From positions 1-41,633 of IMG/VR virus record IMGVR_UViG_3300043398_000067: a DNA stretch of 41,633 bases; one strand, 5' to 3'. Position 1 is the stretch's first letter; each line of letters opens with the position of its first letter. The translations under genes and the position numbers were made by a program. Below the pieces are notes generated by a model, which made no database searches, was not told where the DNA came from, and worked only from the letters and a program-made list of their open reading frames with translations. Origin of the DNA: a virus. Below are positions 1 to 41,633 of this stretch, one piece after another.

Positions 1-102
1 TTTCTTAATCTCTGCCGCAAAGTAATTCTCATATCCTATTCCTGCCTTGTTTAAGGCAATTTGTCCACAAGACATTCCATCGAAAAGAGATAATACATTC
101 AT
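1..102 (-). CDS. C5 cytosine DNA methyltransferase, N-terminal fragment (cut by window edge)
   Basis: Only the first 34 codons are present; the gene runs off the left edge. The peptide begins MNVLSLFDGMSCGQIALNKA, the form of motif I (SAM-binding loop) of Dcm-type cytosine-5 methyltransferases, and continues with the acidic Ala-Ala-Glu-Ile segment expected after the second strand of the Rossmann fold. The start is the ATG at 102. It sits in a cassette whose right end (AAC at 167-169) is part of the array described separately. Its upstream leader shares a GGGCGGCTGTTAAA motif with other cassettes. A second, different C5 methyltransferase is the next cassette. The family call is firm; the length and catalytic loop cannot be seen. 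Confidence 0.8.
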   Translation of the reverse strand, partial: MNVLSLFDGMSCGQIALNKAGIGYENYFAAEIKK

Positions 103-169
103 AGGTTAATACATTTAACAGCCGCCCATTTAATACAAAACAAACAGTAAAGGCTAAAGCCCACATAAC

Positions 170-241
170 ACTGCGTATAAGAAATAAATTTTTTCATTTC
201 ATTTTTTGGTTGTTAAAAATTTCCTTCTCATACGCTGGTGC
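170..241. repeat. attC-like palindromic spacer 1
   Basis: This stretch lies between AAC (167-169) and GTT (242-244), the ends of two cassettes. Its outer parts are complementary: TGCGTATAAGAAA at the left pairs with TTCTCATACGC near the right, with extra unpaired bases on the right side (TGGTGC) compared with ACT on the left. The middle is A/T-rich. The asymmetric imperfect stem flanked by AAC and GTT is the layout of an integron attC site, but no integrase is visible to confirm this. Confidence 0.55.
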
Positions 242-999
242 GTTATGTACAAGTTTAAAAAAGAAAAAAGCCCACGCTCTAAAAATGTTTTTAAAAAATT
301 TCATTTTAAAATAAAAAGGTTTGTTCGGGTTTCGTTCTTGTTAGTATTTCTCTTGCACAGTTGAATATGTATAAACCTAAATCCGGGTCAACCATATTTC
401 TCAATGTTTTGCCTTTGTCATCTAAATCCTCATCAGCAACATTAAAACCATAAACAGTTGATGTAGGTTTAATTTCAGTATGTTTCCTTTCATCTGTTAC
501 CTCGTAGTTTCCTATTCTGAAATTTGCCCAATAAATATGGCGGTGCAGTTTTGCAGTTGGAGCAATTAAAGGTTCGTAATAAGGTATCACATTTTCAACA
601 CAAAACTTTCCTTTATGCCAGTTCTGCAACACAATTATTTCTTGATATAGTTTCATATCAGGGTAAGTAATTTTGTGAGTATTGCTTACAATCATTGTTT
701 GCAGTTTTGAATGTGAGGGGCAAGGCGGTGAAGCCCAAATGAAATCAAACTCGTCAATGTGTTCAATTAAATATTGGTGTGCATCGCCTACAATTACAGT
801 ATCGTTTGGAAAGTTTTTACGATATACTTCTGCAATCTTCGGGTCATATTCAACTGCTGTTACTTCGCAGTCATTCCAAAGTTTTCTGTTGCCACCAATC
901 CCGGCATAAAGATTTAATACTCTCATAAGCATTTTAAAATAAAATTTTTTAAAAACATTTTTCCCTCCCTTTTTTTCTTTTTTAAACCAGACACATAAC
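242..999 (-). mobile_element. Gene cassette carrying the 208-aa C5 methyltransferase, with private inverted ends
   Basis: The cassette starts GTTATGT at 242 and ends ACATAAC at 999. Reading inward from both ends, about 70 bp align with few differences: GTTATGT, then GTTTAAAAAAGAAAAAA, a divergent G/C-rich block, then AAAAATGTTTTTAAAAAATT and ATTTTAAAAT. These ends are complementary to each other but unrelated to the ends of neighbouring cassettes apart from GTTA. The left copy begins at the methyltransferase stop codon and the right copy ends at its start codon, so the element is one gene plus ends. What mobilises it is not encoded in the window. Confidence 0.6.
306..932 (-). CDS. Short phage-type DNA cytosine-5 methyltransferase
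   Basis: This 208-aa protein has the signature parts of C5 methyltransferases: motif I LNLYAGIGG near residues 6-14, an acidic residue after strand 2 (VEYDP), motif IV SPPCPSHS near residue 69 with the catalytic cysteine, and motif VI VENV near residue 113. An RHIYW segment follows. It is much shorter than typical Dcm or HhaI enzymes (about 320 aa or more), with little room for a target-recognition domain, and matches the compact phage methyltransferases I know of this type. Likely role: methylating phage DNA, perhaps against host restriction. ATG 932 is used; ATG 926 two codons later is an equally good start. It is the single gene of its cassette. Confidence 0.85.
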   Translation of the reverse strand: MLMRVLNLYAGIGGNRKLWNDCEVTAVEYDPKIAEVYRKNFPNDTVIVGDAHQYLIEHIDEFDFIWASPPCPSHSKLQTMIVSNTHKITYPDMKLYQEIIVLQNWHKGKFCVENVIPYYEPLIAPTAKLHRHIYWANFRIGNYEVTDERKHTEIKPTSTVYGFNVADEDLDDKGKTLRNMVDPDLGLYIFNCAREILTRTKPEQTFLF

Positions 1000-1093
1000 A
1001 GCGTATTAAAGTAAATTTTAAAATGCCATTGGCTGTTGTGCTTAATTCAAACGGTTGTGCAAGGCATTTTAAAACTTCCTTAATACGCAATCC
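1000..1093. repeat. attC-like palindromic spacer 2
   Basis: The spacer lies between AAC (997-999) and GTT (1094-1096). GCGTATTAA at 1001-1009 pairs with TTAATACGC at 1080-1088, and ATTTTAAAATGCC pairs with GGCATTTTAAAA, giving a long imperfect hairpin with about 35 nt at its tip. On the coding strand the site reads AAC-GGATT-GCG at one end and CGC-T-GTTA at the other, so five bases are unpaired on one side and one on the other. The stop codon of the 151-aa gene lies inside the GTTA. Confidence 0.6.
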
Positions 1094-1622
1094 GTTAGTG
1101 GCTATTTGGCTTTGTATTATTTGGCGTAACAGCCTTAACAGCCGTATTGCGATGTAAAAATTCTACCACATTTTTTATACCTGCTACTCTTGCATCTATT
1201 GGGGTTTTGAAATACAATGTTGCTTGTCTGTCTAAATCCCAAATTGTAATACATCTTTCATTCTCGTAAACCATATAATCAAAAGTACCAGTAATCCATC
1301 TATTTATTGATAAATGTATTCTGTAATTATCGAAAATCCATTCTTCTATCTGCGACCAAAGTGGTGCTTTGTAATGTTCGCAAATCAAATTATGATTTAG
1401 GAGTAAATCGTCCACGCCAACAACAGCATCCACATCTAAAAACTTTTCGATTAGCACTCCATTAGGATTCCACCAATATAGAAATGGAATATTAACCCCT
1501 AACTCTTTTAGCATTTTAGATGTTTCAAAATCTACAATCTGGTCTTTCATATTTTTTTAGTTTATTAGTTTTAACAGCCCGCCAAATAATACAAATCCAA
1601 ACAGTTCGCTTCGCCCACTAAC
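1094..1622 (-). mobile_element. Gene cassette carrying the 151-aa unknown gene
   Basis: The ends are GTTAGTGG at 1094 and CCACTAAC at 1622. Reading inward, both continue to TTTGTATTATTTGGCG after a spacer of different length (the right copy has 11 extra bases). The left end lies inside the coding region, so the last residues of the 151-aa protein (Thr-Lys-Pro-Asn-Ser-His) and its stop codon are encoded by the end repeat. The end sequence is not shared with the neighbouring cassettes beyond GTTA. Confidence 0.6.
1095..1550 (-). CDS. Uncharacterised 151-aa cassette protein
   Basis: The product resembles a widespread uncharacterised Bacteroidota/phage family. Visible features are an N-terminal helix (SKMLKELGV), a WW pair near residue 26, the segment APLWSQIEEWIFDNYRI near residues 62-78, and GTFDYMVYEN, which looks like a beta-hairpin. 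It has no membrane segment or signal peptide, and I see no catalytic motif. The ATG at 1550 follows a leader containing GGCGGGCTGTTAAAA that recurs before other cassette genes. The stop codon is inside the GTTA of the cassette boundary. No function can be assigned. Confidence 0.75.
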   Translation of the reverse strand: MKDQIVDFETSKMLKELGVNIPFLYWWNPNGVLIEKFLDVDAVVGVDDLLLNHNLICEHYKAPLWSQIEEWIFDNYRIHLSINRWITGTFDYMVYENERCITIWDLDRQATLYFKTPIDARVAGIKNVVEFLHRNTAVKAVTPNNTKPNSH

Positions 1623-1725
1623 ATATTATTGTCGGCAATTTGGCATTTACTTTTTTATGTTTCATATTGATAAATGCCAAACCAAAATGAAACATTTTGC
1701 ACTTCGTGTGCCACAATAATCGTCC
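1623..1725. repeat. attC-like palindromic spacer 3
   Basis: The spacer runs from AAC (1620-1622) to GTT (1726-1728). TATTATTGTCGGCA at the left pairs with TGCCACAATAATCGTCC at the right, with the unpaired surplus on the right. Inside it a second stem pairs TGGCATTTA with TAAATGCCA, and ATGTTTCAT with ATGAAACAT further in. On the coding strand it begins AACGGACG, matching the AACGG start seen at most other spacers. Confidence 0.6.
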
Positions 1726-2017
1726 GTTAAGTGAAATAAAAATTAGCCATTGAGTGCCTGCTTAAAATGTGTGTATTCTTCTTCATTCAATCCTAATATG
1801 TAATCCACCCAATTATTATTAGACTCTTTACCATCACCAATTACTTGCGGTCTTTTGAATCTGAAAGCATTTTCCTTGTCTGTCTTATTTAGTCGCTCCA
1901 TATATTTTCCAATAAACTTTCCTTTCGGTAGTTTTCCGTTTCTTAAATCGTCAATGCTTTCATTCAGCATCTCTATAAATATGTTTTCCATTTGGCTAAT
2001 TTTTACTATCACTTAAC
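1726..2017 (-). mobile_element. Gene cassette carrying the 82-aa unknown gene
   Basis: At 292 bp this is the smallest gene-bearing cassette. The left end reads GTTAAGTGA then TAAAAATTAGCCA. The right end, read inward, is GTTAAGTGA, two or three differing bases, then TAAAAATTAGCCA. The two ends thus match over about 25 bp as an inverted repeat. The left copy holds the stop codon of the gene and the right copy stops just before its start. Confidence 0.6.
1743..1991 (-). CDS. Uncharacterised 82-aa cassette protein
   Basis: I use the ATG at 1991 (MENIFIEML). A longer reading from GTG 2012 would put the start inside the cassette end repeat. The protein is hydrophilic and probably helical, with charged stretches (ESIDDLRNGKLPKG, YMERLNKTDKENAF) and a C-terminal WVDYILGLNEEEYTHF segment. 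It has no cysteine cluster, membrane segment or catalytic motif that I recognise. It is the only gene in its cassette, between the 151-aa and 109-aa cassette genes. No function is proposed. Confidence 0.65.
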   Translation of the reverse strand: MENIFIEMLNESIDDLRNGKLPKGKFIGKYMERLNKTDKENAFRFKRPQVIGDGKESNNNWVDYILGLNEEEYTHFKQALNG

Positions 2018-2089
2018 AGCACCCTTGCGCAATAAGGTTGCCGTATTATTTTTTTTGGAAGCAACCCTACTGACGCAAGGCTGCAATCC
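2018..2089. repeat. attC-like palindromic spacer 4
   Basis: The spacer lies between AAC (2015-2017) and GTT (2090-2092). GCACCCTTGCGCAATAAGG pairs with the opposite side CCCTACTGACGCAAGGCTGC, continuing through GTTGC/GCAAC, so about 22 bp of imperfect stem surround an A/T-rich tip. On the coding strand it reads AAC-GGATT-GCA at one end and TGC-T-GTTA at the other, the same 5-versus-1 asymmetry as spacer 2. Confidence 0.65.
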
Positions 2090-2501
2090 GTTAATGGCAA
2101 GGCAGGCGTAACAGCCAAATACCATTCTCATTTAATCTAATTTAAAATTATGTCCAGAAGGCGTTCCCCTTACACAGCACCTTTCACAAGCATGATGTTC
2201 CTCTTCAACTGGTGCGCCACAGAAAGAACATTTAGGTTTCCACACAGAAACATCGTCTCCGTTTAGAAAACTTGCAATTATTGTTTTGTTTTCAAGTTCG
2301 TAATTTACTGGCAATTTCTTTAATTTAATATACCAATTTACAAAGTCAATTAACTTGTCTTCATTCCATACAAAGTGTTCGTCAAGTTTTTGCGCCCACC
2401 ATTCTGTATCTTCTGTAAACATTGATGGATAATGCGCTACGAATGTTTCTCCCTTTGTCATTGTTGTTTGTTTTTAACAGCCCGCCTGCCCAGCCATTAA
2501 C
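2090..2501 (-). mobile_element. Gene cassette carrying the 109-aa zinc-ribbon gene
   Basis: The left end is GTTAATGGCAAGGCAGGCG; the right end, read inward, is GTTAATGGCTGGGCAGGCG. They differ at two positions in 19. The next bases contain GGCTGTTA on the coding strand at both ends, in the 3' region as GGCTGTTACGCC and in the 5' leader as GGCGGGCTGTTAAAA. The cassette holds one gene and little else. Confidence 0.6.
2132..2461 (-). CDS. 109-aa protein with a C-terminal zinc ribbon
   Basis: The N-terminal two thirds are acidic and aromatic-rich (FTEDTEWWAQKLDEHFVWNEDKLIDFVNWYIKL), probably helical. The C-terminal part has four cysteines in the order CSFCGAP then CERCC, with two histidines between, consistent with one bound zinc. 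A role in nucleic-acid or protein binding is possible but not shown. The ATG at 2461 follows a leader with GGCGGGCTGTTAAAA. No homologous family comes to mind. It is the right-most gene of the first cassette array. Confidence 0.7.
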   Translation of the reverse strand: MTKGETFVAHYPSMFTEDTEWWAQKLDEHFVWNEDKLIDFVNWYIKLKKLPVNYELENKTIIASFLNGDDVSVWKPKCSFCGAPVEEEHHACERCCVRGTPSGHNFKLD

Positions 2502-2614
2502 ATCGGGCTTGACAATATGCAGGGCTGGTGCGTTTATGTATTATTTGTTTTCAATTTGTTTCTGTTATCAATATTCTGTGCCTCTTTCGCCTGCACATCG
2601 CAAGCCCGTGAACC
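2502..2614. repeat. attC-like palindromic spacer 5 (junction of array 1 with phage backbone)
   Basis: The spacer lies between AAC (2499-2501) and GTT (2615-2617). CGGGCTTGACAATATGCAGG near the left pairs with CCTGCACATCGCAAGCCCG near the right. On the coding strand it begins AAC-GGTTCA-CGGGCTTG and ends CAAGCCCG-AT-GTTA. The GTTA at 2615 contains the stop codon of the DUF1064 gene, a phage backbone gene. The start of this site closely matches spacer 7 at 10583-10651 (AACGGTTTCGGGCTTGG), which holds the same place in the second array. Confidence 0.65.
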
Positions 2615-2615
2615 G

Positions 2616-2966
2616 TTATTTAACAAGTACTAAATTATAATCAGGGTATAACGCCTTAGTAAGTTTCCATTTCAATTTCCACAAATCTGTTTCCATGCCT
2701 TTTACCTCCCAAAATTCCTTACGCCCATCCTCAAACTCAACTACAAAATCTATGAAATAGTTGGCTATATGTACCCCATTTACATCCAGGGATATTTTAA
2801 ACTGTCTATCCCAACTCTTTACCCTTTCTCTTGGGTTAATTGATTTCTTCAAAAGGTCAAGGCGGTGGGCTACTTCTGCCTCCATCTTTGAATGGTAATT
2901 GTACCCGTTATAAGTTTGCCGGATAGCCTTATACTTATTACCACTATGGAATGAGTTTTTATACAT
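2616..2966 (-). CDS. DUF1064 family phage nuclease-like protein
   Basis: This 116-aa protein has the features of the DUF1064 phage family: an N-terminal SKMEAEVAHRLDLL (usually SKxEAxxxxxL), a W.RQ segment, then YFIDFVVEFEDGRKEFWEVKG, whose D-F and E-V-K-G spacing fits a PD-(D/E)xK nuclease core, and a C-terminal LKWKLTKALYP helix. The family is common in phage replication regions and is thought to act like a Holliday-junction or DNA-repair nuclease; activity here is inferred. Its start overlaps the stop of the 50-aa zinc-finger gene, so it belongs to the phage operon. Its stop codon lies in the GTTA that begins the first cassette array. Confidence 0.8.
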   Translation of the reverse strand: MYKNSFHSGNKYKAIRQTYNGYNYHSKMEAEVAHRLDLLKKSINPRERVKSWDRQFKISLDVNGVHIANYFIDFVVEFEDGRKEFWEVKGMETDLWKLKWKLTKALYPDYNLVLVK

Positions 2967-3111
2967 TTTTATTTTTTTTAACCTTTACATACCCCAGGCC
3001 CTTACAGGCTGTACAAATGGCTATGCCTCCAACGTGGCCCGATCCGTTGCACCTTTCGCACTCTATCTTCCCTCTTCCGTAGCCATCTTCAGTTCGTTTT
3101 TTCTTACTCAT
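2959..3111 (-). CDS. 50-aa DnaJ-type zinc-finger protein
   Basis: This is a short gene with one pair of CxxCxGxG-like motifs, CERCNGSG and CTACKGLG, separated by seven residues, as in the zinc-binding repeats of DnaJ. The N-terminus is basic (SKKKR) and the C-terminus is lysine-rich. It starts at ATG 3111 and its stop overlaps the DUF1064 start. A second protein of the same kind is encoded at 7858-8058. Such lone DnaJ-type zinc fingers are common in phage operons; the partner is unknown. Confidence 0.7.
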   Translation of the reverse strand: MSKKKRTEDGYGRGKIECERCNGSGHVGGIAICTACKGLGYVKVKKNKNV

Positions 3112-3202
3112 CGTCTTTGGAGTTGTAAAGGGTTAGTACACAAATCCCAAGGGTGCAGATTAGTATTATAAAGCAGATTAGTATTTCTGTTTGTTCTTTC
3201 AT
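3104..3202 (-). CDS. 32-aa single-pass membrane peptide
   Basis: The ORF is MKEQTE followed by a hydrophobic stretch of about 20 residues (ILICFIILICTLGICVLTLY) and a short charged tail (NSKDDE). This predicts one membrane helix. It starts two bases downstream of the stop of the 70-aa gene and overlaps the start of the zinc-finger gene by 8 bases, which supports translation as part of the operon. No function is known. Confidence 0.5.
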   Translation of the reverse strand: MKEQTEILICFIILICTLGICVLTLYNSKDDE

Positions 3203-3203
3203 G

Positions 3204-3416
3204 TTAGTTGGTGTGAAAAGGGTTTATATGCTGTGACTTTGTGCTGCGGTATTCTTTGGGAGTAGCCCCGTATATCTCTGTCAGGCGTTCTACCTGGCCG
3301 GATATGAATTTAAGTATTTCCTCCGATGGTATGGTGTGCCTGTTCAATGGTTCGTATTTTACAGGCGGCCTGTGTGGGTGGTGGTATATCATAGCGTCAA
3401 ATATAGTTAATTGCAT
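3204..3416 (-). CDS. Uncharacterised 70-aa protein
   Basis: This small gene lies between the 66-aa gene and the membrane peptide. The N-terminal MQLTIFDAM resembles the short beta-strand that begins several phage early proteins. There is a proline/histidine-rich part (YHHPHRPPVKY) and an amphipathic helix (SEEILKFISGQVERLTEIYG). I see no known domain. Spacing is tight on both sides (3 bases to the upstream stop), so it is likely co-translated with the helicase gene upstream. Confidence 0.6.
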   Translation of the reverse strand: MQLTIFDAMIYHHPHRPPVKYEPLNRHTIPSEEILKFISGQVERLTEIYGATPKEYRSTKSQHINPFHTN

Positions 3417-3419
3417 GGG

Positions 3420-3620
3420 CTATTGGTTTAATTTTTTCTTATAATTTATTACCCATTCGATGTCCTTTTTAGTCTGTTCTATAAATCTTTTTTTACACTC
3501 TCTTTGGTGCTGTGAACTTATCTTATCGAAGCCTTTTGTTTTCATCTTTTGAAAGGCCGCCAAAGTTTCACAAAGGATAATTAAATCCTCATCTAACTCG
3601 TTGTTTATTTTTGTTTTCAT
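3420..3620 (-). CDS. Uncharacterised 66-aa helical protein
   Basis: The product is charged and lysine-rich and likely all helical (DEDLIILCETLAAFQKMKTKG, then QRECKKRFIEQTKKDIEWVINY). Its ATG at 3620 overlaps the stop of the DnaB-like helicase gene (ATGA arrangement), which suggests coupled translation. A helicase-linked role is possible only by position. No family is recognised. Confidence 0.6.
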   Translation of the reverse strand: MKTKINNELDEDLIILCETLAAFQKMKTKGFDKISSQHQRECKKRFIEQTKKDIEWVINYKKKLNQ

Positions 3621-4852
3621 AGGTTTCTAAATGTTGGCACAAAGCCCTCAAATGAAAGGTCAAATTCTCCCGTACCAGAGTTACGCCCCTTTTGTTGAAT
3701 AATCTTTGCTACTTCCGGCTCACCAAACTGCGAGGGCATCGGACGTTGTACAAATATAACACTATCTGCCGCCTCTTCTATCTGCCCAGATCCACGTAAT
3801 CTACTTAACTTTGGAGCCGTGCTTCCTGTGTTATCTCTGTTTAACTGACAAAGAAGTATAACTGCTGATTCGTTTTCTTTGGCAAAGTTTTTTAATGCCC
3901 TGCATATTTCCGCTAAGTTCTGCTCTGTACTATTTCCCTTTTTATGATATGAAATAAGTTGAAGATAGTCTATAAAAAATAAGCGGCAATTAAACCTAGA
4001 TACAAAATATCTCATTTTTGAAACGATACTTTCAAGGGCAGAGTTTCGGGTATTGTCTAAAAGTATTCTGTTGTTCAATATCCCTTTAAGTTTAGAGGTC
4101 ATTTCAGGAAGGTTCACCGTTCCCCTAAGTATATCTTTTGAAGACATATTTGTATCAATAGCAGACAGTCGGGCAGTTAATTGCTGAATAGACATTTCAA
4201 GTGAGAACAAAGCCGCATAAGTTCCGTTTATAGCGTTGTTGTATGCTATGTTTAGTGCGAAGGTTGTTTTTCCTTGCGAGGTTTCAGCGGCAATAATTAC
4301 TAAGTCCGTTGTGTGAAAACCTCCGGTAAACTTATCGTAAACATTTATTCCTGTCGGGAACCCTGTAACCGCATGGCCTGTCTGTATGTTTTCAACGTGC
4401 TTAATTATATCCCTAACGTGTTCTTTTATGTCCCTATGATCTGTTACGTTTTCGGAAAACTCACCGATAGACTGTTGTAAAATTTGTTCAAAATTATCTA
4501 TTTCGTTTTTCGTTACACAGTCGTTTAACCTGGAAAGTATTGAGGAACACTTCCTTGCCTTATCTTCGTTTATGAGTAAATTAAGCCATGTTTCAGTATC
4601 AACATCATAATCTATAGATTTTATGATATTGGTCAGCGGCTCGAAATAAGCCTCTCCAAGCGATTGCGTTAGTGAAATGAGGTTTACATTGCCTCCCGTG
4701 GTTATAATGTCCCTAAACGCTTTAAAAACGGTTTGGTGGGCAATAAAGAGGCTATCATGCAACTTTGTGAAGTGAACCCAATAAAGTTGATTATCTGCAA
4801 TTAGGTGCGATAACAACTGATCCTCTGCCTTTGATTGTATTTTATAATCCAT
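3617..4852 (-). CDS. dnaB: DnaB-type replicative DNA helicase
   Basis: This 411-aa protein has the two-domain form of DnaB. The N-terminal part (residues 1-110) is helical. The RecA-like C-terminal domain has the Walker A motif AETSQGKTT near residue 189, the Walker B strand LFFIDYLQLI near residue 292, a SLEMS segment, and the region LRGSGQIEEAADSVIFVQRP typical of DnaB motif 4 and the arginine finger. It would unwind DNA at the phage fork. Its start overlaps the stop of the DUF4373 initiator-like gene (TAATG), so the two are likely made together. It is a little shorter than bacterial DnaB (about 450-470 aa). Confidence 0.92.
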   Translation of the reverse strand: MDYKIQSKAEDQLLSHLIADNQLYWVHFTKLHDSLFIAHQTVFKAFRDIITTGGNVNLISLTQSLGEAYFEPLTNIIKSIDYDVDTETWLNLLINEDKARKCSSILSRLNDCVTKNEIDNFEQILQQSIGEFSENVTDHRDIKEHVRDIIKHVENIQTGHAVTGFPTGINVYDKFTGGFHTTDLVIIAAETSQGKTTFALNIAYNNAINGTYAALFSLEMSIQQLTARLSAIDTNMSSKDILRGTVNLPEMTSKLKGILNNRILLDNTRNSALESIVSKMRYFVSRFNCRLFFIDYLQLISYHKKGNSTEQNLAEICRALKNFAKENESAVILLCQLNRDNTGSTAPKLSRLRGSGQIEEAADSVIFVQRPMPSQFGEPEVAKIIQQKGRNSGTGEFDLSFEGFVPTFRNL

Positions 4853-5541
4853 TAGCGAATGTATTGCCCGTCCTGGCCTATTTTAGCGGGTTTAAATTCT
4901 TGTTTAGGTATTAGGTTATTACCCATCTTTAAGCCCCAGTTTCTAAAATGCTGCTTAAAGTCCCTTTCGGTTTCATGAGTATCTCCGGCTATTTTGCAGT
5001 TGGAAATAAAGGTATCTAAGATTTCAGGGAGTTGCTCTTTTTTTAACCTGAACTTCATGCAGACTTCTTCAATCCAAATGTCTTGTTTCAAAACAGCGGC
5101 TTTGTATTCTCTTCTATTCTCTTCTATTCTCTTATCTTCTATTATGGTATTACGCTCGTATGTGTTTGGTATTACGCTCGTATTAACTATTTGATTCTTA
5201 GCCCTTTCCTTTGCCCACCTCTTGTTTACCGCATCGCTGTTCTTTTTGCTGGTACTATGCCTCTCTTCCAGTGATTCCGATACCCTCGTATTACCAATTT
5301 CATTCTCACGTATTACGAACAAATCAAACTCTTTTATGACAGACAATATGTTATTTTCATCCTCCCTTAATTCAAAGGCTATATCTGAAATTTCTTTAAA
5401 TGTAAGTTTGCCATTTTGTTCGTGAAGTATCTCCACTAATGCCCAATATATGCCATAACCCTTCATGCCCTTAATTCTAAGAAGTCGGATTATTTTAGGG
5501 TCCCTCCTTGCATTATCATCGTGTTTAAAATAGTATGCCAT
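4852..5541 (-). CDS. DUF4373 replication initiator/helicase-loader-like protein
   Basis: The N-terminal 90 residues match the DUF4373 winged-helix domain of Bacteroidota phages and plasmids: AYYFKHDDNARRDPKIIRLL, then GYGIYWALVEILHEQNGKL. A charged linker (about residues 95-150) contains the DNA repeats listed separately, and the C-terminal part (DIWIEEVCMKFRL to FKQHFRNWGLKMG) looks like the segment often found next to helicase-loading proteins. Position just before the DnaB gene supports a lambda O-like role: binding the origin and loading helicase. This is inference from family and position. Confidence 0.8.
   Translation of the reverse strand: MAYYFKHDDNARRDPKIIRLLRIKGMKGYGIYWALVEILHEQNGKLTFKEISDIAFELREDENNILSVIKEFDLFVIRENEIGNTRVSESLEERHSTSKKNSDAVNKRWAKERAKNQIVNTSVIPNTYERNTIIEDKRIEENRREYKAAVLKQDIWIEEVCMKFRLKKEQLPEILDTFISNCKIAGDTHETERDFKQHFRNWGLKMGNNLIPKQEFKPAKIGQDGQYIR
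5146..5295. repeat. Iteron-like direct repeats inside the DUF4373 gene (candidate origin)
   Basis: The 16-bp sequence GGTATTACGCTCGTAT occurs at 5146-5161 and 5168-5183, 22 bp apart, that is two helical turns. A related copy TACCCTCGTATTACC lies at 5281-5295 and a weaker one (CTCACGTATTACG) just to its right. Next to them at 5108-5130 the decamer CTTCTATTCT is repeated. Iterons inside an initiator gene followed by an A/T-rich stretch are the layout of lambda-type origins. No opening assay is implied. Confidence 0.45.
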
Positions 5542-5570
5542 TTAAAATAAGTGTCCCTACGCATCAAAGA

Positions 5571-5658
5571 GGAATCACGGAGCATTTGAGGCTCTATGGC
5601 AATGATGTTTCGGGACAAGATTTTTTACTCATAGTACGTGATTCCTAAGGCAAATATA
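5571..5658 (-). promoter_or_regulatory. Candidate promoter with inverted-repeat operator for the replication operon
   Basis: In the 147-bp gap before the DUF4373 gene, the minus strand carries TATATTTG at 5658-5651, a match to the Bacteroidota -7 box TAnnTTTG. A convincing -33 TTTG is not obvious. GGAATCACG at 5571-5579 and CGTGATTCC at 5638-5646 form a 9-bp inverted repeat 58 bp apart, just downstream of the -7 box, possibly an operator pair. The rest of the gap holds no gene. Confidence 0.4.
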
Positions 5659-5688
5659 TAAATTAATTCAATACCACGGAGAAAGTTT

Positions 5689-6075
5689 TCAACACTCCAT
5701 CCCTATCAACATACGCCTGTTTAGTAGTTTCCTTCTCACTTCCTCCGCTAGTGTTAGTCTTATTTTCGGCTCCTCTACTAACTGGTCAATATCCATTATC
5801 TTGCGAATACGATAATACAGGTGCGAGTAATCCTTATCGTATCCTGCTAAGTCCATGTGCATCTTCTTAAAGTGGTGTATCAATGTCCGGTTTTTACCGA
5901 GGTATGAAGTAATCATTTTTTCAGTCCACGACAAGTAATTTGCAGCGAAGTGGTAAAACAAATACCTGGCTTGTACTACTTCTCTAAGCCTGGATTTAGA
6001 GGATAGTTCTATCTGCCCTACTCCTGTTTCATTTTGGATTACACGTAGTAATCTGTCTAATTCTTCTGGTTTCAT
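5689..6075 (-). CDS. Stand-alone DnaA domain IV-like DNA-binding protein
   Basis: This 128-aa protein resembles the C-terminal DNA-binding domain of DnaA: SKSRLREVVQARYLFYHFA matches the helix that opens domain IV, and the following YLGKNRTLIHHFKKM corresponds to the DnaA signature helix that reads the DnaA box (typically GRDHTTVxHAxxK). The ATPase domain is absent, and a C-terminal helical tail (RLTLAEEVRRKLLNRRM) is added. A role in origin recognition or regulation of replication fits its place upstream of the initiator and helicase genes. Confidence 0.7.
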   Translation of the reverse strand: MKPEELDRLLRVIQNETGVGQIELSSKSRLREVVQARYLFYHFAANYLSWTEKMITSYLGKNRTLIHHFKKMHMDLAGYDKDYSHLYYRIRKIMDIDQLVEEPKIRLTLAEEVRRKLLNRRMLIGMEC

Positions 6076-6377
6076 AAAATCTGTAATTGATTATTAATTG
6101 TTTTTAGTTTGTAGGTGTTCACAGGCCGCCCAAAGTTGCCGATAACCATGTTTCCAGTTTTCTCTATCCGGCTATCTTTTTCAAGGGTGTTGAACGATCT
6201 GCGTAAAGAAGTAAGTGGAACGGAGGCTGTGAATAAAACCTCATGGGCATATTCAGGGGTGAACTCCTTTTCAGGATTGGACGTAAATAGGTTGAGGACT
6301 AAATCGTCCTGTTTTTCAGCGGCTTTGTGATACACCTTTAGGGTGTTTCCGCTTACGCTTGTTGTATTGTAGTACAT
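6072..6377 (-). CDS. Winged-helix-like DNA-binding protein
   Basis: The 101-aa product has a plausible winged-helix core: a first helix DLVLNLFTSNPEKEFTPEYAHEVLF, a recognition helix VPLTSLRRSFNTLEKDSRI, and a wing TGNMVIGNFGRPVNTYKL. This layout (split by the turn TASVPLT, ending in a Gly-Arg-Pro hairpin) is common among small phage regulators and replication accessory factors in Bacteroidota. Its stop overlaps the start of the DnaA-like gene (ATGA), so the two are probably coupled. The specific target is unknown. Confidence 0.6.
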   Translation of the reverse strand: MYYNTTSVSGNTLKVYHKAAEKQDDLVLNLFTSNPEKEFTPEYAHEVLFTASVPLTSLRRSFNTLEKDSRIEKTGNMVIGNFGRPVNTYKLKTINNQLQIL

Positions 6378-6534
6378 TGTTTGGGTTTATTGTGTAAAAT
6401 ATTAGATTTTGATTTCCGCATTTAGCACAGAAGGTATAGGCAGTATCTATCAATATGGGGCTATTAGGCTGCACAGGAGGCGTTATCTCCCCGCATCCGA
6501 TACTAAGCACCAATATTGAAAGATATTTCACCAT
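6316..6534 (-). CDS. Small putative lipoprotein with a CxxC pair
   Basis: The N-terminus MVKYLSILVLSIGC has a short positive start, a hydrophobic core and a lipobox-like SIGC, consistent with signal peptidase II processing and lipid attachment at Cys14. The mature part contains CAKC near residue 36, a likely metal or disulfide pair, and a basic tail. Its start overlaps the stop of the 84-aa gene. Its last 62 bases overlap the winged-helix gene, an unusually long overlap. A surface role such as superinfection exclusion is conceivable but unsupported. Confidence 0.5.
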   Translation of the reverse strand: MVKYLSILVLSIGCGEITPPVQPNSPILIDTAYTFCAKCGNQNLIFYTINPNNVLQYNKRKRKHPKGVSQSR

Positions 6535-6782
6535 AAGCGTTCCGTTGCGTCCGTGCTATCTTCGTACCTACGTACCCGCCATTCCCGTTCCCTTCGCCCC
6601 TTTTCTTCCATTTTTAGCCGCATTTCGTGGTACTCGCTTTGAAGTTCCTCCTTTTGTTTATCGGTCAGTTTAGTAACCGTTGATTTATAAGGCCCCTGTT
6701 GTAACTCTGTTTGAGTAGGGGTGTCTTTGTGGGCAGCGTACCAGGTTTTGAGCCATTGGTAGTATTTGGTTATGTAGTTCAT
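6528..6782 (-). CDS. Uncharacterised 84-aa charged protein
   Basis: The N-terminus is aromatic-rich (MNYITKYYQWLKTWYAAHKDTPTQ) and the C-terminal half is a strongly charged helix, likely a coiled coil (KQKEELQSEYHEMRLKMEEKGRREREW). It starts just after the stop of the interrupted DUF3127 gene. No known domain is visible. Tight packing on both sides supports expression in the recombination/replication operon. Confidence 0.6.
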   Translation of the reverse strand: MNYITKYYQWLKTWYAAHKDTPTQTELQQGPYKSTVTKLTDKQKEELQSEYHEMRLKMEEKGRREREWRVRRYEDSTDATERLW

Positions 6783-6783
6783 T

Positions 6784-7098
6784 CTAAAAAGGGAGTGATT
6801 GATCGTCCTGTGGTTTAAAAGATTGTGGCGTTGCTTTCAGTTTGTTAATCCTGAACCCGTCAAGGTTGGTGAAATACTTTCCGTTGTACTCCCGGCCTTT
6901 AAGCCCGAAGGTTACCTCCACCTCATCGCCTGTGTTGATAATATCCAACAGTTCGCAGTTCTTCTGCGTAAACTGGAAGGCTACAAATTGAGGGTACGAT
7001 GCCGCACCGTCTGTTAATACAAGTTCACGTTTTGTAAACTTTTAGGAAACCTTTTGCGGATCCCCTACTTTTACTACTTTTCCTGTGTACTGTAACAT
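6784..7098 (-). pseudogene. DUF3127 OB-fold (single-strand-binding-like) gene interrupted by an in-frame TAA
   Basis: From ATG 7098 the frame reads MLQYTGKVVKVGDPQKVS, then TAA at 7044-7042, then continues open for 85 more codons (KFTKRELVLTDGAASYPQFV, and onward to DDQSLPF) to TAG at 6784. The two parts together give the DUF3127 pattern: an opening OB-fold strand with G-V-V-K, then the Lys-Arg-Glu strand before a V-L-T-D, a G-D-E-V-E-V strand, G-R-E-Y-N-G-K-Y-F-T-N, and an acidic tail with terminal Phe as in SSB proteins. A GAA to TAA change at codon 19 explains the break. It sits beside the ERF recombinase, as expected. Possible causes are a real nonsense mutation, readthrough, or a sequence error. 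Confidence 0.7.
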
Positions 7099-7100
7099 GG

Positions 7101-7661
7101 TTATTTGGTTTTAAGTTGTTTAGATTTGTTTTTAAATGCTTCTAGTATGTGTTCGCTGGCCTGCTGTTGTGGTGGCATGAAATTATACAAAGTAGTTAAT
7201 TCAGCAACCGTACTGCAAGCCTTTATCTTTTCTATCGGGGCTTCAACGAACTCTTTTCCCTGTTCTACTTTCTGTTCTACTTTGCGAACGGGTGCCTGGA
7301 CAGCATCGTTGCCATCATTATCTTCGTCTTCCAGGCCAAGCAAAGATACAAGCGATCCTCTGCGAAAGTAGGTATTACAAGCAAGGAGTTTCTGTGCGTT
7401 ATCCGCTCCCACGTATATCATTTTCCCGCATATTTTTGTATCGCTTTCCGTGTCATACAGGCACGTTGTAAGCCCATCGGATTCGGGGGTGAAGATAATG
7501 AGTACCCCTAAATCGTTTAAAGGCTTTTTAACCTTATCCAGTACCTCGTTAAGTGTGGCGTATGCTGATTTGAAATGTGGGTTTTTGCCGTCCTTCTTTA
7601 CTGATATATTCAGTTTTTGAAAGGCTAACAGTTTCTTGTATATGTTTGTTTCTGTTTTCAT
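7101..7661 (-). CDS. ERF-family single-strand annealing recombinase
   Basis: This 186-aa protein matches the ERF superfamily: an N-terminal helix with KKLLAFQKLNISVKKDGKNP, the conserved FKSAYATLNEVLDKVK, a VLIIFTPESDG strand, and YFRRGSLVSLLGLEDEDNDG, the family's hallmark ending in Glu-Asp-x-Asp-Asp-Gly. The C-terminal third is a linker plus a small helical part (EFVEAPIEKIKACSTVAELTTLYN). ERF proteins form rings that anneal single strands during phage recombination. The neighbouring DUF3127 gene would be its single-strand-binding partner. The stop of the gene before it overlaps its start. Confidence 0.88.
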   Translation of the reverse strand: MKTETNIYKKLLAFQKLNISVKKDGKNPHFKSAYATLNEVLDKVKKPLNDLGVLIIFTPESDGLTTCLYDTESDTKICGKMIYVGADNAQKLLACNTYFRRGSLVSLLGLEDEDNDGNDAVQAPVRKVEQKVEQGKEFVEAPIEKIKACSTVAELTTLYNFMPPQQQASEHILEAFKNKSKQLKTK

Positions 7662-7855
7662 ATTGTTTCGCTTTTTAAGGTTTGTTCGAGTACCGCTTTC
7701 CCACCTGATTCTTTTAGGGTGTCGTAATATATCTGTGCCTGCTCTAAGGTAGTTGATACAGAACCTTGAACATAGGAGCCGTCAATGCTTATCCACCACG
7801 TTTGTACGGGGCCAGATGTTGTAATCTTTGTTTCTGTTTTTAATTCGATTGTCAT
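7658..7855 (-). CDS. Uncharacterised 65-aa protein
   Basis: A small beta-rich protein: TIELKTETKITTSGPVQTWW forms a strand-like start and ISIDGSYVQGSVSTTLEQAQ a second hairpin, followed by a helix (AQIYYDTLKESGGKAVLEQ). It overlaps the ERF gene start by an ATGA junction, so co-translation is likely. The pattern resembles small phage proteins found next to ERF genes, but I cannot name a family. Confidence 0.6.
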   Translation of the reverse strand: MTIELKTETKITTSGPVQTWWISIDGSYVQGSVSTTLEQAQIYYDTLKESGGKAVLEQTLKSETI

Positions 7856-7857
7856 GT

Positions 7858-8058
7858 TTATTTTGTTTTAGATGTTACTGTTTCAACTTTTCCCGTTCCT
7901 CCGCACTCGTGGCACTCATCCCCCTGTGCATCGCAATGCTCCCCGCAATCACTACAAATTCCGTAATCGTTCAAAGGCATACCGCAGCAGGATTCCTGGA
8001 CCTCGCCCGTACCCCCGCAGAACTCGCATTCATCTTCCGGTGTTTCTTTTGGTATCAT
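7858..8058 (-). CDS. 66-aa DnaJ-type zinc-finger protein
   Basis: The sequence is dominated by cysteines arranged like DnaJ zinc repeats: CEFCGGTG near residue 11, SCCG and CSDCGEHC in the middle, and CHECGGTG near residue 51. Two zinc ions could be bound. There is no J-domain, so it is not a complete chaperone. It is a longer relative of the 50-aa protein at 2959-3111. Such proteins may bind nucleic acid or help folding; neither is shown here. Confidence 0.7.
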   Translation of the reverse strand: MIPKETPEDECEFCGGTGEVQESCCGMPLNDYGICSDCGEHCDAQGDECHECGGTGKVETVTSKTK

Positions 8059-8273
8059 AGGTATAAAGATTTATATTGTTGTTCATCTTGAATTAAAGGC
8101 ATCAAATTGTTTTTCTTTGTTTCAAACTCTAATAGCAGATCGTGGCCATCTTCATGCTTATTGGCATAGTCAATAACGTGAAGCGTTAGTGTGCTAATCT
8201 GCAAGTAATTCTTACATGACCTGATGCAATGTAAAAGTTTGATAAAACTGGAGTTTCGTTGTGTGTTTTTCAT
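8055..8273 (-). CDS. Uncharacterised 72-aa protein
   Basis: The product is helical with an N-terminal basic part (MKNTQRNSSFIKLLHCIRSC) and a C-terminal charged part (LLLEFETKKNNLMPLIQDE). It overlaps the zinc-finger gene start by ATGA and begins just after the HNH endonuclease gene ends. No domain is recognised. Confidence 0.55.
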   Translation of the reverse strand: MKNTQRNSSFIKLLHCIRSCKNYLQISTLTLHVIDYANKHEDGHDLLLEFETKKNNLMPLIQDEQQYKSLYL

Positions 8274-8275
8274 GT

Positions 8276-8770
8276 TTATATTTGGTTTAAATTTGCGAAT
8301 TGTCCATGTGCTTCAGCAGCAACTTTATTATATGCTTTTGCCGCATCTATTTCAGTTTTAAAAGTTCCTATATACCTATTTTTGCCGTTATATTGTATTC
8401 TTACTATATATTTGTCCGTTATTCTTTTATTATCTTTAGTGGCTTTTTGAAAATAAACCCCCAAATATTTAGAACCTGAATTTTTTTTCTTTGCTCTGTT
8501 TTTCATGTTCTCGGAATGGGTACAAACCCTCAAATTACATCTTTGATTATTGAGTCCATTCTTGTCAATATGATCCACCTGAAGAAGCCTATTATTAACG
8601 ACCATTAAATATCTATGTAAATATTGATGCTTCCCCATATAACTACGGGCAGCATAAAAACTATTATTTTTAGTACCCCTCACAGCAAACCATTTGTATT
8701 TATTTAAATCGATGTAATCCTCATCATCTACTATTGAAAATTGTCCTTTGGTAAGATTTATTTTTTTCAT
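8276..8770 (-). CDS. HNH endonuclease with AP2 DNA-binding domain
   Basis: The 164-aa protein has the order typical of free-standing HNH-AP2 homing-type nucleases: an N-terminal strand region (FSIVDDEDYIDLNKYKWF), an HNH core with LHRYLM and QVDHIDKNGLNNQRCNLRVC (His and Asn residues of the metal site), then an AP2 domain near residues 100-155 (YLGVYFQKATKDNKRITDKY then IGTFKTEIDAAKAYNKVAAE). Its ATG overlaps the stop of the small repressor gene. It would cut a specific DNA site and promote its own spread. It has inserted in, or evolved with, the early operon without breaking a visible gene. Confidence 0.88.
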   Translation of the reverse strand: MKKINLTKGQFSIVDDEDYIDLNKYKWFAVRGTKNNSFYAARSYMGKHQYLHRYLMVVNNRLLQVDHIDKNGLNNQRCNLRVCTHSENMKNRAKKKNSGSKYLGVYFQKATKDNKRITDKYIVRIQYNGKNRYIGTFKTEIDAAKAYNKVAAEAHGQFANLNQI

Positions 8771-8931
8771 TTCAGTAAATTATTAAGTTTACTCTTTTCA
8801 TCTTTGGTTAGTGTATCTGAATTTACTTTTCTCCAAAATGTAACCCTGCTCATATCCATTTGGGTGGAAATCCAGTTTCGTGTTCGCCCTGCCTTTTTAA
8901 TTTTAATCCTTAATTCTGCCTTATAGTTCAT
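8767..8931 (-). CDS. 54-aa helix-turn-helix regulator, copy A
   Basis: The gene encodes MNYKAELRIKIKKAGRT, then a helix-turn-helix-like section (NWISTQMDMSRVTFWRKVNS) and a short C-terminal helix (TLTKDEKSKLNNLL). It is clearly a paralogue of the 55-aa protein at 11360-11527: the two share MNYK-ELR-KIKK-GRT, WIS-Q, TFWRK and LTK-EK at the same places. A 6-6-6 palindrome overlaps its own promoter, so it is probably an autorepressor. The stop overlaps the HNH gene start (ATGA). Function is inferred from size, fold pattern and operator. Confidence 0.7.
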   Translation of the reverse strand: MNYKAELRIKIKKAGRTRNWISTQMDMSRVTFWRKVNSDTLTKDEKSKLNNLLK

Positions 8932-8954
8932 AGTGGTTTGATTTAATTATTAAG

Positions 8955-9020
8955 CAAATATATGAAACATTTTTGTTTCACAATACAGAAAGCGATATTT
9001 ATTTTTAGTAAATAATGCAA
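8955..9020 (-). promoter_or_regulatory. Promoter and operator of regulator A
   Basis: On the minus strand TATATTTG (8962-8955) matches the Bacteroidota -7 box TAnnTTTG, with an ATTG about 19 bases upstream as a possible -33 element. Between them lies the palindrome TGAAACATTTTTGTTTCA (8963-8980), six-base arms around a six-base centre, where a repressor would block polymerase. Further upstream, 8997-9020 is a 24-bp sequence repeated exactly at 11594-11617 before the paralogous regulator; it contains ATTTA and TAAAT as a small inverted repeat. Confidence 0.55.
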
Positions 9021-9033
9021 ATGGCTTTAACGC

Positions 9034-9219
9034 TTAATTACGTGGCCTACCTGCCCTCTGTGGCCCCCATTTCTTAGGGGGGTATGCCTTTGTGTCTATG
9101 AACCCCCGCAAAGTACCCTCTATATGAGTTACCTTCATAATACCCCTGCGTACACGCTTACGGATGATGACCGAGGAAACCCCGGCCAGTTTAGCATAGT
9201 TTTCGATTGTTAGCATCAT
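9034..9219 (-). CDS. Small MerR/excisionase-like DNA-binding protein
   Basis: The 61-aa protein opens with LTIENYAKLAGVSSVIIRKRVRRG, the pattern of a winged helix-turn-helix of the MerR/Xis type (helix, turn at AGVS, recognition helix with Arg residues), followed by a wing (THIEGTLRGFIDTKAY) and a basic tail ending in GRPRN. Such proteins act as excisionases or small regulators. With no integrase in the window the excisionase reading is unproven. It starts three bases after the ribbon-helix-helix gene ends. Confidence 0.6.
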   Translation of the reverse strand: MMLTIENYAKLAGVSSVIIRKRVRRGIMKVTHIEGTLRGFIDTKAYPPKKWGPQRAGRPRN

Positions 9220-9221
9220 AG

Positions 9222-9416
9222 TTAAAATGGTAATTGTATGTTGTTTTTGTCTGCTTGTTCTTCAATCCACTTAGTATAGTCCCTTTCAAACTTCTCGCTG
9301 ATCACCTCACGGACAAAGCGGCTTAGTGGGATATTGTTTTTCTTGGCCCTATTTAGTAGTTCCAGGCTAGACTCTGATAATCTAAAAGTCTTTAATTTCA
9401 TCTTATTATAGGCCAT
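9222..9416 (-). CDS. Ribbon-helix-helix (Arc/CopG-like) regulator
   Basis: The product has a short strand (LKTFRLSES) and two helices (SLELLNRAKKNNI, then LSRFVREVISEKFERDYTKWIEEQ), the topology of ribbon-helix-helix repressors, which bind DNA as dimers through the strand. ATG 9416 gives 64 aa; the internal ATG at 9401 (MKLKTFRL) is a good alternative. It is the first backbone gene after the second cassette array. The 18-bp boundary sequence lies 16 bases before the start. Confidence 0.6.
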   Translation of the reverse strand: MAYNKMKLKTFRLSESSLELLNRAKKNNIPLSRFVREVISEKFERDYTKWIEEQADKNNIQLPF

Positions 9417-9431
9417 GCGTAATACGTTTTA

Positions 9432-9449
9432 TGCGACAATGCAGATGTT
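9432..9449. repeat. 18-bp array-boundary repeat, copy 1
   Basis: TGCGACAATGCAGATGTT is found here and again exactly at 41598-41615. Its last three bases are the GTT that opens the first (gene-less) unit of array 2, so it marks the exact junction of backbone and array. It could be an attachment site like attI, or a shared regulatory element upstream of the two genes it precedes. Confidence 0.5.
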
Positions 9450-9514
9450 CCCCTCAAGGCACAGGCGGGGATAAAAGAACACCCCGCATACGCCCCTGTG
9501 TCCGTGAGGGGAAC
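9447..9514. repeat. 68-bp gene-less mini-cassette (hairpin)
   Basis: The unit begins GTTCCCCTCAAGGCACAGG and ends, read inward, GTTCCCCTCACGGACACAGG; a further CGGGG/CCCCG pair closes the inner stem around about 11 bases. It thus has the GTT...AAC boundaries and private inverted ends of the gene cassettes but no room for a gene. It may be a decayed cassette or a terminal element of the array. Confidence 0.5.
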
Positions 9515-9614
9515 TAAGTACGGGTTACACCCCTGTGTCTCCACCCAGCGGAGAACATGGGGTTTGAGCCGACCGCCAAAACAACGAGGGGCGGCCCGGC
9601 CAAACCCGTACTTA
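9515..9614. repeat. Palindromic spacer 6 (between mini-cassette and HisRS-like cassette)
   Basis: The ends TAAGTACGGGTT and AACCCGTACTTA pair perfectly, so together with AAC and GTT the outer stem is 15 bp. It encloses G/C-rich secondary hairpins. Unlike the other spacers the base of this stem is fully symmetric. No convincing gene is present. Confidence 0.5.
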
Positions 9615-9634
9615 GTTATGCTCAATATTTTTTA

Positions 9635-10285
9635 TCATTTTTTTTCTCCCTCCCCAAAAGAGAACACAGAGAGTAATCGGTCAACTCCGATAGCAAAACC
9701 AATTCCGCCATCGTATTCACCACCACCGCAAATTTGTTTTGAACTGCCTAATTTATCGTAAGCAATTTCAAATCCTTTGCCTTCTTTATAGTAGTCCAAT
9801 CCCCTTGTAACATTCCTGCTCACTTCAAATCCGTCTATACCAAAGCATTTTACTAAATCACTTGCAATGGTTATCAGTTCTTCCAAGTAATCTTTTTTCG
9901 GATTAATAATTTCAACTCCAAATTGTGTAAACTGTCGGTATCTTCCTGCTTGGGGGCTTTCTCCTCTGAAACATTCCTGCACATAAAACAACTTCACATC
10001 ATTTTGAAATTTGAATTGTGTAATTGCTAATTTCTGAACCACCGCAGTATATTCAGGAGCAAGGCAAACATTTCTGTTGCCTCTATCGGTAAAATTGAAC
10101 ATCAGGTTATTATTTTCCTCTCCAACTTTATTTGCAAAGGTTTCTTGCATCTGAATAATTGGAATTGAAATTTCCTGATACCCTTTTTTAATTAGGTAGT
10201 TTGCCATTTCGGTTACAATGGTTCGTTTTTCATTGCCTACAAGTATTCTTGTGCCTTTATAGGTTGTTTCTTTAATCTCTAACAT
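9635..10285 (-). CDS. Minimal histidyl-tRNA synthetase-like catalytic core
   Basis: The 216-aa protein follows the class II HisRS core from its first residues: KGTRIL, a motif 1-like helix (TEMANYLIKKGYQEISIP), then YVQECFRGESPQAGRYRQFT (motif 2, with both key arginines). The histidine-binding signatures TRGLDYY and CGGGEYDGG are intact, as is motif 3 (AIGVDRLL with its arginine). The roughly 100-residue insertion normally between motif 2 and RGLDYY is missing, and so is the C-terminal anticodon-binding domain. It could therefore form histidyl-adenylate but lacks the usual tRNA-binding parts. HisZ-like regulation, amino-acid transfer to a non-tRNA target, or a defence/toxin role are possible. 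It is cassette cargo, not a phage backbone gene. Confidence 0.85.
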   Translation of the reverse strand: MLEIKETTYKGTRILVGNEKRTIVTEMANYLIKKGYQEISIPIIQMQETFANKVGEENNNLMFNFTDRGNRNVCLAPEYTAVVQKLAITQFKFQNDVKLFYVQECFRGESPQAGRYRQFTQFGVEIINPKKDYLEELITIASDLVKCFGIDGFEVSRNVTRGLDYYKEGKGFEIAYDKLGSSKQICGGGEYDGGIGFAIGVDRLLSVFSFGEGEKK

Positions 10286-10511
10286 ATTGCTGTATTTCAG
10301 TTTGTAATTGTCGGTTCATTTCAATATCAAGATCATAATAACCTTGTAGTCCTTCACGGCTTCCCACCATTCTCATTTCGTCTTTGTAAAAGAGTTCGTG
10401 TAGGTATCCAGTAAAATCTTCGTCTTTGCCTTTTATTCTGGCATCAACATATTTGCGAATTGGTTTCCTGAAAAACCATTTGATAAGTAACTTTTGAATT
10501 TTCTTTTTCAT
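10272..10511 (-). CDS. 79-aa partner of the HisRS-like protein
   Basis: The N-terminus is very basic (MKKKIQKLLIKWFFRKPIRKYV), possibly an amphipathic or membrane-touching helix, and the rest is acidic and helical (GYYDLDIEMNRQLQTEIQQYV). It overlaps the HisRS-like start by 14 bases and shares its cassette, so the two probably act together. It could be the substrate or a carrier for the activated histidine, but nothing in the sequence shows this. No family is recognised. Confidence 0.6.
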   Translation of the reverse strand: MKKKIQKLLIKWFFRKPIRKYVDARIKGKDEDFTGYLHELFYKDEMRMVGSREGLQGYYDLDIEMNRQLQTEIQQYVRD

Positions 10512-10582
10512 ATTGTAATTAATTTAGAGAACACAGAGTAAAAGCCCACTCACAAAAAATGATAAAAAATACTAAGCATAAC

Positions 10583-10651
10583 ACGGGTTTGGCAAAATGG
10601 CTTTCCGACACACAAGCCAACGCCAAAAGCCACTTCGCCAAGCCCGAAACC
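10583..10651. repeat. attC-like palindromic spacer 7
   Basis: This is the cleanest of the sites. ACGGGTTTGGCAAAATGGCT at the left pairs with AGCCACTTCGCCAAGCCCG at the right in a stem of about 21 bp with few mismatches, around a 25-base tip. On the coding strand it reads AAC-GGTTT-CGGGCTTGG at one end and CCAAACCCG-T-GTTATG at the other, with five unpaired bases against one. It resembles spacer 5 over its first 20 bases. Confidence 0.65.
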
Positions 10652-10713
10652 GTTACGTAGTTGTGTCATGTCGTATGGTGTTAGGCGTTGGTGTATAGTT
10701 GTACTAGATCAGG

Positions 10714-10995
10714 TTACTGCTTATTAAACCCACAAGTATTTCTATGGTACATTGTTAAAAGTTCATCCCATTCCGCTGCATGAACCGGATAGATTAAATC
10801 TTTCGCAGTAGCGTAGTACTCTTTCAATATTGTCATTTCGTCCTTGCTTACTATTGGTTCAGCGTTCTCAATCATCTGCCTACATGATTCCAACTGAGTA
10901 GGAAGAATACAGGATTGGAGCGAATGTTTGATTTTAATGAACGCTTTGGAGCGAAACTCATTGCGTTGCTGGGTGTAGTTGGGTTGGGCGTTCAT
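10714..10995 (-). CDS. Uncharacterised 93-aa protein
   Basis: The product is helical: KAFIKIKHSLQSCILPTQLE, ESCRQMIENAEPIVSKDEM and ILKEYYATAKDLIYPVHAAE, with a short end containing YHRNTCGFNKQ. No catalytic motif or membrane segment is visible. It overlaps the stop of the zinc-finger gene upstream (ATGA), so it belongs to the backbone operon. After its stop there is about 60 bp, including GTTAGGC on the plus strand, before spacer 7 of the second array. Confidence 0.6.
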   Translation of the reverse strand: MNAQPNYTQQRNEFRSKAFIKIKHSLQSCILPTQLESCRQMIENAEPIVSKDEMTILKEYYATAKDLIYPVHAAEWDELLTMYHRNTCGFNKQ

Positions 10996-11363
10996 AGGGT
11001 AGAGGAGTTAGTGGTGGTACTGGCGATGGCGAGGGCACTGATATAATTATCATAAGCATCGGGCCGCTGATACTTGTATGGATTGGCGAGTTTCAGGTGA
11101 GGCTGGGTGAGGCTGAGAAATTTCCTCGCCTGTTCGGTAGCACTTAAACCTCTGTCGTAATCAGGTTGTGCCAGTTTAGTTTGCGATGACTGAGTTTGTG
11201 CTTTCTTCACTTGATTATCAATACGGAACTGGGCCGTACAGACATAACCGATACCATTCTTCTTGGCCCCGGTTTTTCCGAATGTAGAAATCGGGTGAAA
11301 CTCTTTACATCTGCTACACCATTTTGTTCCGTCAGTAGTTGGTGTGTGTGTTTTGTTGCTCAT
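10992..11363 (-). CDS. 123-aa protein with N-terminal zinc-binding motif
   Basis: Residues 14-45 have WCSRCKEFHPISTFGKTGAK followed by GYVC, a common phage/HNH-like treble-clef start (CxxC, later C). Only three of the usual four cysteines are obvious; His or the lost fourth ligand may complete the site. The rest is polar (QVKKAQTQSSQTKLAQPDYD) with no catalytic His-Asn-His. Its start overlaps the stop of regulator B (ATGA), so it is probably controlled by that repressor. Confidence 0.6.
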   Translation of the reverse strand: MSNKTHTPTTDGTKWCSRCKEFHPISTFGKTGAKKNGIGYVCTAQFRIDNQVKKAQTQSSQTKLAQPDYDRGLSATEQARKFLSLTQPHLKLANPYKYQRPDAYDNYISALAIASTTTNSSTL

Positions 11364-11527
11364 ATAGAAAGCAGTTTAGAGATTTTATTTTTTTCCTCTT
11401 TAGTAAATGAATCAGAATTACATTTACGCCAAAAGGTTTGTCTTGGCATTTCCAACTGAGAAGAAATCCATATCAATGTTCTTCCGGTTTTTTTTATTTT
11501 CTTCCTTAGTTCGCCTTTATAATTCAT
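11360..11527 (-). CDS. 55-aa helix-turn-helix regulator, copy B
   Basis: I start at ATG 11527 (MNYKGEL) because that is where similarity to regulator A (8767-8931) begins; upstream codons would run through the promoter. The shared core is MNYK-ELR-KIKK-GRT, then WIS-QLEMPRQTFWRKCNS, then LTK/FTK-EEK. The helix around PRQTFWRK is the likely recognition helix and differs between A and B just where DNA contacts are expected. It heads the operon with the 123-aa and 93-aa genes. Confidence 0.7.
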   Translation of the reverse strand: MNYKGELRKKIKKTGRTLIWISSQLEMPRQTFWRKCNSDSFTKEEKNKISKLLSI

Positions 11528-11549
11528 AGTAGTTGTTTTGATTGATACA

Positions 11550-11617
11550 CAAATGTAACGCAATATATCAATACGGTGTTACGAAAGTGTAACATTTATT
11601 TTTAGTAAATAATGCAA
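11550..11617 (-). promoter_or_regulatory. Promoter and operator of regulator B
   Basis: TACATTTG on the minus strand (11557-11550) fits the -7 consensus TAnnTTTG. The palindrome TGTTACGAAAGTGTAACA (11577-11594) has the same 6-6-6 layout as the operator of regulator A but different arms. It adjoins a 24-bp sequence (11594-11617) identical to that at 8997-9020. The two control regions appear duplicated, with only the operators diverged. Confidence 0.5.
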
Positions 11618-11814
11618 GTGTGTATTTTAGCGAAATTCTTGCCATCGGCACCTCAACCTATTTGCGTTGGCCTCGAGTTTAAGGCAGCAACCTGAAACGG
11701 ACGATCTGTTTTTCAGGCTATCTCCTGAATAGCCCCATCCGTGAGGGGTTGGCTACCCTCGCTTCCAGAAGTTAATCTGGGTTCTTTACATCGAACTAAC
11801 TGGATGGTAACTAA
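11618..11814. other. Gene-free region with clustered short hairpins
   Basis: No credible gene fits here. Several stems lie side by side: CCTGAAA/TTTCAGG (11691-11697 with 11711-11717), GGCTAT/ATAGCC (11716-11721 with 11729-11734), CCCC/GGGG (11733-11736 with 11745-11748) and CCAGA/TCTGG (11765-11769 with 11776-11780). The right edge has AACTAACTGG twice. It separates the end of the late operon from the regulator B promoter. It may be a structured RNA, a terminator region or a replication site; I cannot choose. Confidence 0.4.
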
Positions 11815-12009
11815 CTAACTGGTTAGTTTCTTTTTAGGCTGCTTAAAGCCTATCGGGGTGCGTACCTCTTTGACTAGGACTAATTGGCCTGGAATGTCAT
11901 GAACTCCTTTGTTATCTACAAGGGTGGATACAACCTGTTCAAGAATATAAACCCTTTCGGATAGGGTTTGTTTTTTGCGTTTCCTTTTTCGTTCCCTTTT
12001 GCGGCTCAT
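11815..12009 (-). CDS. 64-aa very basic protein
   Basis: The N-terminus is extremely basic (MSRKRERKRKRKKQTLSERV), then comes a helix with heptad-like hydrophobics (VYILEQVVSTLVDNKG) and a beta-like end (QLVLVKEVRTPIGF). It overlaps the metallophosphoesterase stop (ATGA). A nucleic-acid-binding role is suggested by charge only. It is the last gene of the late operon before the hairpin region. Confidence 0.6.
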   Translation of the reverse strand: MSRKRERKRKRKKQTLSERVYILEQVVSTLVDNKGVHDIPGQLVLVKEVRTPIGFKQPKKKLTS

Positions 12010-13013
12010 AGTATTTTACCCTTATGAATCCTGTAATTCTTTAGGCTAAAACTTCCGTCATTATTTATAACCGCATGGGCAAACCCGTGCGAATAGTCGT
12101 TACACATAGGGGTATAGTCTGGTAGCAGTTCGCATAGTGAACCTGTGCTGAAACAGGTATAAATATCCCCGTCTAAGTTCATAGCCGTTGCCTCGCTTAT
12201 CTTATGAGTATGACCGCATACCATTGATTGCTTTGCCTTTAACAGCATTGTACGTGCCGGGGAAACAGGAGAACTTGCACCCCTAAAGATATAATGGCCG
12301 TGCGTTATTGATAATTTCCCTGCCTTAGTTATTGTCTTATCATCAACGGTTCTTATGCGTAGTTTGTTAAGCCCCAACCTGTTCTCTAATTCATAATACG
12401 GATCACCAAAGATTTCGGGGTGGGACATAAGCCACATTTGATACCTTATATCGTGGTTCCCGTGGTGGTAGTATATAGAGGCTTTCGGGAATGTCTTTCG
12501 AAGTCCGGTCAAGAACTCAATACAGGCATCCATTTCCTCCTTTACATTCCTTTTGCGAGGGTCTTTCAAAAAACGTGAAAGGCCGTGAAAGTCCAGCAAA
12601 TCCCCGTTTATGAATACGGTGTTTACCTTATTCTTTACCCCATAATCCAAAGCACATTCAAGGGCTGCAATGTTATGATATGGGATATGAAGATCGGAAA
12701 TAATTAAGATGTTATTCTCTACCTTTGGCAGTACGAAAGGCTCACGGACTAATTCGTAACTTGTAGGGATGCCATATGGGTTCTCTCGTGAAAAGTTAGT
12801 TTCGTGCTTTATTTGATTTTTCATGTATTTCTTAGCGTGTTTTCCGCTTGTACCCGTATGCGAGCGTATAAGAATACGAGCCTGATCTATGCTATGAAAT
12901 AATAAAGGATGTTCTTTTACTAAAAGCCTGGCAATTCCTTTTTTGGAGGACTTTGGAAACATCGCTAAATACTCCCTGACAACCTCCCCCTTTGTCGTGA
13001 GCGGTGAAGCCAT
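12006..13013 (-). CDS. Calcineurin-like metallophosphoesterase
   Basis: The 335-aa protein has the full set of metallophosphoesterase motifs: ISDLHIPYHN near residue 107, GDLLDFHG near 138, HGNHD near 182, THGHY near 239, and CGHTHK near 267. These residues bind two metal ions. The first 95 residues are a basic helical domain (GEVVREYLAMFPKSSKKGIA, then ARILIRSHTGTSGKHAKKYM) that looks like a DNA-binding extension often seen in phage members. The substrate could be nucleic acid or a nucleotide. The gene starts at the stop of the 82-aa membrane protein. Confidence 0.88.
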   Translation of the reverse strand: MASPLTTKGEVVREYLAMFPKSSKKGIARLLVKEHPLLFHSIDQARILIRSHTGTSGKHAKKYMKNQIKHETNFSRENPYGIPTSYELVREPFVLPKVENNILIISDLHIPYHNIAALECALDYGVKNKVNTVFINGDLLDFHGLSRFLKDPRKRNVKEEMDACIEFLTGLRKTFPKASIYYHHGNHDIRYQMWLMSHPEIFGDPYYELENRLGLNKLRIRTVDDKTITKAGKLSITHGHYIFRGASSPVSPARTMLLKAKQSMVCGHTHKISEATAMNLDGDIYTCFSTGSLCELLPDYTPMCNDYSHGFAHAVINNDGSFSLKNYRIHKGKIL

Positions 13014-13261
13014 TATACAATCGAATGTAAGAACTCAATTAGCTGGTCAACTGGCAGTATGCCCTTTGCCACTAAGTACACAAGCCCTGCCACCGCTATA
13101 ACCTCTACGGCTATCACAGACCAATTAACTTGCTTTGGTTGGCCTGTTGCTATGTCTTTGCCTGTTGCACCCTCTACACCGCTTATAATAGCGTTACCGA
13201 GGGGGAAGGACTTTGCGGCTCCCTTTAGAAATGTTCCTGCGAATTTGAATACTTTTTTCAT
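13013..13261 (-). CDS. 82-aa small membrane protein (holin-like)
   Basis: The sequence starts basic (MKKVFKFAGTFLKGAAKSFP), has a glycine-rich amphipathic part (LGNAIISGVEGATGKD), and one clear membrane helix (VIAVEVIAVAGLVYLVAKGI). It lies between the DUF5675 gene and the metallophosphoesterase, in the lysis region. Proteins of this type are frequent in Bacteroidota phages near the holin. A role in lysis is inferred from place and topology. Confidence 0.6.
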   Translation of the reverse strand: MKKVFKFAGTFLKGAAKSFPLGNAIISGVEGATGKDIATGQPKQVNWSVIAVEVIAVAGLVYLVAKGILPVDQLIEFLHSIV

Positions 13262-13701
13262 GGTTTACGTGTTATGTTAATGTAGATTTGCTCTTTATTG
13301 TCTATTGCTATTTTAATGATATTCCATAGTTTCATGGTTGCTACCTTGCTTTCGCTTACATTATCGGTACTCATCTTCATGCCTGGGATAAGGCAGCCGA
13401 GGGTATGCTCCGGGGTGTTCCCTGAATGAATCCTCACCCCTGCGTAGCCCTTTACGTTTAGAAGTATTGGCATAGCCTTTTGAAACCTGTCCGAGAACGT
13501 CCACTCTATCTTATATTCCCCTGTTGGTATTGCAGTACGCCCGTGTACCTTCTCCCGTGTAATGCGATCTAAATCCCACCCATTGTCAAGCATTCTATCC
13601 TTATCCTCTAATACAAAACAGACAAATTGATTATCGAGAAACAACTCCCCAATAGTCGAATATTCTGTAAAGTATTTACGTATAAGGCTAAATTTCTTCA
13701 T
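13258..13701 (-). CDS. DUF5675 family protein (lysis-region enzyme candidate)
   Basis: I start at ATG 13701 (MKKFSLIRKYFTEYSTIGEL), which overlaps the holin stop in an ATGA junction. The 147-aa product matches DUF5675: a strand pair FVCFVLEDKDR, TAIPTGEYKIEWTFSDRF, then VRIHSGNTPEHTLGCLIPG, with conserved His, Cys and Gly arranged as in L,D-transpeptidase-like folds. The family is common in Bacteroidota phage lysis modules and may act on cell-wall cross-links. No lysozyme or amidase gene is otherwise visible. Confidence 0.8.
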   Translation of the reverse strand: MKKFSLIRKYFTEYSTIGELFLDNQFVCFVLEDKDRMLDNGWDLDRITREKVHGRTAIPTGEYKIEWTFSDRFQKAMPILLNVKGYAGVRIHSGNTPEHTLGCLIPGMKMSTDNVSESKVATMKLWNIIKIAIDNKEQIYINITRKP

Positions 13702-13880
13702 TTCTTCTTCCGGTCTTGGTGTGTCCAGTACCACTTATAGCAAATATAACCGAGGGTGGTAACTCCTATAAGTATTTTAAGGATAGCCTCTATGTTGGTG
13801 AGCATTAATCCCATTCCGCTTGAACCCGCTAAAACGATTTCAAGTATATCTTTGTGTTTGCTTATGAAGTGGTGTATCAT
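13698..13880 (-). CDS. Putative holin (60 aa)
   Basis: The protein has a short hydrophilic start (MIHHFISKHKDIL), a hydrophobic first segment (EIVLAGSSGMGLMLTNIEA), a second stronger membrane helix (ILKILIGVTTLGYICYKWYW) and a charged tail (THQDRKKK). Two membrane segments and a basic tail fit small class II holins. It directly precedes the DUF5675 gene with an ATGA overlap. Confidence 0.65.
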   Translation of the reverse strand: MIHHFISKHKDILEIVLAGSSGMGLMLTNIEAILKILIGVTTLGYICYKWYWTHQDRKKK

Positions 13881-13893
13881 TTAGGGGTAATAG

Positions 13894-14874
13894 TTAAGAT
13901 ATTCCATCGGCAACCAACTCCGCTTTTACAAAGTCTGCCAATGCTTGTTTACTTGCTGCTGTTAAATGGTAAGTATCTGCTGTCCATGTTATTGTTGCAT
14001 CTAAACTTGTAGTGTCAATATATTGCGTAAATGTTTTAGCGGCTGCCACGTTTGCCATGTTAGTACCGTACTTACCAAAATCATCCCCTGTACCTAAGTT
14101 TTTAGGTACGCGGATTAAGTATATCGGTGCTGTTGCGTGTTTCGCCCTAACTTTATCTACTAATGCTCCGCAAGCGGTTTCAAAGTTTGGCTGTGTAACC
14201 CCACCTAATAAATCATTCACCCCGAAAGAAATTAAGACCGCATCAGGTGTTAGATCGGTTGTATTGGCATGGCCGGAATAATCGTTATTGTATTGATTGT
14301 TCATATCAATCACCGATAATCCACCAGTTGCAATAGGGTAGAGTTTATATGATGTTGTACTCATTAATCTGGGCCAATCGCCAGTAGTTCCCATCCAACT
14401 ATCACCAACACATTGTATTATTTTACTCCCCTGTGTCCACGTTATAAACTGACCTTCCGATGGTAATAATATTTGCTTTATAGTTGCCTTACTTGTTTGT
14501 GCGTATATATATGCGTTGTACCCGTTCGTTTTCATTATCACCGCATGCTCACCCGTATCAGGCAAAAGCACCTTTACGGATGCGAGGCCATTAGTTACTG
14601 CTCCTGCTGTACTAAAATAATAATCTGTTGCACTTACTGAAGTATTATCTATATCCACCGCCAGATTCTCCAGGGCCGTTCCATCTGGGTCAAGAGTATC
14701 GGCAATAACTGTAAAATAAGAGGCTCCCTTTACTTTAAATACTATTTGTGTCCCACCCCATCCAGACCAAATCCCGCTGCCAGTATCATTCCATCTTCCA
14801 AGATATTGAAAATCAGAATAATTATAAGCAATCTCTTTAGAAGACGAATTAGTGCCGGATGCCATGTAACTCAT
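13894..14874 (-). CDS. SGNH/GDSL hydrolase fused to a beta-rich domain (tail-associated esterase)
   Basis: The first 140 residues are beta-rich with a carbohydrate-esterase-like jelly-roll look (YLGRWNDTGSGIWSGWGGTQ). The second part is an SGNH hydrolase: block I CVGDSWMG near residue 155 (catalytic Ser), an ATGG glycine region, block III FGVNDLLGG near 217 (Gly-x-Asn-Asp), and block V DTYHLTAAS near 302 (Asp and His). It likely removes acetyl or other ester groups from host surface sugars. Its start overlaps the stop of the 125-aa fibre-like gene (TAATG-type junction), so it belongs to the adsorption module. Confidence 0.85.
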   Translation of the reverse strand: MSYMASGTNSSSKEIAYNYSDFQYLGRWNDTGSGIWSGWGGTQIVFKVKGASYFTVIADTLDPDGTALENLAVDIDNTSVSATDYYFSTAGAVTNGLASVKVLLPDTGEHAVIMKTNGYNAYIYAQTSKATIKQILLPSEGQFITWTQGSKIIQCVGDSWMGTTGDWPRLMSTTSYKLYPIATGGLSVIDMNNQYNNDYSGHANTTDLTPDAVLISFGVNDLLGGVTQPNFETACGALVDKVRAKHATAPIYLIRVPKNLGTGDDFGKYGTNMANVAAAKTFTQYIDTTSLDATITWTADTYHLTAASKQALADFVKAELVADGIS

Positions 14875-15251
14875 TAGGCGATAAAATAAACAAAAGTACC
14901 ACTTATCCCCTTAGAGCCAGAAGCCGTCCACGCTGTTCCCGATGCGTCTTTAAACACATCGCATATATTACTACTCGCTGCTCTTGAACGAATAAAAGCA
15001 TTAACACCAGAACCATTATCAAAACCCCTATCTATTGCCGTAAAAAGCCCTATTTGTACCGATGGATCTGCTATAAATGGTAGTGTAAAAGTAAACCCTG
15101 TGGCGTTGGAGGTTCCCGAAATATCAAAAGAGCAAACGCATCTTTTCCCTTCTAATGTGTAATCTATAACTTGTCGTGTAAGAGAAGAAAATCCCGTTAC
15201 TGTTGTGGTATAGGCTACCCTCACCCCATTACTTACTGCTGAATATCCCAT
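14874..15251 (-). CDS. Small tail-fibre tip-like protein (125 aa)
   Basis: The product is serine/threonine-rich and beta-rich, with a pattern of a strand (RVAYTTTVTGF), then CSFDISGTSNATGFTFTLPF, and a C-terminal AWTASGSKGISGTFVYFIA. The same pattern (SITGTSDSTSTSFTLPI ... GWTASNDKRTIGSFFIMI) is seen in the 161-aa protein at 15649-16134, so the two are paralogues. The form is that of a trimeric receptor-binding tip. Which host molecule it binds is unknown. Confidence 0.65.
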   Translation of the reverse strand: MGYSAVSNGVRVAYTTTVTGFSSLTRQVIDYTLEGKRCVCSFDISGTSNATGFTFTLPFIADPSVQIGLFTAIDRGFDNGSGVNAFIRSRAASSNICDVFKDASGTAWTASGSKGISGTFVYFIA

Positions 15252-15253
15252 GT

Positions 15254-15634
15254 TTAAGAAGTTTTATAATAGATTTCTATATACGTTGCCGTTGCTGGAG
15301 CCGTTGTATTTGAGTCAGCCAACCCTGCTACGCTTGCCGCTGCTATTCCTGAAGCGAAATAATACTGTGACTGGTCTTTCTTGTATTCCATATACACAGT
15401 AGTCTGTGCGGGAACCATAAGAACCTTTACTGGCAATGTAGTTCCAAGTGTTACTGTGCCAGAACTTGCTACATCAAAAAATTTAACATACACCGCAGCG
15501 GTGTCGTTATTGATAATGTTCCATCCCATTAGGTCGGCTGGTGAGCCTGTTGCTCCTATAACCACATTGGTAAATGCGGTGTCTCTGTAAACTTTTGGGG
15601 AGTCTGTCCCTCTTGTGTTAAGTGCTGTTGACAT
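15254..15634 (-). CDS. 126-aa structural protein, fibre region
   Basis: The protein starts with a strand-rich part (KVYRDTAFTNVVIGATG), a central sandwich-like section (MGWNIINNDTAAVYVKFFDV) and an alanine-rich segment (YYFASGIAAASVAGLADSNT) before a final strand (ATYIEIYYK). It looks like a small virion or fibre-attachment protein, often present between fibre genes in Bacteroidota phages. It is about 15 bases from the gene upstream. Confidence 0.55.
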   Translation of the reverse strand: MSTALNTRGTDSPKVYRDTAFTNVVIGATGSPADLMGWNIINNDTAAVYVKFFDVASSGTVTLGTTLPVKVLMVPAQTTVYMEYKKDQSQYYFASGIAAASVAGLADSNTTAPATATYIEIYYKTS

Positions 15635-15648
15635 TTTATTTGTTTTTA

Positions 15649-16134
15649 TTAGTTAATCATTATAAAAAAAGATCCTATTGTTCGTTTGTCGTTTGAGGCT
15701 GTCCAGCCAGTACCTAACCCATCTTTGTATATATTAACTACCGCTGCTCCGTTTGCTATTGACGCATAACCGGGATATGTTTGAAAACTGCTATTATCCC
15801 TTACAACAGCATAGGACATAGCTTGTGTTCCATTGGCGGTGATAGGTAACGTGAAAGATGTCGAAGTGCTGTCACTCGTTCCTGTTATGGAAAATTGTAC
15901 AAACATCAACTTACCTAATATGACATAATTAAGTATCTTGGTAGGATTACTCCACCCCACTATCGTACTTGTACTAGAATAATCCGTCCATGTTGCATTA
16001 ACGGTTGACGGGCTTAACAACAAAGATAGATTAGCAATAGTAATCTTCTCCGTAGCCGTACCAGCAGCGTTATCCTTAATAAGAAAGTCGCTGGTACTTC
16101 CTGCTGTTGTTGTTGGTAAATCTTTTACTCTCAT
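15649..16134 (-). CDS. 161-aa tail-fibre-like protein
   Basis: The N-terminus MRVKDLPTTTAGSTSDFLIK is a motif found at the start of many phage fibre or baseplate-attached proteins (Asp-Leu-Pro-x-x-Thr). After a linker, a tip-like domain follows (WTDYSSTSTIVGWSNPTKIL, FVQFSITGTSDSTSTSFTLP, and GWTASNDKRTIGSFFIMI). It shares the tip pattern with the 125-aa protein. It starts right after the tail-completion gene. Confidence 0.65.
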   Translation of the reverse strand: MRVKDLPTTTAGSTSDFLIKDNAAGTATEKITIANLSLLLSPSTVNATWTDYSSTSTIVGWSNPTKILNYVILGKLMFVQFSITGTSDSTSTSFTLPITANGTQAMSYAVVRDNSSFQTYPGYASIANGAAVVNIYKDGLGTGWTASNDKRTIGSFFIMIN

Positions 16135-16629
16135 TTAATCTATTTCTAAAGGTGTTCCGTTATCTGCCTGTAATACCCCACCTCCTGTAAATGTCCCTGG
16201 AATATTACAACTGTTCCAATTAAAAGGTGTCCATATCGTTAAGTCACAAGTCCACCCGCTTACCATATCGTCAAACTTCTCAGTAAAAGAAGCAAGTGAA
16301 AAGGTATCACTGAACTTTAAATCTATGTCTGCGTATGCTCCCATTTTTAATTCTGCTAGTACGTCTGCCATTATCTGATGCGTGTCGCTTAATACGTCTC
16401 TCTCATTTCCCTCTCCCGTTTGCACAAGGTCCATTATAATGAACTGGAACTTGTACCCTATCTCCCCTCTCTTTATCTCACTCCCCTGTGTAACCGCCCA
16501 AAACATCGGGTAGTTAGTTGTTCCGCTTGTTGCTATCTCCCAGGTATCACCTTCTCCAAAACTATTTATCTGCGAGTGTCCGTTCGCTATCGCCTTTATC
16601 CTGTCGTAAACCTGTATATAACTCTTCAT
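16135..16629 (-). CDS. Tail terminator/completion-like protein
   Basis: The 164-aa product starts with a helix (YIQVYDRIKAIANGHSQINS), followed by strands with YPMFWAVTQGSEIKRGEIGY and FQFIIMDLVQ, and a helix containing DVLSDTHQIMADVLAEL. This alternation, and its place after portal and connector, fits tail terminator or head-tail completion proteins of siphophages. The good ribosome site AAGGAG lies 8 bases before ATG 16629. The assignment is from form and context. Confidence 0.6.
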   Translation of the reverse strand: MKSYIQVYDRIKAIANGHSQINSFGEGDTWEIATSGTTNYPMFWAVTQGSEIKRGEIGYKFQFIIMDLVQTGEGNERDVLSDTHQIMADVLAELKMGAYADIDLKFSDTFSLASFTEKFDDMVSGWTCDLTIWTPFNWNSCNIPGTFTGGGVLQADNGTPLEID

Positions 16630-16723
16630 TTAATTGCTCCTTTACTATCTTTTCCGCTTGCCTCGTTTTCCATTTCTTTATTTTACCAAGCCTTACAGCC
16701 TGTTCATGTGTTAGTTTACTCAC
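16562..16723 (-). CDS. Possible 53-aa overlapping gene (GTG start)
   Basis: From GTG 16723, overlapping the connector stop, a frame runs for 53 codons: VSKLTHEQAVRLGKIKKWKT, then a charged helix (RQAEKIVKEQLNEEL). It ends inside the next gene after a 68-base overlap. The first 34 codons fill a gap that otherwise has no gene and their composition looks protein-like, so it may be translated. The overlap part is constrained by the other gene and carries no evidence. Confidence 0.4.
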   Translation of the reverse strand: MSKLTHEQAVRLGKIKKWKTRQAEKIVKEQLNEELYTGLRQDKGDSERTLADK

Positions 16724-17273
16724 AGCAGTTTCCGCTTGGTGTGTTATATTCGTCTGTTCCGTTACCTAAGTACCAACCCGTGTTATAGGTAGATGCCTTT
16801 GGAATGATTGTGTCTACTCCATTGCCCGGTAAAAGATAAAGCGGGTAACTAGTGCTGTTCTCGCACAGGTAGTTAATCATCTTTTGATCCATTCTCTCAG
16901 CCCTATTTCTATACTTATTCTTTAGGTCTAATATGTCATTAAGTGAAGCCGGGTTAGAGTTATCGGAGTTCTTAGTCATCACCGATTTGTTGGTGAACTT
17001 ATAATGAAGTTCCTCTAGCCCTTCATAAATAACCCACCACTTTAAAGCCTCGCGTATGTACGTATCACGAAGGGTAGTGTTTAATGCGGTCAGTGTTCCG
17101 GCAAGTACCTGGGCCTTCACTTCGTCATACAAAGCGGTTCCTAGAATGTTCTTCGTGTATTCCTCTTGGCTGTAACGGATGGCTTGAATGATTACCTTTT
17201 CGTCTACATTTTCATCGATGGGGCAATCAGATTTCATCTGTGCTGCGGATATGAGTAGTGCTATTGTTGCCAT
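16716..17273 (-). CDS. Head-tail connector / adaptor-like protein
   Basis: The 185-aa protein begins TIALLISAAQMKSDCPIDEN, then has helices ADEKVIIQAIRYSQEEYTKN-like in form (IIQAIRYSQEEYTKNILGTA) and YIREALKWWVIYEGLEELHY, typical of the Bacteroidota phage DUF6712-type connector next to the portal. Helical adaptor proteins of this kind join the portal to the tail. The stop of the portal gene overlaps its start. The end is cysteine-containing (GNCCE). Confidence 0.7.
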   Translation of the reverse strand: MATIALLISAAQMKSDCPIDENVDEKVIIQAIRYSQEEYTKNILGTALYDEVKAQVLAGTLTALNTTLRDTYIREALKWWVIYEGLEELHYKFTNKSVMTKNSDNSNPASLNDILDLKNKYRNRAERMDQKMINYLCENSTSYPLYLLPGNGVDTIIPKASTYNTGWYLGNGTDEYNTPSGNCCE

Positions 17274-19003
17274 TATTGTATCTCTCTAAGTAGTTTTTGC
17301 ATAAAAATATGGCGGCAACGTGGAACGGCTACCCCATTATCATTAAACCAGCCGCCCCTACTTTCCCAGACACTCAACTCTGTGCCATTATCCTCCCCCT
17401 CAATATCCTCCCGCGTCCATGTAACCCCGTCTAAAGTCTGCTCCCGCATCTCTACGCAGAAGTCCCTGGATGTGGCTATGTCGCTATCGCTGAAGCCTTC
17501 GGCCCATTCGTAAGTGTAAACAAAACTGATTACTTCGGTGGGGCTGTCGGTAATCGTTGGCATAGGGCCTAAAGGAACACCACCACCGATTATAATAGGA
17601 TTCTTTTGCTTTGCGAAGTTCATTCTAACCTCTTCCTCGCTTGCTTTGAGGTCTTTGGACATTTCAAATGTTACAGGACGGGAATAAATAACCTCACCTT
17701 TTCTCTTTTTTCCCTTTCTTTTAAGGCGTTCAAGTATCGCTTTATCTCTGTCGGACTTAAATCGGACGTTCGCTTTTTGCTCCTGTGCTTTCTTTTCAGC
17801 CCTTTCTTTTTCATACTCCGGGTATTCTTTTAGGTCAATTCCCATCTTTAACGCCACCATTTCGGCTATCGCTCGTTCTGGTAAATACTTAACTATGATA
17901 GATTCAGAAAACATATAACCAATAGGCTCCTGTTTCTTCAAATAAGCCTCTGAAACACCGATATAAGGGAACACATACTCAGCATAGAATTGCTCAAGCA
18001 TGGCTTGTTTAGGGTTTACATAGCGGTTCTGAAACAACTCATTAGCCTCTATTAATTCAGTCCTACCGCCTAATTGACCTGCTTCCTTGATGCCAAATAA
18101 CATTCCTGAAGTAACACCATGCCCAGTGAATATCTCTGTCTGTAAGGTCGTATTAAGGGCTTCGTATTCCTGTCCTAATTCGGGTGGAGTGATCTGTTGT
18201 ATGTCGGCTGCTGAATCCTTATTAGCAGCGAAATTCATAATAAACTGCCCTGCGTTATTCGTTCCGGCTAACTTACCTTTAATCTTTTCCTCTAACTTAT
18301 CCATCTCATCGTCCGAGGGTTGGCTCATGTAGAAGTTGAGAATAGCCGAAGGCATAAAGCCGTTTTTAACACGGTTATACCAGTAGTTGGCGATCTGATA
18401 TTCTAATTCAATGAATAAAACCGATGCCTGATACTCAGGTTTGGGATATACGTCAAGGCCGGGGCAGTAGTTTTTATAGTAAAGCAGTTGAGCCTCGCCC
18501 CTGTTATTAGGGTCAAATGGTTCGTACTCTGTCCAATCTTTGTTCTGCCGGGGGTCGAAGTGTGGGGAGCCGGATTTAGTCAGCCAGCCCTTAGTATAGT
18601 AATACTTAGTCTGGTCAGCGTTGGTACGAACAGCAGCGAAGTCTACGTGTCTATATTCCGCTTTCTTACCCCCGTTAGTCCAGATAACCTCCATGCAAAA
18701 GCCTCCGTAAAGTTCTAGGTCGAGGGTACATTTCCAAGTCAGTTTGTCTAACTTCTCATTCTCTGAGTTTACAAATGTATTCCCTGCGTCCCCCCAGCCT
18801 CCTCCAGCAATGTACTTGGTCTTGCCGTTTACTATCGCGTTATGCTTTGAGGCTTTATAAAAAATATCTTTTAAGAACTCAAAGTAATCATTCTTATCAC
18901 CCCAATACACCCAATCTTTACCCGTCACCTGCTTGGCTTCGGGTTGCTTATGTGAGGCTAATTTAATAACCAAAGGCGTTGTAAATGGTGCTGGTTTCTT
19001 CAT
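17273..19003 (-). CDS. Portal protein
   Basis: The 576-aa protein has the features of phage portals: KASKHNAIVNGKTKYIAGGG near residue 50, a core with LDLELYGGFCMEVIWTNGG, the stem helix region PSDDEMDKLEEKIKGKLAGT, and GHGVTSGMLFGIKEAGQLGG near 300, a typical portal wing sequence. A charged linker (about residues 400-450) is followed by a C-terminal segment ESRGGWFNDNGVAVPRCRHI, the GGW...CRH form seen at the end of MuF-like minor head domains, so it may be a portal with a fused minor-capsid tail. It forms the ring through which DNA passes. Confidence 0.88.
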   Translation of the reverse strand: MKKPAPFTTPLVIKLASHKQPEAKQVTGKDWVYWGDKNDYFEFLKDIFYKASKHNAIVNGKTKYIAGGGWGDAGNTFVNSENEKLDKLTWKCTLDLELYGGFCMEVIWTNGGKKAEYRHVDFAAVRTNADQTKYYYTKGWLTKSGSPHFDPRQNKDWTEYEPFDPNNRGEAQLLYYKNYCPGLDVYPKPEYQASVLFIELEYQIANYWYNRVKNGFMPSAILNFYMSQPSDDEMDKLEEKIKGKLAGTNNAGQFIMNFAANKDSAADIQQITPPELGQEYEALNTTLQTEIFTGHGVTSGMLFGIKEAGQLGGRTELIEANELFQNRYVNPKQAMLEQFYAEYVFPYIGVSEAYLKKQEPIGYMFSESIIVKYLPERAIAEMVALKMGIDLKEYPEYEKERAEKKAQEQKANVRFKSDRDKAILERLKRKGKKRKGEVIYSRPVTFEMSKDLKASEEEVRMNFAKQKNPIIIGGGVPLGPMPTITDSPTEVISFVYTYEWAEGFSDSDIATSRDFCVEMREQTLDGVTWTREDIEGEDNGTELSVWESRGGWFNDNGVAVPRCRHIFMQKLLREIQ

Positions 19004-19392
19004 GTAACGTATGTATCTCCCGTGTCTGTGGCTACGTATGTATCTTGGTCATCAATTACCCTAAAGATCCCCTTCTCTATCGGTACGGTGTTGGTGCTTG
19101 CTGTCTCTAAAAGGTTGCTTGAACTTGTCTGCTCATAAACCTCGTACCACCAATCCCCGCCTGTTAATGTTACCGTTCCGCTTGTTAGTATCTCTGTTCC
19201 GCTTGTTTCTGTTATCGTAAACTGATCGTATCTCTCCGTTGCCCCGCTTAGATTAGAGGCTAGTAAAAACCTCTTTATCTGATTGGTCCTCCGGCTTGTT
19301 GCTTTAACCAGGAAGTAGGGACCCGTAACCGTCACCTTCTCTGTAAGGGTTAGGATAACCGTGTTATTCGTCCCCCTTGTTATCAACTCCAT
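19000..19392 (-). CDS. Uncharacterised 130-aa structural protein
   Basis: The protein is beta-rich and threonine-rich: MELITRGTNNTVILTLTEKV, TGPYFLVKATSRRTNQIKRF, and GGDWWYEVYEQTSSSNLLET. It looks like a single beta-sandwich, as in small head- or tail-decorating proteins. It overlaps the portal start by four bases and follows the terminator behind the tail-tube gene. Its exact role is not clear. Confidence 0.6.
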   Translation of the reverse strand: MELITRGTNNTVILTLTEKVTVTGPYFLVKATSRRTNQIKRFLLASNLSGATERYDQFTITETSGTEILTSGTVTLTGGDWWYEVYEQTSSSNLLETASTNTVPIEKGIFRVIDDQDTYVATDTGDTYVT

Positions 19393-19431
19393 ACACCTAT
19401 ATATTTATTTCGTCCTTTTGTGCGAATACCT

Positions 19432-19462
19432 AAAAAAAAACCCAAACCTATTAGAGTCTGGG
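19432..19462 (-). terminator. Rho-independent terminator after the tail-tube gene
   Basis: On the minus strand CCCAGAC (19462-19456) pairs with GTTTGGG (19447-19441) around an eight-base loop, followed by nine T (19440-19432). It would reduce readthrough from the highly expressed capsid and tube genes into the portal operon. Confidence 0.75.
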
Positions 19463-19485
19463 CCTTTCTTATCTTTTACCACTTA

Positions 19486-20007
19486 TTACGATACCAAAGT
19501 GGCGTATATTGCTGAGGAAATAGTGGGTGCAGATATTTTCTCCTTACCTGTCAAAGTAGCCTCGTACCCATTACGATCACCCCTTGCAGTACCTGTTCCG
19601 GCTGTCATTGCTGTAACATCACAACCGAACTCATACCCGAATACCCAGTAAACATCGTTCATATCCCTGAAGGCTACGATAACCTTTGACTTAGCCATCT
19701 GGTCAAACTCATAATTGAGCCTAGCAGATAGTTTGTTCATAATTACCTTTACCTCTTGCTGATACCAAGTAGTGCCGTTTTGTGGGTTATACTGACCGTT
19801 GTTATTCGCTGATGCGGTTTCTGTTTCAAGGCCGTAGGTGTACCAACCACTTTGTGAGCCTGCTGCAATAGCCGAAATAATTCCAGAAGAGTAGGTAACG
19901 TGACCTGTAAAAGTTGATCCTGTGTGAACCTTAACCTTTATCTCGCGTATCCCGCCCGTAGAGTCTTTACAATCTAAAGCCTGACTTCCTGTTAATGCAC
20001 ATGCCAT
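19486..20007 (-). CDS. Major tail tube protein candidate
   Basis: The 173-aa product begins MACALTGSQALDCKDSTGGI with the compact beta layout of Bacteroidota phage tail tubes: REIKVKVHTGSTFTGHVTYS, then a long strand-helix part (QEVKVIMNKLSARLNYEFDQ), YWVFGYEFGCDVTAM, and RGDRNGYEATLTGKEKISAP near the end, the last typical of these tube proteins. Placed alone between two terminators right after the major capsid gene, it is expected to be made in large amounts. Confidence 0.7.
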   Translation of the reverse strand: MACALTGSQALDCKDSTGGIREIKVKVHTGSTFTGHVTYSSGIISAIAAGSQSGWYTYGLETETASANNNGQYNPQNGTTWYQQEVKVIMNKLSARLNYEFDQMAKSKVIVAFRDMNDVYWVFGYEFGCDVTAMTAGTGTARGDRNGYEATLTGKEKISAPTISSAIYATLVS

Positions 20008-20021
20008 TTTGTATAGGTATT

Positions 20022-20049
20022 AAAAAGAGAGGGGAACGAATCCCCTCCC
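20022..20049 (-). terminator. Rho-independent terminator after the major capsid gene
   Basis: The minus strand has GGGAGGGGA, the stable tetraloop TTCG, and TCCCCTCTC, followed by TTTTT (20026-20022). The strong stem and the placement between capsid and tube genes fit a terminator or mRNA-stabilising hairpin. Confidence 0.7.
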
Positions 20050-20058
20050 TAATTTATG

Positions 20059-21027
20059 TTAGTAAGTTACTACGTGGTCAGTGAAGCGTACTGCTGTACC
20101 TGCACGGAAACGTCCATAGATATATACTGCACGGTCTTTCTTCTCATACCAAGTGTCGAGGCTTGAGAAGTCAGATGCTGAGTCGATACCAAACAGAAGG
20201 TTCTCTTTGTAGGTAAAAATCATACGATTTTTAACAACCGTAGGTAATGCTCCAGTATCTACCGGGGTATCGTTGTTCAAACCAGCGATTCCGTAAGCGT
20301 AGATATTTGTTCCTGGGATAAGTACTCTGTTAGCCTGAATATCTCCGGGGCTTGGGAAGTAGTTAAACGCATTGTCTTCTGCAAGTTTCTGAAGATAGAT
20401 ACGGAAATTCTCCATACCCATCAAAAGAACAGGAGATTTACCTACAACCGCATTGGGGCAGTCTTGGTATATCATTTGGTGAATAACTCCCTTGATTGTG
20501 GAAGTGGTCAAAGCAGTTCCTGCTCCACCGCCTGAAGTGATAACCTCATCTGCTGCGTTATCAATATTGTAAACAAATCCATTGATTTGCTTAAGTACTG
20601 TGCTGTTTGTGTATGTGGTCTTTCCCTGAAAGGCCATTTGCTCAACCTGAAGGGCCACACGCGCAATCTTACGATTAACGATGTCCTGCCAGATAGCAAC
20701 TGAATCAGGCTTTGCACCTTTAGGGAGATACTTCTGTGTGAAGTAATCCTCAAAAGTTTGCAGACAGATTTTTTCAGTGAACTCAACCGGGCTAGTAGCC
20801 AGCGATACTTGAGTGAGTGAAGTTGTACCAGAAGATGTTACAGCGTTACAACCTGCTCCGGCCTGAAAGGGCACGGTAGATTCAAGGTTAGCAACTTTCA
20901 CAGAGGATTTTACTCCGTCTATGATAGTAACGTGGTTAAGGAAAGTCGATCCGAGGATCGCTTTTGACATGAGGTCTTCTCTGTTTTCCTCAATGTATGC
21001 GGTAAGTCCTGATAAATCTAAAGCCAT
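20059..21027 (-). CDS. Major capsid protein
   Basis: The 322-aa protein starts MALDLSGLTAYIEENREDLM and continues with SKAILGSTFLNHVTIIDGVK, the usual N-terminus of Bacteroidota phage capsid proteins of the HK97 type. Later parts include VEFTEKICLQTFEDYFTQKY, RVALQVEQMAFQGK (spine-helix-like) and YIYGRFRAGTAVRFTDHVVTY. It lies just after the scaffold and protease genes and before two terminators and the tail tube, as expected for the most abundant virion protein. Confidence 0.85.
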   Translation of the reverse strand: MALDLSGLTAYIEENREDLMSKAILGSTFLNHVTIIDGVKSSVKVANLESTVPFQAGAGCNAVTSSGTTSLTQVSLATSPVEFTEKICLQTFEDYFTQKYLPKGAKPDSVAIWQDIVNRKIARVALQVEQMAFQGKTTYTNSTVLKQINGFVYNIDNAADEVITSGGGAGTALTTSTIKGVIHQMIYQDCPNAVVGKSPVLLMGMENFRIYLQKLAEDNAFNYFPSPGDIQANRVLIPGTNIYAYGIAGLNNDTPVDTGALPTVVKNRMIFTYKENLLFGIDSASDFSSLDTWYEKKDRAVYIYGRFRAGTAVRFTDHVVTY

Positions 21028-21050
21028 TTTGTTTTATTGTTTTTAGTTGA

Positions 21051-21512
21051 TTATGCTTTTGTCATGTATTTGTTTCTCCATTCTGCCATCTCAGCCTCAT
21101 AGTCGGCAACCCTTGCGTCTTTCCTTACACCTTCCTTTGCTACCTGTTTGCTCAGTGCTACGGGTGCTTCAGCAAGTTTCTCTACCAGAGCGAAAGTTTG
21201 TGCCAGGATGTCGGCTTGTTTAGTGATAGTTTCGTTTGCTGCTTTGAGTTGTGCCTCAAACGCTACAATTTTCTCATCATACGATGCTAACTTTGCTTCA
21301 TTGGAGGTCTTATAGTCATTGAAATTCTTTGTAAACTCTTCGTGGTTAAACTCCACTTTAGCCTCAACTACTGGCTCCGGCTTTACTTCTGGAGCAACTT
21401 CGGGCTTCACTTCTTCTTTCTTATCGGTTGAAAACAAGGCTTTCAATTCAGCGATAGCCGTCTTGATTTCCGGCAGAAGTCCTAGATTCTCTTTAATAGT
21501 TTCTTTTTCCAT
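21051..21512 (-). CDS. Capsid scaffold protein candidate
   Basis: The 153-aa product is almost all helix and highly charged: PEIKTAIAELKALFSTDKKE, a Pro/Val/Glu-rich linker (VKPEVAPEVKPEPVVEAKVE), then a long coiled coil (FEAQLKAANETITKQADILA). Size, composition and place between the XkdF-type protease and major capsid genes match scaffold proteins cleaved during head maturation. Confidence 0.75.
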   Translation of the reverse strand: MEKETIKENLGLLPEIKTAIAELKALFSTDKKEEVKPEVAPEVKPEPVVEAKVEFNHEEFTKNFNDYKTSNEAKLASYDEKIVAFEAQLKAANETITKQADILAQTFALVEKLAEAPVALSKQVAKEGVRKDARVADYEAEMAEWRNKYMTKA

Positions 21513-21552
21513 TTAGATAGTGTTTATATGATGAAATATTTATATTCGCCTT

Positions 21553-21566
21553 TTCGCTAAAGCGAA
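21553..21566. repeat. Short perfect hairpin between protease and scaffold genes
   Basis: TTCGCTAAAGCGAA forms a six-base stem with a two-base loop. On the coding strand it is not followed by a T run, so a terminator is unlikely; it may pause transcription or protect mRNA. Confidence 0.35.
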
Positions 21567-21580
21567 GAATTAAAAAGATT

Positions 21581-22174
21581 TTAAGGTTTCACCATGTCGG
21601 CAATGGTTTGTAATATCCTTTCGTCTTCCGTGTTTTCGTACTGGGGGCTGAATATTCCCTCTACACTAAAGCCTTTAACCTTTCCTGTCTTAATAAAGTC
21701 GTTCCATATCTCATCATTATCTACTTTGATTGTAGCAATCCAGGAACCTTCGCTTATACCCTCAAAGGCTTTCGGTGCTGACACTCCCCGGCTTGAATCC
21801 ACAATAAAGGACTCAATCATATACACCCCCTCGGTACGTTTGTTGCTATCGTGCATCATATTAAAATTCGATGTGTTGCCATTACGAAAGAACTTTTCTG
21901 CAATATCGTAAACCGTTGCCTTATCAAAAAGAACGTAGTAATCGCCAACCTCCTGAGTGAAAGGGATAACTCCGTGCCGAACTATTGGCATATCTGCAAT
22001 CATAAGCGGCCCCATTATCAACCGCCTGTCATTGTCTGCACTGAATTTATATTGCTTATCAAAAGCCATCCAGTTAGTTTCTATTGCTGGTTGATCTACA
22101 AGGGCAACGTAATCCACCGCCTGTGCGGACGTGTCCTCTTTGTTAATCATCATTTTAAATACTGGTAGTTTCAT
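21581..22174 (-). CDS. XkdF-type prohead protease candidate
   Basis: The 197-aa protein matches the putative phage serine protease XkdF family: an N-terminal KLPVFKMMINKED, VDYVALVDQPAIETNWMAF, then GPLMIADMPIVRH, FNMMHDSNKRTEGVYMIESF with a likely catalytic His, SWIATIKVDNDEIW, and GKVKGFSVEGIF near the C-terminus with the likely serine. It would trim the scaffold and capsid during maturation. The scaffold and capsid genes follow directly. Confidence 0.82.
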   Translation of the reverse strand: MKLPVFKMMINKEDTSAQAVDYVALVDQPAIETNWMAFDKQYKFSADNDRRLIMGPLMIADMPIVRHGVIPFTQEVGDYYVLFDKATVYDIAEKFFRNGNTSNFNMMHDSNKRTEGVYMIESFIVDSSRGVSAPKAFEGISEGSWIATIKVDNDEIWNDFIKTGKVKGFSVEGIFSPQYENTEDERILQTIADMVKP

Positions 22175-22204
22175 GGTATTGGTTTTTTAATTGTTTTATT
22201 TTCA

Positions 22205-23836
22205 TTAGAATGTGGTTCTTTCCTCAATACTTTTTATCGTTTTCTGTGCAGATGTTATTTCGTGTTCTACTACGTATGCTTTAACAGGTTGACCGAATCC
22301 ACCAAACCCTCCCTGTGCGTTCTGCTTTACTTGGGTGTCGTAGAATGTAGCAGTTGCCTGTTGTGATTGAGGCGATTGAAGATTAGGGGCATTTACTGAA
22401 CCAGCCCCACCGCCTGAAGCAGAAGCACCGAATTGAGTCTTGGCTATAACCGCTACTCTGGCAAGTCCCTGGGCAACAGCAAATCCTGCTGCAATAGCCG
22501 CCCTTACTGGTGCATCTGGACTAGGTACTACCATCTGAGACTTGTACGCCCCCTGTGCAGCAACAAACGTGTCTACCGTTGTTTGTGCTATACCTGCCGC
22601 TTTGTTAATAGCAAAGGCCCTACGCTGTGATGCTTCACTCTTTCCGGCAAAGGCTAAAGCAAGTTCACCAATGGTTTTAAATGATTCGTTTTGAATCATT
22701 AACTTAAAATCCATCTGTGCCTTCTCTAGTTTTTTCTCATCTTCGGCTTCCTGCTTAAGTTTTGCTATTTCTTTTTCCCATGCCTCGTCTCTATTCGCGG
22801 CTATTGTAGTGTCAAGATTTTTCTGTTGCTCTTCTCTTTTATCAGCCGCTGCCTTACCTAATTTCGCCCATCTTTCATTAGATTCGCTTTCCGCTACTAA
22901 TTCAGCCTCTATTCTTTTGGCTCTTTCCGCTGCTTGTTTTTTCTCCTTTTCTATTCTTTTATCGTTTCGCTCTTCTTTTTCGTCCCACCTTTTGCTCTCT
23001 CGGTCTGCTGTTTCGTCAATTATTCTTAATTCATTAATCTGTTGCTCTAATAGTATTTCTTTTTTCTTATCTTGTAATTCAAATAGTTTTTCTAAAGAAC
23101 CTTCAGCATTAGCGTCAACTAAAGCCTGTTGAGTTTTAATAGAGTTATCTATGTCTTCAATCTGCTGCTTATACATTAATCTTGACCTAGATGCAATCTC
23201 TTCAATACTAGCCCCTTGTGCTTTTAATAATTTTAATCTCCTTTCCCAATACTTTTCTGTTTGTGTGCCTATCTTCTCAAATCTTTCTGCATCTTTGGCT
23301 AATTCTTCTAAATGTGCTTCGCTTTCATCCATAGCAGATACCATAGCATAAATTGCCGCAGTAACCGCTACTATCCCTACTAATATTGCTGTAAATGGAT
23401 TGCTAAGGGCAAAGGCTTTCATAACCAGTCCAGCAGTCTGTAATGCCTTACTAAACCCGGCCAAACCCTGTAAGCCAGACGCTAAAGCGGTGGCGGCCTG
23501 TACCCTTACAAGTAATTTTGTTAGGTCTTCCGATTCCCCGCCAAACAAAGCAACCGCCCCCTGTGCAGCAGCGAAGCCGGAAGCAATAGACGAACCGATC
23601 TGAGCAATAGCCCGAAAGCGTTTCTCTGGGTCTAAAGCGATTATCTGCTGCTTCACATCCATAAGCGCACCCTTAACATCACCTAACTTTGTGAGGGTCT
23701 GCTTATACTTCTCGGTTCCTACCTGTGTGCTGTTTATCTCTGTTGTAAGGTCTTTAAACGCCTGCTTTAACTCACCTACTGAGAGGTCAGCAATATCAGT
23801 GTCTACCGTTATTTTAAAAGGAATATCTGTTGCCAT
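22205..23836 (-). CDS. Tape-measure-like protein
   Basis: The 543-aa protein begins with a short strand region and coiled coil (GELKQAFKDLTTEINSTQVG). It has hydrophobic alanine/glycine-rich segments (SIASGFAAAQGAVALFGG, NPFTAILVGIVAVTAAIYAM), then a long charged coiled coil from about 170 to 370, and an alanine-rich part with AGIAQTTVDTFVAAQGAYKS, which is typical of tape measures. At about 0.15 nm per residue it would set a tail near 80 nm. A glycine/glutamine-rich end follows. The gene lies after the tail-tip genes, not before them as is common. Confidence 0.8.
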   Translation of the reverse strand: MATDIPFKITVDTDIADLSVGELKQAFKDLTTEINSTQVGTEKYKQTLTKLGDVKGALMDVKQQIIALDPEKRFRAIAQIGSSIASGFAAAQGAVALFGGESEDLTKLLVRVQAATALASGLQGLAGFSKALQTAGLVMKAFALSNPFTAILVGIVAVTAAIYAMVSAMDESEAHLEELAKDAERFEKIGTQTEKYWERRLKLLKAQGASIEEIASRSRLMYKQQIEDIDNSIKTQQALVDANAEGSLEKLFELQDKKKEILLEQQINELRIIDETADRESKRWDEKEERNDKRIEKEKKQAAERAKRIEAELVAESESNERWAKLGKAAADKREEQQKNLDTTIAANRDEAWEKEIAKLKQEAEDEKKLEKAQMDFKLMIQNESFKTIGELALAFAGKSEASQRRAFAINKAAGIAQTTVDTFVAAQGAYKSQMVVPSPDAPVRAAIAAGFAVAQGLARVAVIAKTQFGASASGGGAGSVNAPNLQSPQSQQATATFYDTQVKQNAQGGFGGFGQPVKAYVVEHEITSAQKTIKSIEERTTF

Positions 23837-23838
23837 TG

Positions 23839-24609
23839 TTATGCTGTTACGCCTTTAATGATTGTGAACCTTAGTGGTGTTGCTGAAGTGATTGAGGCGT
23901 TTGTGCTATTAGATAAACTTATAGTCGCTGACCCAGAACCGCAGACACAGGAGAATACCCATGCGCCTCCATTTGTCGCACTTATATGCTGAACCAAAAG
24001 AAAATCAGTTGCTGCTATAAATGAATTTGTAAGAGTGAAGGTTACTATTGCGTTTGCGGCCTGTGCTGCACTAAACATGGTTATATTACCGCAAAGTTTG
24101 TTAAGCACTACCGTTGTTGTACGGCTTGTTAATTGTGTCACGGTTCCACCTGCACCTGTCCCATATCCATTCCCCCCTCCTGTTGAAAGTAAAGCACCTG
24201 ATACAGTTAACGATGTACCAGTTGCCGTCCCTATGTTTGGTGTTACTAAAACAGGAGATGCTAATGGGGCCTTATTGTTTAATGCTGTTTGCGTTGCCGT
24301 ACTTACTGGCTTATTTACATCGGTTGTATTCTCTACATTGCCCAATCCTAAATTGCTTCGTGCTGTTGAATAGTTAGCAAGGCCGGATAAGTTTTCTGCC
24401 TTTAACATATCCCCACTTCCACCTCCACCACTAAGCATATAGGCGTTGTTGATAGCCTCCACCCATGCGTTCGCCACTACCCTATATCTCTTCGCGGTGT
24501 CTATCTCGATAAACAAACTATCCGCAGGCGGGGACGTAGGCTTACTGTCGGAACTTAATCCGTAAACCACATAACTCCCTGCCTCTGTTACAAAATACTT
24601 TAATGCCAT
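23839..24609 (-). CDS. Tail-fibre-like protein (256 aa)
   Basis: The N-terminal 60 residues form a small beta domain (YFVTEAGSYVVYGLSSDSKP). Then comes a phage-fibre repeat region with SGLANYSTARSNLGLGNVEN and NKAPLASPVLVTPNIGTATG, motifs shared by many trimeric fibres. The C-terminal domain is a beta tip (KLCGNITMFSAAQAANAIVT). Its start overlaps the stop of the 955-aa protein (TAATG). Likely role: part of the receptor-binding fibre at the tail tip. Confidence 0.75.
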   Translation of the reverse strand: MALKYFVTEAGSYVVYGLSSDSKPTSPPADSLFIEIDTAKRYRVVANAWVEAINNAYMLSGGGGSGDMLKAENLSGLANYSTARSNLGLGNVENTTDVNKPVSTATQTALNNKAPLASPVLVTPNIGTATGTSLTVSGALLSTGGGNGYGTGAGGTVTQLTSRTTTVVLNKLCGNITMFSAAQAANAIVTFTLTNSFIAATDFLLVQHISATNGGAWVFSCVCGSGSATISLSNSTNASITSATPLRFTIIKGVTA

Positions 24610-27476
24610 TAGATTATCTTATATTGATATGTGTAACACCACCCCTGCTGTGATATGTCAGAGGATATAAACCTCATCAATGATTGTGTTCCGTCAGCCA
24701 AAATATAACCGCCCATTCCAGCCGCAGTACCCGATGTCATGGTTCCGGCCAGAGAAAAATTAACAAGGTTAGACACTATCGGTAAACTTAAATTTATTTG
24801 AGTAAGTGTTGCAGGGGCTATTGGGTCTATTCCTATATGCCCCGATACGGTTACTATATTTCCAACCCTTGACCACAATGCGTTCTGTACCTCCGCTGTC
24901 GTTACATTTGATGTGGCTCCTACTATGGGCGTATACTCCCCACTCATAGCCCCTGTACTTTGGGAATACTGTACGATGTTATTTATTACACTCGTGTTGT
25001 TGGTATTAACTGTCACTCCACTACTGTTCAAGATAAATACCTCACTTACGTTCCCCGGCACAACACACCCGCTTGAATTTAAGATAGTAACATTTCTAGC
25101 GTTATCCCCCACCGTGTTATTGTCACCTGTGATAATTATCCCAGTAGCACTTATGGGTACTGAGTTGAAACGCCCAGATATGATATTTCCAATAGGAACA
25201 CCGCCTCCTACTGGATTATAGCCTGTATTTTTCTTTGGCTTTGGTACTGGCAATCCGGCCCCTGCAAGTAAATTATTAACAGAGCCTAGTATCCCTGTTG
25301 TATTGTACACAAACGGAACTCCATCTTTAATCTTTATAAATTCGCACTTAGTTGGGCCGTCCTTTAACGGGTTGTAATCGTAAACTTTATTAAGTCGAAA
25401 GTTCTGAAAGTCAAACCTATAAACGTGCCGGAAGTTCAGCATCGCTATATCTTTGGCGGTAAGATGAAACCACCCCGCAACTATCGAACTATTCTTATTC
25501 GTTATCTCTTCTATCTCTTGCTTCCAATAAACATTAAATAAATTATTATCGCTTATCGTTGCGTTAAACGCTGGCTCATAATACACCTCTTTAGTAAGGC
25601 CGAAATTCAAGTCTAGTGTAGGTGTTATGGGATCATCCATGTGGCCCACAAAAGGATAGTGAGTTACTCCGCTTGTGCTTAACAACGCAAGGCTTTTGTA
25701 GTTCCAGGGTTTACATTGTTTCAGTCCACCATAGTAAAGCATCCTCGGATTACTGACCTTTGGCGTTACCTTCCCCTTATCGTCTACACTTATAATCTTC
25801 GGGAAATACCTGTCACTATTGCTTACGATTGGAACATTCAACGCCTTTGCGCTTGATGAGTCAATAGGGGAGGGTGAGAATGGTAACTCTTCATTGTATG
25901 TGTTTTTAAGAAAGTCGTTATCTACTGTTACCTTCATCCGCCCATACACCTCTCCGTTCTCATTGAGGTACTTAGCATTATAATAGTCTTTGTCTTCTTT
26001 GTATGTGAAGTTATAGTAACGGGCCTGTAAAGCACCCATAGGCACTATCTCCAACTCCCTGCTTAAATCTCTTTTCTGCGTCCAGTCCTGTGTCGTGGAT
26101 TGGTAAAAAGTATTCCGAGGCTCCATGATAAGTTTATTCGGAACATCTTTATCATACTCTGTATATATGTTAAAAGCCTTGATGACCCCATTAACAAAAT
26201 CCGCCATCTTCATATCCGGCAAAGCGTTCTCCATTACTACCGTGTCACCCTCTTTAATCTCCGGGTCTACCTTAGTAAAGAACACAGAACCAGGATCAAT
26301 CTCAACACCGAAATTAGTAACCGTTGCCGTGCCTACTTGGGCGCATTGCATCATAGCCTGTACCTTCACCTGTGTGCCTGCTGGTACATATACAGCGTTG
26401 GCATTAGTACTCATATTAAACGTAATAGTGTACGGGTAATATGTTGTGCCTGTCGCTGTTGTGTTGATTGGCATTAACTGTAACTGCGAATACTGATTAA
26501 CGGTAGGTATTGTGTTAGTTATGTCAATCATCCTAAAGATGGTGTCCATACTAATATACCCACCTGCTGCTGCGCTTATCGTTGCCCGTGTCCGGCAATT
26601 AATATTAGATGTGACGGTATAAAAACCACTTGTGCCACAAGTCCATATCCCTGTCGCTGTATTATAAACACCGCCACTATCAATGTTTGGTAATGTCGAA
26701 TCGTTGTTAAATACAATATCTGTGTACTGATACCCTCCCCCTAGAGATTGTGGGTAAAAAGCAGCGGAGGTACGGGAAGCCTGGAACCGCCTTGCGTCTA
26801 TCTGTGCGGTGGTAAGCCTTAACTTATCCGAATTAAAAGGCAGGATTAAATTCTTAAACGGAGATGAGGTAAAGAAATTATTAGGGCTTGAAATCTGAAA
26901 CCCCGCCCACATCATTATCCTATCCCATATCTCTTTAAAGTAAACAGCAGGAAAGAAGTGATTAACCTCGTAGTCTATCTCATTGAGCGTGAATCCGTAA
27001 TCAATAAAAGGGTATAAATAATTACTACCTATTGTTCCACTCCATGAGGCTATTTGATTGGCACGCGAATAGGTGTGGTCAAGGTCGGACCATGTTAAGT
27101 CCCTAAGTTTACTATCTCCTAAAATAGTGAATAGGTCTGCTAGTCTGCCTGTAATCTCTATTTCATAACTTATCTTTTTGTCTACCGTTATGATATTCTT
27201 TAACCTCATATACCCTTTCATAATAGCCGTACTGTCAGCCATAAGCACACAGTTTGCTTTTTTATTAGGGTTGTATAGTCGGTCAATACCAACGTCAAAG
27301 ATGTGCTGAAACATCTTGTTGTTATTGTGAGAACCAGGTACAGTGATTGTCTTTGAGAAGTCAGCGTGTCTTTTCTGTGGGTCTTTAATATCCGATATCT
27401 GAAAGGTCAAAGCAATATCAACGTCATCCATTAACTCTACTACTCCCGAACTTGGTATGATTATCTTACACCTCAA
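24609..27476 (-). CDS. Large tail-tip protein (955 aa)
   Basis: The N-terminal part (MRCKIIIPSSGVVELMDDVD, then KTITVPGSHNNNKMFQHIFD) is a hallmark of large Bacteroidota siphophage tail-tip proteins. A long central beta region follows. At about residues 795-845 there are short repeats NVTILNSSG and EVFILNSSGVTVNTNN that look like turns of a beta helix, and the last 100 residues form a tip domain (LWSRVGNIVTVSGHIGIDPI). It likely carries host-contact functions together with the 421-aa protein. Confidence 0.78.
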   Translation of the reverse strand: MRCKIIIPSSGVVELMDDVDIALTFQISDIKDPQKRHADFSKTITVPGSHNNNKMFQHIFDVGIDRLYNPNKKANCVLMADSTAIMKGYMRLKNIITVDKKISYEIEITGRLADLFTILGDSKLRDLTWSDLDHTYSRANQIASWSGTIGSNYLYPFIDYGFTLNEIDYEVNHFFPAVYFKEIWDRIMMWAGFQISSPNNFFTSSPFKNLILPFNSDKLRLTTAQIDARRFQASRTSAAFYPQSLGGGYQYTDIVFNNDSTLPNIDSGGVYNTATGIWTCGTSGFYTVTSNINCRTRATISAAAGGYISMDTIFRMIDITNTIPTVNQYSQLQLMPINTTATGTTYYPYTITFNMSTNANAVYVPAGTQVKVQAMMQCAQVGTATVTNFGVEIDPGSVFFTKVDPEIKEGDTVVMENALPDMKMADFVNGVIKAFNIYTEYDKDVPNKLIMEPRNTFYQSTTQDWTQKRDLSRELEIVPMGALQARYYNFTYKEDKDYYNAKYLNENGEVYGRMKVTVDNDFLKNTYNEELPFSPSPIDSSSAKALNVPIVSNSDRYFPKIISVDDKGKVTPKVSNPRMLYYGGLKQCKPWNYKSLALLSTSGVTHYPFVGHMDDPITPTLDLNFGLTKEVYYEPAFNATISDNNLFNVYWKQEIEEITNKNSSIVAGWFHLTAKDIAMLNFRHVYRFDFQNFRLNKVYDYNPLKDGPTKCEFIKIKDGVPFVYNTTGILGSVNNLLAGAGLPVPKPKKNTGYNPVGGGVPIGNIISGRFNSVPISATGIIITGDNNTVGDNARNVTILNSSGCVVPGNVSEVFILNSSGVTVNTNNTSVINNIVQYSQSTGAMSGEYTPIVGATSNVTTAEVQNALWSRVGNIVTVSGHIGIDPIAPATLTQINLSLPIVSNLVNFSLAGTMTSGTAAGMGGYILADGTQSLMRFISSDISQQGWCYTYQYKII

Positions 27477-28738
27477 AGTGATTGGCGGTATTTATCGTCT
27501 GAGTATTGGAATGATAGTTCCAGGTTAAACAGTTTGTCAGTCACCCATAACTTTCTATCATAACTTGTATCTGTGATATTCACAGGTACACGCCCGTAGG
27601 TAGGATGGTCGTGGAAGATAACGGGTGAAGTGCAAAGTTCCTCAAGCCATAGGCTGTCGGCTTCACTTATCCAGTCTGAGATAACCTTTATAGTGTCCTT
27701 GTGTTTGGTGTTGTATTGAACATCCGAAAGGTCGTAGTTGTTGAATCCGTACCTTCCCCCTCCTATCCTGGTAATCTTGTTTCGTTTGAACTTCTCCCGG
27801 CTTACCTCTGTTCTTTCGGTATGTGCTTTGATGAATGAGAAAGAATCAAACCCGCCCCACTTGTTGAGGAAGTGTAAACGATACACGGTGTGATCGGTGC
27901 ATGAAGTATCAATGGTATAACTTTGTGTTTCCGATGTCTGCCCACTGGAGGCGTTCACCATCCAAATGTTGTATTGTATTACATCTGTAAAGTTTATAGA
28001 ACTCTGCCCGGTAAGAATATGTGAAGAGTTTAGGTATCCTAAATTCCGTATGCCAGATGGAACCCGTTGCACTCTACGACCTATACTTGTAGTGACGGTA
28101 GTATATGGATTAGTAATGTAGTATGAAGTAAGCAGGCTTCCAGTGTCTGTCTCTACTACGAAGTTATACATAGAGTTAGTTGAGGAGGGGGTGTAACTTA
28201 ACCAAGCATCCTCTCCGCTGCGTATCTTACCGAGGTTGGGCCTATTGGTTAACGCCCGCTTTGTAGTGCTTGTGCCTGTCGTTAATCCAAAGGTGGACTC
28301 TATCTGCGTGTTGTTATATTCAAGGTCAGAGAGTGAACTATTGATAGCGATAAAGGTATTTGATGTGGCGAGGTCAGCCGTTACTACTACTGCTGAAGAT
28401 GGGCCGTACTCTTCACCGAACTTACATATAACCTGTACTACTGAGTTAGGGCTTTTCTGTACCCCATAGGCATCGGTTCCGTTATCGTAGGTCATAAAGT
28501 TTCTAACCTTATCAGATATGTTAAACACCCCGGATGAGTAGATGGGATCAACGGGAGTCTTGGTTCGTAAATAGGAAATTCCAGCATGGGTTAACGCCCC
28601 TGTGTCATCGGTTAGGTAAACGTCACATACATACTGAAAGTTCGCCTGTGCTGTATTTGTAGATGAAACGACAAATATAATATCGTTGAACCCTGATATA
28701 ACCCCGGAGGCCGCTTGTTGGCGTATAGTTATTGCCAT
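27473..28738 (-). CDS. Tail protein of the distal tail region (421 aa)
   Basis: The protein is beta-rich: AITIRQQAASGVISGFNDII at the start, then repeated strand pairs, a central section with SYTIDTSCTDHTVYRLHFLN, and a conserved end WGGFDSFSFIKAHTERTEVS, then RKLWVTDKLFNLELSFQYSD. The KWGGFD...W pattern is typical for this protein next to the large tip protein in Bacteroidota phages. Its stop overlaps the start of the 955-aa gene. It is probably a distal-tail or hub-associated component. Confidence 0.7.
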   Translation of the reverse strand: MAITIRQQAASGVISGFNDIIFVVSSTNTAQANFQYVCDVYLTDDTGALTHAGISYLRTKTPVDPIYSSGVFNISDKVRNFMTYDNGTDAYGVQKSPNSVVQVICKFGEEYGPSSAVVVTADLATSNTFIAINSSLSDLEYNNTQIESTFGLTTGTSTTKRALTNRPNLGKIRSGEDAWLSYTPSSTNSMYNFVVETDTGSLLTSYYITNPYTTVTTSIGRRVQRVPSGIRNLGYLNSSHILTGQSSINFTDVIQYNIWMVNASSGQTSETQSYTIDTSCTDHTVYRLHFLNKWGGFDSFSFIKAHTERTEVSREKFKRNKITRIGGGRYGFNNYDLSDVQYNTKHKDTIKVISDWISEADSLWLEELCTSPVIFHDHPTYGRVPVNITDTSYDRKLWVTDKLFNLELSFQYSDDKYRQSL

Positions 28739-29268
28739 TACTTGAGTGCGTTTATTACTTGTATTTTAATATCCTTGCCTGTTGCCTCTCTGATGCTTTC
28801 CCGCATACGTTCAGCAAGGGTGGAGGTGTATTCAGATACGAACCCTGACCCCTTATACCCGAAGCGTTTAATAGTTCCCTTGCGGTAGATGGCGTTGGCG
28901 ATGCGTTCTGCTAAAGCCAACCTTCTATCTTTAAATACTTTTCTGTTCTTTGCACTGCGTGGTTTGGTGAGCCCTCCTTTGGTTGGCTTGGGGAATATCT
29001 TTTTATTCTGCATCCACCTTAGTATCTTATTTACGTCCGGCTTAGTACCTGGTCTAGTCCCTGAGTCTACGCTCTTCCAATAGTCTTCCATGTGTATCTC
29101 CATTGTGAACTTAGAACCGAATATCTTTATCTGAGGGCGTATAGATGCTATCAACCTGCCTGAAGCGTTTGTGTCATCTCTCTTCACCTCCTTACGTAAA
29201 TGGTCTACAATGGTCTGCCCCCACTTTGCCATTGCGTTACCGAGATTGTATGTCTTACCTACCGCCAT
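28738..29268 (-). CDS. HK97 gp10-like tail completion protein
   Basis: The 176-aa protein has the HK97 gp10-like outline: an N-terminal helix (WGQTIVDHLRKEVKRDDTNA), SGRLIASIRPQIKIFGSKFT, then HMEDYWKSVDSGTRPGTKPD with a conserved Tyr/Trp and Gly turn, a basic middle part, and a C-terminal helix (RIANAIYRKGTIKRFGYKGS). Such proteins finish the tail or neck. Its start lies inside the end of the chaperone frameshift product. Confidence 0.75.
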   Translation of the reverse strand: MAVGKTYNLGNAMAKWGQTIVDHLRKEVKRDDTNASGRLIASIRPQIKIFGSKFTMEIHMEDYWKSVDSGTRPGTKPDVNKILRWMQNKKIFPKPTKGGLTKPRSAKNRKVFKDRRLALAERIANAIYRKGTIKRFGYKGSGFVSEYTSTLAERMRESIREATGKDIKIQVINALK

Positions 29269-29532
29269 GTAATATCCTTTGGTTTTCCTGTTCTGTCTGT
29301 TTGTCTTTGTAAAAGGCTATCGTATTGAGAAAACTAATCACATTCCATTTATCTATTTCTTCCCACCTGATCGGGTCGTTGTTGCTGAGCGAATCGTAGA
29401 CCAGATACCAGCCCCAATATTCCGCAAACCCCATTTTGCTCTTTGGTTTGATCTCTTCAGTTTCTCCATCTCCTTGTTTAAATAACTTTGGGTATCTAGC
29501 AACGCCTTGTCTATAACTCTGCAAAAAAAAAA
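29255..29532 (-). CDS. Tail assembly chaperone, C-terminal part made by -1 frameshift
   Basis: This frame has no good start codon of its own; it opens through the T run at 29532-29522. A -1 slip there would join FFF of the chaperone to LQSYRQGVARYPKLFKQGDG and on to MGFAEYWGWYLVYDSLSNND and VISFLNTIAFYKDKQTEQEN. The last part is a typical C-terminus of siphophage G-T chaperones. The fused product would span 29255-30024 (about 256 aa). It would chaperone the tape measure during tail building. Confidence 0.7.
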
Positions 29533-30024
29533 ATAATAAGGGTAGGCGATAGATATAGGCAAATGTTTATAGAACTCGTCCGATGCTGCCACGTAACCCT
29601 TATACTCATATTTTGTGAATAGCCATCCTTCGCCCTTAACACACATAGCGGCTAGTAGGTTGTGCATCTGATAGATATAGTCTTCCTTCTTAACCCCTTT
29701 AAGTATGTCGGAGAAGTTGCAGAACTGCGCTGCGGTCATGTCGTCGAATATCAGGGTAGCCCGGTAGGTATTACCATTGCATTTGAAGTGGGAGTGGACA
29801 TTCTCTTTAGGTAAGGACTTTAGAAATGACATCTCTTTGATGTAGGCCATCAACTGCTTAGTCTTCAGTTTCTCAATCTCTTTAGGGTCCTTGCCTGTGA
29901 AGGTGGCTAATACGTTAATCTCTAAATCAATAGGGTCCTCCCATTTGCGGGTGCAGATGGTGGTGTATTTGAGGAACTGTTCTATGCTGACTTCTTGCCA
30001 GCCCTTCGGTACGGTTAATCCCAT
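29353..30024 (-). CDS. Tail assembly chaperone (unshifted form)
   Basis: The 223-aa product starts MGLTVPKGWQEVSIEQFLKY, has an alpha-helical core with AQFCNFSDILKG and YIYQMHNLLAAMCVKGEGW, and reaches YPYYFFFC at the slippery T run. The part after the run (RVIDKALLDTQSYLNKEMEK) is probably what is left when no slip occurs. The pairing of a short and a shifted long form is a rule for siphophage tail chaperones such as lambda G and G-T. Confidence 0.75.
   Translation of the reverse strand: MGLTVPKGWQEVSIEQFLKYTTICTRKWEDPIDLEINVLATFTGKDPKEIEKLKTKQLMAYIKEMSFLKSLPKENVHSHFKCNGNTYRATLIFDDMTAAQFCNFSDILKGVKKEDYIYQMHNLLAAMCVKGEGWLFTKYEYKGYVAASDEFYKHLPISIAYPYYFFFCRVIDKALLDTQSYLNKEMEKLKRSNQRAKWGLRNIGAGIWSTIRSATTTRSGGKK
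29522..29532 (-). promoter_or_regulatory. Slippery run of 11 T for -1 frameshifting
   Basis: The coding strand reads TAT TAT TTT TTT TTT TGC. Eleven consecutive T at 29532-29522 allow the ribosome to move back one base with full re-pairing, and the -1 frame is open for 88 codons afterwards. The place, between two halves of a tail chaperone, is where such sites are expected. A run of this length is also error-prone in sequencing. Confidence 0.65.
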
Positions 30025-30058
30025 ACCCTCAAATATAAAAATGGGGGAAGTGTGTTTA

Positions 30059-31267
30059 CTATATCGCGGATATACGGAACGCTCCCTGCGGTCTGCTTAT
30101 GTGGGTATGCAGGGCGTAACGCATCGCGTCAAGCAAATGGTCCATGAAGTCCACTGGCTTACCCTCTATCATTTTGCCGTTCTTATCCTCCATCCATCGG
30201 TAGTTGTTAATCTCTTTGATGAGGTCGGGGGAGTCGTTCATTATGTTGAGGTTGAGGCTACATACAAAGTCAATACCGTTCTGTACCGAATCCTTACCCT
30301 TGTCGGCTTTCTTTATGTTGAACCCTGCCCGGTATATCTCTTCAATGGCTTCAGGTCTGGCACTATCCGCGTATATTGGATCCTTGCCTATGTTGAATTT
30401 CTGCATTTCTTTGATGAGGTCTGTGTTGGTGAGACCCGTCTTGAATATAAGTTGCTGGACATAAACAAACCGCTTGTCTACCACCCCTATCTTCACAAGG
30501 GCAGCCGGGTCATTGAACCCGAAGTCGAGGCCGTATATGTAGGTGGCGAATTGAGGTACGTGGTCGCATAGTTGCCACTTAGTGTATATCAGCCCCTTTA
30601 TTGCTCCTCCCCACTCACCTAAGCAATAAACCTTATAGAAGTTCTCATTAGTGTCTTTAAGGCTCTCTAGGTATGCTTTATATGTGTCAGGAAGGAACTT
30701 ATTGTCTTTGTAGGTACTCTTTACCATTTCGCAGTTAAACCGCTTAGAAACGATTAAAGCGTCATATATCCAATGTTCAGTACTGATGGGGTTGAAGGAC
30801 CCGACAAGTTGATTGTATTTGGCCTTCTTGGTACGTAAGCGAAGCAGGAGTTGGCTTATGTCCTCTTCGTCAAATTCGTTCATTTCCTCTGCCCAGATGT
30901 CGGTAGGTTCTTGGATGGATTTAATCTTCTCCCTATTGTCAAGTCCGAAGGCTATCAGTTTATTTCCGTTGGAGCATTCTATCTCCATGTTCCCCTCTTT
31001 GATGTGGAAGAACTGGTCAAGCCCTGACCTTGTAATTAAGTCCTTGAATAGTTGAAACTGGGAGTTTCGTATTGTGTTGGCTACTTTCCGGCAGTAGACG
31101 AGGCGAAAGTATGGCTCACTGAGGCATCGGTAGACATATCTTTGGGCAATGAATACGGACTTGCCTGATCCTGCACCACCGTAGAACACCAGAAACCTGG
31201 AGGGATTGTCAAGGTGGCTAAGATAACAGTCATTGAAATCAGATTTATTAAATGTTATTTCCGTCAT
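30059..31267 (-). CDS. terL: Terminase large subunit
   Basis: The 402-aa protein has the ATPase motifs FYGGAGSGKSVFIAQ (Walker A, near residue 29) and DIWAEEMNEF (Walker B, near residue 125), and a coupling segment SFNPIS. The nuclease part has YGLDFGFNDPAALVK (first Asp), IYADSARPEAI (second Asp) and DFMDHLLDAMRYAL (third acidic site). It cuts and pumps phage DNA into the head through the portal. Its start overlaps the terminase small subunit by 20 bases. Confidence 0.92.
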   Translation of the reverse strand: MTEITFNKSDFNDCYLSHLDNPSRFLVFYGGAGSGKSVFIAQRYVYRCLSEPYFRLVYCRKVANTIRNSQFQLFKDLITRSGLDQFFHIKEGNMEIECSNGNKLIAFGLDNREKIKSIQEPTDIWAEEMNEFDEEDISQLLLRLRTKKAKYNQLVGSFNPISTEHWIYDALIVSKRFNCEMVKSTYKDNKFLPDTYKAYLESLKDTNENFYKVYCLGEWGGAIKGLIYTKWQLCDHVPQFATYIYGLDFGFNDPAALVKIGVVDKRFVYVQQLIFKTGLTNTDLIKEMQKFNIGKDPIYADSARPEAIEEIYRAGFNIKKADKGKDSVQNGIDFVCSLNLNIMNDSPDLIKEINNYRWMEDKNGKMIEGKPVDFMDHLLDAMRYALHTHISRPQGAFRISAI

Positions 31268-31628
31268 CTATTTTCTTTTCCTCGTTGAACTTTACATTGA
31301 AAGCGGTTATGTTTACCTGTTGCTCTATCTCCTGCTTCGGCTGGCCGTATAGCCTTGTAAGTAGGGTTTCGATATTGTACAGCGTCTTCTTGCGTTTGCT
31401 TTCAAGTAGGGCAGCGGCTACAATCTGTTCTAAAATGGTATGCCCATCTGTCTCTGCCACCTCCTTGAGTTGTGCCTCATCCATTGAGATGAGAACCTGT
31501 ATGCAGTCGGTAGCCTCGCTCTTTGTGTAGCCTTGAGCCTTTAGAGTGCTGATGTACTTACGGGGCCTGCCTAATGGGTTTCCGCTTTCGCCAGGTTTAA
31601 ATGGGATTAGATTATCTTCTTTAGCCAC
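31248..31628 (-). CDS. Terminase small subunit-like protein
   Basis: The 126-aa protein starts with PFKPGESGNPLGRPRK, the DUF5681-type motif seen in many phage small terminase proteins, and continues with helices (AQGYTKSEATDCIQVLISMD, HTILEQIVAAALLESKRKKT) and a polar tail. It would recognise phage DNA for packaging. It overlaps the large subunit gene, which supports the call. Confidence 0.75.
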   Translation of the reverse strand: MAKEDNLIPFKPGESGNPLGRPRKYISTLKAQGYTKSEATDCIQVLISMDEAQLKEVAETDGHTILEQIVAAALLESKRKKTLYNIETLLTRLYGQPKQEIEQQVNITAFNVKFNEEKKIDDGNNI

Positions 31629-31647
31629 CTCTGTTGTTTCTCTGTTT

Positions 31648-31863
31648 TTAACCGATTTTTACGCTTTTCTCATATTCCGTTATCAACCCTTGCCCGTCCT
31701 GTACTGCCCTTGCTATTGACCCTGAGCAGTCGAAACAGATGGGGCCGTAGTTGAGTCTTACAAGTATCTCATTTAGAATGATTAACAAAGGCTTACCAGC
31801 GTTTCCAGCCATTAGTTTTTCTCTATGTGGCAGGAGTTTTGCGTATTCGTCTGCGTTAATCAT
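31648..31863 (-). CDS. Uncharacterised 71-aa protein
   Basis: The product is MINADEYAKLLPHREKLMAG, then LLIILNEILVRLNYGPICFD and CSGSIARAVQDGQGLITEYE. A two-cysteine part (CFDCSG) may bind metal. It resembles small proteins found just before terminase genes in Bacteroidota phages, but no function is known. It overlaps the membrane-protein gene by eight bases. Confidence 0.6.
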   Translation of the reverse strand: MINADEYAKLLPHREKLMAGNAGKPLLIILNEILVRLNYGPICFDCSGSIARAVQDGQGLITEYEKSVKIG

Positions 31864-32116
31864 TCAATCTATTTACTACCCCCCTAAGTATTACAGCGGT
31901 CAGGGATGTGAAACAGGCAAAGATAATAATAGTTTCAATAGGTTGCATACGGATTGAGAAATAAATAAGGGCTATCCAGAAACCTAAACAACGCTCACAC
32001 CCGAAAGGTTTACGGATGGGGAGTTTCTTTTTGATACACCTTGAGACGTAGAAGGATACCCAAAGGTTACAGAGCCATGCGATTGCGATTATGGTGGTTA
32101 CTTCTGATGTTCCCAT
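31856..32116 (-). CDS. 86-aa two-pass membrane protein with CxxC
   Basis: Helix one is TTIIAIAWLCNLWVSFYVSR, a basic loop KKKLPIRKPFGCERCLGFWI carries a Cys-x-x-Cys pair, and a second hydrophobic stretch follows (IETIIIFACFTSLTAVILRG). The layout (two membrane helices with a cytosolic or loop CxxC followed by GFW) resembles DUF1360-like small membrane proteins. It sits between the sugar-modification genes and terminase. Function unknown. Confidence 0.6.
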   Translation of the reverse strand: MGTSEVTTIIAIAWLCNLWVSFYVSRCIKKKLPIRKPFGCERCLGFWIALIYFSIRMQPIETIIIFACFTSLTAVILRGVVNRLND

Positions 32117-32670
32117 ATCTTATAATCTCCGAATTTCTCACCTACCCATTTAGTAATGTCAATAGTATTGCTTAGTGCTGTGGCCCATGCTCCGGCTTCT
32201 TTAGGGTCGTGCCAGTTGCTTAGAACCTCTACGCAGTATTTGAACTTAGGGAAGTGCTGTCTTACTTGGTAGTCTCCGGCTCCTGTTGGTTCGGTGTCGT
32301 GGATTACTATAATCTCAGCCGAGTCTTTAAACTTGAGTATATCTTCTTTACGTCTCTCCCCAGGAGCGTGGTCAATGAAAACAACAGAAGGGCTGTGGTG
32401 GATATTAGAACAAGCATCCCAAGCCCTTCGGTCAAGTAGTGTAAAAGTGTGATATTCATTAGCGGTGTTTATGAATTTGTCTAGCCATGTTTTCTCCGTT
32501 TCGTAACTGTGGAGTACCCTCTTCGCTTTGGTGCAGTATTCGTGGAGTAGCGGAGTGGACCCATGCCCAGTACCCATCTCAATAACTTCGCCTTTCGTTG
32601 CTTCCAGGGCTTTGTACAGAAGAGGATAGTAGGATAGGTCATTGTTGGTGGGGGTGAATTTAGATTTCAT
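32098..32670 (-). CDS. Class I SAM-dependent methyltransferase-like protein
   Basis: The 190-aa protein has a Rossmann start GEVIEMGTGHGSTPLLHEYC (SAM-binding loop near residue 33), a second strand ending VLHSYETEKTW, and VVFIDHAPGERRKEDILKFK followed by IIVIHDTEPTGAGDY, which is the acidic metal-site style of CmcI-like sugar or small-molecule O-methyltransferases. The last gene of the sugar-modification run, it overlaps the epimerase by ATGA. The acceptor is not known. Confidence 0.7.
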   Translation of the reverse strand: MKSKFTPTNNDLSYYPLLYKALEATKGEVIEMGTGHGSTPLLHEYCTKAKRVLHSYETEKTWLDKFINTANEYHTFTLLDRRAWDACSNIHHSPSVVFIDHAPGERRKEDILKFKDSAEIIVIHDTEPTGAGDYQVRQHFPKFKYCVEVLSNWHDPKEAGAWATALSNTIDITKWVGEKFGDYKIWEHQK

Positions 32671-33158
32671 ATTGCTTCGTGTTCAATTAATTTCACTATG
32701 TCTTTTACTTTTAACTGCTTACCTGTTACATTCATAATGTGCTGGTCTTCTCTTGGAATCATATTGCACCAATGCTGAAATTCTCCCTTGTTTATTAGAT
32801 AGCGGAAGGTGTCTTGTATGTTTGATTTGTCCTTCTTCAAATGATTCACAAGTGTATTAGGGTTGGATCCCCAAGTAATGTTACCTATCCTAAGTATGCA
32901 ATAGTGCCTAAAGTTTGTTTTTATTAACTTCTCCATTCTTAACTTGTGCTGTGTGTAGGCTGAGTCGGAATAGTAAATTGATAGAGTGCTGATGTAAACA
33001 AACATCTTCAGTGTTCGTGCGTGGGTTAGTATCTCTTCTTCCTCTTTGTCTTTTGCGAGGCCGGTAATGGTGTATCGGTTACTTATCCCATTGGCGTAGA
33101 ATAAGAAGCCTTCACGGTCTTCGATTGCCTTGCCTATGTCCCCTCTACCTATGACCAT
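32667..33158 (-). CDS. Short NAD-dependent epimerase/dehydratase-like protein
   Basis: Starting at ATG 33158 the protein opens with MVIGRGDIGKAI, a compact dinucleotide-binding loop, then has FVYISTLSIYYSDSAYTQHK, which holds the Ser and Tyr-x-x-x-Lys of extended SDR enzymes, and LRIGNITWGSNPNTLVNHLK, a typical substrate-region strand. At 163 aa it is about half the usual length, with most of the region between the glycine loop and the Ser missing. It is expected to act on nucleotide sugars, if active. It overlaps the FkbM gene by 14 bases. Confidence 0.7.
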   Translation of the reverse strand: MVIGRGDIGKAIEDREGFLFYANGISNRYTITGLAKDKEEEEILTHARTLKMFVYISTLSIYYSDSAYTQHKLRMEKLIKTNFRHYCILRIGNITWGSNPNTLVNHLKKDKSNIQDTFRYLINKGEFQHWCNMIPREDQHIMNVTGKQLKVKDIVKLIEHEAI

Positions 33159-33795
33159 TAAATATGTCTTTACGAATCCATAATACATCCCACCAATTCT
33201 CTGGACATCCGTGTCTTCTTTCGTATGCGGGGTCGTTTGCAACTACATAATCCTTACTTAGCCTTTCTACAATTTTAGGGTATTCTTTATCGTGTAATAT
33301 TGGTACACAATGTCTGTGCATTTCAACGGTGATCTGCTTCGGTACTGGTCTAAAGGTTGGCCCAAGGATTGCATACTCACCACCCTCGCAGTCCAACTTC
33401 AGTATGTCTACGTTCTCCCCTGTTATCTTGTAAAGGTCTTCCATTGTTATTACTTTACAGGTCTTGGAATACTTTTCGTCTATGTGTGGATAAGTGGGAT
33501 CAGGGTCAAACTGGCGTATCATCGTAGCCTCTCCGTTTGGATAATAGGTTGTTTCCCCGGCTTTGTCGGATATGGCTACGTTCATACAATAGTAGTGTAG
33601 TAAATTTGCATCAAAGAATAAATTACCAGTTCTTTCAAATACCTTTTCGTCCGGGTCAATGCAAAAAATCTTCTGGCTTAGTTCTGGATTTGATACAAAA
33701 TAGTTAGCAAACTCAAACCCCCTACACCCCACATCAATGATAACCCCATCGGTTAAAAGTGTTTCATCAAAGGTGTGACCGCCAATAGTTACCAT
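33145..33795 (-). CDS. FkbM-family methyltransferase
   Basis: The 216-aa protein has the FkbM pattern: IIDVGCRGFEFANYFVSNPE (SAM loop), KIFCIDPDEKVFERTGNLFF, YYCMNVAISDKAGETTYYPN, then VITMEDLYKITGENVDILKL followed by DCEGGEYAILG, the family's signature. FkbM enzymes O-methylate sugars or similar groups. It belongs to the sugar-modification run; its start overlaps the end of a small broken gene. Confidence 0.85.
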   Translation of the reverse strand: MVTIGGHTFDETLLTDGVIIDVGCRGFEFANYFVSNPELSQKIFCIDPDEKVFERTGNLFFDANLLHYYCMNVAISDKAGETTYYPNGEATMIRQFDPDPTYPHIDEKYSKTCKVITMEDLYKITGENVDILKLDCEGGEYAILGPTFRPVPKQITVEMHRHCVPILHDKEYPKIVERLSKDYVVANDPAYERRHGCPENWWDVLWIRKDIFNGHR

Positions 33796-34041
33796 ATTAA
33801 TTTCTTTTTTTCGTATTTATTTTTTAACTCAAACAATTCATTTGATTTAATACATAATTCATGATATTGCTCACTATATCTTTTAGCCAATTCTATTACG
33901 GCTTCGCTATCGGACATGATAATAATGTTATTAAAATATGGTATTATAGTTTTCTTTTTTTTGACAGGCTTCTTTAAATTTCAATAAATTATTATACTCA
34001 TCTAGAGTAATTATAACCGATGGGGTTAATTCAGATGCCAT
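33789..34041 (-). pseudogene. Small gene split by a frameshift (about 83 aa if joined)
   Basis: From ATG 34041, overlapping the upstream stop, the frame reads MASELTPSVIITLDEYNNLL to a TAA at 33931. In the +1 frame an open stretch continues and holds SDSEAVIELAKRYSEQYHEL and a coiled-coil end, with its own ATG at 33917, ending at 33789 over the FkbM start. Removing one A from the A8 run joins both into a single protein of a form common in phages. Either two short genes are made (36 and 42 aa) or one gene is broken by an indel, real or from sequencing. Confidence 0.55.
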
Positions 34042-34909
34042 GTTCTTGTTTTTTATTGTTGATGTGATTTATCCAATACGAGGCCCTCATCCTATCCGTA
34101 CTCTTCCCCTCAACACTCTGCAAACTTAACCATTCTTCGGTTATGTCGCGCATATTCTTTGGACAAAATATTAAAGGTAAATCAGAAAAATGTCGCATCT
34201 CCGGGCAGTCCGTAACGATAGGAATAGACCCTAACTGAATAGCCGCCCATTGGCGTGAGGCATCCGCACCGCATCCGGCTAAAGCCATTGTGTACTTGTG
34301 GTGCTTAACATTTTTATAGAATGTTTCTCCATCCATTTGCTTGTGAGGATATTCTAATTCATAAACGAAAGCAAACGGTTTATCCCTCAACACCTTTATG
34401 GCTTCTATCCTGTGTGGCGTGTCGGGGTTGGTATTGAAGCATACAAATAGTTTAGTCTTTGGTAGCATCTCAAAGTATTGCGTTCTGGCTACTTGCTTCA
34501 CTAAGTTATCCTCTCCGTTTATTGAAGCGTTGCCGAATGGGATGGCTGATACGCCCGTGAACTTTCCCCGGCAGTCCACCGTGTAAACGTGCTTAACTGA
34601 TTTAGGTTTGCAGTCGTTCATCTGCTCCGTGTATGGGCGGTCATTCGTGCGGTGAATAAAAATATAATCACCGCTTGGGTTAAGTGATTGGAATACAGAC
34701 TCTAAGATATGACACATACCCACAAATACTACCGCTTTTTGCGGAATGTTTGTATGGTCTACTAGGGGCTTGTTGAACTCTTTTGATATGGCCTGGTAGT
34801 AATCCCACACCCCTGATTTCTGAGAACGGCTTACGTCATCGGACCATATATGGGTACAAGCCTCAATGAAGGGGCCGTTGTGGATCTGGTCTTCGTATAG
34901 GGGTTTCAA
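34031..34909 (-). CDS. Exostosin-like glycosyltransferase
   Basis: The 292-aa protein includes a central strand-helix part (YIFIHRTNDRPYTEQM), the segment LFVCFNTNPDTPHRIEAIKV, and YTMALAGCGADASRQWAAIQ followed by LGSIPIVTDCPEMRHFSDLP. That last part (a small-residue loop, a hydrophobic strand and an acidic turn) is like the donor-binding end of GT47/exostosin-like GT-B enzymes. The start is a TTG at 34909 overlapping the previous stop (TTGA); no better start is near. It acts in the sugar-modification run; donor and acceptor are unknown. Confidence 0.65.
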   Translation of the reverse strand: MKPLYEDQIHNGPFIEACTHIWSDDVSRSQKSGVWDYYQAISKEFNKPLVDHTNIPQKAVVFVGMCHILESVFQSLNPSGDYIFIHRTNDRPYTEQMNDCKPKSVKHVYTVDCRGKFTGVSAIPFGNASINGEDNLVKQVARTQYFEMLPKTKLFVCFNTNPDTPHRIEAIKVLRDKPFAFVYELEYPHKQMDGETFYKNVKHHKYTMALAGCGADASRQWAAIQLGSIPIVTDCPEMRHFSDLPLIFCPKNMRDITEEWLSLQSVEGKSTDRMRASYWINHINNKKQEHGI

Positions 34910-35544
34910 AGTTCCTTTTGGTTTAAATACTTGAACTCCGTTGGGTAATATCTCTCAGCACCACACTTGTATAAAGCCAATCCCATACAGGCTTCATCTG
35001 CCCAATGTCCGGCCATAAAGTCATCCTGCGTTCCGAATATCCCCTCCTCCTCCGATCTCTTCCATAACTCAAACACCTCCACCGCTTTAGGATGGGCGAA
35101 GTTAAAGCCGTAGATAGTTCCGGCACAGGTCTTCTCATTCTTAATGTCCTCGTTCGTAACCCCAAACCAATCTTTTGCTTTCTTGTTGCACATCTTTGCG
35201 AGGGGTTCTTCTCCGCTGCGGATTATTAGGGGGTGTTCGTCTAAGGCATCTATTAATACTTGTATGGAAACTGTGGGAAGGACGGATGGATCGAGCCATA
35301 TAGCCTTCTTAAATCCATATTGATATGCTTTATCTATTGTGTGTGGCTTAAACCCATATAAAGACTTTTGAAACTCCGTTACTATATTTTCTTTGTGCAT
35401 CCCGCCCTTGTAGGGAAGTCTATTATGATGGTAACTATAATCTACCGCATCGCCAACGTCCATCATTAACCTACCTAATTGCCGTTCACTATGGGTGGTG
35501 TATGGTTCCCTAAAAGCAACGCTACAAATACAGGTGCTATTCAT
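34906..35544 (-). CDS. GT-A-like glycosyltransferase candidate (212 aa)
   Basis: The protein has an early part with REPYTTHSERQLGRLMMDVG, then DKAYQYGFKKAIWLDPSVLP, which fits the GT-A strand ending in a metal-binding acidic motif (Trp-Leu-Asp-x-Ser in place of DxD), and later AGTIYGFNFAHPKAVEVFEL and DDFMAGHWADEACMGLALYK. It overlaps neighbours by ATGA and TTGA junctions. The altered DxD makes activity uncertain. Confidence 0.55.
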   Translation of the reverse strand: MNSTCICSVAFREPYTTHSERQLGRLMMDVGDAVDYSYHHNRLPYKGGMHKENIVTEFQKSLYGFKPHTIDKAYQYGFKKAIWLDPSVLPTVSIQVLIDALDEHPLIIRSGEEPLAKMCNKKAKDWFGVTNEDIKNEKTCAGTIYGFNFAHPKAVEVFELWKRSEEEGIFGTQDDFMAGHWADEACMGLALYKCGAERYYPTEFKYLNQKEL

Positions 35545-36290
35545 GGATAAAACTTATTAAAGATTTCCTCAAATACTATATCCCTTCTGTCGTTTCTTAG
35601 GCTTGTATTGTGGTAGTGCATATCAATGAATAGTCCGGGCTGGTTCTGTGTAGCCTCAATGTTATGCCTGTCTATTCTACCCTTCGCTAGTGTAGCCCCA
35701 GCAATGTCTATCTGCCCTCTGTCTATGAATTTAATAATGGATTTATACGGCATCAATTTGTTAGTTAGTAAACTCCAATCGTAATCCCAATACTGCTCCC
35801 AAACATCGGAGTATGGATTATAATTAGACTTACCACTCTTTGAGTCCCTAACCATATCATCGTAAGTAAGCCCTGTTAGTTCCATATACTTCTTCCAGTT
35901 CTTACCACTCATAGCACAATAACCCATCGGAAAAAATGAGTGCCATGTTAGATCATGCCCATACACCGTTACATCAAATAGTTCTGGATGCCAGTAATCT
36001 GAAAGAGGTATTAGGTCAATGTCACAAGTCATAATCAAAGCATCTTCAGGTAGGTAATTAGCAGCATATAAACGTCCGGCCTGTGCTATTGTCCCAGTTT
36101 TCAATCCCCCTATTGCTGGGAGTTGTACTATTATACTATCTGCGCCCAGGTCTAAATGTAACGGGTCAACGTCATGCGTTATCATTACACAAAGTTGCCA
36201 TCCCAATCTGTTCCATGCCCTCTCTTGCCACTTTGCAAAGTACAGGTAGTCAGGATTGTTATTGCTGCTTACTACTACTATTCTATTCAT
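35541..36290 (-). CDS. GT-A-like glycosyltransferase (249 aa)
   Basis: The product begins NRIVVVSSNNNPDYLYFAKW, a GT-A-like first strand, and has the acidic motif TCDIDLIPLSDYWHPELF (Asp-x-Asp) near residue 87, typical for metal-bound nucleotide-sugar binding. A central WHSFFPMGYCAMSGKNWKKY and later YWDYDWSLLTNKL are likely acceptor-side parts. It overlaps the 58-aa gene by ATGA. Confidence 0.65.
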   Translation of the reverse strand: MNRIVVVSSNNNPDYLYFAKWQERAWNRLGWQLCVMITHDVDPLHLDLGADSIIVQLPAIGGLKTGTIAQAGRLYAANYLPEDALIMTCDIDLIPLSDYWHPELFDVTVYGHDLTWHSFFPMGYCAMSGKNWKKYMELTGLTYDDMVRDSKSGKSNYNPYSDVWEQYWDYDWSLLTNKLMPYKSIIKFIDRGQIDIAGATLAKGRIDRHNIEATQNQPGLFIDMHYHNTSLRNDRRDIVFEEIFNKFYP

Positions 36291-36463
36291 TTTGAATGTT
36301 TTTGCCTTACAAATGCTATTAAGTTACCATAGGCGAAATCAAATGTAAACGTGTCCCTTTCGGTTTCAAATACGATAGTGGTGGCAACGTCTGTGCTGTC
36401 CTCTAACCCGTGTACATCTTCGGTTATGCTAAAGCATGGGTGTATAAATATTTCTTCAGGCAT
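36287..36463 (-). CDS. 58-aa protein within the sugar-modification run
   Basis: A short gene, MPEEIFIHPCFSITEDVHGL then STDVATTIVFETERDTFTFD and FAYGNLIAFVRQKHSK. It is beta-rich and has no known domain. Its start overlaps the end of the 291-aa gene and its stop overlaps the next start (ATGA), which makes real translation very likely despite its size. Confidence 0.65.
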   Translation of the reverse strand: MPEEIFIHPCFSITEDVHGLEDSTDVATTIVFETERDTFTFDFAYGNLIAFVRQKHSK

Positions 36464-37331
36464 TCCAGTAAAAGATTTGTGGATATTGCTTTTCTATTTC
36501 TATAAGGTCTAAGAATCTATCTTTGTGTTTGAATATGAATTTTTCGGTAGGAGGCATATATGGACCTGAAGCACCTATGTGTCCACATAAATTGTTTGTT
36601 TCTTTTAATTCTTCCGGCAGGTCTATTGGATAATTATTGGGGCAGTTATCTTTATGGCCCATTGGTGGGGCGCATACACATGTATGCCAGTCGCTTAAAA
36701 ATGTATTGCCGTGTCCGTTAAAGTAATGCTGGGTAATGGAATCTAATCCTCGTTCACCAAATAAAGGATATACAAAGTTGTTAAGAAATGTCTGGTCGCT
36801 GCCCTTGTTCGATAAGTCTATTTTGCACTTTCCCATTAGCCCCTCAAAACTATCGGTTGCAGTGCGGTCTCTGAAGTATCCAGGTTGAATACCTATCATA
36901 CCCCCAAGCAAGGGCAGATCGTGGCTCACAGAGTCTGTAATAGCGTGCATGACCTTTGTTTTTTGGTTCACCCAATACTCTACCGCCTGCCGTTCTCTAT
37001 ACGTTGCTATGCTATCTAAGTCCCTACATAATAGGTGGGTGATTTCATGTCTATAAACAGGTTTAAGTCTCCATAGCATTGCTTCACATAATTTAGCTCC
37101 GTCTTTATTCTTTTCAACTATTAAGGTGTTGCTGTTTTCAAGGGGATTTAATAGGTCTTTAAACGCTCCGTAGGTTACTTGGTCGGTTTGTAGGATGGTT
37201 TGCCATTCCGGGTATATGAGTCTGTTAAATCGAAGGTTAATCATTAACCCTCTTAAATATGAATTGAAGTCAAAGCATGACTCTACCCGCTCCCGTTCGT
37301 AACCGAAAAGGCTATATACGATGGCTTTCAT
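36456..37331 (-). CDS. Glycosyltransferase-like protein (291 aa)
   Basis: The 291-aa protein starts MKAIVYSLFGYERERVESCF, and has the acidic motif ITHLLCRDLDSIATYRERQA (Arg-Asp-Leu-Asp) near residue 105, typical for GT-A proteins of phage and capsule clusters. Later MHAITDSVSHDLPLLGGMIG and CGHIGASGPYMPPTEKF may bind the acceptor. Eleven or so cysteine and histidine residues are scattered without a clear zinc motif. The junctions on both sides are overlapping. Confidence 0.65.
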   Translation of the reverse strand: MKAIVYSLFGYERERVESCFDFNSYLRGLMINLRFNRLIYPEWQTILQTDQVTYGAFKDLLNPLENSNTLIVEKNKDGAKLCEAMLWRLKPVYRHEITHLLCRDLDSIATYRERQAVEYWVNQKTKVMHAITDSVSHDLPLLGGMIGIQPGYFRDRTATDSFEGLMGKCKIDLSNKGSDQTFLNNFVYPLFGERGLDSITQHYFNGHGNTFLSDWHTCVCAPPMGHKDNCPNNYPIDLPEELKETNNLCGHIGASGPYMPPTEKFIFKHKDRFLDLIEIEKQYPQIFYWNA

Positions 37332-37882
37332 TTCCGCATATATTTATAGTGGTAAATAACGCCCGGTATCTCTGCCTCTGTTTTCAATAACCCGCTTTCG
37401 TGTATCTGTGTACTCCAGTCCTTATCCTCCCCGTGATTAATTTCTAAGAACCTGAATTGTTTTGCTATTGAGGAGCGGATAATATTCAGGTGGTTTGGAT
37501 AGCGTTCATAAACTATCGGAGCGGTTAGGTTTGTTTTCCATTCATTGTACTTAATTGAGTGTTCAAAGGTTTGGTCACCTTCTCCATTCCAGGTTATTAC
37601 TCCTGTCAAAGAGCAACAGTCTGGGTTAAGTTTAATGGCAGTTAAAGCCTTTATAATATAATCGTTACTAATCTCATCATCATCATCAACAAAGCAAAGG
37701 TATTCTCCCTGTGCTTTATCTAAAAGTAAATTCCTTTTGTGGCCTATACTCATTTCTCCCCTGTCTATTTCAGTAAGCACCTCTACATCGTTACCATTGT
37801 ATTGTGCGGAAAGGGAGAATAGTAAAGCAGTACGGGATTCGTAACGGGTAGTTAGAGAGGGAATCAAAATAGAAAGTTTCAT
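37328..37882 (-). CDS. Family 2-like glycosyltransferase (184 aa)
   Basis: The protein has a GT2 start (KLSILIPSLTTRYESRTALL), the segment GHKRNLLLDKAQGEYLCFVD followed by DDDEIS, which is the GT2 DxD region, and a late NHGEDKDWSTQIHESGLLKT with the ED motif common in GT2 enzymes. It is short but contains the full core. It transfers a sugar from a nucleotide donor; the acceptor is unknown. Confidence 0.8.
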   Translation of the reverse strand: MKLSILIPSLTTRYESRTALLFSLSAQYNGNDVEVLTEIDRGEMSIGHKRNLLLDKAQGEYLCFVDDDDEISNDYIIKALTAIKLNPDCCSLTGVITWNGEGDQTFEHSIKYNEWKTNLTAPIVYERYPNHLNIIRSSIAKQFRFLEINHGEDKDWSTQIHESGLLKTEAEIPGVIYHYKYMRK

Positions 37883-38556
37883 AGACTTAAATCAAAGTTT
37901 CTGTTTAGCCTTCCATTGAACGTGTCTTGGTCGCGGTTCCTTACTTCCATGTCTTCTGTTTTTCTGTACTGAGCATCATAACCTGTGTCTCCGAATGATG
38001 GGTGGTAGTGGTTAAAGATTCGCTTGTTTATAAATTTATACCTGCCTAACATCTTTCCTGTCTCCTGTGCGTCTACATCACACCAAAGGGACTCATAACC
38101 CGGATAGTAAATAAAACCGAAGCGGTCATAATACTTCTTATCCATTATGCTCATCGTCATACAGTTCTTTCCCTGATGCTGGTCGGGGTAGTGGAGTAGG
38201 CAGTCTCCTCCGGGAAAGTGTTCTTTAATATCATTCTCAACTATCTCATCATAACCGCATTGAATAAACATCATGTCATCGGAGATGTTAAAAAGCAAAT
38301 CCCATTCAGGTGCCGCTACCATACTTCTATTGATTGCGTCTATCTTGTTTTTAGATGCCCCCCATACTGGGTAAAGTTTGTCGTAACGCTTCATACTCTT
38401 AATAGTGTCAGGGGTATTCATAATAGGATCGTCAATGTCAAGGGAGGCAAGTATCGTGAAGTCTTTATTGTGGGAGTTGATGTAAATGTTTTCTACACAG
38501 GCGAAAAACTTTTGCTTACGGGAACGGGAAGCGAAGTTGTAAAGTATGCGACTCAT
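37879..38556 (-). CDS. GT-A-like glycosyltransferase (225 aa)
   Basis: The 225-aa product starts MSRILYNFASRSRKQKFFAC and has TILASLDIDDP, then KIDAINRSMVAAPEWDLLFN followed by ISDDMMFIQCGYDEIVENDI, where the Ser-Asp-Asp is the likely metal-binding motif. Later parts FIYYPGYESLWCDVDAQETG and IFNHYHPSFGDTGYDAQYRK resemble acceptor regions in phage-coded glycosyltransferases of this form. It overlaps both neighbours. Confidence 0.7.
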   Translation of the reverse strand: MSRILYNFASRSRKQKFFACVENIYINSHNKDFTILASLDIDDPIMNTPDTIKSMKRYDKLYPVWGASKNKIDAINRSMVAAPEWDLLFNISDDMMFIQCGYDEIVENDIKEHFPGGDCLLHYPDQHQGKNCMTMSIMDKKYYDRFGFIYYPGYESLWCDVDAQETGKMLGRYKFINKRIFNHYHPSFGDTGYDAQYRKTEDMEVRNRDQDTFNGRLNRNFDLSL

Positions 38557-39263
38557 TAAAGGGGTATGTATATCTCTGTGTCCTGCAAATATATATCTTT
38601 ATTTAAAGCGATGTATGTTGGCACGTTAAATAATTCTTTTGCCATACTCGGTTCGTGCTTTACAGATTTGTTAAATGGTAAATGATTGTCTAGGTCCATC
38701 GAATAAATATATTCCCCGGCCCCCGCTGGACAGGTGTACGCACCTAAAGAAGTAAAACCTGCCTTGTGGATGCGGTTGGAATATCCAGCGTGTTCAAAGC
38801 CGTAAATTCCGTACTTAGGGTTATACGCCCCTACCTTTTCGATAACCTCTTTGGTAAAGAACACCATACAGCCGGAGCAGTTGTTGTATTGGATAATCGT
38901 ATAATCTCCCGCACCACACCAACTGCTTCCTGTTTTTTTTAGAGTTGGCGTTTCTTTTAAATATATGAAATGCCGCTGGTTGTTTCCAGATGCTTTACAG
39001 GCATTAATAAAGAACTCAGCCCATCCCTCCTTAATCGGGAAGCAGTCATCGTCAAAGAGAAAGACATAATCACAATCTTTTAACGCTCTCAGACATTCGT
39101 TCTTTCGGTAGGCTATACCCTTGCGGTCTTGGGAGTCATCGGCTATGTATGTTTCAACGTAATAGCCAGGTAAATTAGTAGGTGCAAATGAAGATATTTG
39201 CTTCTTCCAAAGTTCTAAATGCTTTGGTCTGTTGTAAGTGGTTACGCCTATGCCTATTTTCAT
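38556..39263 (-). CDS. Family 2-like glycosyltransferase (235 aa)
   Basis: The protein has a GT2 start MKIGIGVTTYNRPKHLELWK, IADDSQDRKGIAYRKNECLR, then CDYVFLFDDDCFPIKEGW with the DDD motif, and an acceptor part NNCSGCMVFFTKEVIEKVGA and YGFEHAGYSNRIHKAGF. All core elements of a GT2 fold are present. It starts within the end of the fusion protein (ATGA). Confidence 0.82.
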   Translation of the reverse strand: MKIGIGVTTYNRPKHLELWKKQISSFAPTNLPGYYVETYIADDSQDRKGIAYRKNECLRALKDCDYVFLFDDDCFPIKEGWAEFFINACKASGNNQRHFIYLKETPTLKKTGSSWCGAGDYTIIQYNNCSGCMVFFTKEVIEKVGAYNPKYGIYGFEHAGYSNRIHKAGFTSLGAYTCPAGAGEYIYSMDLDNHLPFNKSVKHEPSMAKELFNVPTYIALNKDIYLQDTEIYIPL

Positions 39264-40960
39264 ATAAGTGATTTATAAAGTTCTGCCCTACATTCATTGT
39301 GGGTGTCCATATCAAAGTATTCCTCAATCGTTTCCTTTAACCCTGCCGCTAAATCGTTTCTCAGGTTAGGCTCTTTGATTAACTTCTTTATATTCAAATA
39401 CCAATCAATGTTATTCCGGCTCTCCTTAACCTTTAATCCGTTCACCCCGTGCTTTATCCAACTTGTATAGGGTTCGGTGTCGCTTACGATTACCGCCTTC
39501 CCCATCGTTCCGGCTTCAACAAGTTTTAATTCGCTCTTACATCGGTTAAACTCGTTTGAGATTAATGGCACTAAGGCTACATCTATCTCGTTGTAAAGTT
39601 CACCGTATGTAAACACATCCTTTGAATATAGTCTTCGATAACTCTTATCGTAACTGATATGCTCCATTGTAGGAGTGAAGGCAAAAAGGTAACTAGCATA
39701 GGTAGTATCGTAATTCTTAAACTCGTAATAATTACATGTCATGTTTGTTTCGATAGCGTGGTACTCAGGGTTAGGCATCGTTACTCCGTCCCTGCTTTTA
39801 ACCAGATTGTAACCTCCTAAACAAACTTGGTACTTATCTCGTACCTCACTATCCTTCACAAGCCTGCAAAAGTTTTCAGAGATAGCGTCTATGTCCGGCT
39901 TGTGATATACCCCACCTATCCAGCCAAAGCGGATTCGTTCATTAGGTATGTTTCGGGGTTTAAATTGCTGGTCTTCTGGGTGGATGCAGTTAGGAAGTAC
40001 TGTTACATTAGGGTTCAACTTCTCAATAATTGCCGCAAAGTAATCAGTAGTAGTTATAACGTGGTCCACAAGCCTCACCGCCTCTTCTGTCTCATTTATT
40101 ACGTTCTGTGCCTTGTAAGCCTTATACATATAATGCCCGGCGTTTAACCTCCAGTAATCATCAATATCCAAAACCACCTTGCACCCTAGATTGTGAAGCC
40201 TGTCTATTGTGGCCTTGACCTTCCCAGGTTGAAATGAAATCTGTCTGAGGTAATAAACTATCTTAAAGGTCTTTAGGTATTCATCGGTAAGTTTATCTAC
40301 CGATGCCTCCATCTGTTTGTCTTCGCCCTCAAACTCCATCTTAGTGAAATTAAACTCCGGGTGGGTGTCAAGTAGGCGGGCATGGGGGGCGAGTTGGCGG
40401 TGGTATTTTAACCCACTGTTTTGTTTATTGGTAACTAGCAGGATATTTATTTTCTCCATCTTTTGCTTAATCGTTTGTTTTACATTGTCTATACTACCCC
40501 TTACTATGCTTACCGATATTCCAGTTTTCGCTGCGGTCTTTCTCAGGCTCCCCTCTTCCATGTATGTTTTGATAATGTGCTTATCAAACCAATACTGCTT
40601 ATCAATTATCTCTGTAAGTTTTTCAACCTTATCGCTCTTCTCTTTATCGTAGTCATCCGTCTCATATACTTCATCGGTGAGTTCAAAAGTGTTGCGATAC
40701 TTTTTGTAAAAAGGAGAGGTAACAGAACGGACCATGTTAAGCAAAATGCCAACAAGATAAAACCTTGCTCCGTTATTGTTTTTAATACGTTCAATACTGG
40801 CTTCGTCTTTCTCCAGCACAATGACAATAAGTTCTTGATAAAGGTCTTTCCAGAGGTTAGGGTGGAGTTTACGGCAAATAGATTTATACTCATCTTTTTG
40901 TACCTCTGTGATTAGATCAGCTTTCAGCACGGAAGCAAATATACTAATAAAATGATTCAA
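39260..40960 (-). CDS. Sigma-factor-like domain fused to a GT-B glycosyltransferase
   Basis: The first 165 residues look like the small sigma-like regulators of Bacteroidota phages: LHPNLWKDLYQELIVIVLEK (region 2-like), FYLVGILLNMVRSVTSPFYK, and a C-terminal helix-turn-helix, EGSLRKTAAKTGISVSIVRG. Directly after it, from about residue 168 (MEKINILLVTNKQNSGLKYH), follows a GT4-like GT-B enzyme with VVLDIDDYWRLNAGHYMYKA, VTVLPNCI, IRFGWIGGVYHKPDIDA and FNRCKSELKLVEAGTMGKAV (the donor-site loop). No linker separates the two. An internal ATG at residue 168 could also start the enzyme alone. Two genes fused by loss of a stop is the simplest reading. Confidence 0.7.
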   Translation of the reverse strand: MNHFISIFASVLKADLITEVQKDEYKSICRKLHPNLWKDLYQELIVIVLEKDEASIERIKNNNGARFYLVGILLNMVRSVTSPFYKKYRNTFELTDEVYETDDYDKEKSDKVEKLTEIIDKQYWFDKHIIKTYMEEGSLRKTAAKTGISVSIVRGSIDNVKQTIKQKMEKINILLVTNKQNSGLKYHRQLAPHARLLDTHPEFNFTKMEFEGEDKQMEASVDKLTDEYLKTFKIVYYLRQISFQPGKVKATIDRLHNLGCKVVLDIDDYWRLNAGHYMYKAYKAQNVINETEEAVRLVDHVITTTDYFAAIIEKLNPNVTVLPNCIHPEDQQFKPRNIPNERIRFGWIGGVYHKPDIDAISENFCRLVKDSEVRDKYQVCLGGYNLVKSRDGVTMPNPEYHAIETNMTCNYYEFKNYDTTYASYLFAFTPTMEHISYDKSYRRLYSKDVFTYGELYNEIDVALVPLISNEFNRCKSELKLVEAGTMGKAVIVSDTEPYTSWIKHGVNGLKVKESRNNIDWYLNIKKLIKEPNLRNDLAAGLKETIEEYFDMDTHNECRAELYKSLI

Positions 40961-41345
40961 CCTCGGACCGTAATAAATCGCTACCTGTCTGGGTGTCTTT
41001 GGCGATGGTGTCGAGAATAGCTGAGTAAACCTTGTCGAACTCTTCCTGGCTCATATTATCAAACGCTAAACTTTTAGGGAAATAGTAGGTCTTTCCGTCT
41101 TTGCCCTCCACCTCATCAAAGAAGCCGGAACGGATTGTGAGTACCTTTCTGTAAACTTCTTCGCTTTCGTATTTGTCCTGTGAGTCAAAGCCTATTTTAA
41201 TAAGGGCAAAGGCTTTTTTAAGGTGAAGGTAGTTACGGGACTTGGAAGCCTTAACCACAGAGCCTATCGGTATCTTCTGTGAAGCCTCATGATCGGAGGT
41301 ATCGTAGGGCTGGTAAGAGCCTGATCGGGTTTTCATTAAATACAT
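40944..41345 (-). CDS. DUF1367-like protein
   Basis: The 133-aa product starts MYLMKTRSGSYQPYDTSDHE and has GSVVKASKSRNYLHLKKAFA, then FDEVEGKDGKTYYFPKSLAF and MSQEEFDKVYSAILDTIAKD, the recognisable DUF1367 pattern (Arg-Asn-x-x-x-H/L, Pro-Lys-Ser-Leu/Ile-x-Phe, and a helix with Phe-Tyr-like residues). The family is found in phage replication/recombination regions. Its ATG overlaps the previous stop (TAATG). Confidence 0.75.
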   Translation of the reverse strand: MYLMKTRSGSYQPYDTSDHEASQKIPIGSVVKASKSRNYLHLKKAFALIKIGFDSQDKYESEEVYRKVLTIRSGFFDEVEGKDGKTYYFPKSLAFDNMSQEEFDKVYSAILDTIAKDTQTGSDLLRSEVESFY

Positions 41346-41557
41346 TAGAATGGTGTATCTATTATTTCTCTGGTTGCTTTTACTGCGTTCTTTCTTAGTT
41401 TCTTTATGCCGTATCGTTTGGTTCCATTGCGTACTGCTATCCGGCCATTGTGGTAACAGGTTGGTATTGGTCTGTCATCTTTTGTTCGGTAGAATTTTCC
41501 ACACATATCTGCATATATGTCATCGGTGTTCTTAAATTTATAGATACTAATTGTCAT
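41345..41557 (-). CDS. Uncharacterised 70-aa protein
   Basis: The product has a short strand (MTISIYKFKN), then YADMCGKFYRTKDDRPIPTC and YHNGRIAVRNGTKRYGIKKL, and a basic end. The segment with NGRIAVRNGTKRYG suggests a small beta fold seen in some DNA-binding regulators (NUMOD-like pattern), but this is weak. It is the first gene of the transcribed run that can be seen at this edge of the window. Confidence 0.6.
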   Translation of the reverse strand: MTISIYKFKNTDDIYADMCGKFYRTKDDRPIPTCYHNGRIAVRNGTKRYGIKKLRKNAVKATREIIDTPF

Positions 41558-41597
41558 TTTAGTATATTATTATCAATTATTTATGTGGTCTATGTGT

Positions 41598-41615
41598 TGC
41601 GACAATGCAGATGTT
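41598..41615. repeat. 18-bp array-boundary repeat, copy 2
   Basis: The sequence is identical to 9432-9449. Here it is followed by GTTATTTGC and then the window edge. It lies about 40 bases upstream of the ATG of the 70-aa gene. If the genome is circular, a cassette array (the one seen from position 1) would begin at the GTT of this copy. Confidence 0.5.
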
Positions 41616-41633
41616 ATTTGCAATTTGTCTTTA

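Follow-up and report, generated by a model that had tools for sequence, protein, structure and literature searches.

A phage cassette array with private, covarying ends and an integron-like organisation

The left end of a viral contig carries small genes, each held between ends that are complementary to one another, and the question is what kind of element is built from such units. Integrons, known for spreading antibiotic resistance, are the main natural gene-capture platform, and recognition of their attC sites by structure is already the textbook model. In our view the left end is probably the cassette array of an integron-type capture system of Bacteroidota-type phages, in which a recombinase would exchange strands at G/TT of the folded bottom strand and an attI-like site would receive the cassettes. 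The window referred to throughout is the whole IMG/VR virus record, 41,633 bp.

Anatomy of the array and its complementary ends

The window encodes phage genes, among them a DnaB helicase, a portal protein and a metallophosphoesterase. The sequenced-phage relatives of the portal are all phages of Nonlabens (Flavobacteriia), and a Bacteroidota host is likely on this sequence evidence. The array occupies bases 1-2617, adjoining DnaB, and the contig end falls inside it. It holds at least five cassettes with attC-like hairpins between them, cassettes 1-4 being complete with complementary ends (Table 1). Read on the plus strand, each unit starts with GTT(A), carries one minus-strand reading frame and ends with (T)AAC, while the hairpin between units runs from the AAC of one to the GTT of the next. 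Cassette 0 matches phage methyltransferases at the DNA level. At relatives of the bordering DUF1064 gene in other viruses, such an array is absent. A second array lies further into the window; its first element has a homologue that occurs twice in a related phage contig, L029, and its cassette has a private stem of ~29 nt that bears the fixed mark described below.

Table 1. Features of the two cassette arrays in the window
Feature	Position	Strand	Description
Cassette 0	1-241	-	Cut by contig end; 5' part of a C5-methyltransferase-like frame, start codon ~101-99
Cassette 0 inner box	116-123		TAACAGCC; right arm ends ..CCCACATAAC at ~169
attC-like hairpin 0	167-244		AAC..GTT
Cassette 1	242-999	-	P0001, C5-methyltransferase-like, 208 aa; private arms 242-301 and 942-999
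attC-like hairpin 1	997-1096		
Cassette 2	1094-1622	-	P0002, 151 aa; private arms 1094-1126 and 1580-1622; homologous cassette in L029
Cassette 2 inner boxes	1127-1134 and 1572-1579		TAACAGCC
attC-like hairpin 2	1620-1728		
Cassette 3	1726-2017	-	P0003, 89 aa; private arms 1726-1749 and 1993-2017
attC-like hairpin 3	2015-2092		Similar hairpin in L065
Cassette 4	2090-2501	-	P0004, 109 aa; private arms 2090-2108 and 2483-2501
Cassette 4 inner boxes	2109-2116 and 2475-2482		TAACAGCC
attC-like hairpin 4	2499-2617		GTT overlaps stop codon of next gene
DUF1064 gene	2616-2966	-	Stop codon (TAAC = GTTA) is right border of array
Second array, element 1	9447-9616		ORF-less, highly structured cassette, GTTCCCCTCA..TGAGGGGAAC, with hairpin 9512-9617
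Second array, cassette	9615-10582	-	Histidyl-tRNA-synthetase-like gene 9635-10285 and 79-aa ORF
attC-like hairpin ending second array	10580-10654		ACGGGTTTGGC..GCCAAGCCCG

The borders and end-match lengths that an earlier note had given for the four complete cassettes proved essentially correct. The arms of cassette 1 (60 and 58 nt) form about 48 Watson-Crick pairs with internal gaps; a first arm set (253-269/971-987) pairs at 17 of 17 positions and a second (281-312/931-962) at 97%. Cassette 2 forms 31 pairs between a left arm of 33 nt and a right arm of 43 nt, which carries a 10-nt bulge; cassettes 3 and 4 pair at 23 of 24 positions (arms of 24 and 25 nt) and 17 of 19 (19 nt each). Dinucleotide-shuffled right arms, 1000 for each of the four, never scored as high as the real arm. 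Just one of 895 other GTTA..TAAC pairs lying 200-1000 bp apart in the window reached the score of the weakest cassette (14.6), and this pair, 9615-10582 with a score of 24.6, is the cassette of the second array.

The same architecture was found in other phage contigs. In L029, which also encodes a phage terminase and primase, a tyrosine recombinase lies directly beside the array, and in L355, a 68-kb phage, well over a dozen cassettes lie beside the recombinase and DnaB comes next, as it does in the window. The box immediately inside the right stem, used as a DNA pattern (TTTAACAGCCCGCC), recovered three real arrays (L029, L065 and L068) among 74 matches. Other searches were less productive: those with the DnaB, P0002 and DUF1064 proteins for close relatives gave few useful loci, left-end DNA patterns gave mostly chance matches (those of one such search not being screened singly), a right-end pattern scanned over genome contigs gave 23 chance matches and no array, and Rfam gave no match.

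From the window and the related phage contigs we compiled 33 cassettes and compared each left end with its own and with other right ends. Own ends score 15.3 on average against 4.8 for swapped ends, a mean that none of 20,000 permutations reached (maximum 7.6). A cassette's own partner is the best of all in 27 of the 33, and in five the own-end score is within reach of random swaps. Over the first nine border positions 91% of cells are paired and 66 cells have changed on both sides, giving a covariation score of 0.547; shuffling lowers it to 0.116 and sliding to 0.10 or less. The stem past base 11 covaries as well (mean 11.2, maximum permuted 4.9). The compensatory changes that the earlier note had proposed to look for in homologous cassettes are also present: between cassette 2 and its homologue in L029, whose proteins are 27% identical, eight pair changes are compensatory and two are not.

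The ends are not, however, strictly private. The earlier note had held that the ends of different cassettes share only GTTA, yet all stems have an A opposite a C at base 11, and cassettes 0, 2 and 4 share the TAACAGCC box. In 12 of 35 cassettes the gene lies between AACAGCC boxes arranged as direct repeats, and the other 39 kb of the window has none. Around an unrelated gene in L065, the left end of cassette 4 (29 nt, 97%) is found again together with its right end and the start of the hairpin (67 nt, 96%); the right end with the hairpin (143 nt, 92%) recurs in L068 around a third, again unrelated, gene. The similarity stops at the inner AACAGCC box, so the ends belong to the attC frame and not to the gene, with the cargo exchangeable within. 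The earlier note had named one end sequence on unrelated cassettes as evidence against its proposal, and cassette 4 is such a case; pairing and covariation between a cassette's own ends stand, while exclusive possession of them does not.

Folded sites and their polarity

Bottom-strand folds of the junctions bear out the suggestion that the ends of a circular cassette extend the attC stem. For cassettes 1-4 the circle junctions fold at -60, -53, -41 and -38 kcal/mol and the array junctions at -30, -27, -31 and -22 kcal/mol. Circular junctions are thus ~10-30 kcal/mol more stable, and the bottom strand folds best.

We propose a model in which the unit is GTT, left arm, antisense gene, right arm, AAC and hairpin. 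Once a cassette is circular or single-stranded, its right arm, hairpin and left arm would fold into one long attC. An IntI-related tyrosine recombinase, encoded beside the arrays of related phages, would exchange strands at G/TT on the folded bottom strand, and cassettes would be inserted at an attI-like site ~50 bp upstream of the recombinase start codon. After insertion the left arm would face the previous cassette, leaving a hybrid array site with only ~4 matching bases. Since insertion splits the outer stem, the good substrate would be either an excised circle or a single-stranded cassette whose two ends have zipped together. We infer single-strand recombination, the point of cleavage and a bias towards capture.

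It is also conceivable, though somewhat doubtful, that the private stem serves excision and not integration: at a replication fork or in an ssDNA intermediate, a cassette's two ends would zip to one another, such that both G/TT points lie side by side. The pairing does join a cassette's own ends, in array and circle alike, and the stems begin exactly at the crossover triplets. Against this, ORF-bearing loops of 200-900 nt would have to be spanned; sequence cannot tell zipping from the circle model.

Under the capture model, a fixed mark 11 nt from the border, together with an asymmetric spacer, would show the recombinase which strand it has. The mark is present in every one of the 28 scored stems: an A at left-arm base 11 faces a C, which is a mismatch on the top strand and a G·T wobble on the bottom strand. 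The right-arm bulge just before it is usually 0, 1, 10 or 14 nt. The core stem is at least 14 bp, and 18 of the 28 stems run well beyond it, with outer pairing of up to ~47 nt. The hairpins (n = 41) have an unpaired central spacer, mostly 1-2 nt on one side and 5-6 nt on the other, as well as an L stem and a variable end. Their G·T wobbles favour the bottom strand by 52 to 8, the same polarity as in the sites of our yardstick, a Vibrio anguillarum phage with a superintegron fragment (16 against 5).

Extra-helical bases on the R''-L'' arm are the chief strand mark of classic attC sites. Here such bases show no clear bias to either arm (28 against 30, compared with 21 against 5 in V. anguillarum); a single one, at positions 8-11, is seen in roughly every second hairpin. 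Complementary R''/R' boxes, an unpaired central spacer and an L stem with a variable end are all present, as is a C before the GTT triplet (27 of 33 cassettes), which most attC sites have (PMC2727003). The fixed mark, the hairpin wobbles and the base before GTT all give the same site orientation, and so does the place of the attI-like site.

A recombinase family and its attI-like site

The array adjoins a tyrosine recombinase in seven loci (L029, L345, L346, L348, L349, L350 and L353). Relatives of the L029 enzyme, 58-83% identical to it, are encoded in ten further virus loci, and the catalytic residues R131, K156, H220, R223, H246 and Y255 are invariant in nine relatives. Its best solved relatives are Vibrio cholerae IntI4 and XerA, and in a small tree the family forms its own, strongly supported clade. 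The enzyme lacks ~45 residues at the place of the IntI-specific insertion and scores 170 bits against the integron-integrase model TIGR02249, whose cut-off is 265. Integron function has been said to require this insertion (PMC8138268), which has also been linked to single-strand recombination (PMC9024848). An AlphaFold model of the recombinase (mean pLDDT 55) was too poor for use.

At a nearly constant distance of ~50 bp upstream of the recombinase start codon, an AAC forms the attI-like site in seven loci. It is preceded by cassette ends and, in the closest relatives, followed by (A)TATGTATTACAT; the spacing in L353 is similar, and L355 has a second copy of the site. The 41,633-bp window encodes no integrase; its contig ends inside the array, and relatives carry the recombinase on that side. 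Neither 395 Bacteroidota genomes searched at E 1e-65 nor the PLSDB plasmids at 1e-50 contained a match to the recombinase. The Polaribacter phage Leef_1, which has a distant integrase, carries no array of this kind, and neither of two Marivirga contigs with the nearest chromosomal recombinases has a convincing one (a weak, chance-like pair in one, none in the other).

The simple recombinases XerA, XerC and XerD likewise lack the IntI insertion, and the phage enzyme scores near XerA. It differs from them in lying beside cassette arrays with a conserved attI-like site, in forming its own clade and in a C-terminus that resembles IntI (SPISRI against SPLSRL).

The longest ORF is antisense to the site orientation in 34 of 36 cassettes, i.e. 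it points towards attI, where integron cassette genes would be expected to point away from attI, from R' towards R''. This is the wrong direction for transcription from a shared Pc promoter, and Bacteroidota-type promoters of their own are not enriched upstream of the phage cassette genes (1 site against 0.2 expected). In Treponema integrons, too, the integrase and cassette genes are transcribed in the same direction, but there intI reads towards attI and the genes away from it (PMC3607928), whereas here the genes read towards attI and the recombinase away. The many DNA methyltransferases in the cargo suggest that anti-restriction genes are stored in these arrays.

An integron variant among known systems

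Much of this organisation is shared with bacterial integrons such as class 1 and the superintegrons of V. cholerae and V. anguillarum: arrays of one-gene cassettes with G/TT borders, a folded site with R boxes, unpaired central spacer, L stem and variable end, private R-box pairing, bottom-strand wobble polarity, and an attI-like site just upstream of a tyrosine recombinase. Perfect self-pairing runs of 8-11 nt occur in 12 of the 13 V. anguillarum cassettes, where matches across cassettes amount to about GTTA plus chance, and most classic cassettes are reported to self-pair over 9-11 nt (PMC2727003). Private, covarying ends are therefore a known integron property. The earlier note's comparison of stem length with known attC sites thus holds as a difference of degree, to which the fixed mark is added. 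Three features are new here: a stem of at least 14 nt that can reach ~47 nt, the fixed mark, and the bulge. The phage sites and their surroundings differ from those of bacterial integrons in outer pairing (14-47 nt against 8-11), the G·T mark at base 11, genes inverted relative to both attC and attI, a recombinase without the IntI insertion, and inner AACAGCC boxes in a subset of cassettes.

Could this be an ordinary integron cassette cluster in a phage, its R-box self-pairing slightly longer than usual, for which any host IntI suffices and no new mechanism is needed? The self-pairing of known cassettes lends itself to such a reading. Integrons and IntI-less clusters (CALINs) have been described in phages; several include DNA methyltransferases, among them the cluster of a Bacteroidota (Polaribacter) phage, and IntI1 proved active on five of the six phage attC sites examined (Qi et al. 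2023, PMC9892861). Those clusters, however, were found with standard attC and IntI models, and no phage-specific recombinase family was described. We consider an ordinary cluster unlikely, given the long cores with their fixed wobble, the inverted genes and an adjoining recombinase that is not IntI by either cut-off or insertion. Our detector found no private long stems in the Polaribacter P12002L, Shewanella and Vibrio phage stretches, which is weak evidence as it misses most classic attC sites there.

A role of the inverted ends in RNA, as terminators or protection of mRNA ends and unrelated to recombination, is very improbable. The wobble-carrying bottom strand is the strand of the gene transcript, and attC sites can be weak terminators (PMC9892861). 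The stems, however, are anchored exactly at the GTT/AAC border, the mark keeps its distance whatever the gene, a unit without a long ORF (L355, 8749-8866) also has a stem, and array junctions break the pairing precisely at G/TT. A terminator-only reading was rejected on the anchoring, the constant mark and the ORF-less unit. That each cassette is an independent insertion element or MITE can be dismissed, as the earlier note had argued: terminal inverted repeats do flank each gene, but there is no transposase, the ends of neighbours differ and covary, hairpins lie between the units, and the arrays of relatives stand beside a tyrosine recombinase and an attI-like site.

Returning to capture by an integron-type system, we would not file this one as a canonical integron, because its recombinase lacks the IntI insertion and its genes are inverted; a phage-borne integron variant is the best reading. 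More tentatively, it may represent a phage integron lineage in which single-stranded folded cassettes are handled by an Xer/IntI-like recombinase that has no IntI insertion and reads the long outer stem with its fixed G·T mark, a second solution to recombining single-stranded cassettes. In such a lineage the genes would be inverted relative to attI, and the AACAGCC boxes would provide a second layer of cargo exchange.

Standard integron finders may miss this system, as its integrase and its gene orientation are both off-model. The extra domain of IntI has been taken as what let a tyrosine recombinase act on folded single strands of DNA. A family of phages that shares the array architecture, with an extended covarying stem and no IntI domain, would make the evolutionary origin of single-strand cassette recombination directly testable. 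For the phages themselves, the system would be a way to stock methyltransferases and other anti-host genes.

Cargo and its exchange within the end frame

In 12 of the 35 cassettes, found in the window and in four other virus loci (L029, L065, L068 and L355), the gene is flanked by direct repeats of AACAGCC that lie inside the outer stem. These boxes mark the points at which unrelated genes have been swapped within one shared end frame of outer arms and hairpin. DNA methyltransferases are enriched among the cargo, in the arrays of virus loci L355-L358 and in cassettes 0 and 1 of the window, and span several unrelated families (C5, N6/N4, D12, EcoRI-type and MT-A70).

Gene starts, borders and attI-like motifs

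In some cassettes the gene has its start within that cassette's own attC-like hairpin, and the recombination site thus also serves as leader and coding sequence. In L065 and the window, the right end of the array adjoins a phage gene at its stop codon. The attI-like motif of L355 occurs there a second time (ATACATATACAT followed by GTTAGCC), some 15 kb past the first copy and ahead of another possible cassette.

Coordinates of array features
Feature	Locus	Position	Detail
Second small array	window	9447-10654	structured ORF-less unit, cassette with histidyl-tRNA-synthetase-like gene, attC-like hairpin, in that order
ORF-less unit	window	9447-9616	~170 bp
ORF-less unit	L029	reverse complement 8131-8302; 9841 onward	~170 bp
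Gene start in hairpin	L029	reverse complement ~8631	
Gene start in hairpin	L068	reverse complement ~2515	
Array right end	L065	reverse complement ~1803-1860	abuts YqaJ-like nuclease stop codon; hairpin truncated
Array right end	window	2615	abuts DUF1064 gene stop codon
Second attI-like motif	L355	~15656	

A second array and its ORF-less unit

Besides its left-end array, the same phage carries a second, small one, to the left of which lies a diverged attI-like stretch, CGTATTAC, neighboured by a small non-recombinase gene. The ORF-less unit is common to two phages (window and L029) and present twice within the L029 array. It is predicted to fold at about -90 to -113 kcal/mol, and its conservation between the phages includes compensatory changes in the stems; its product may be a structured RNA.
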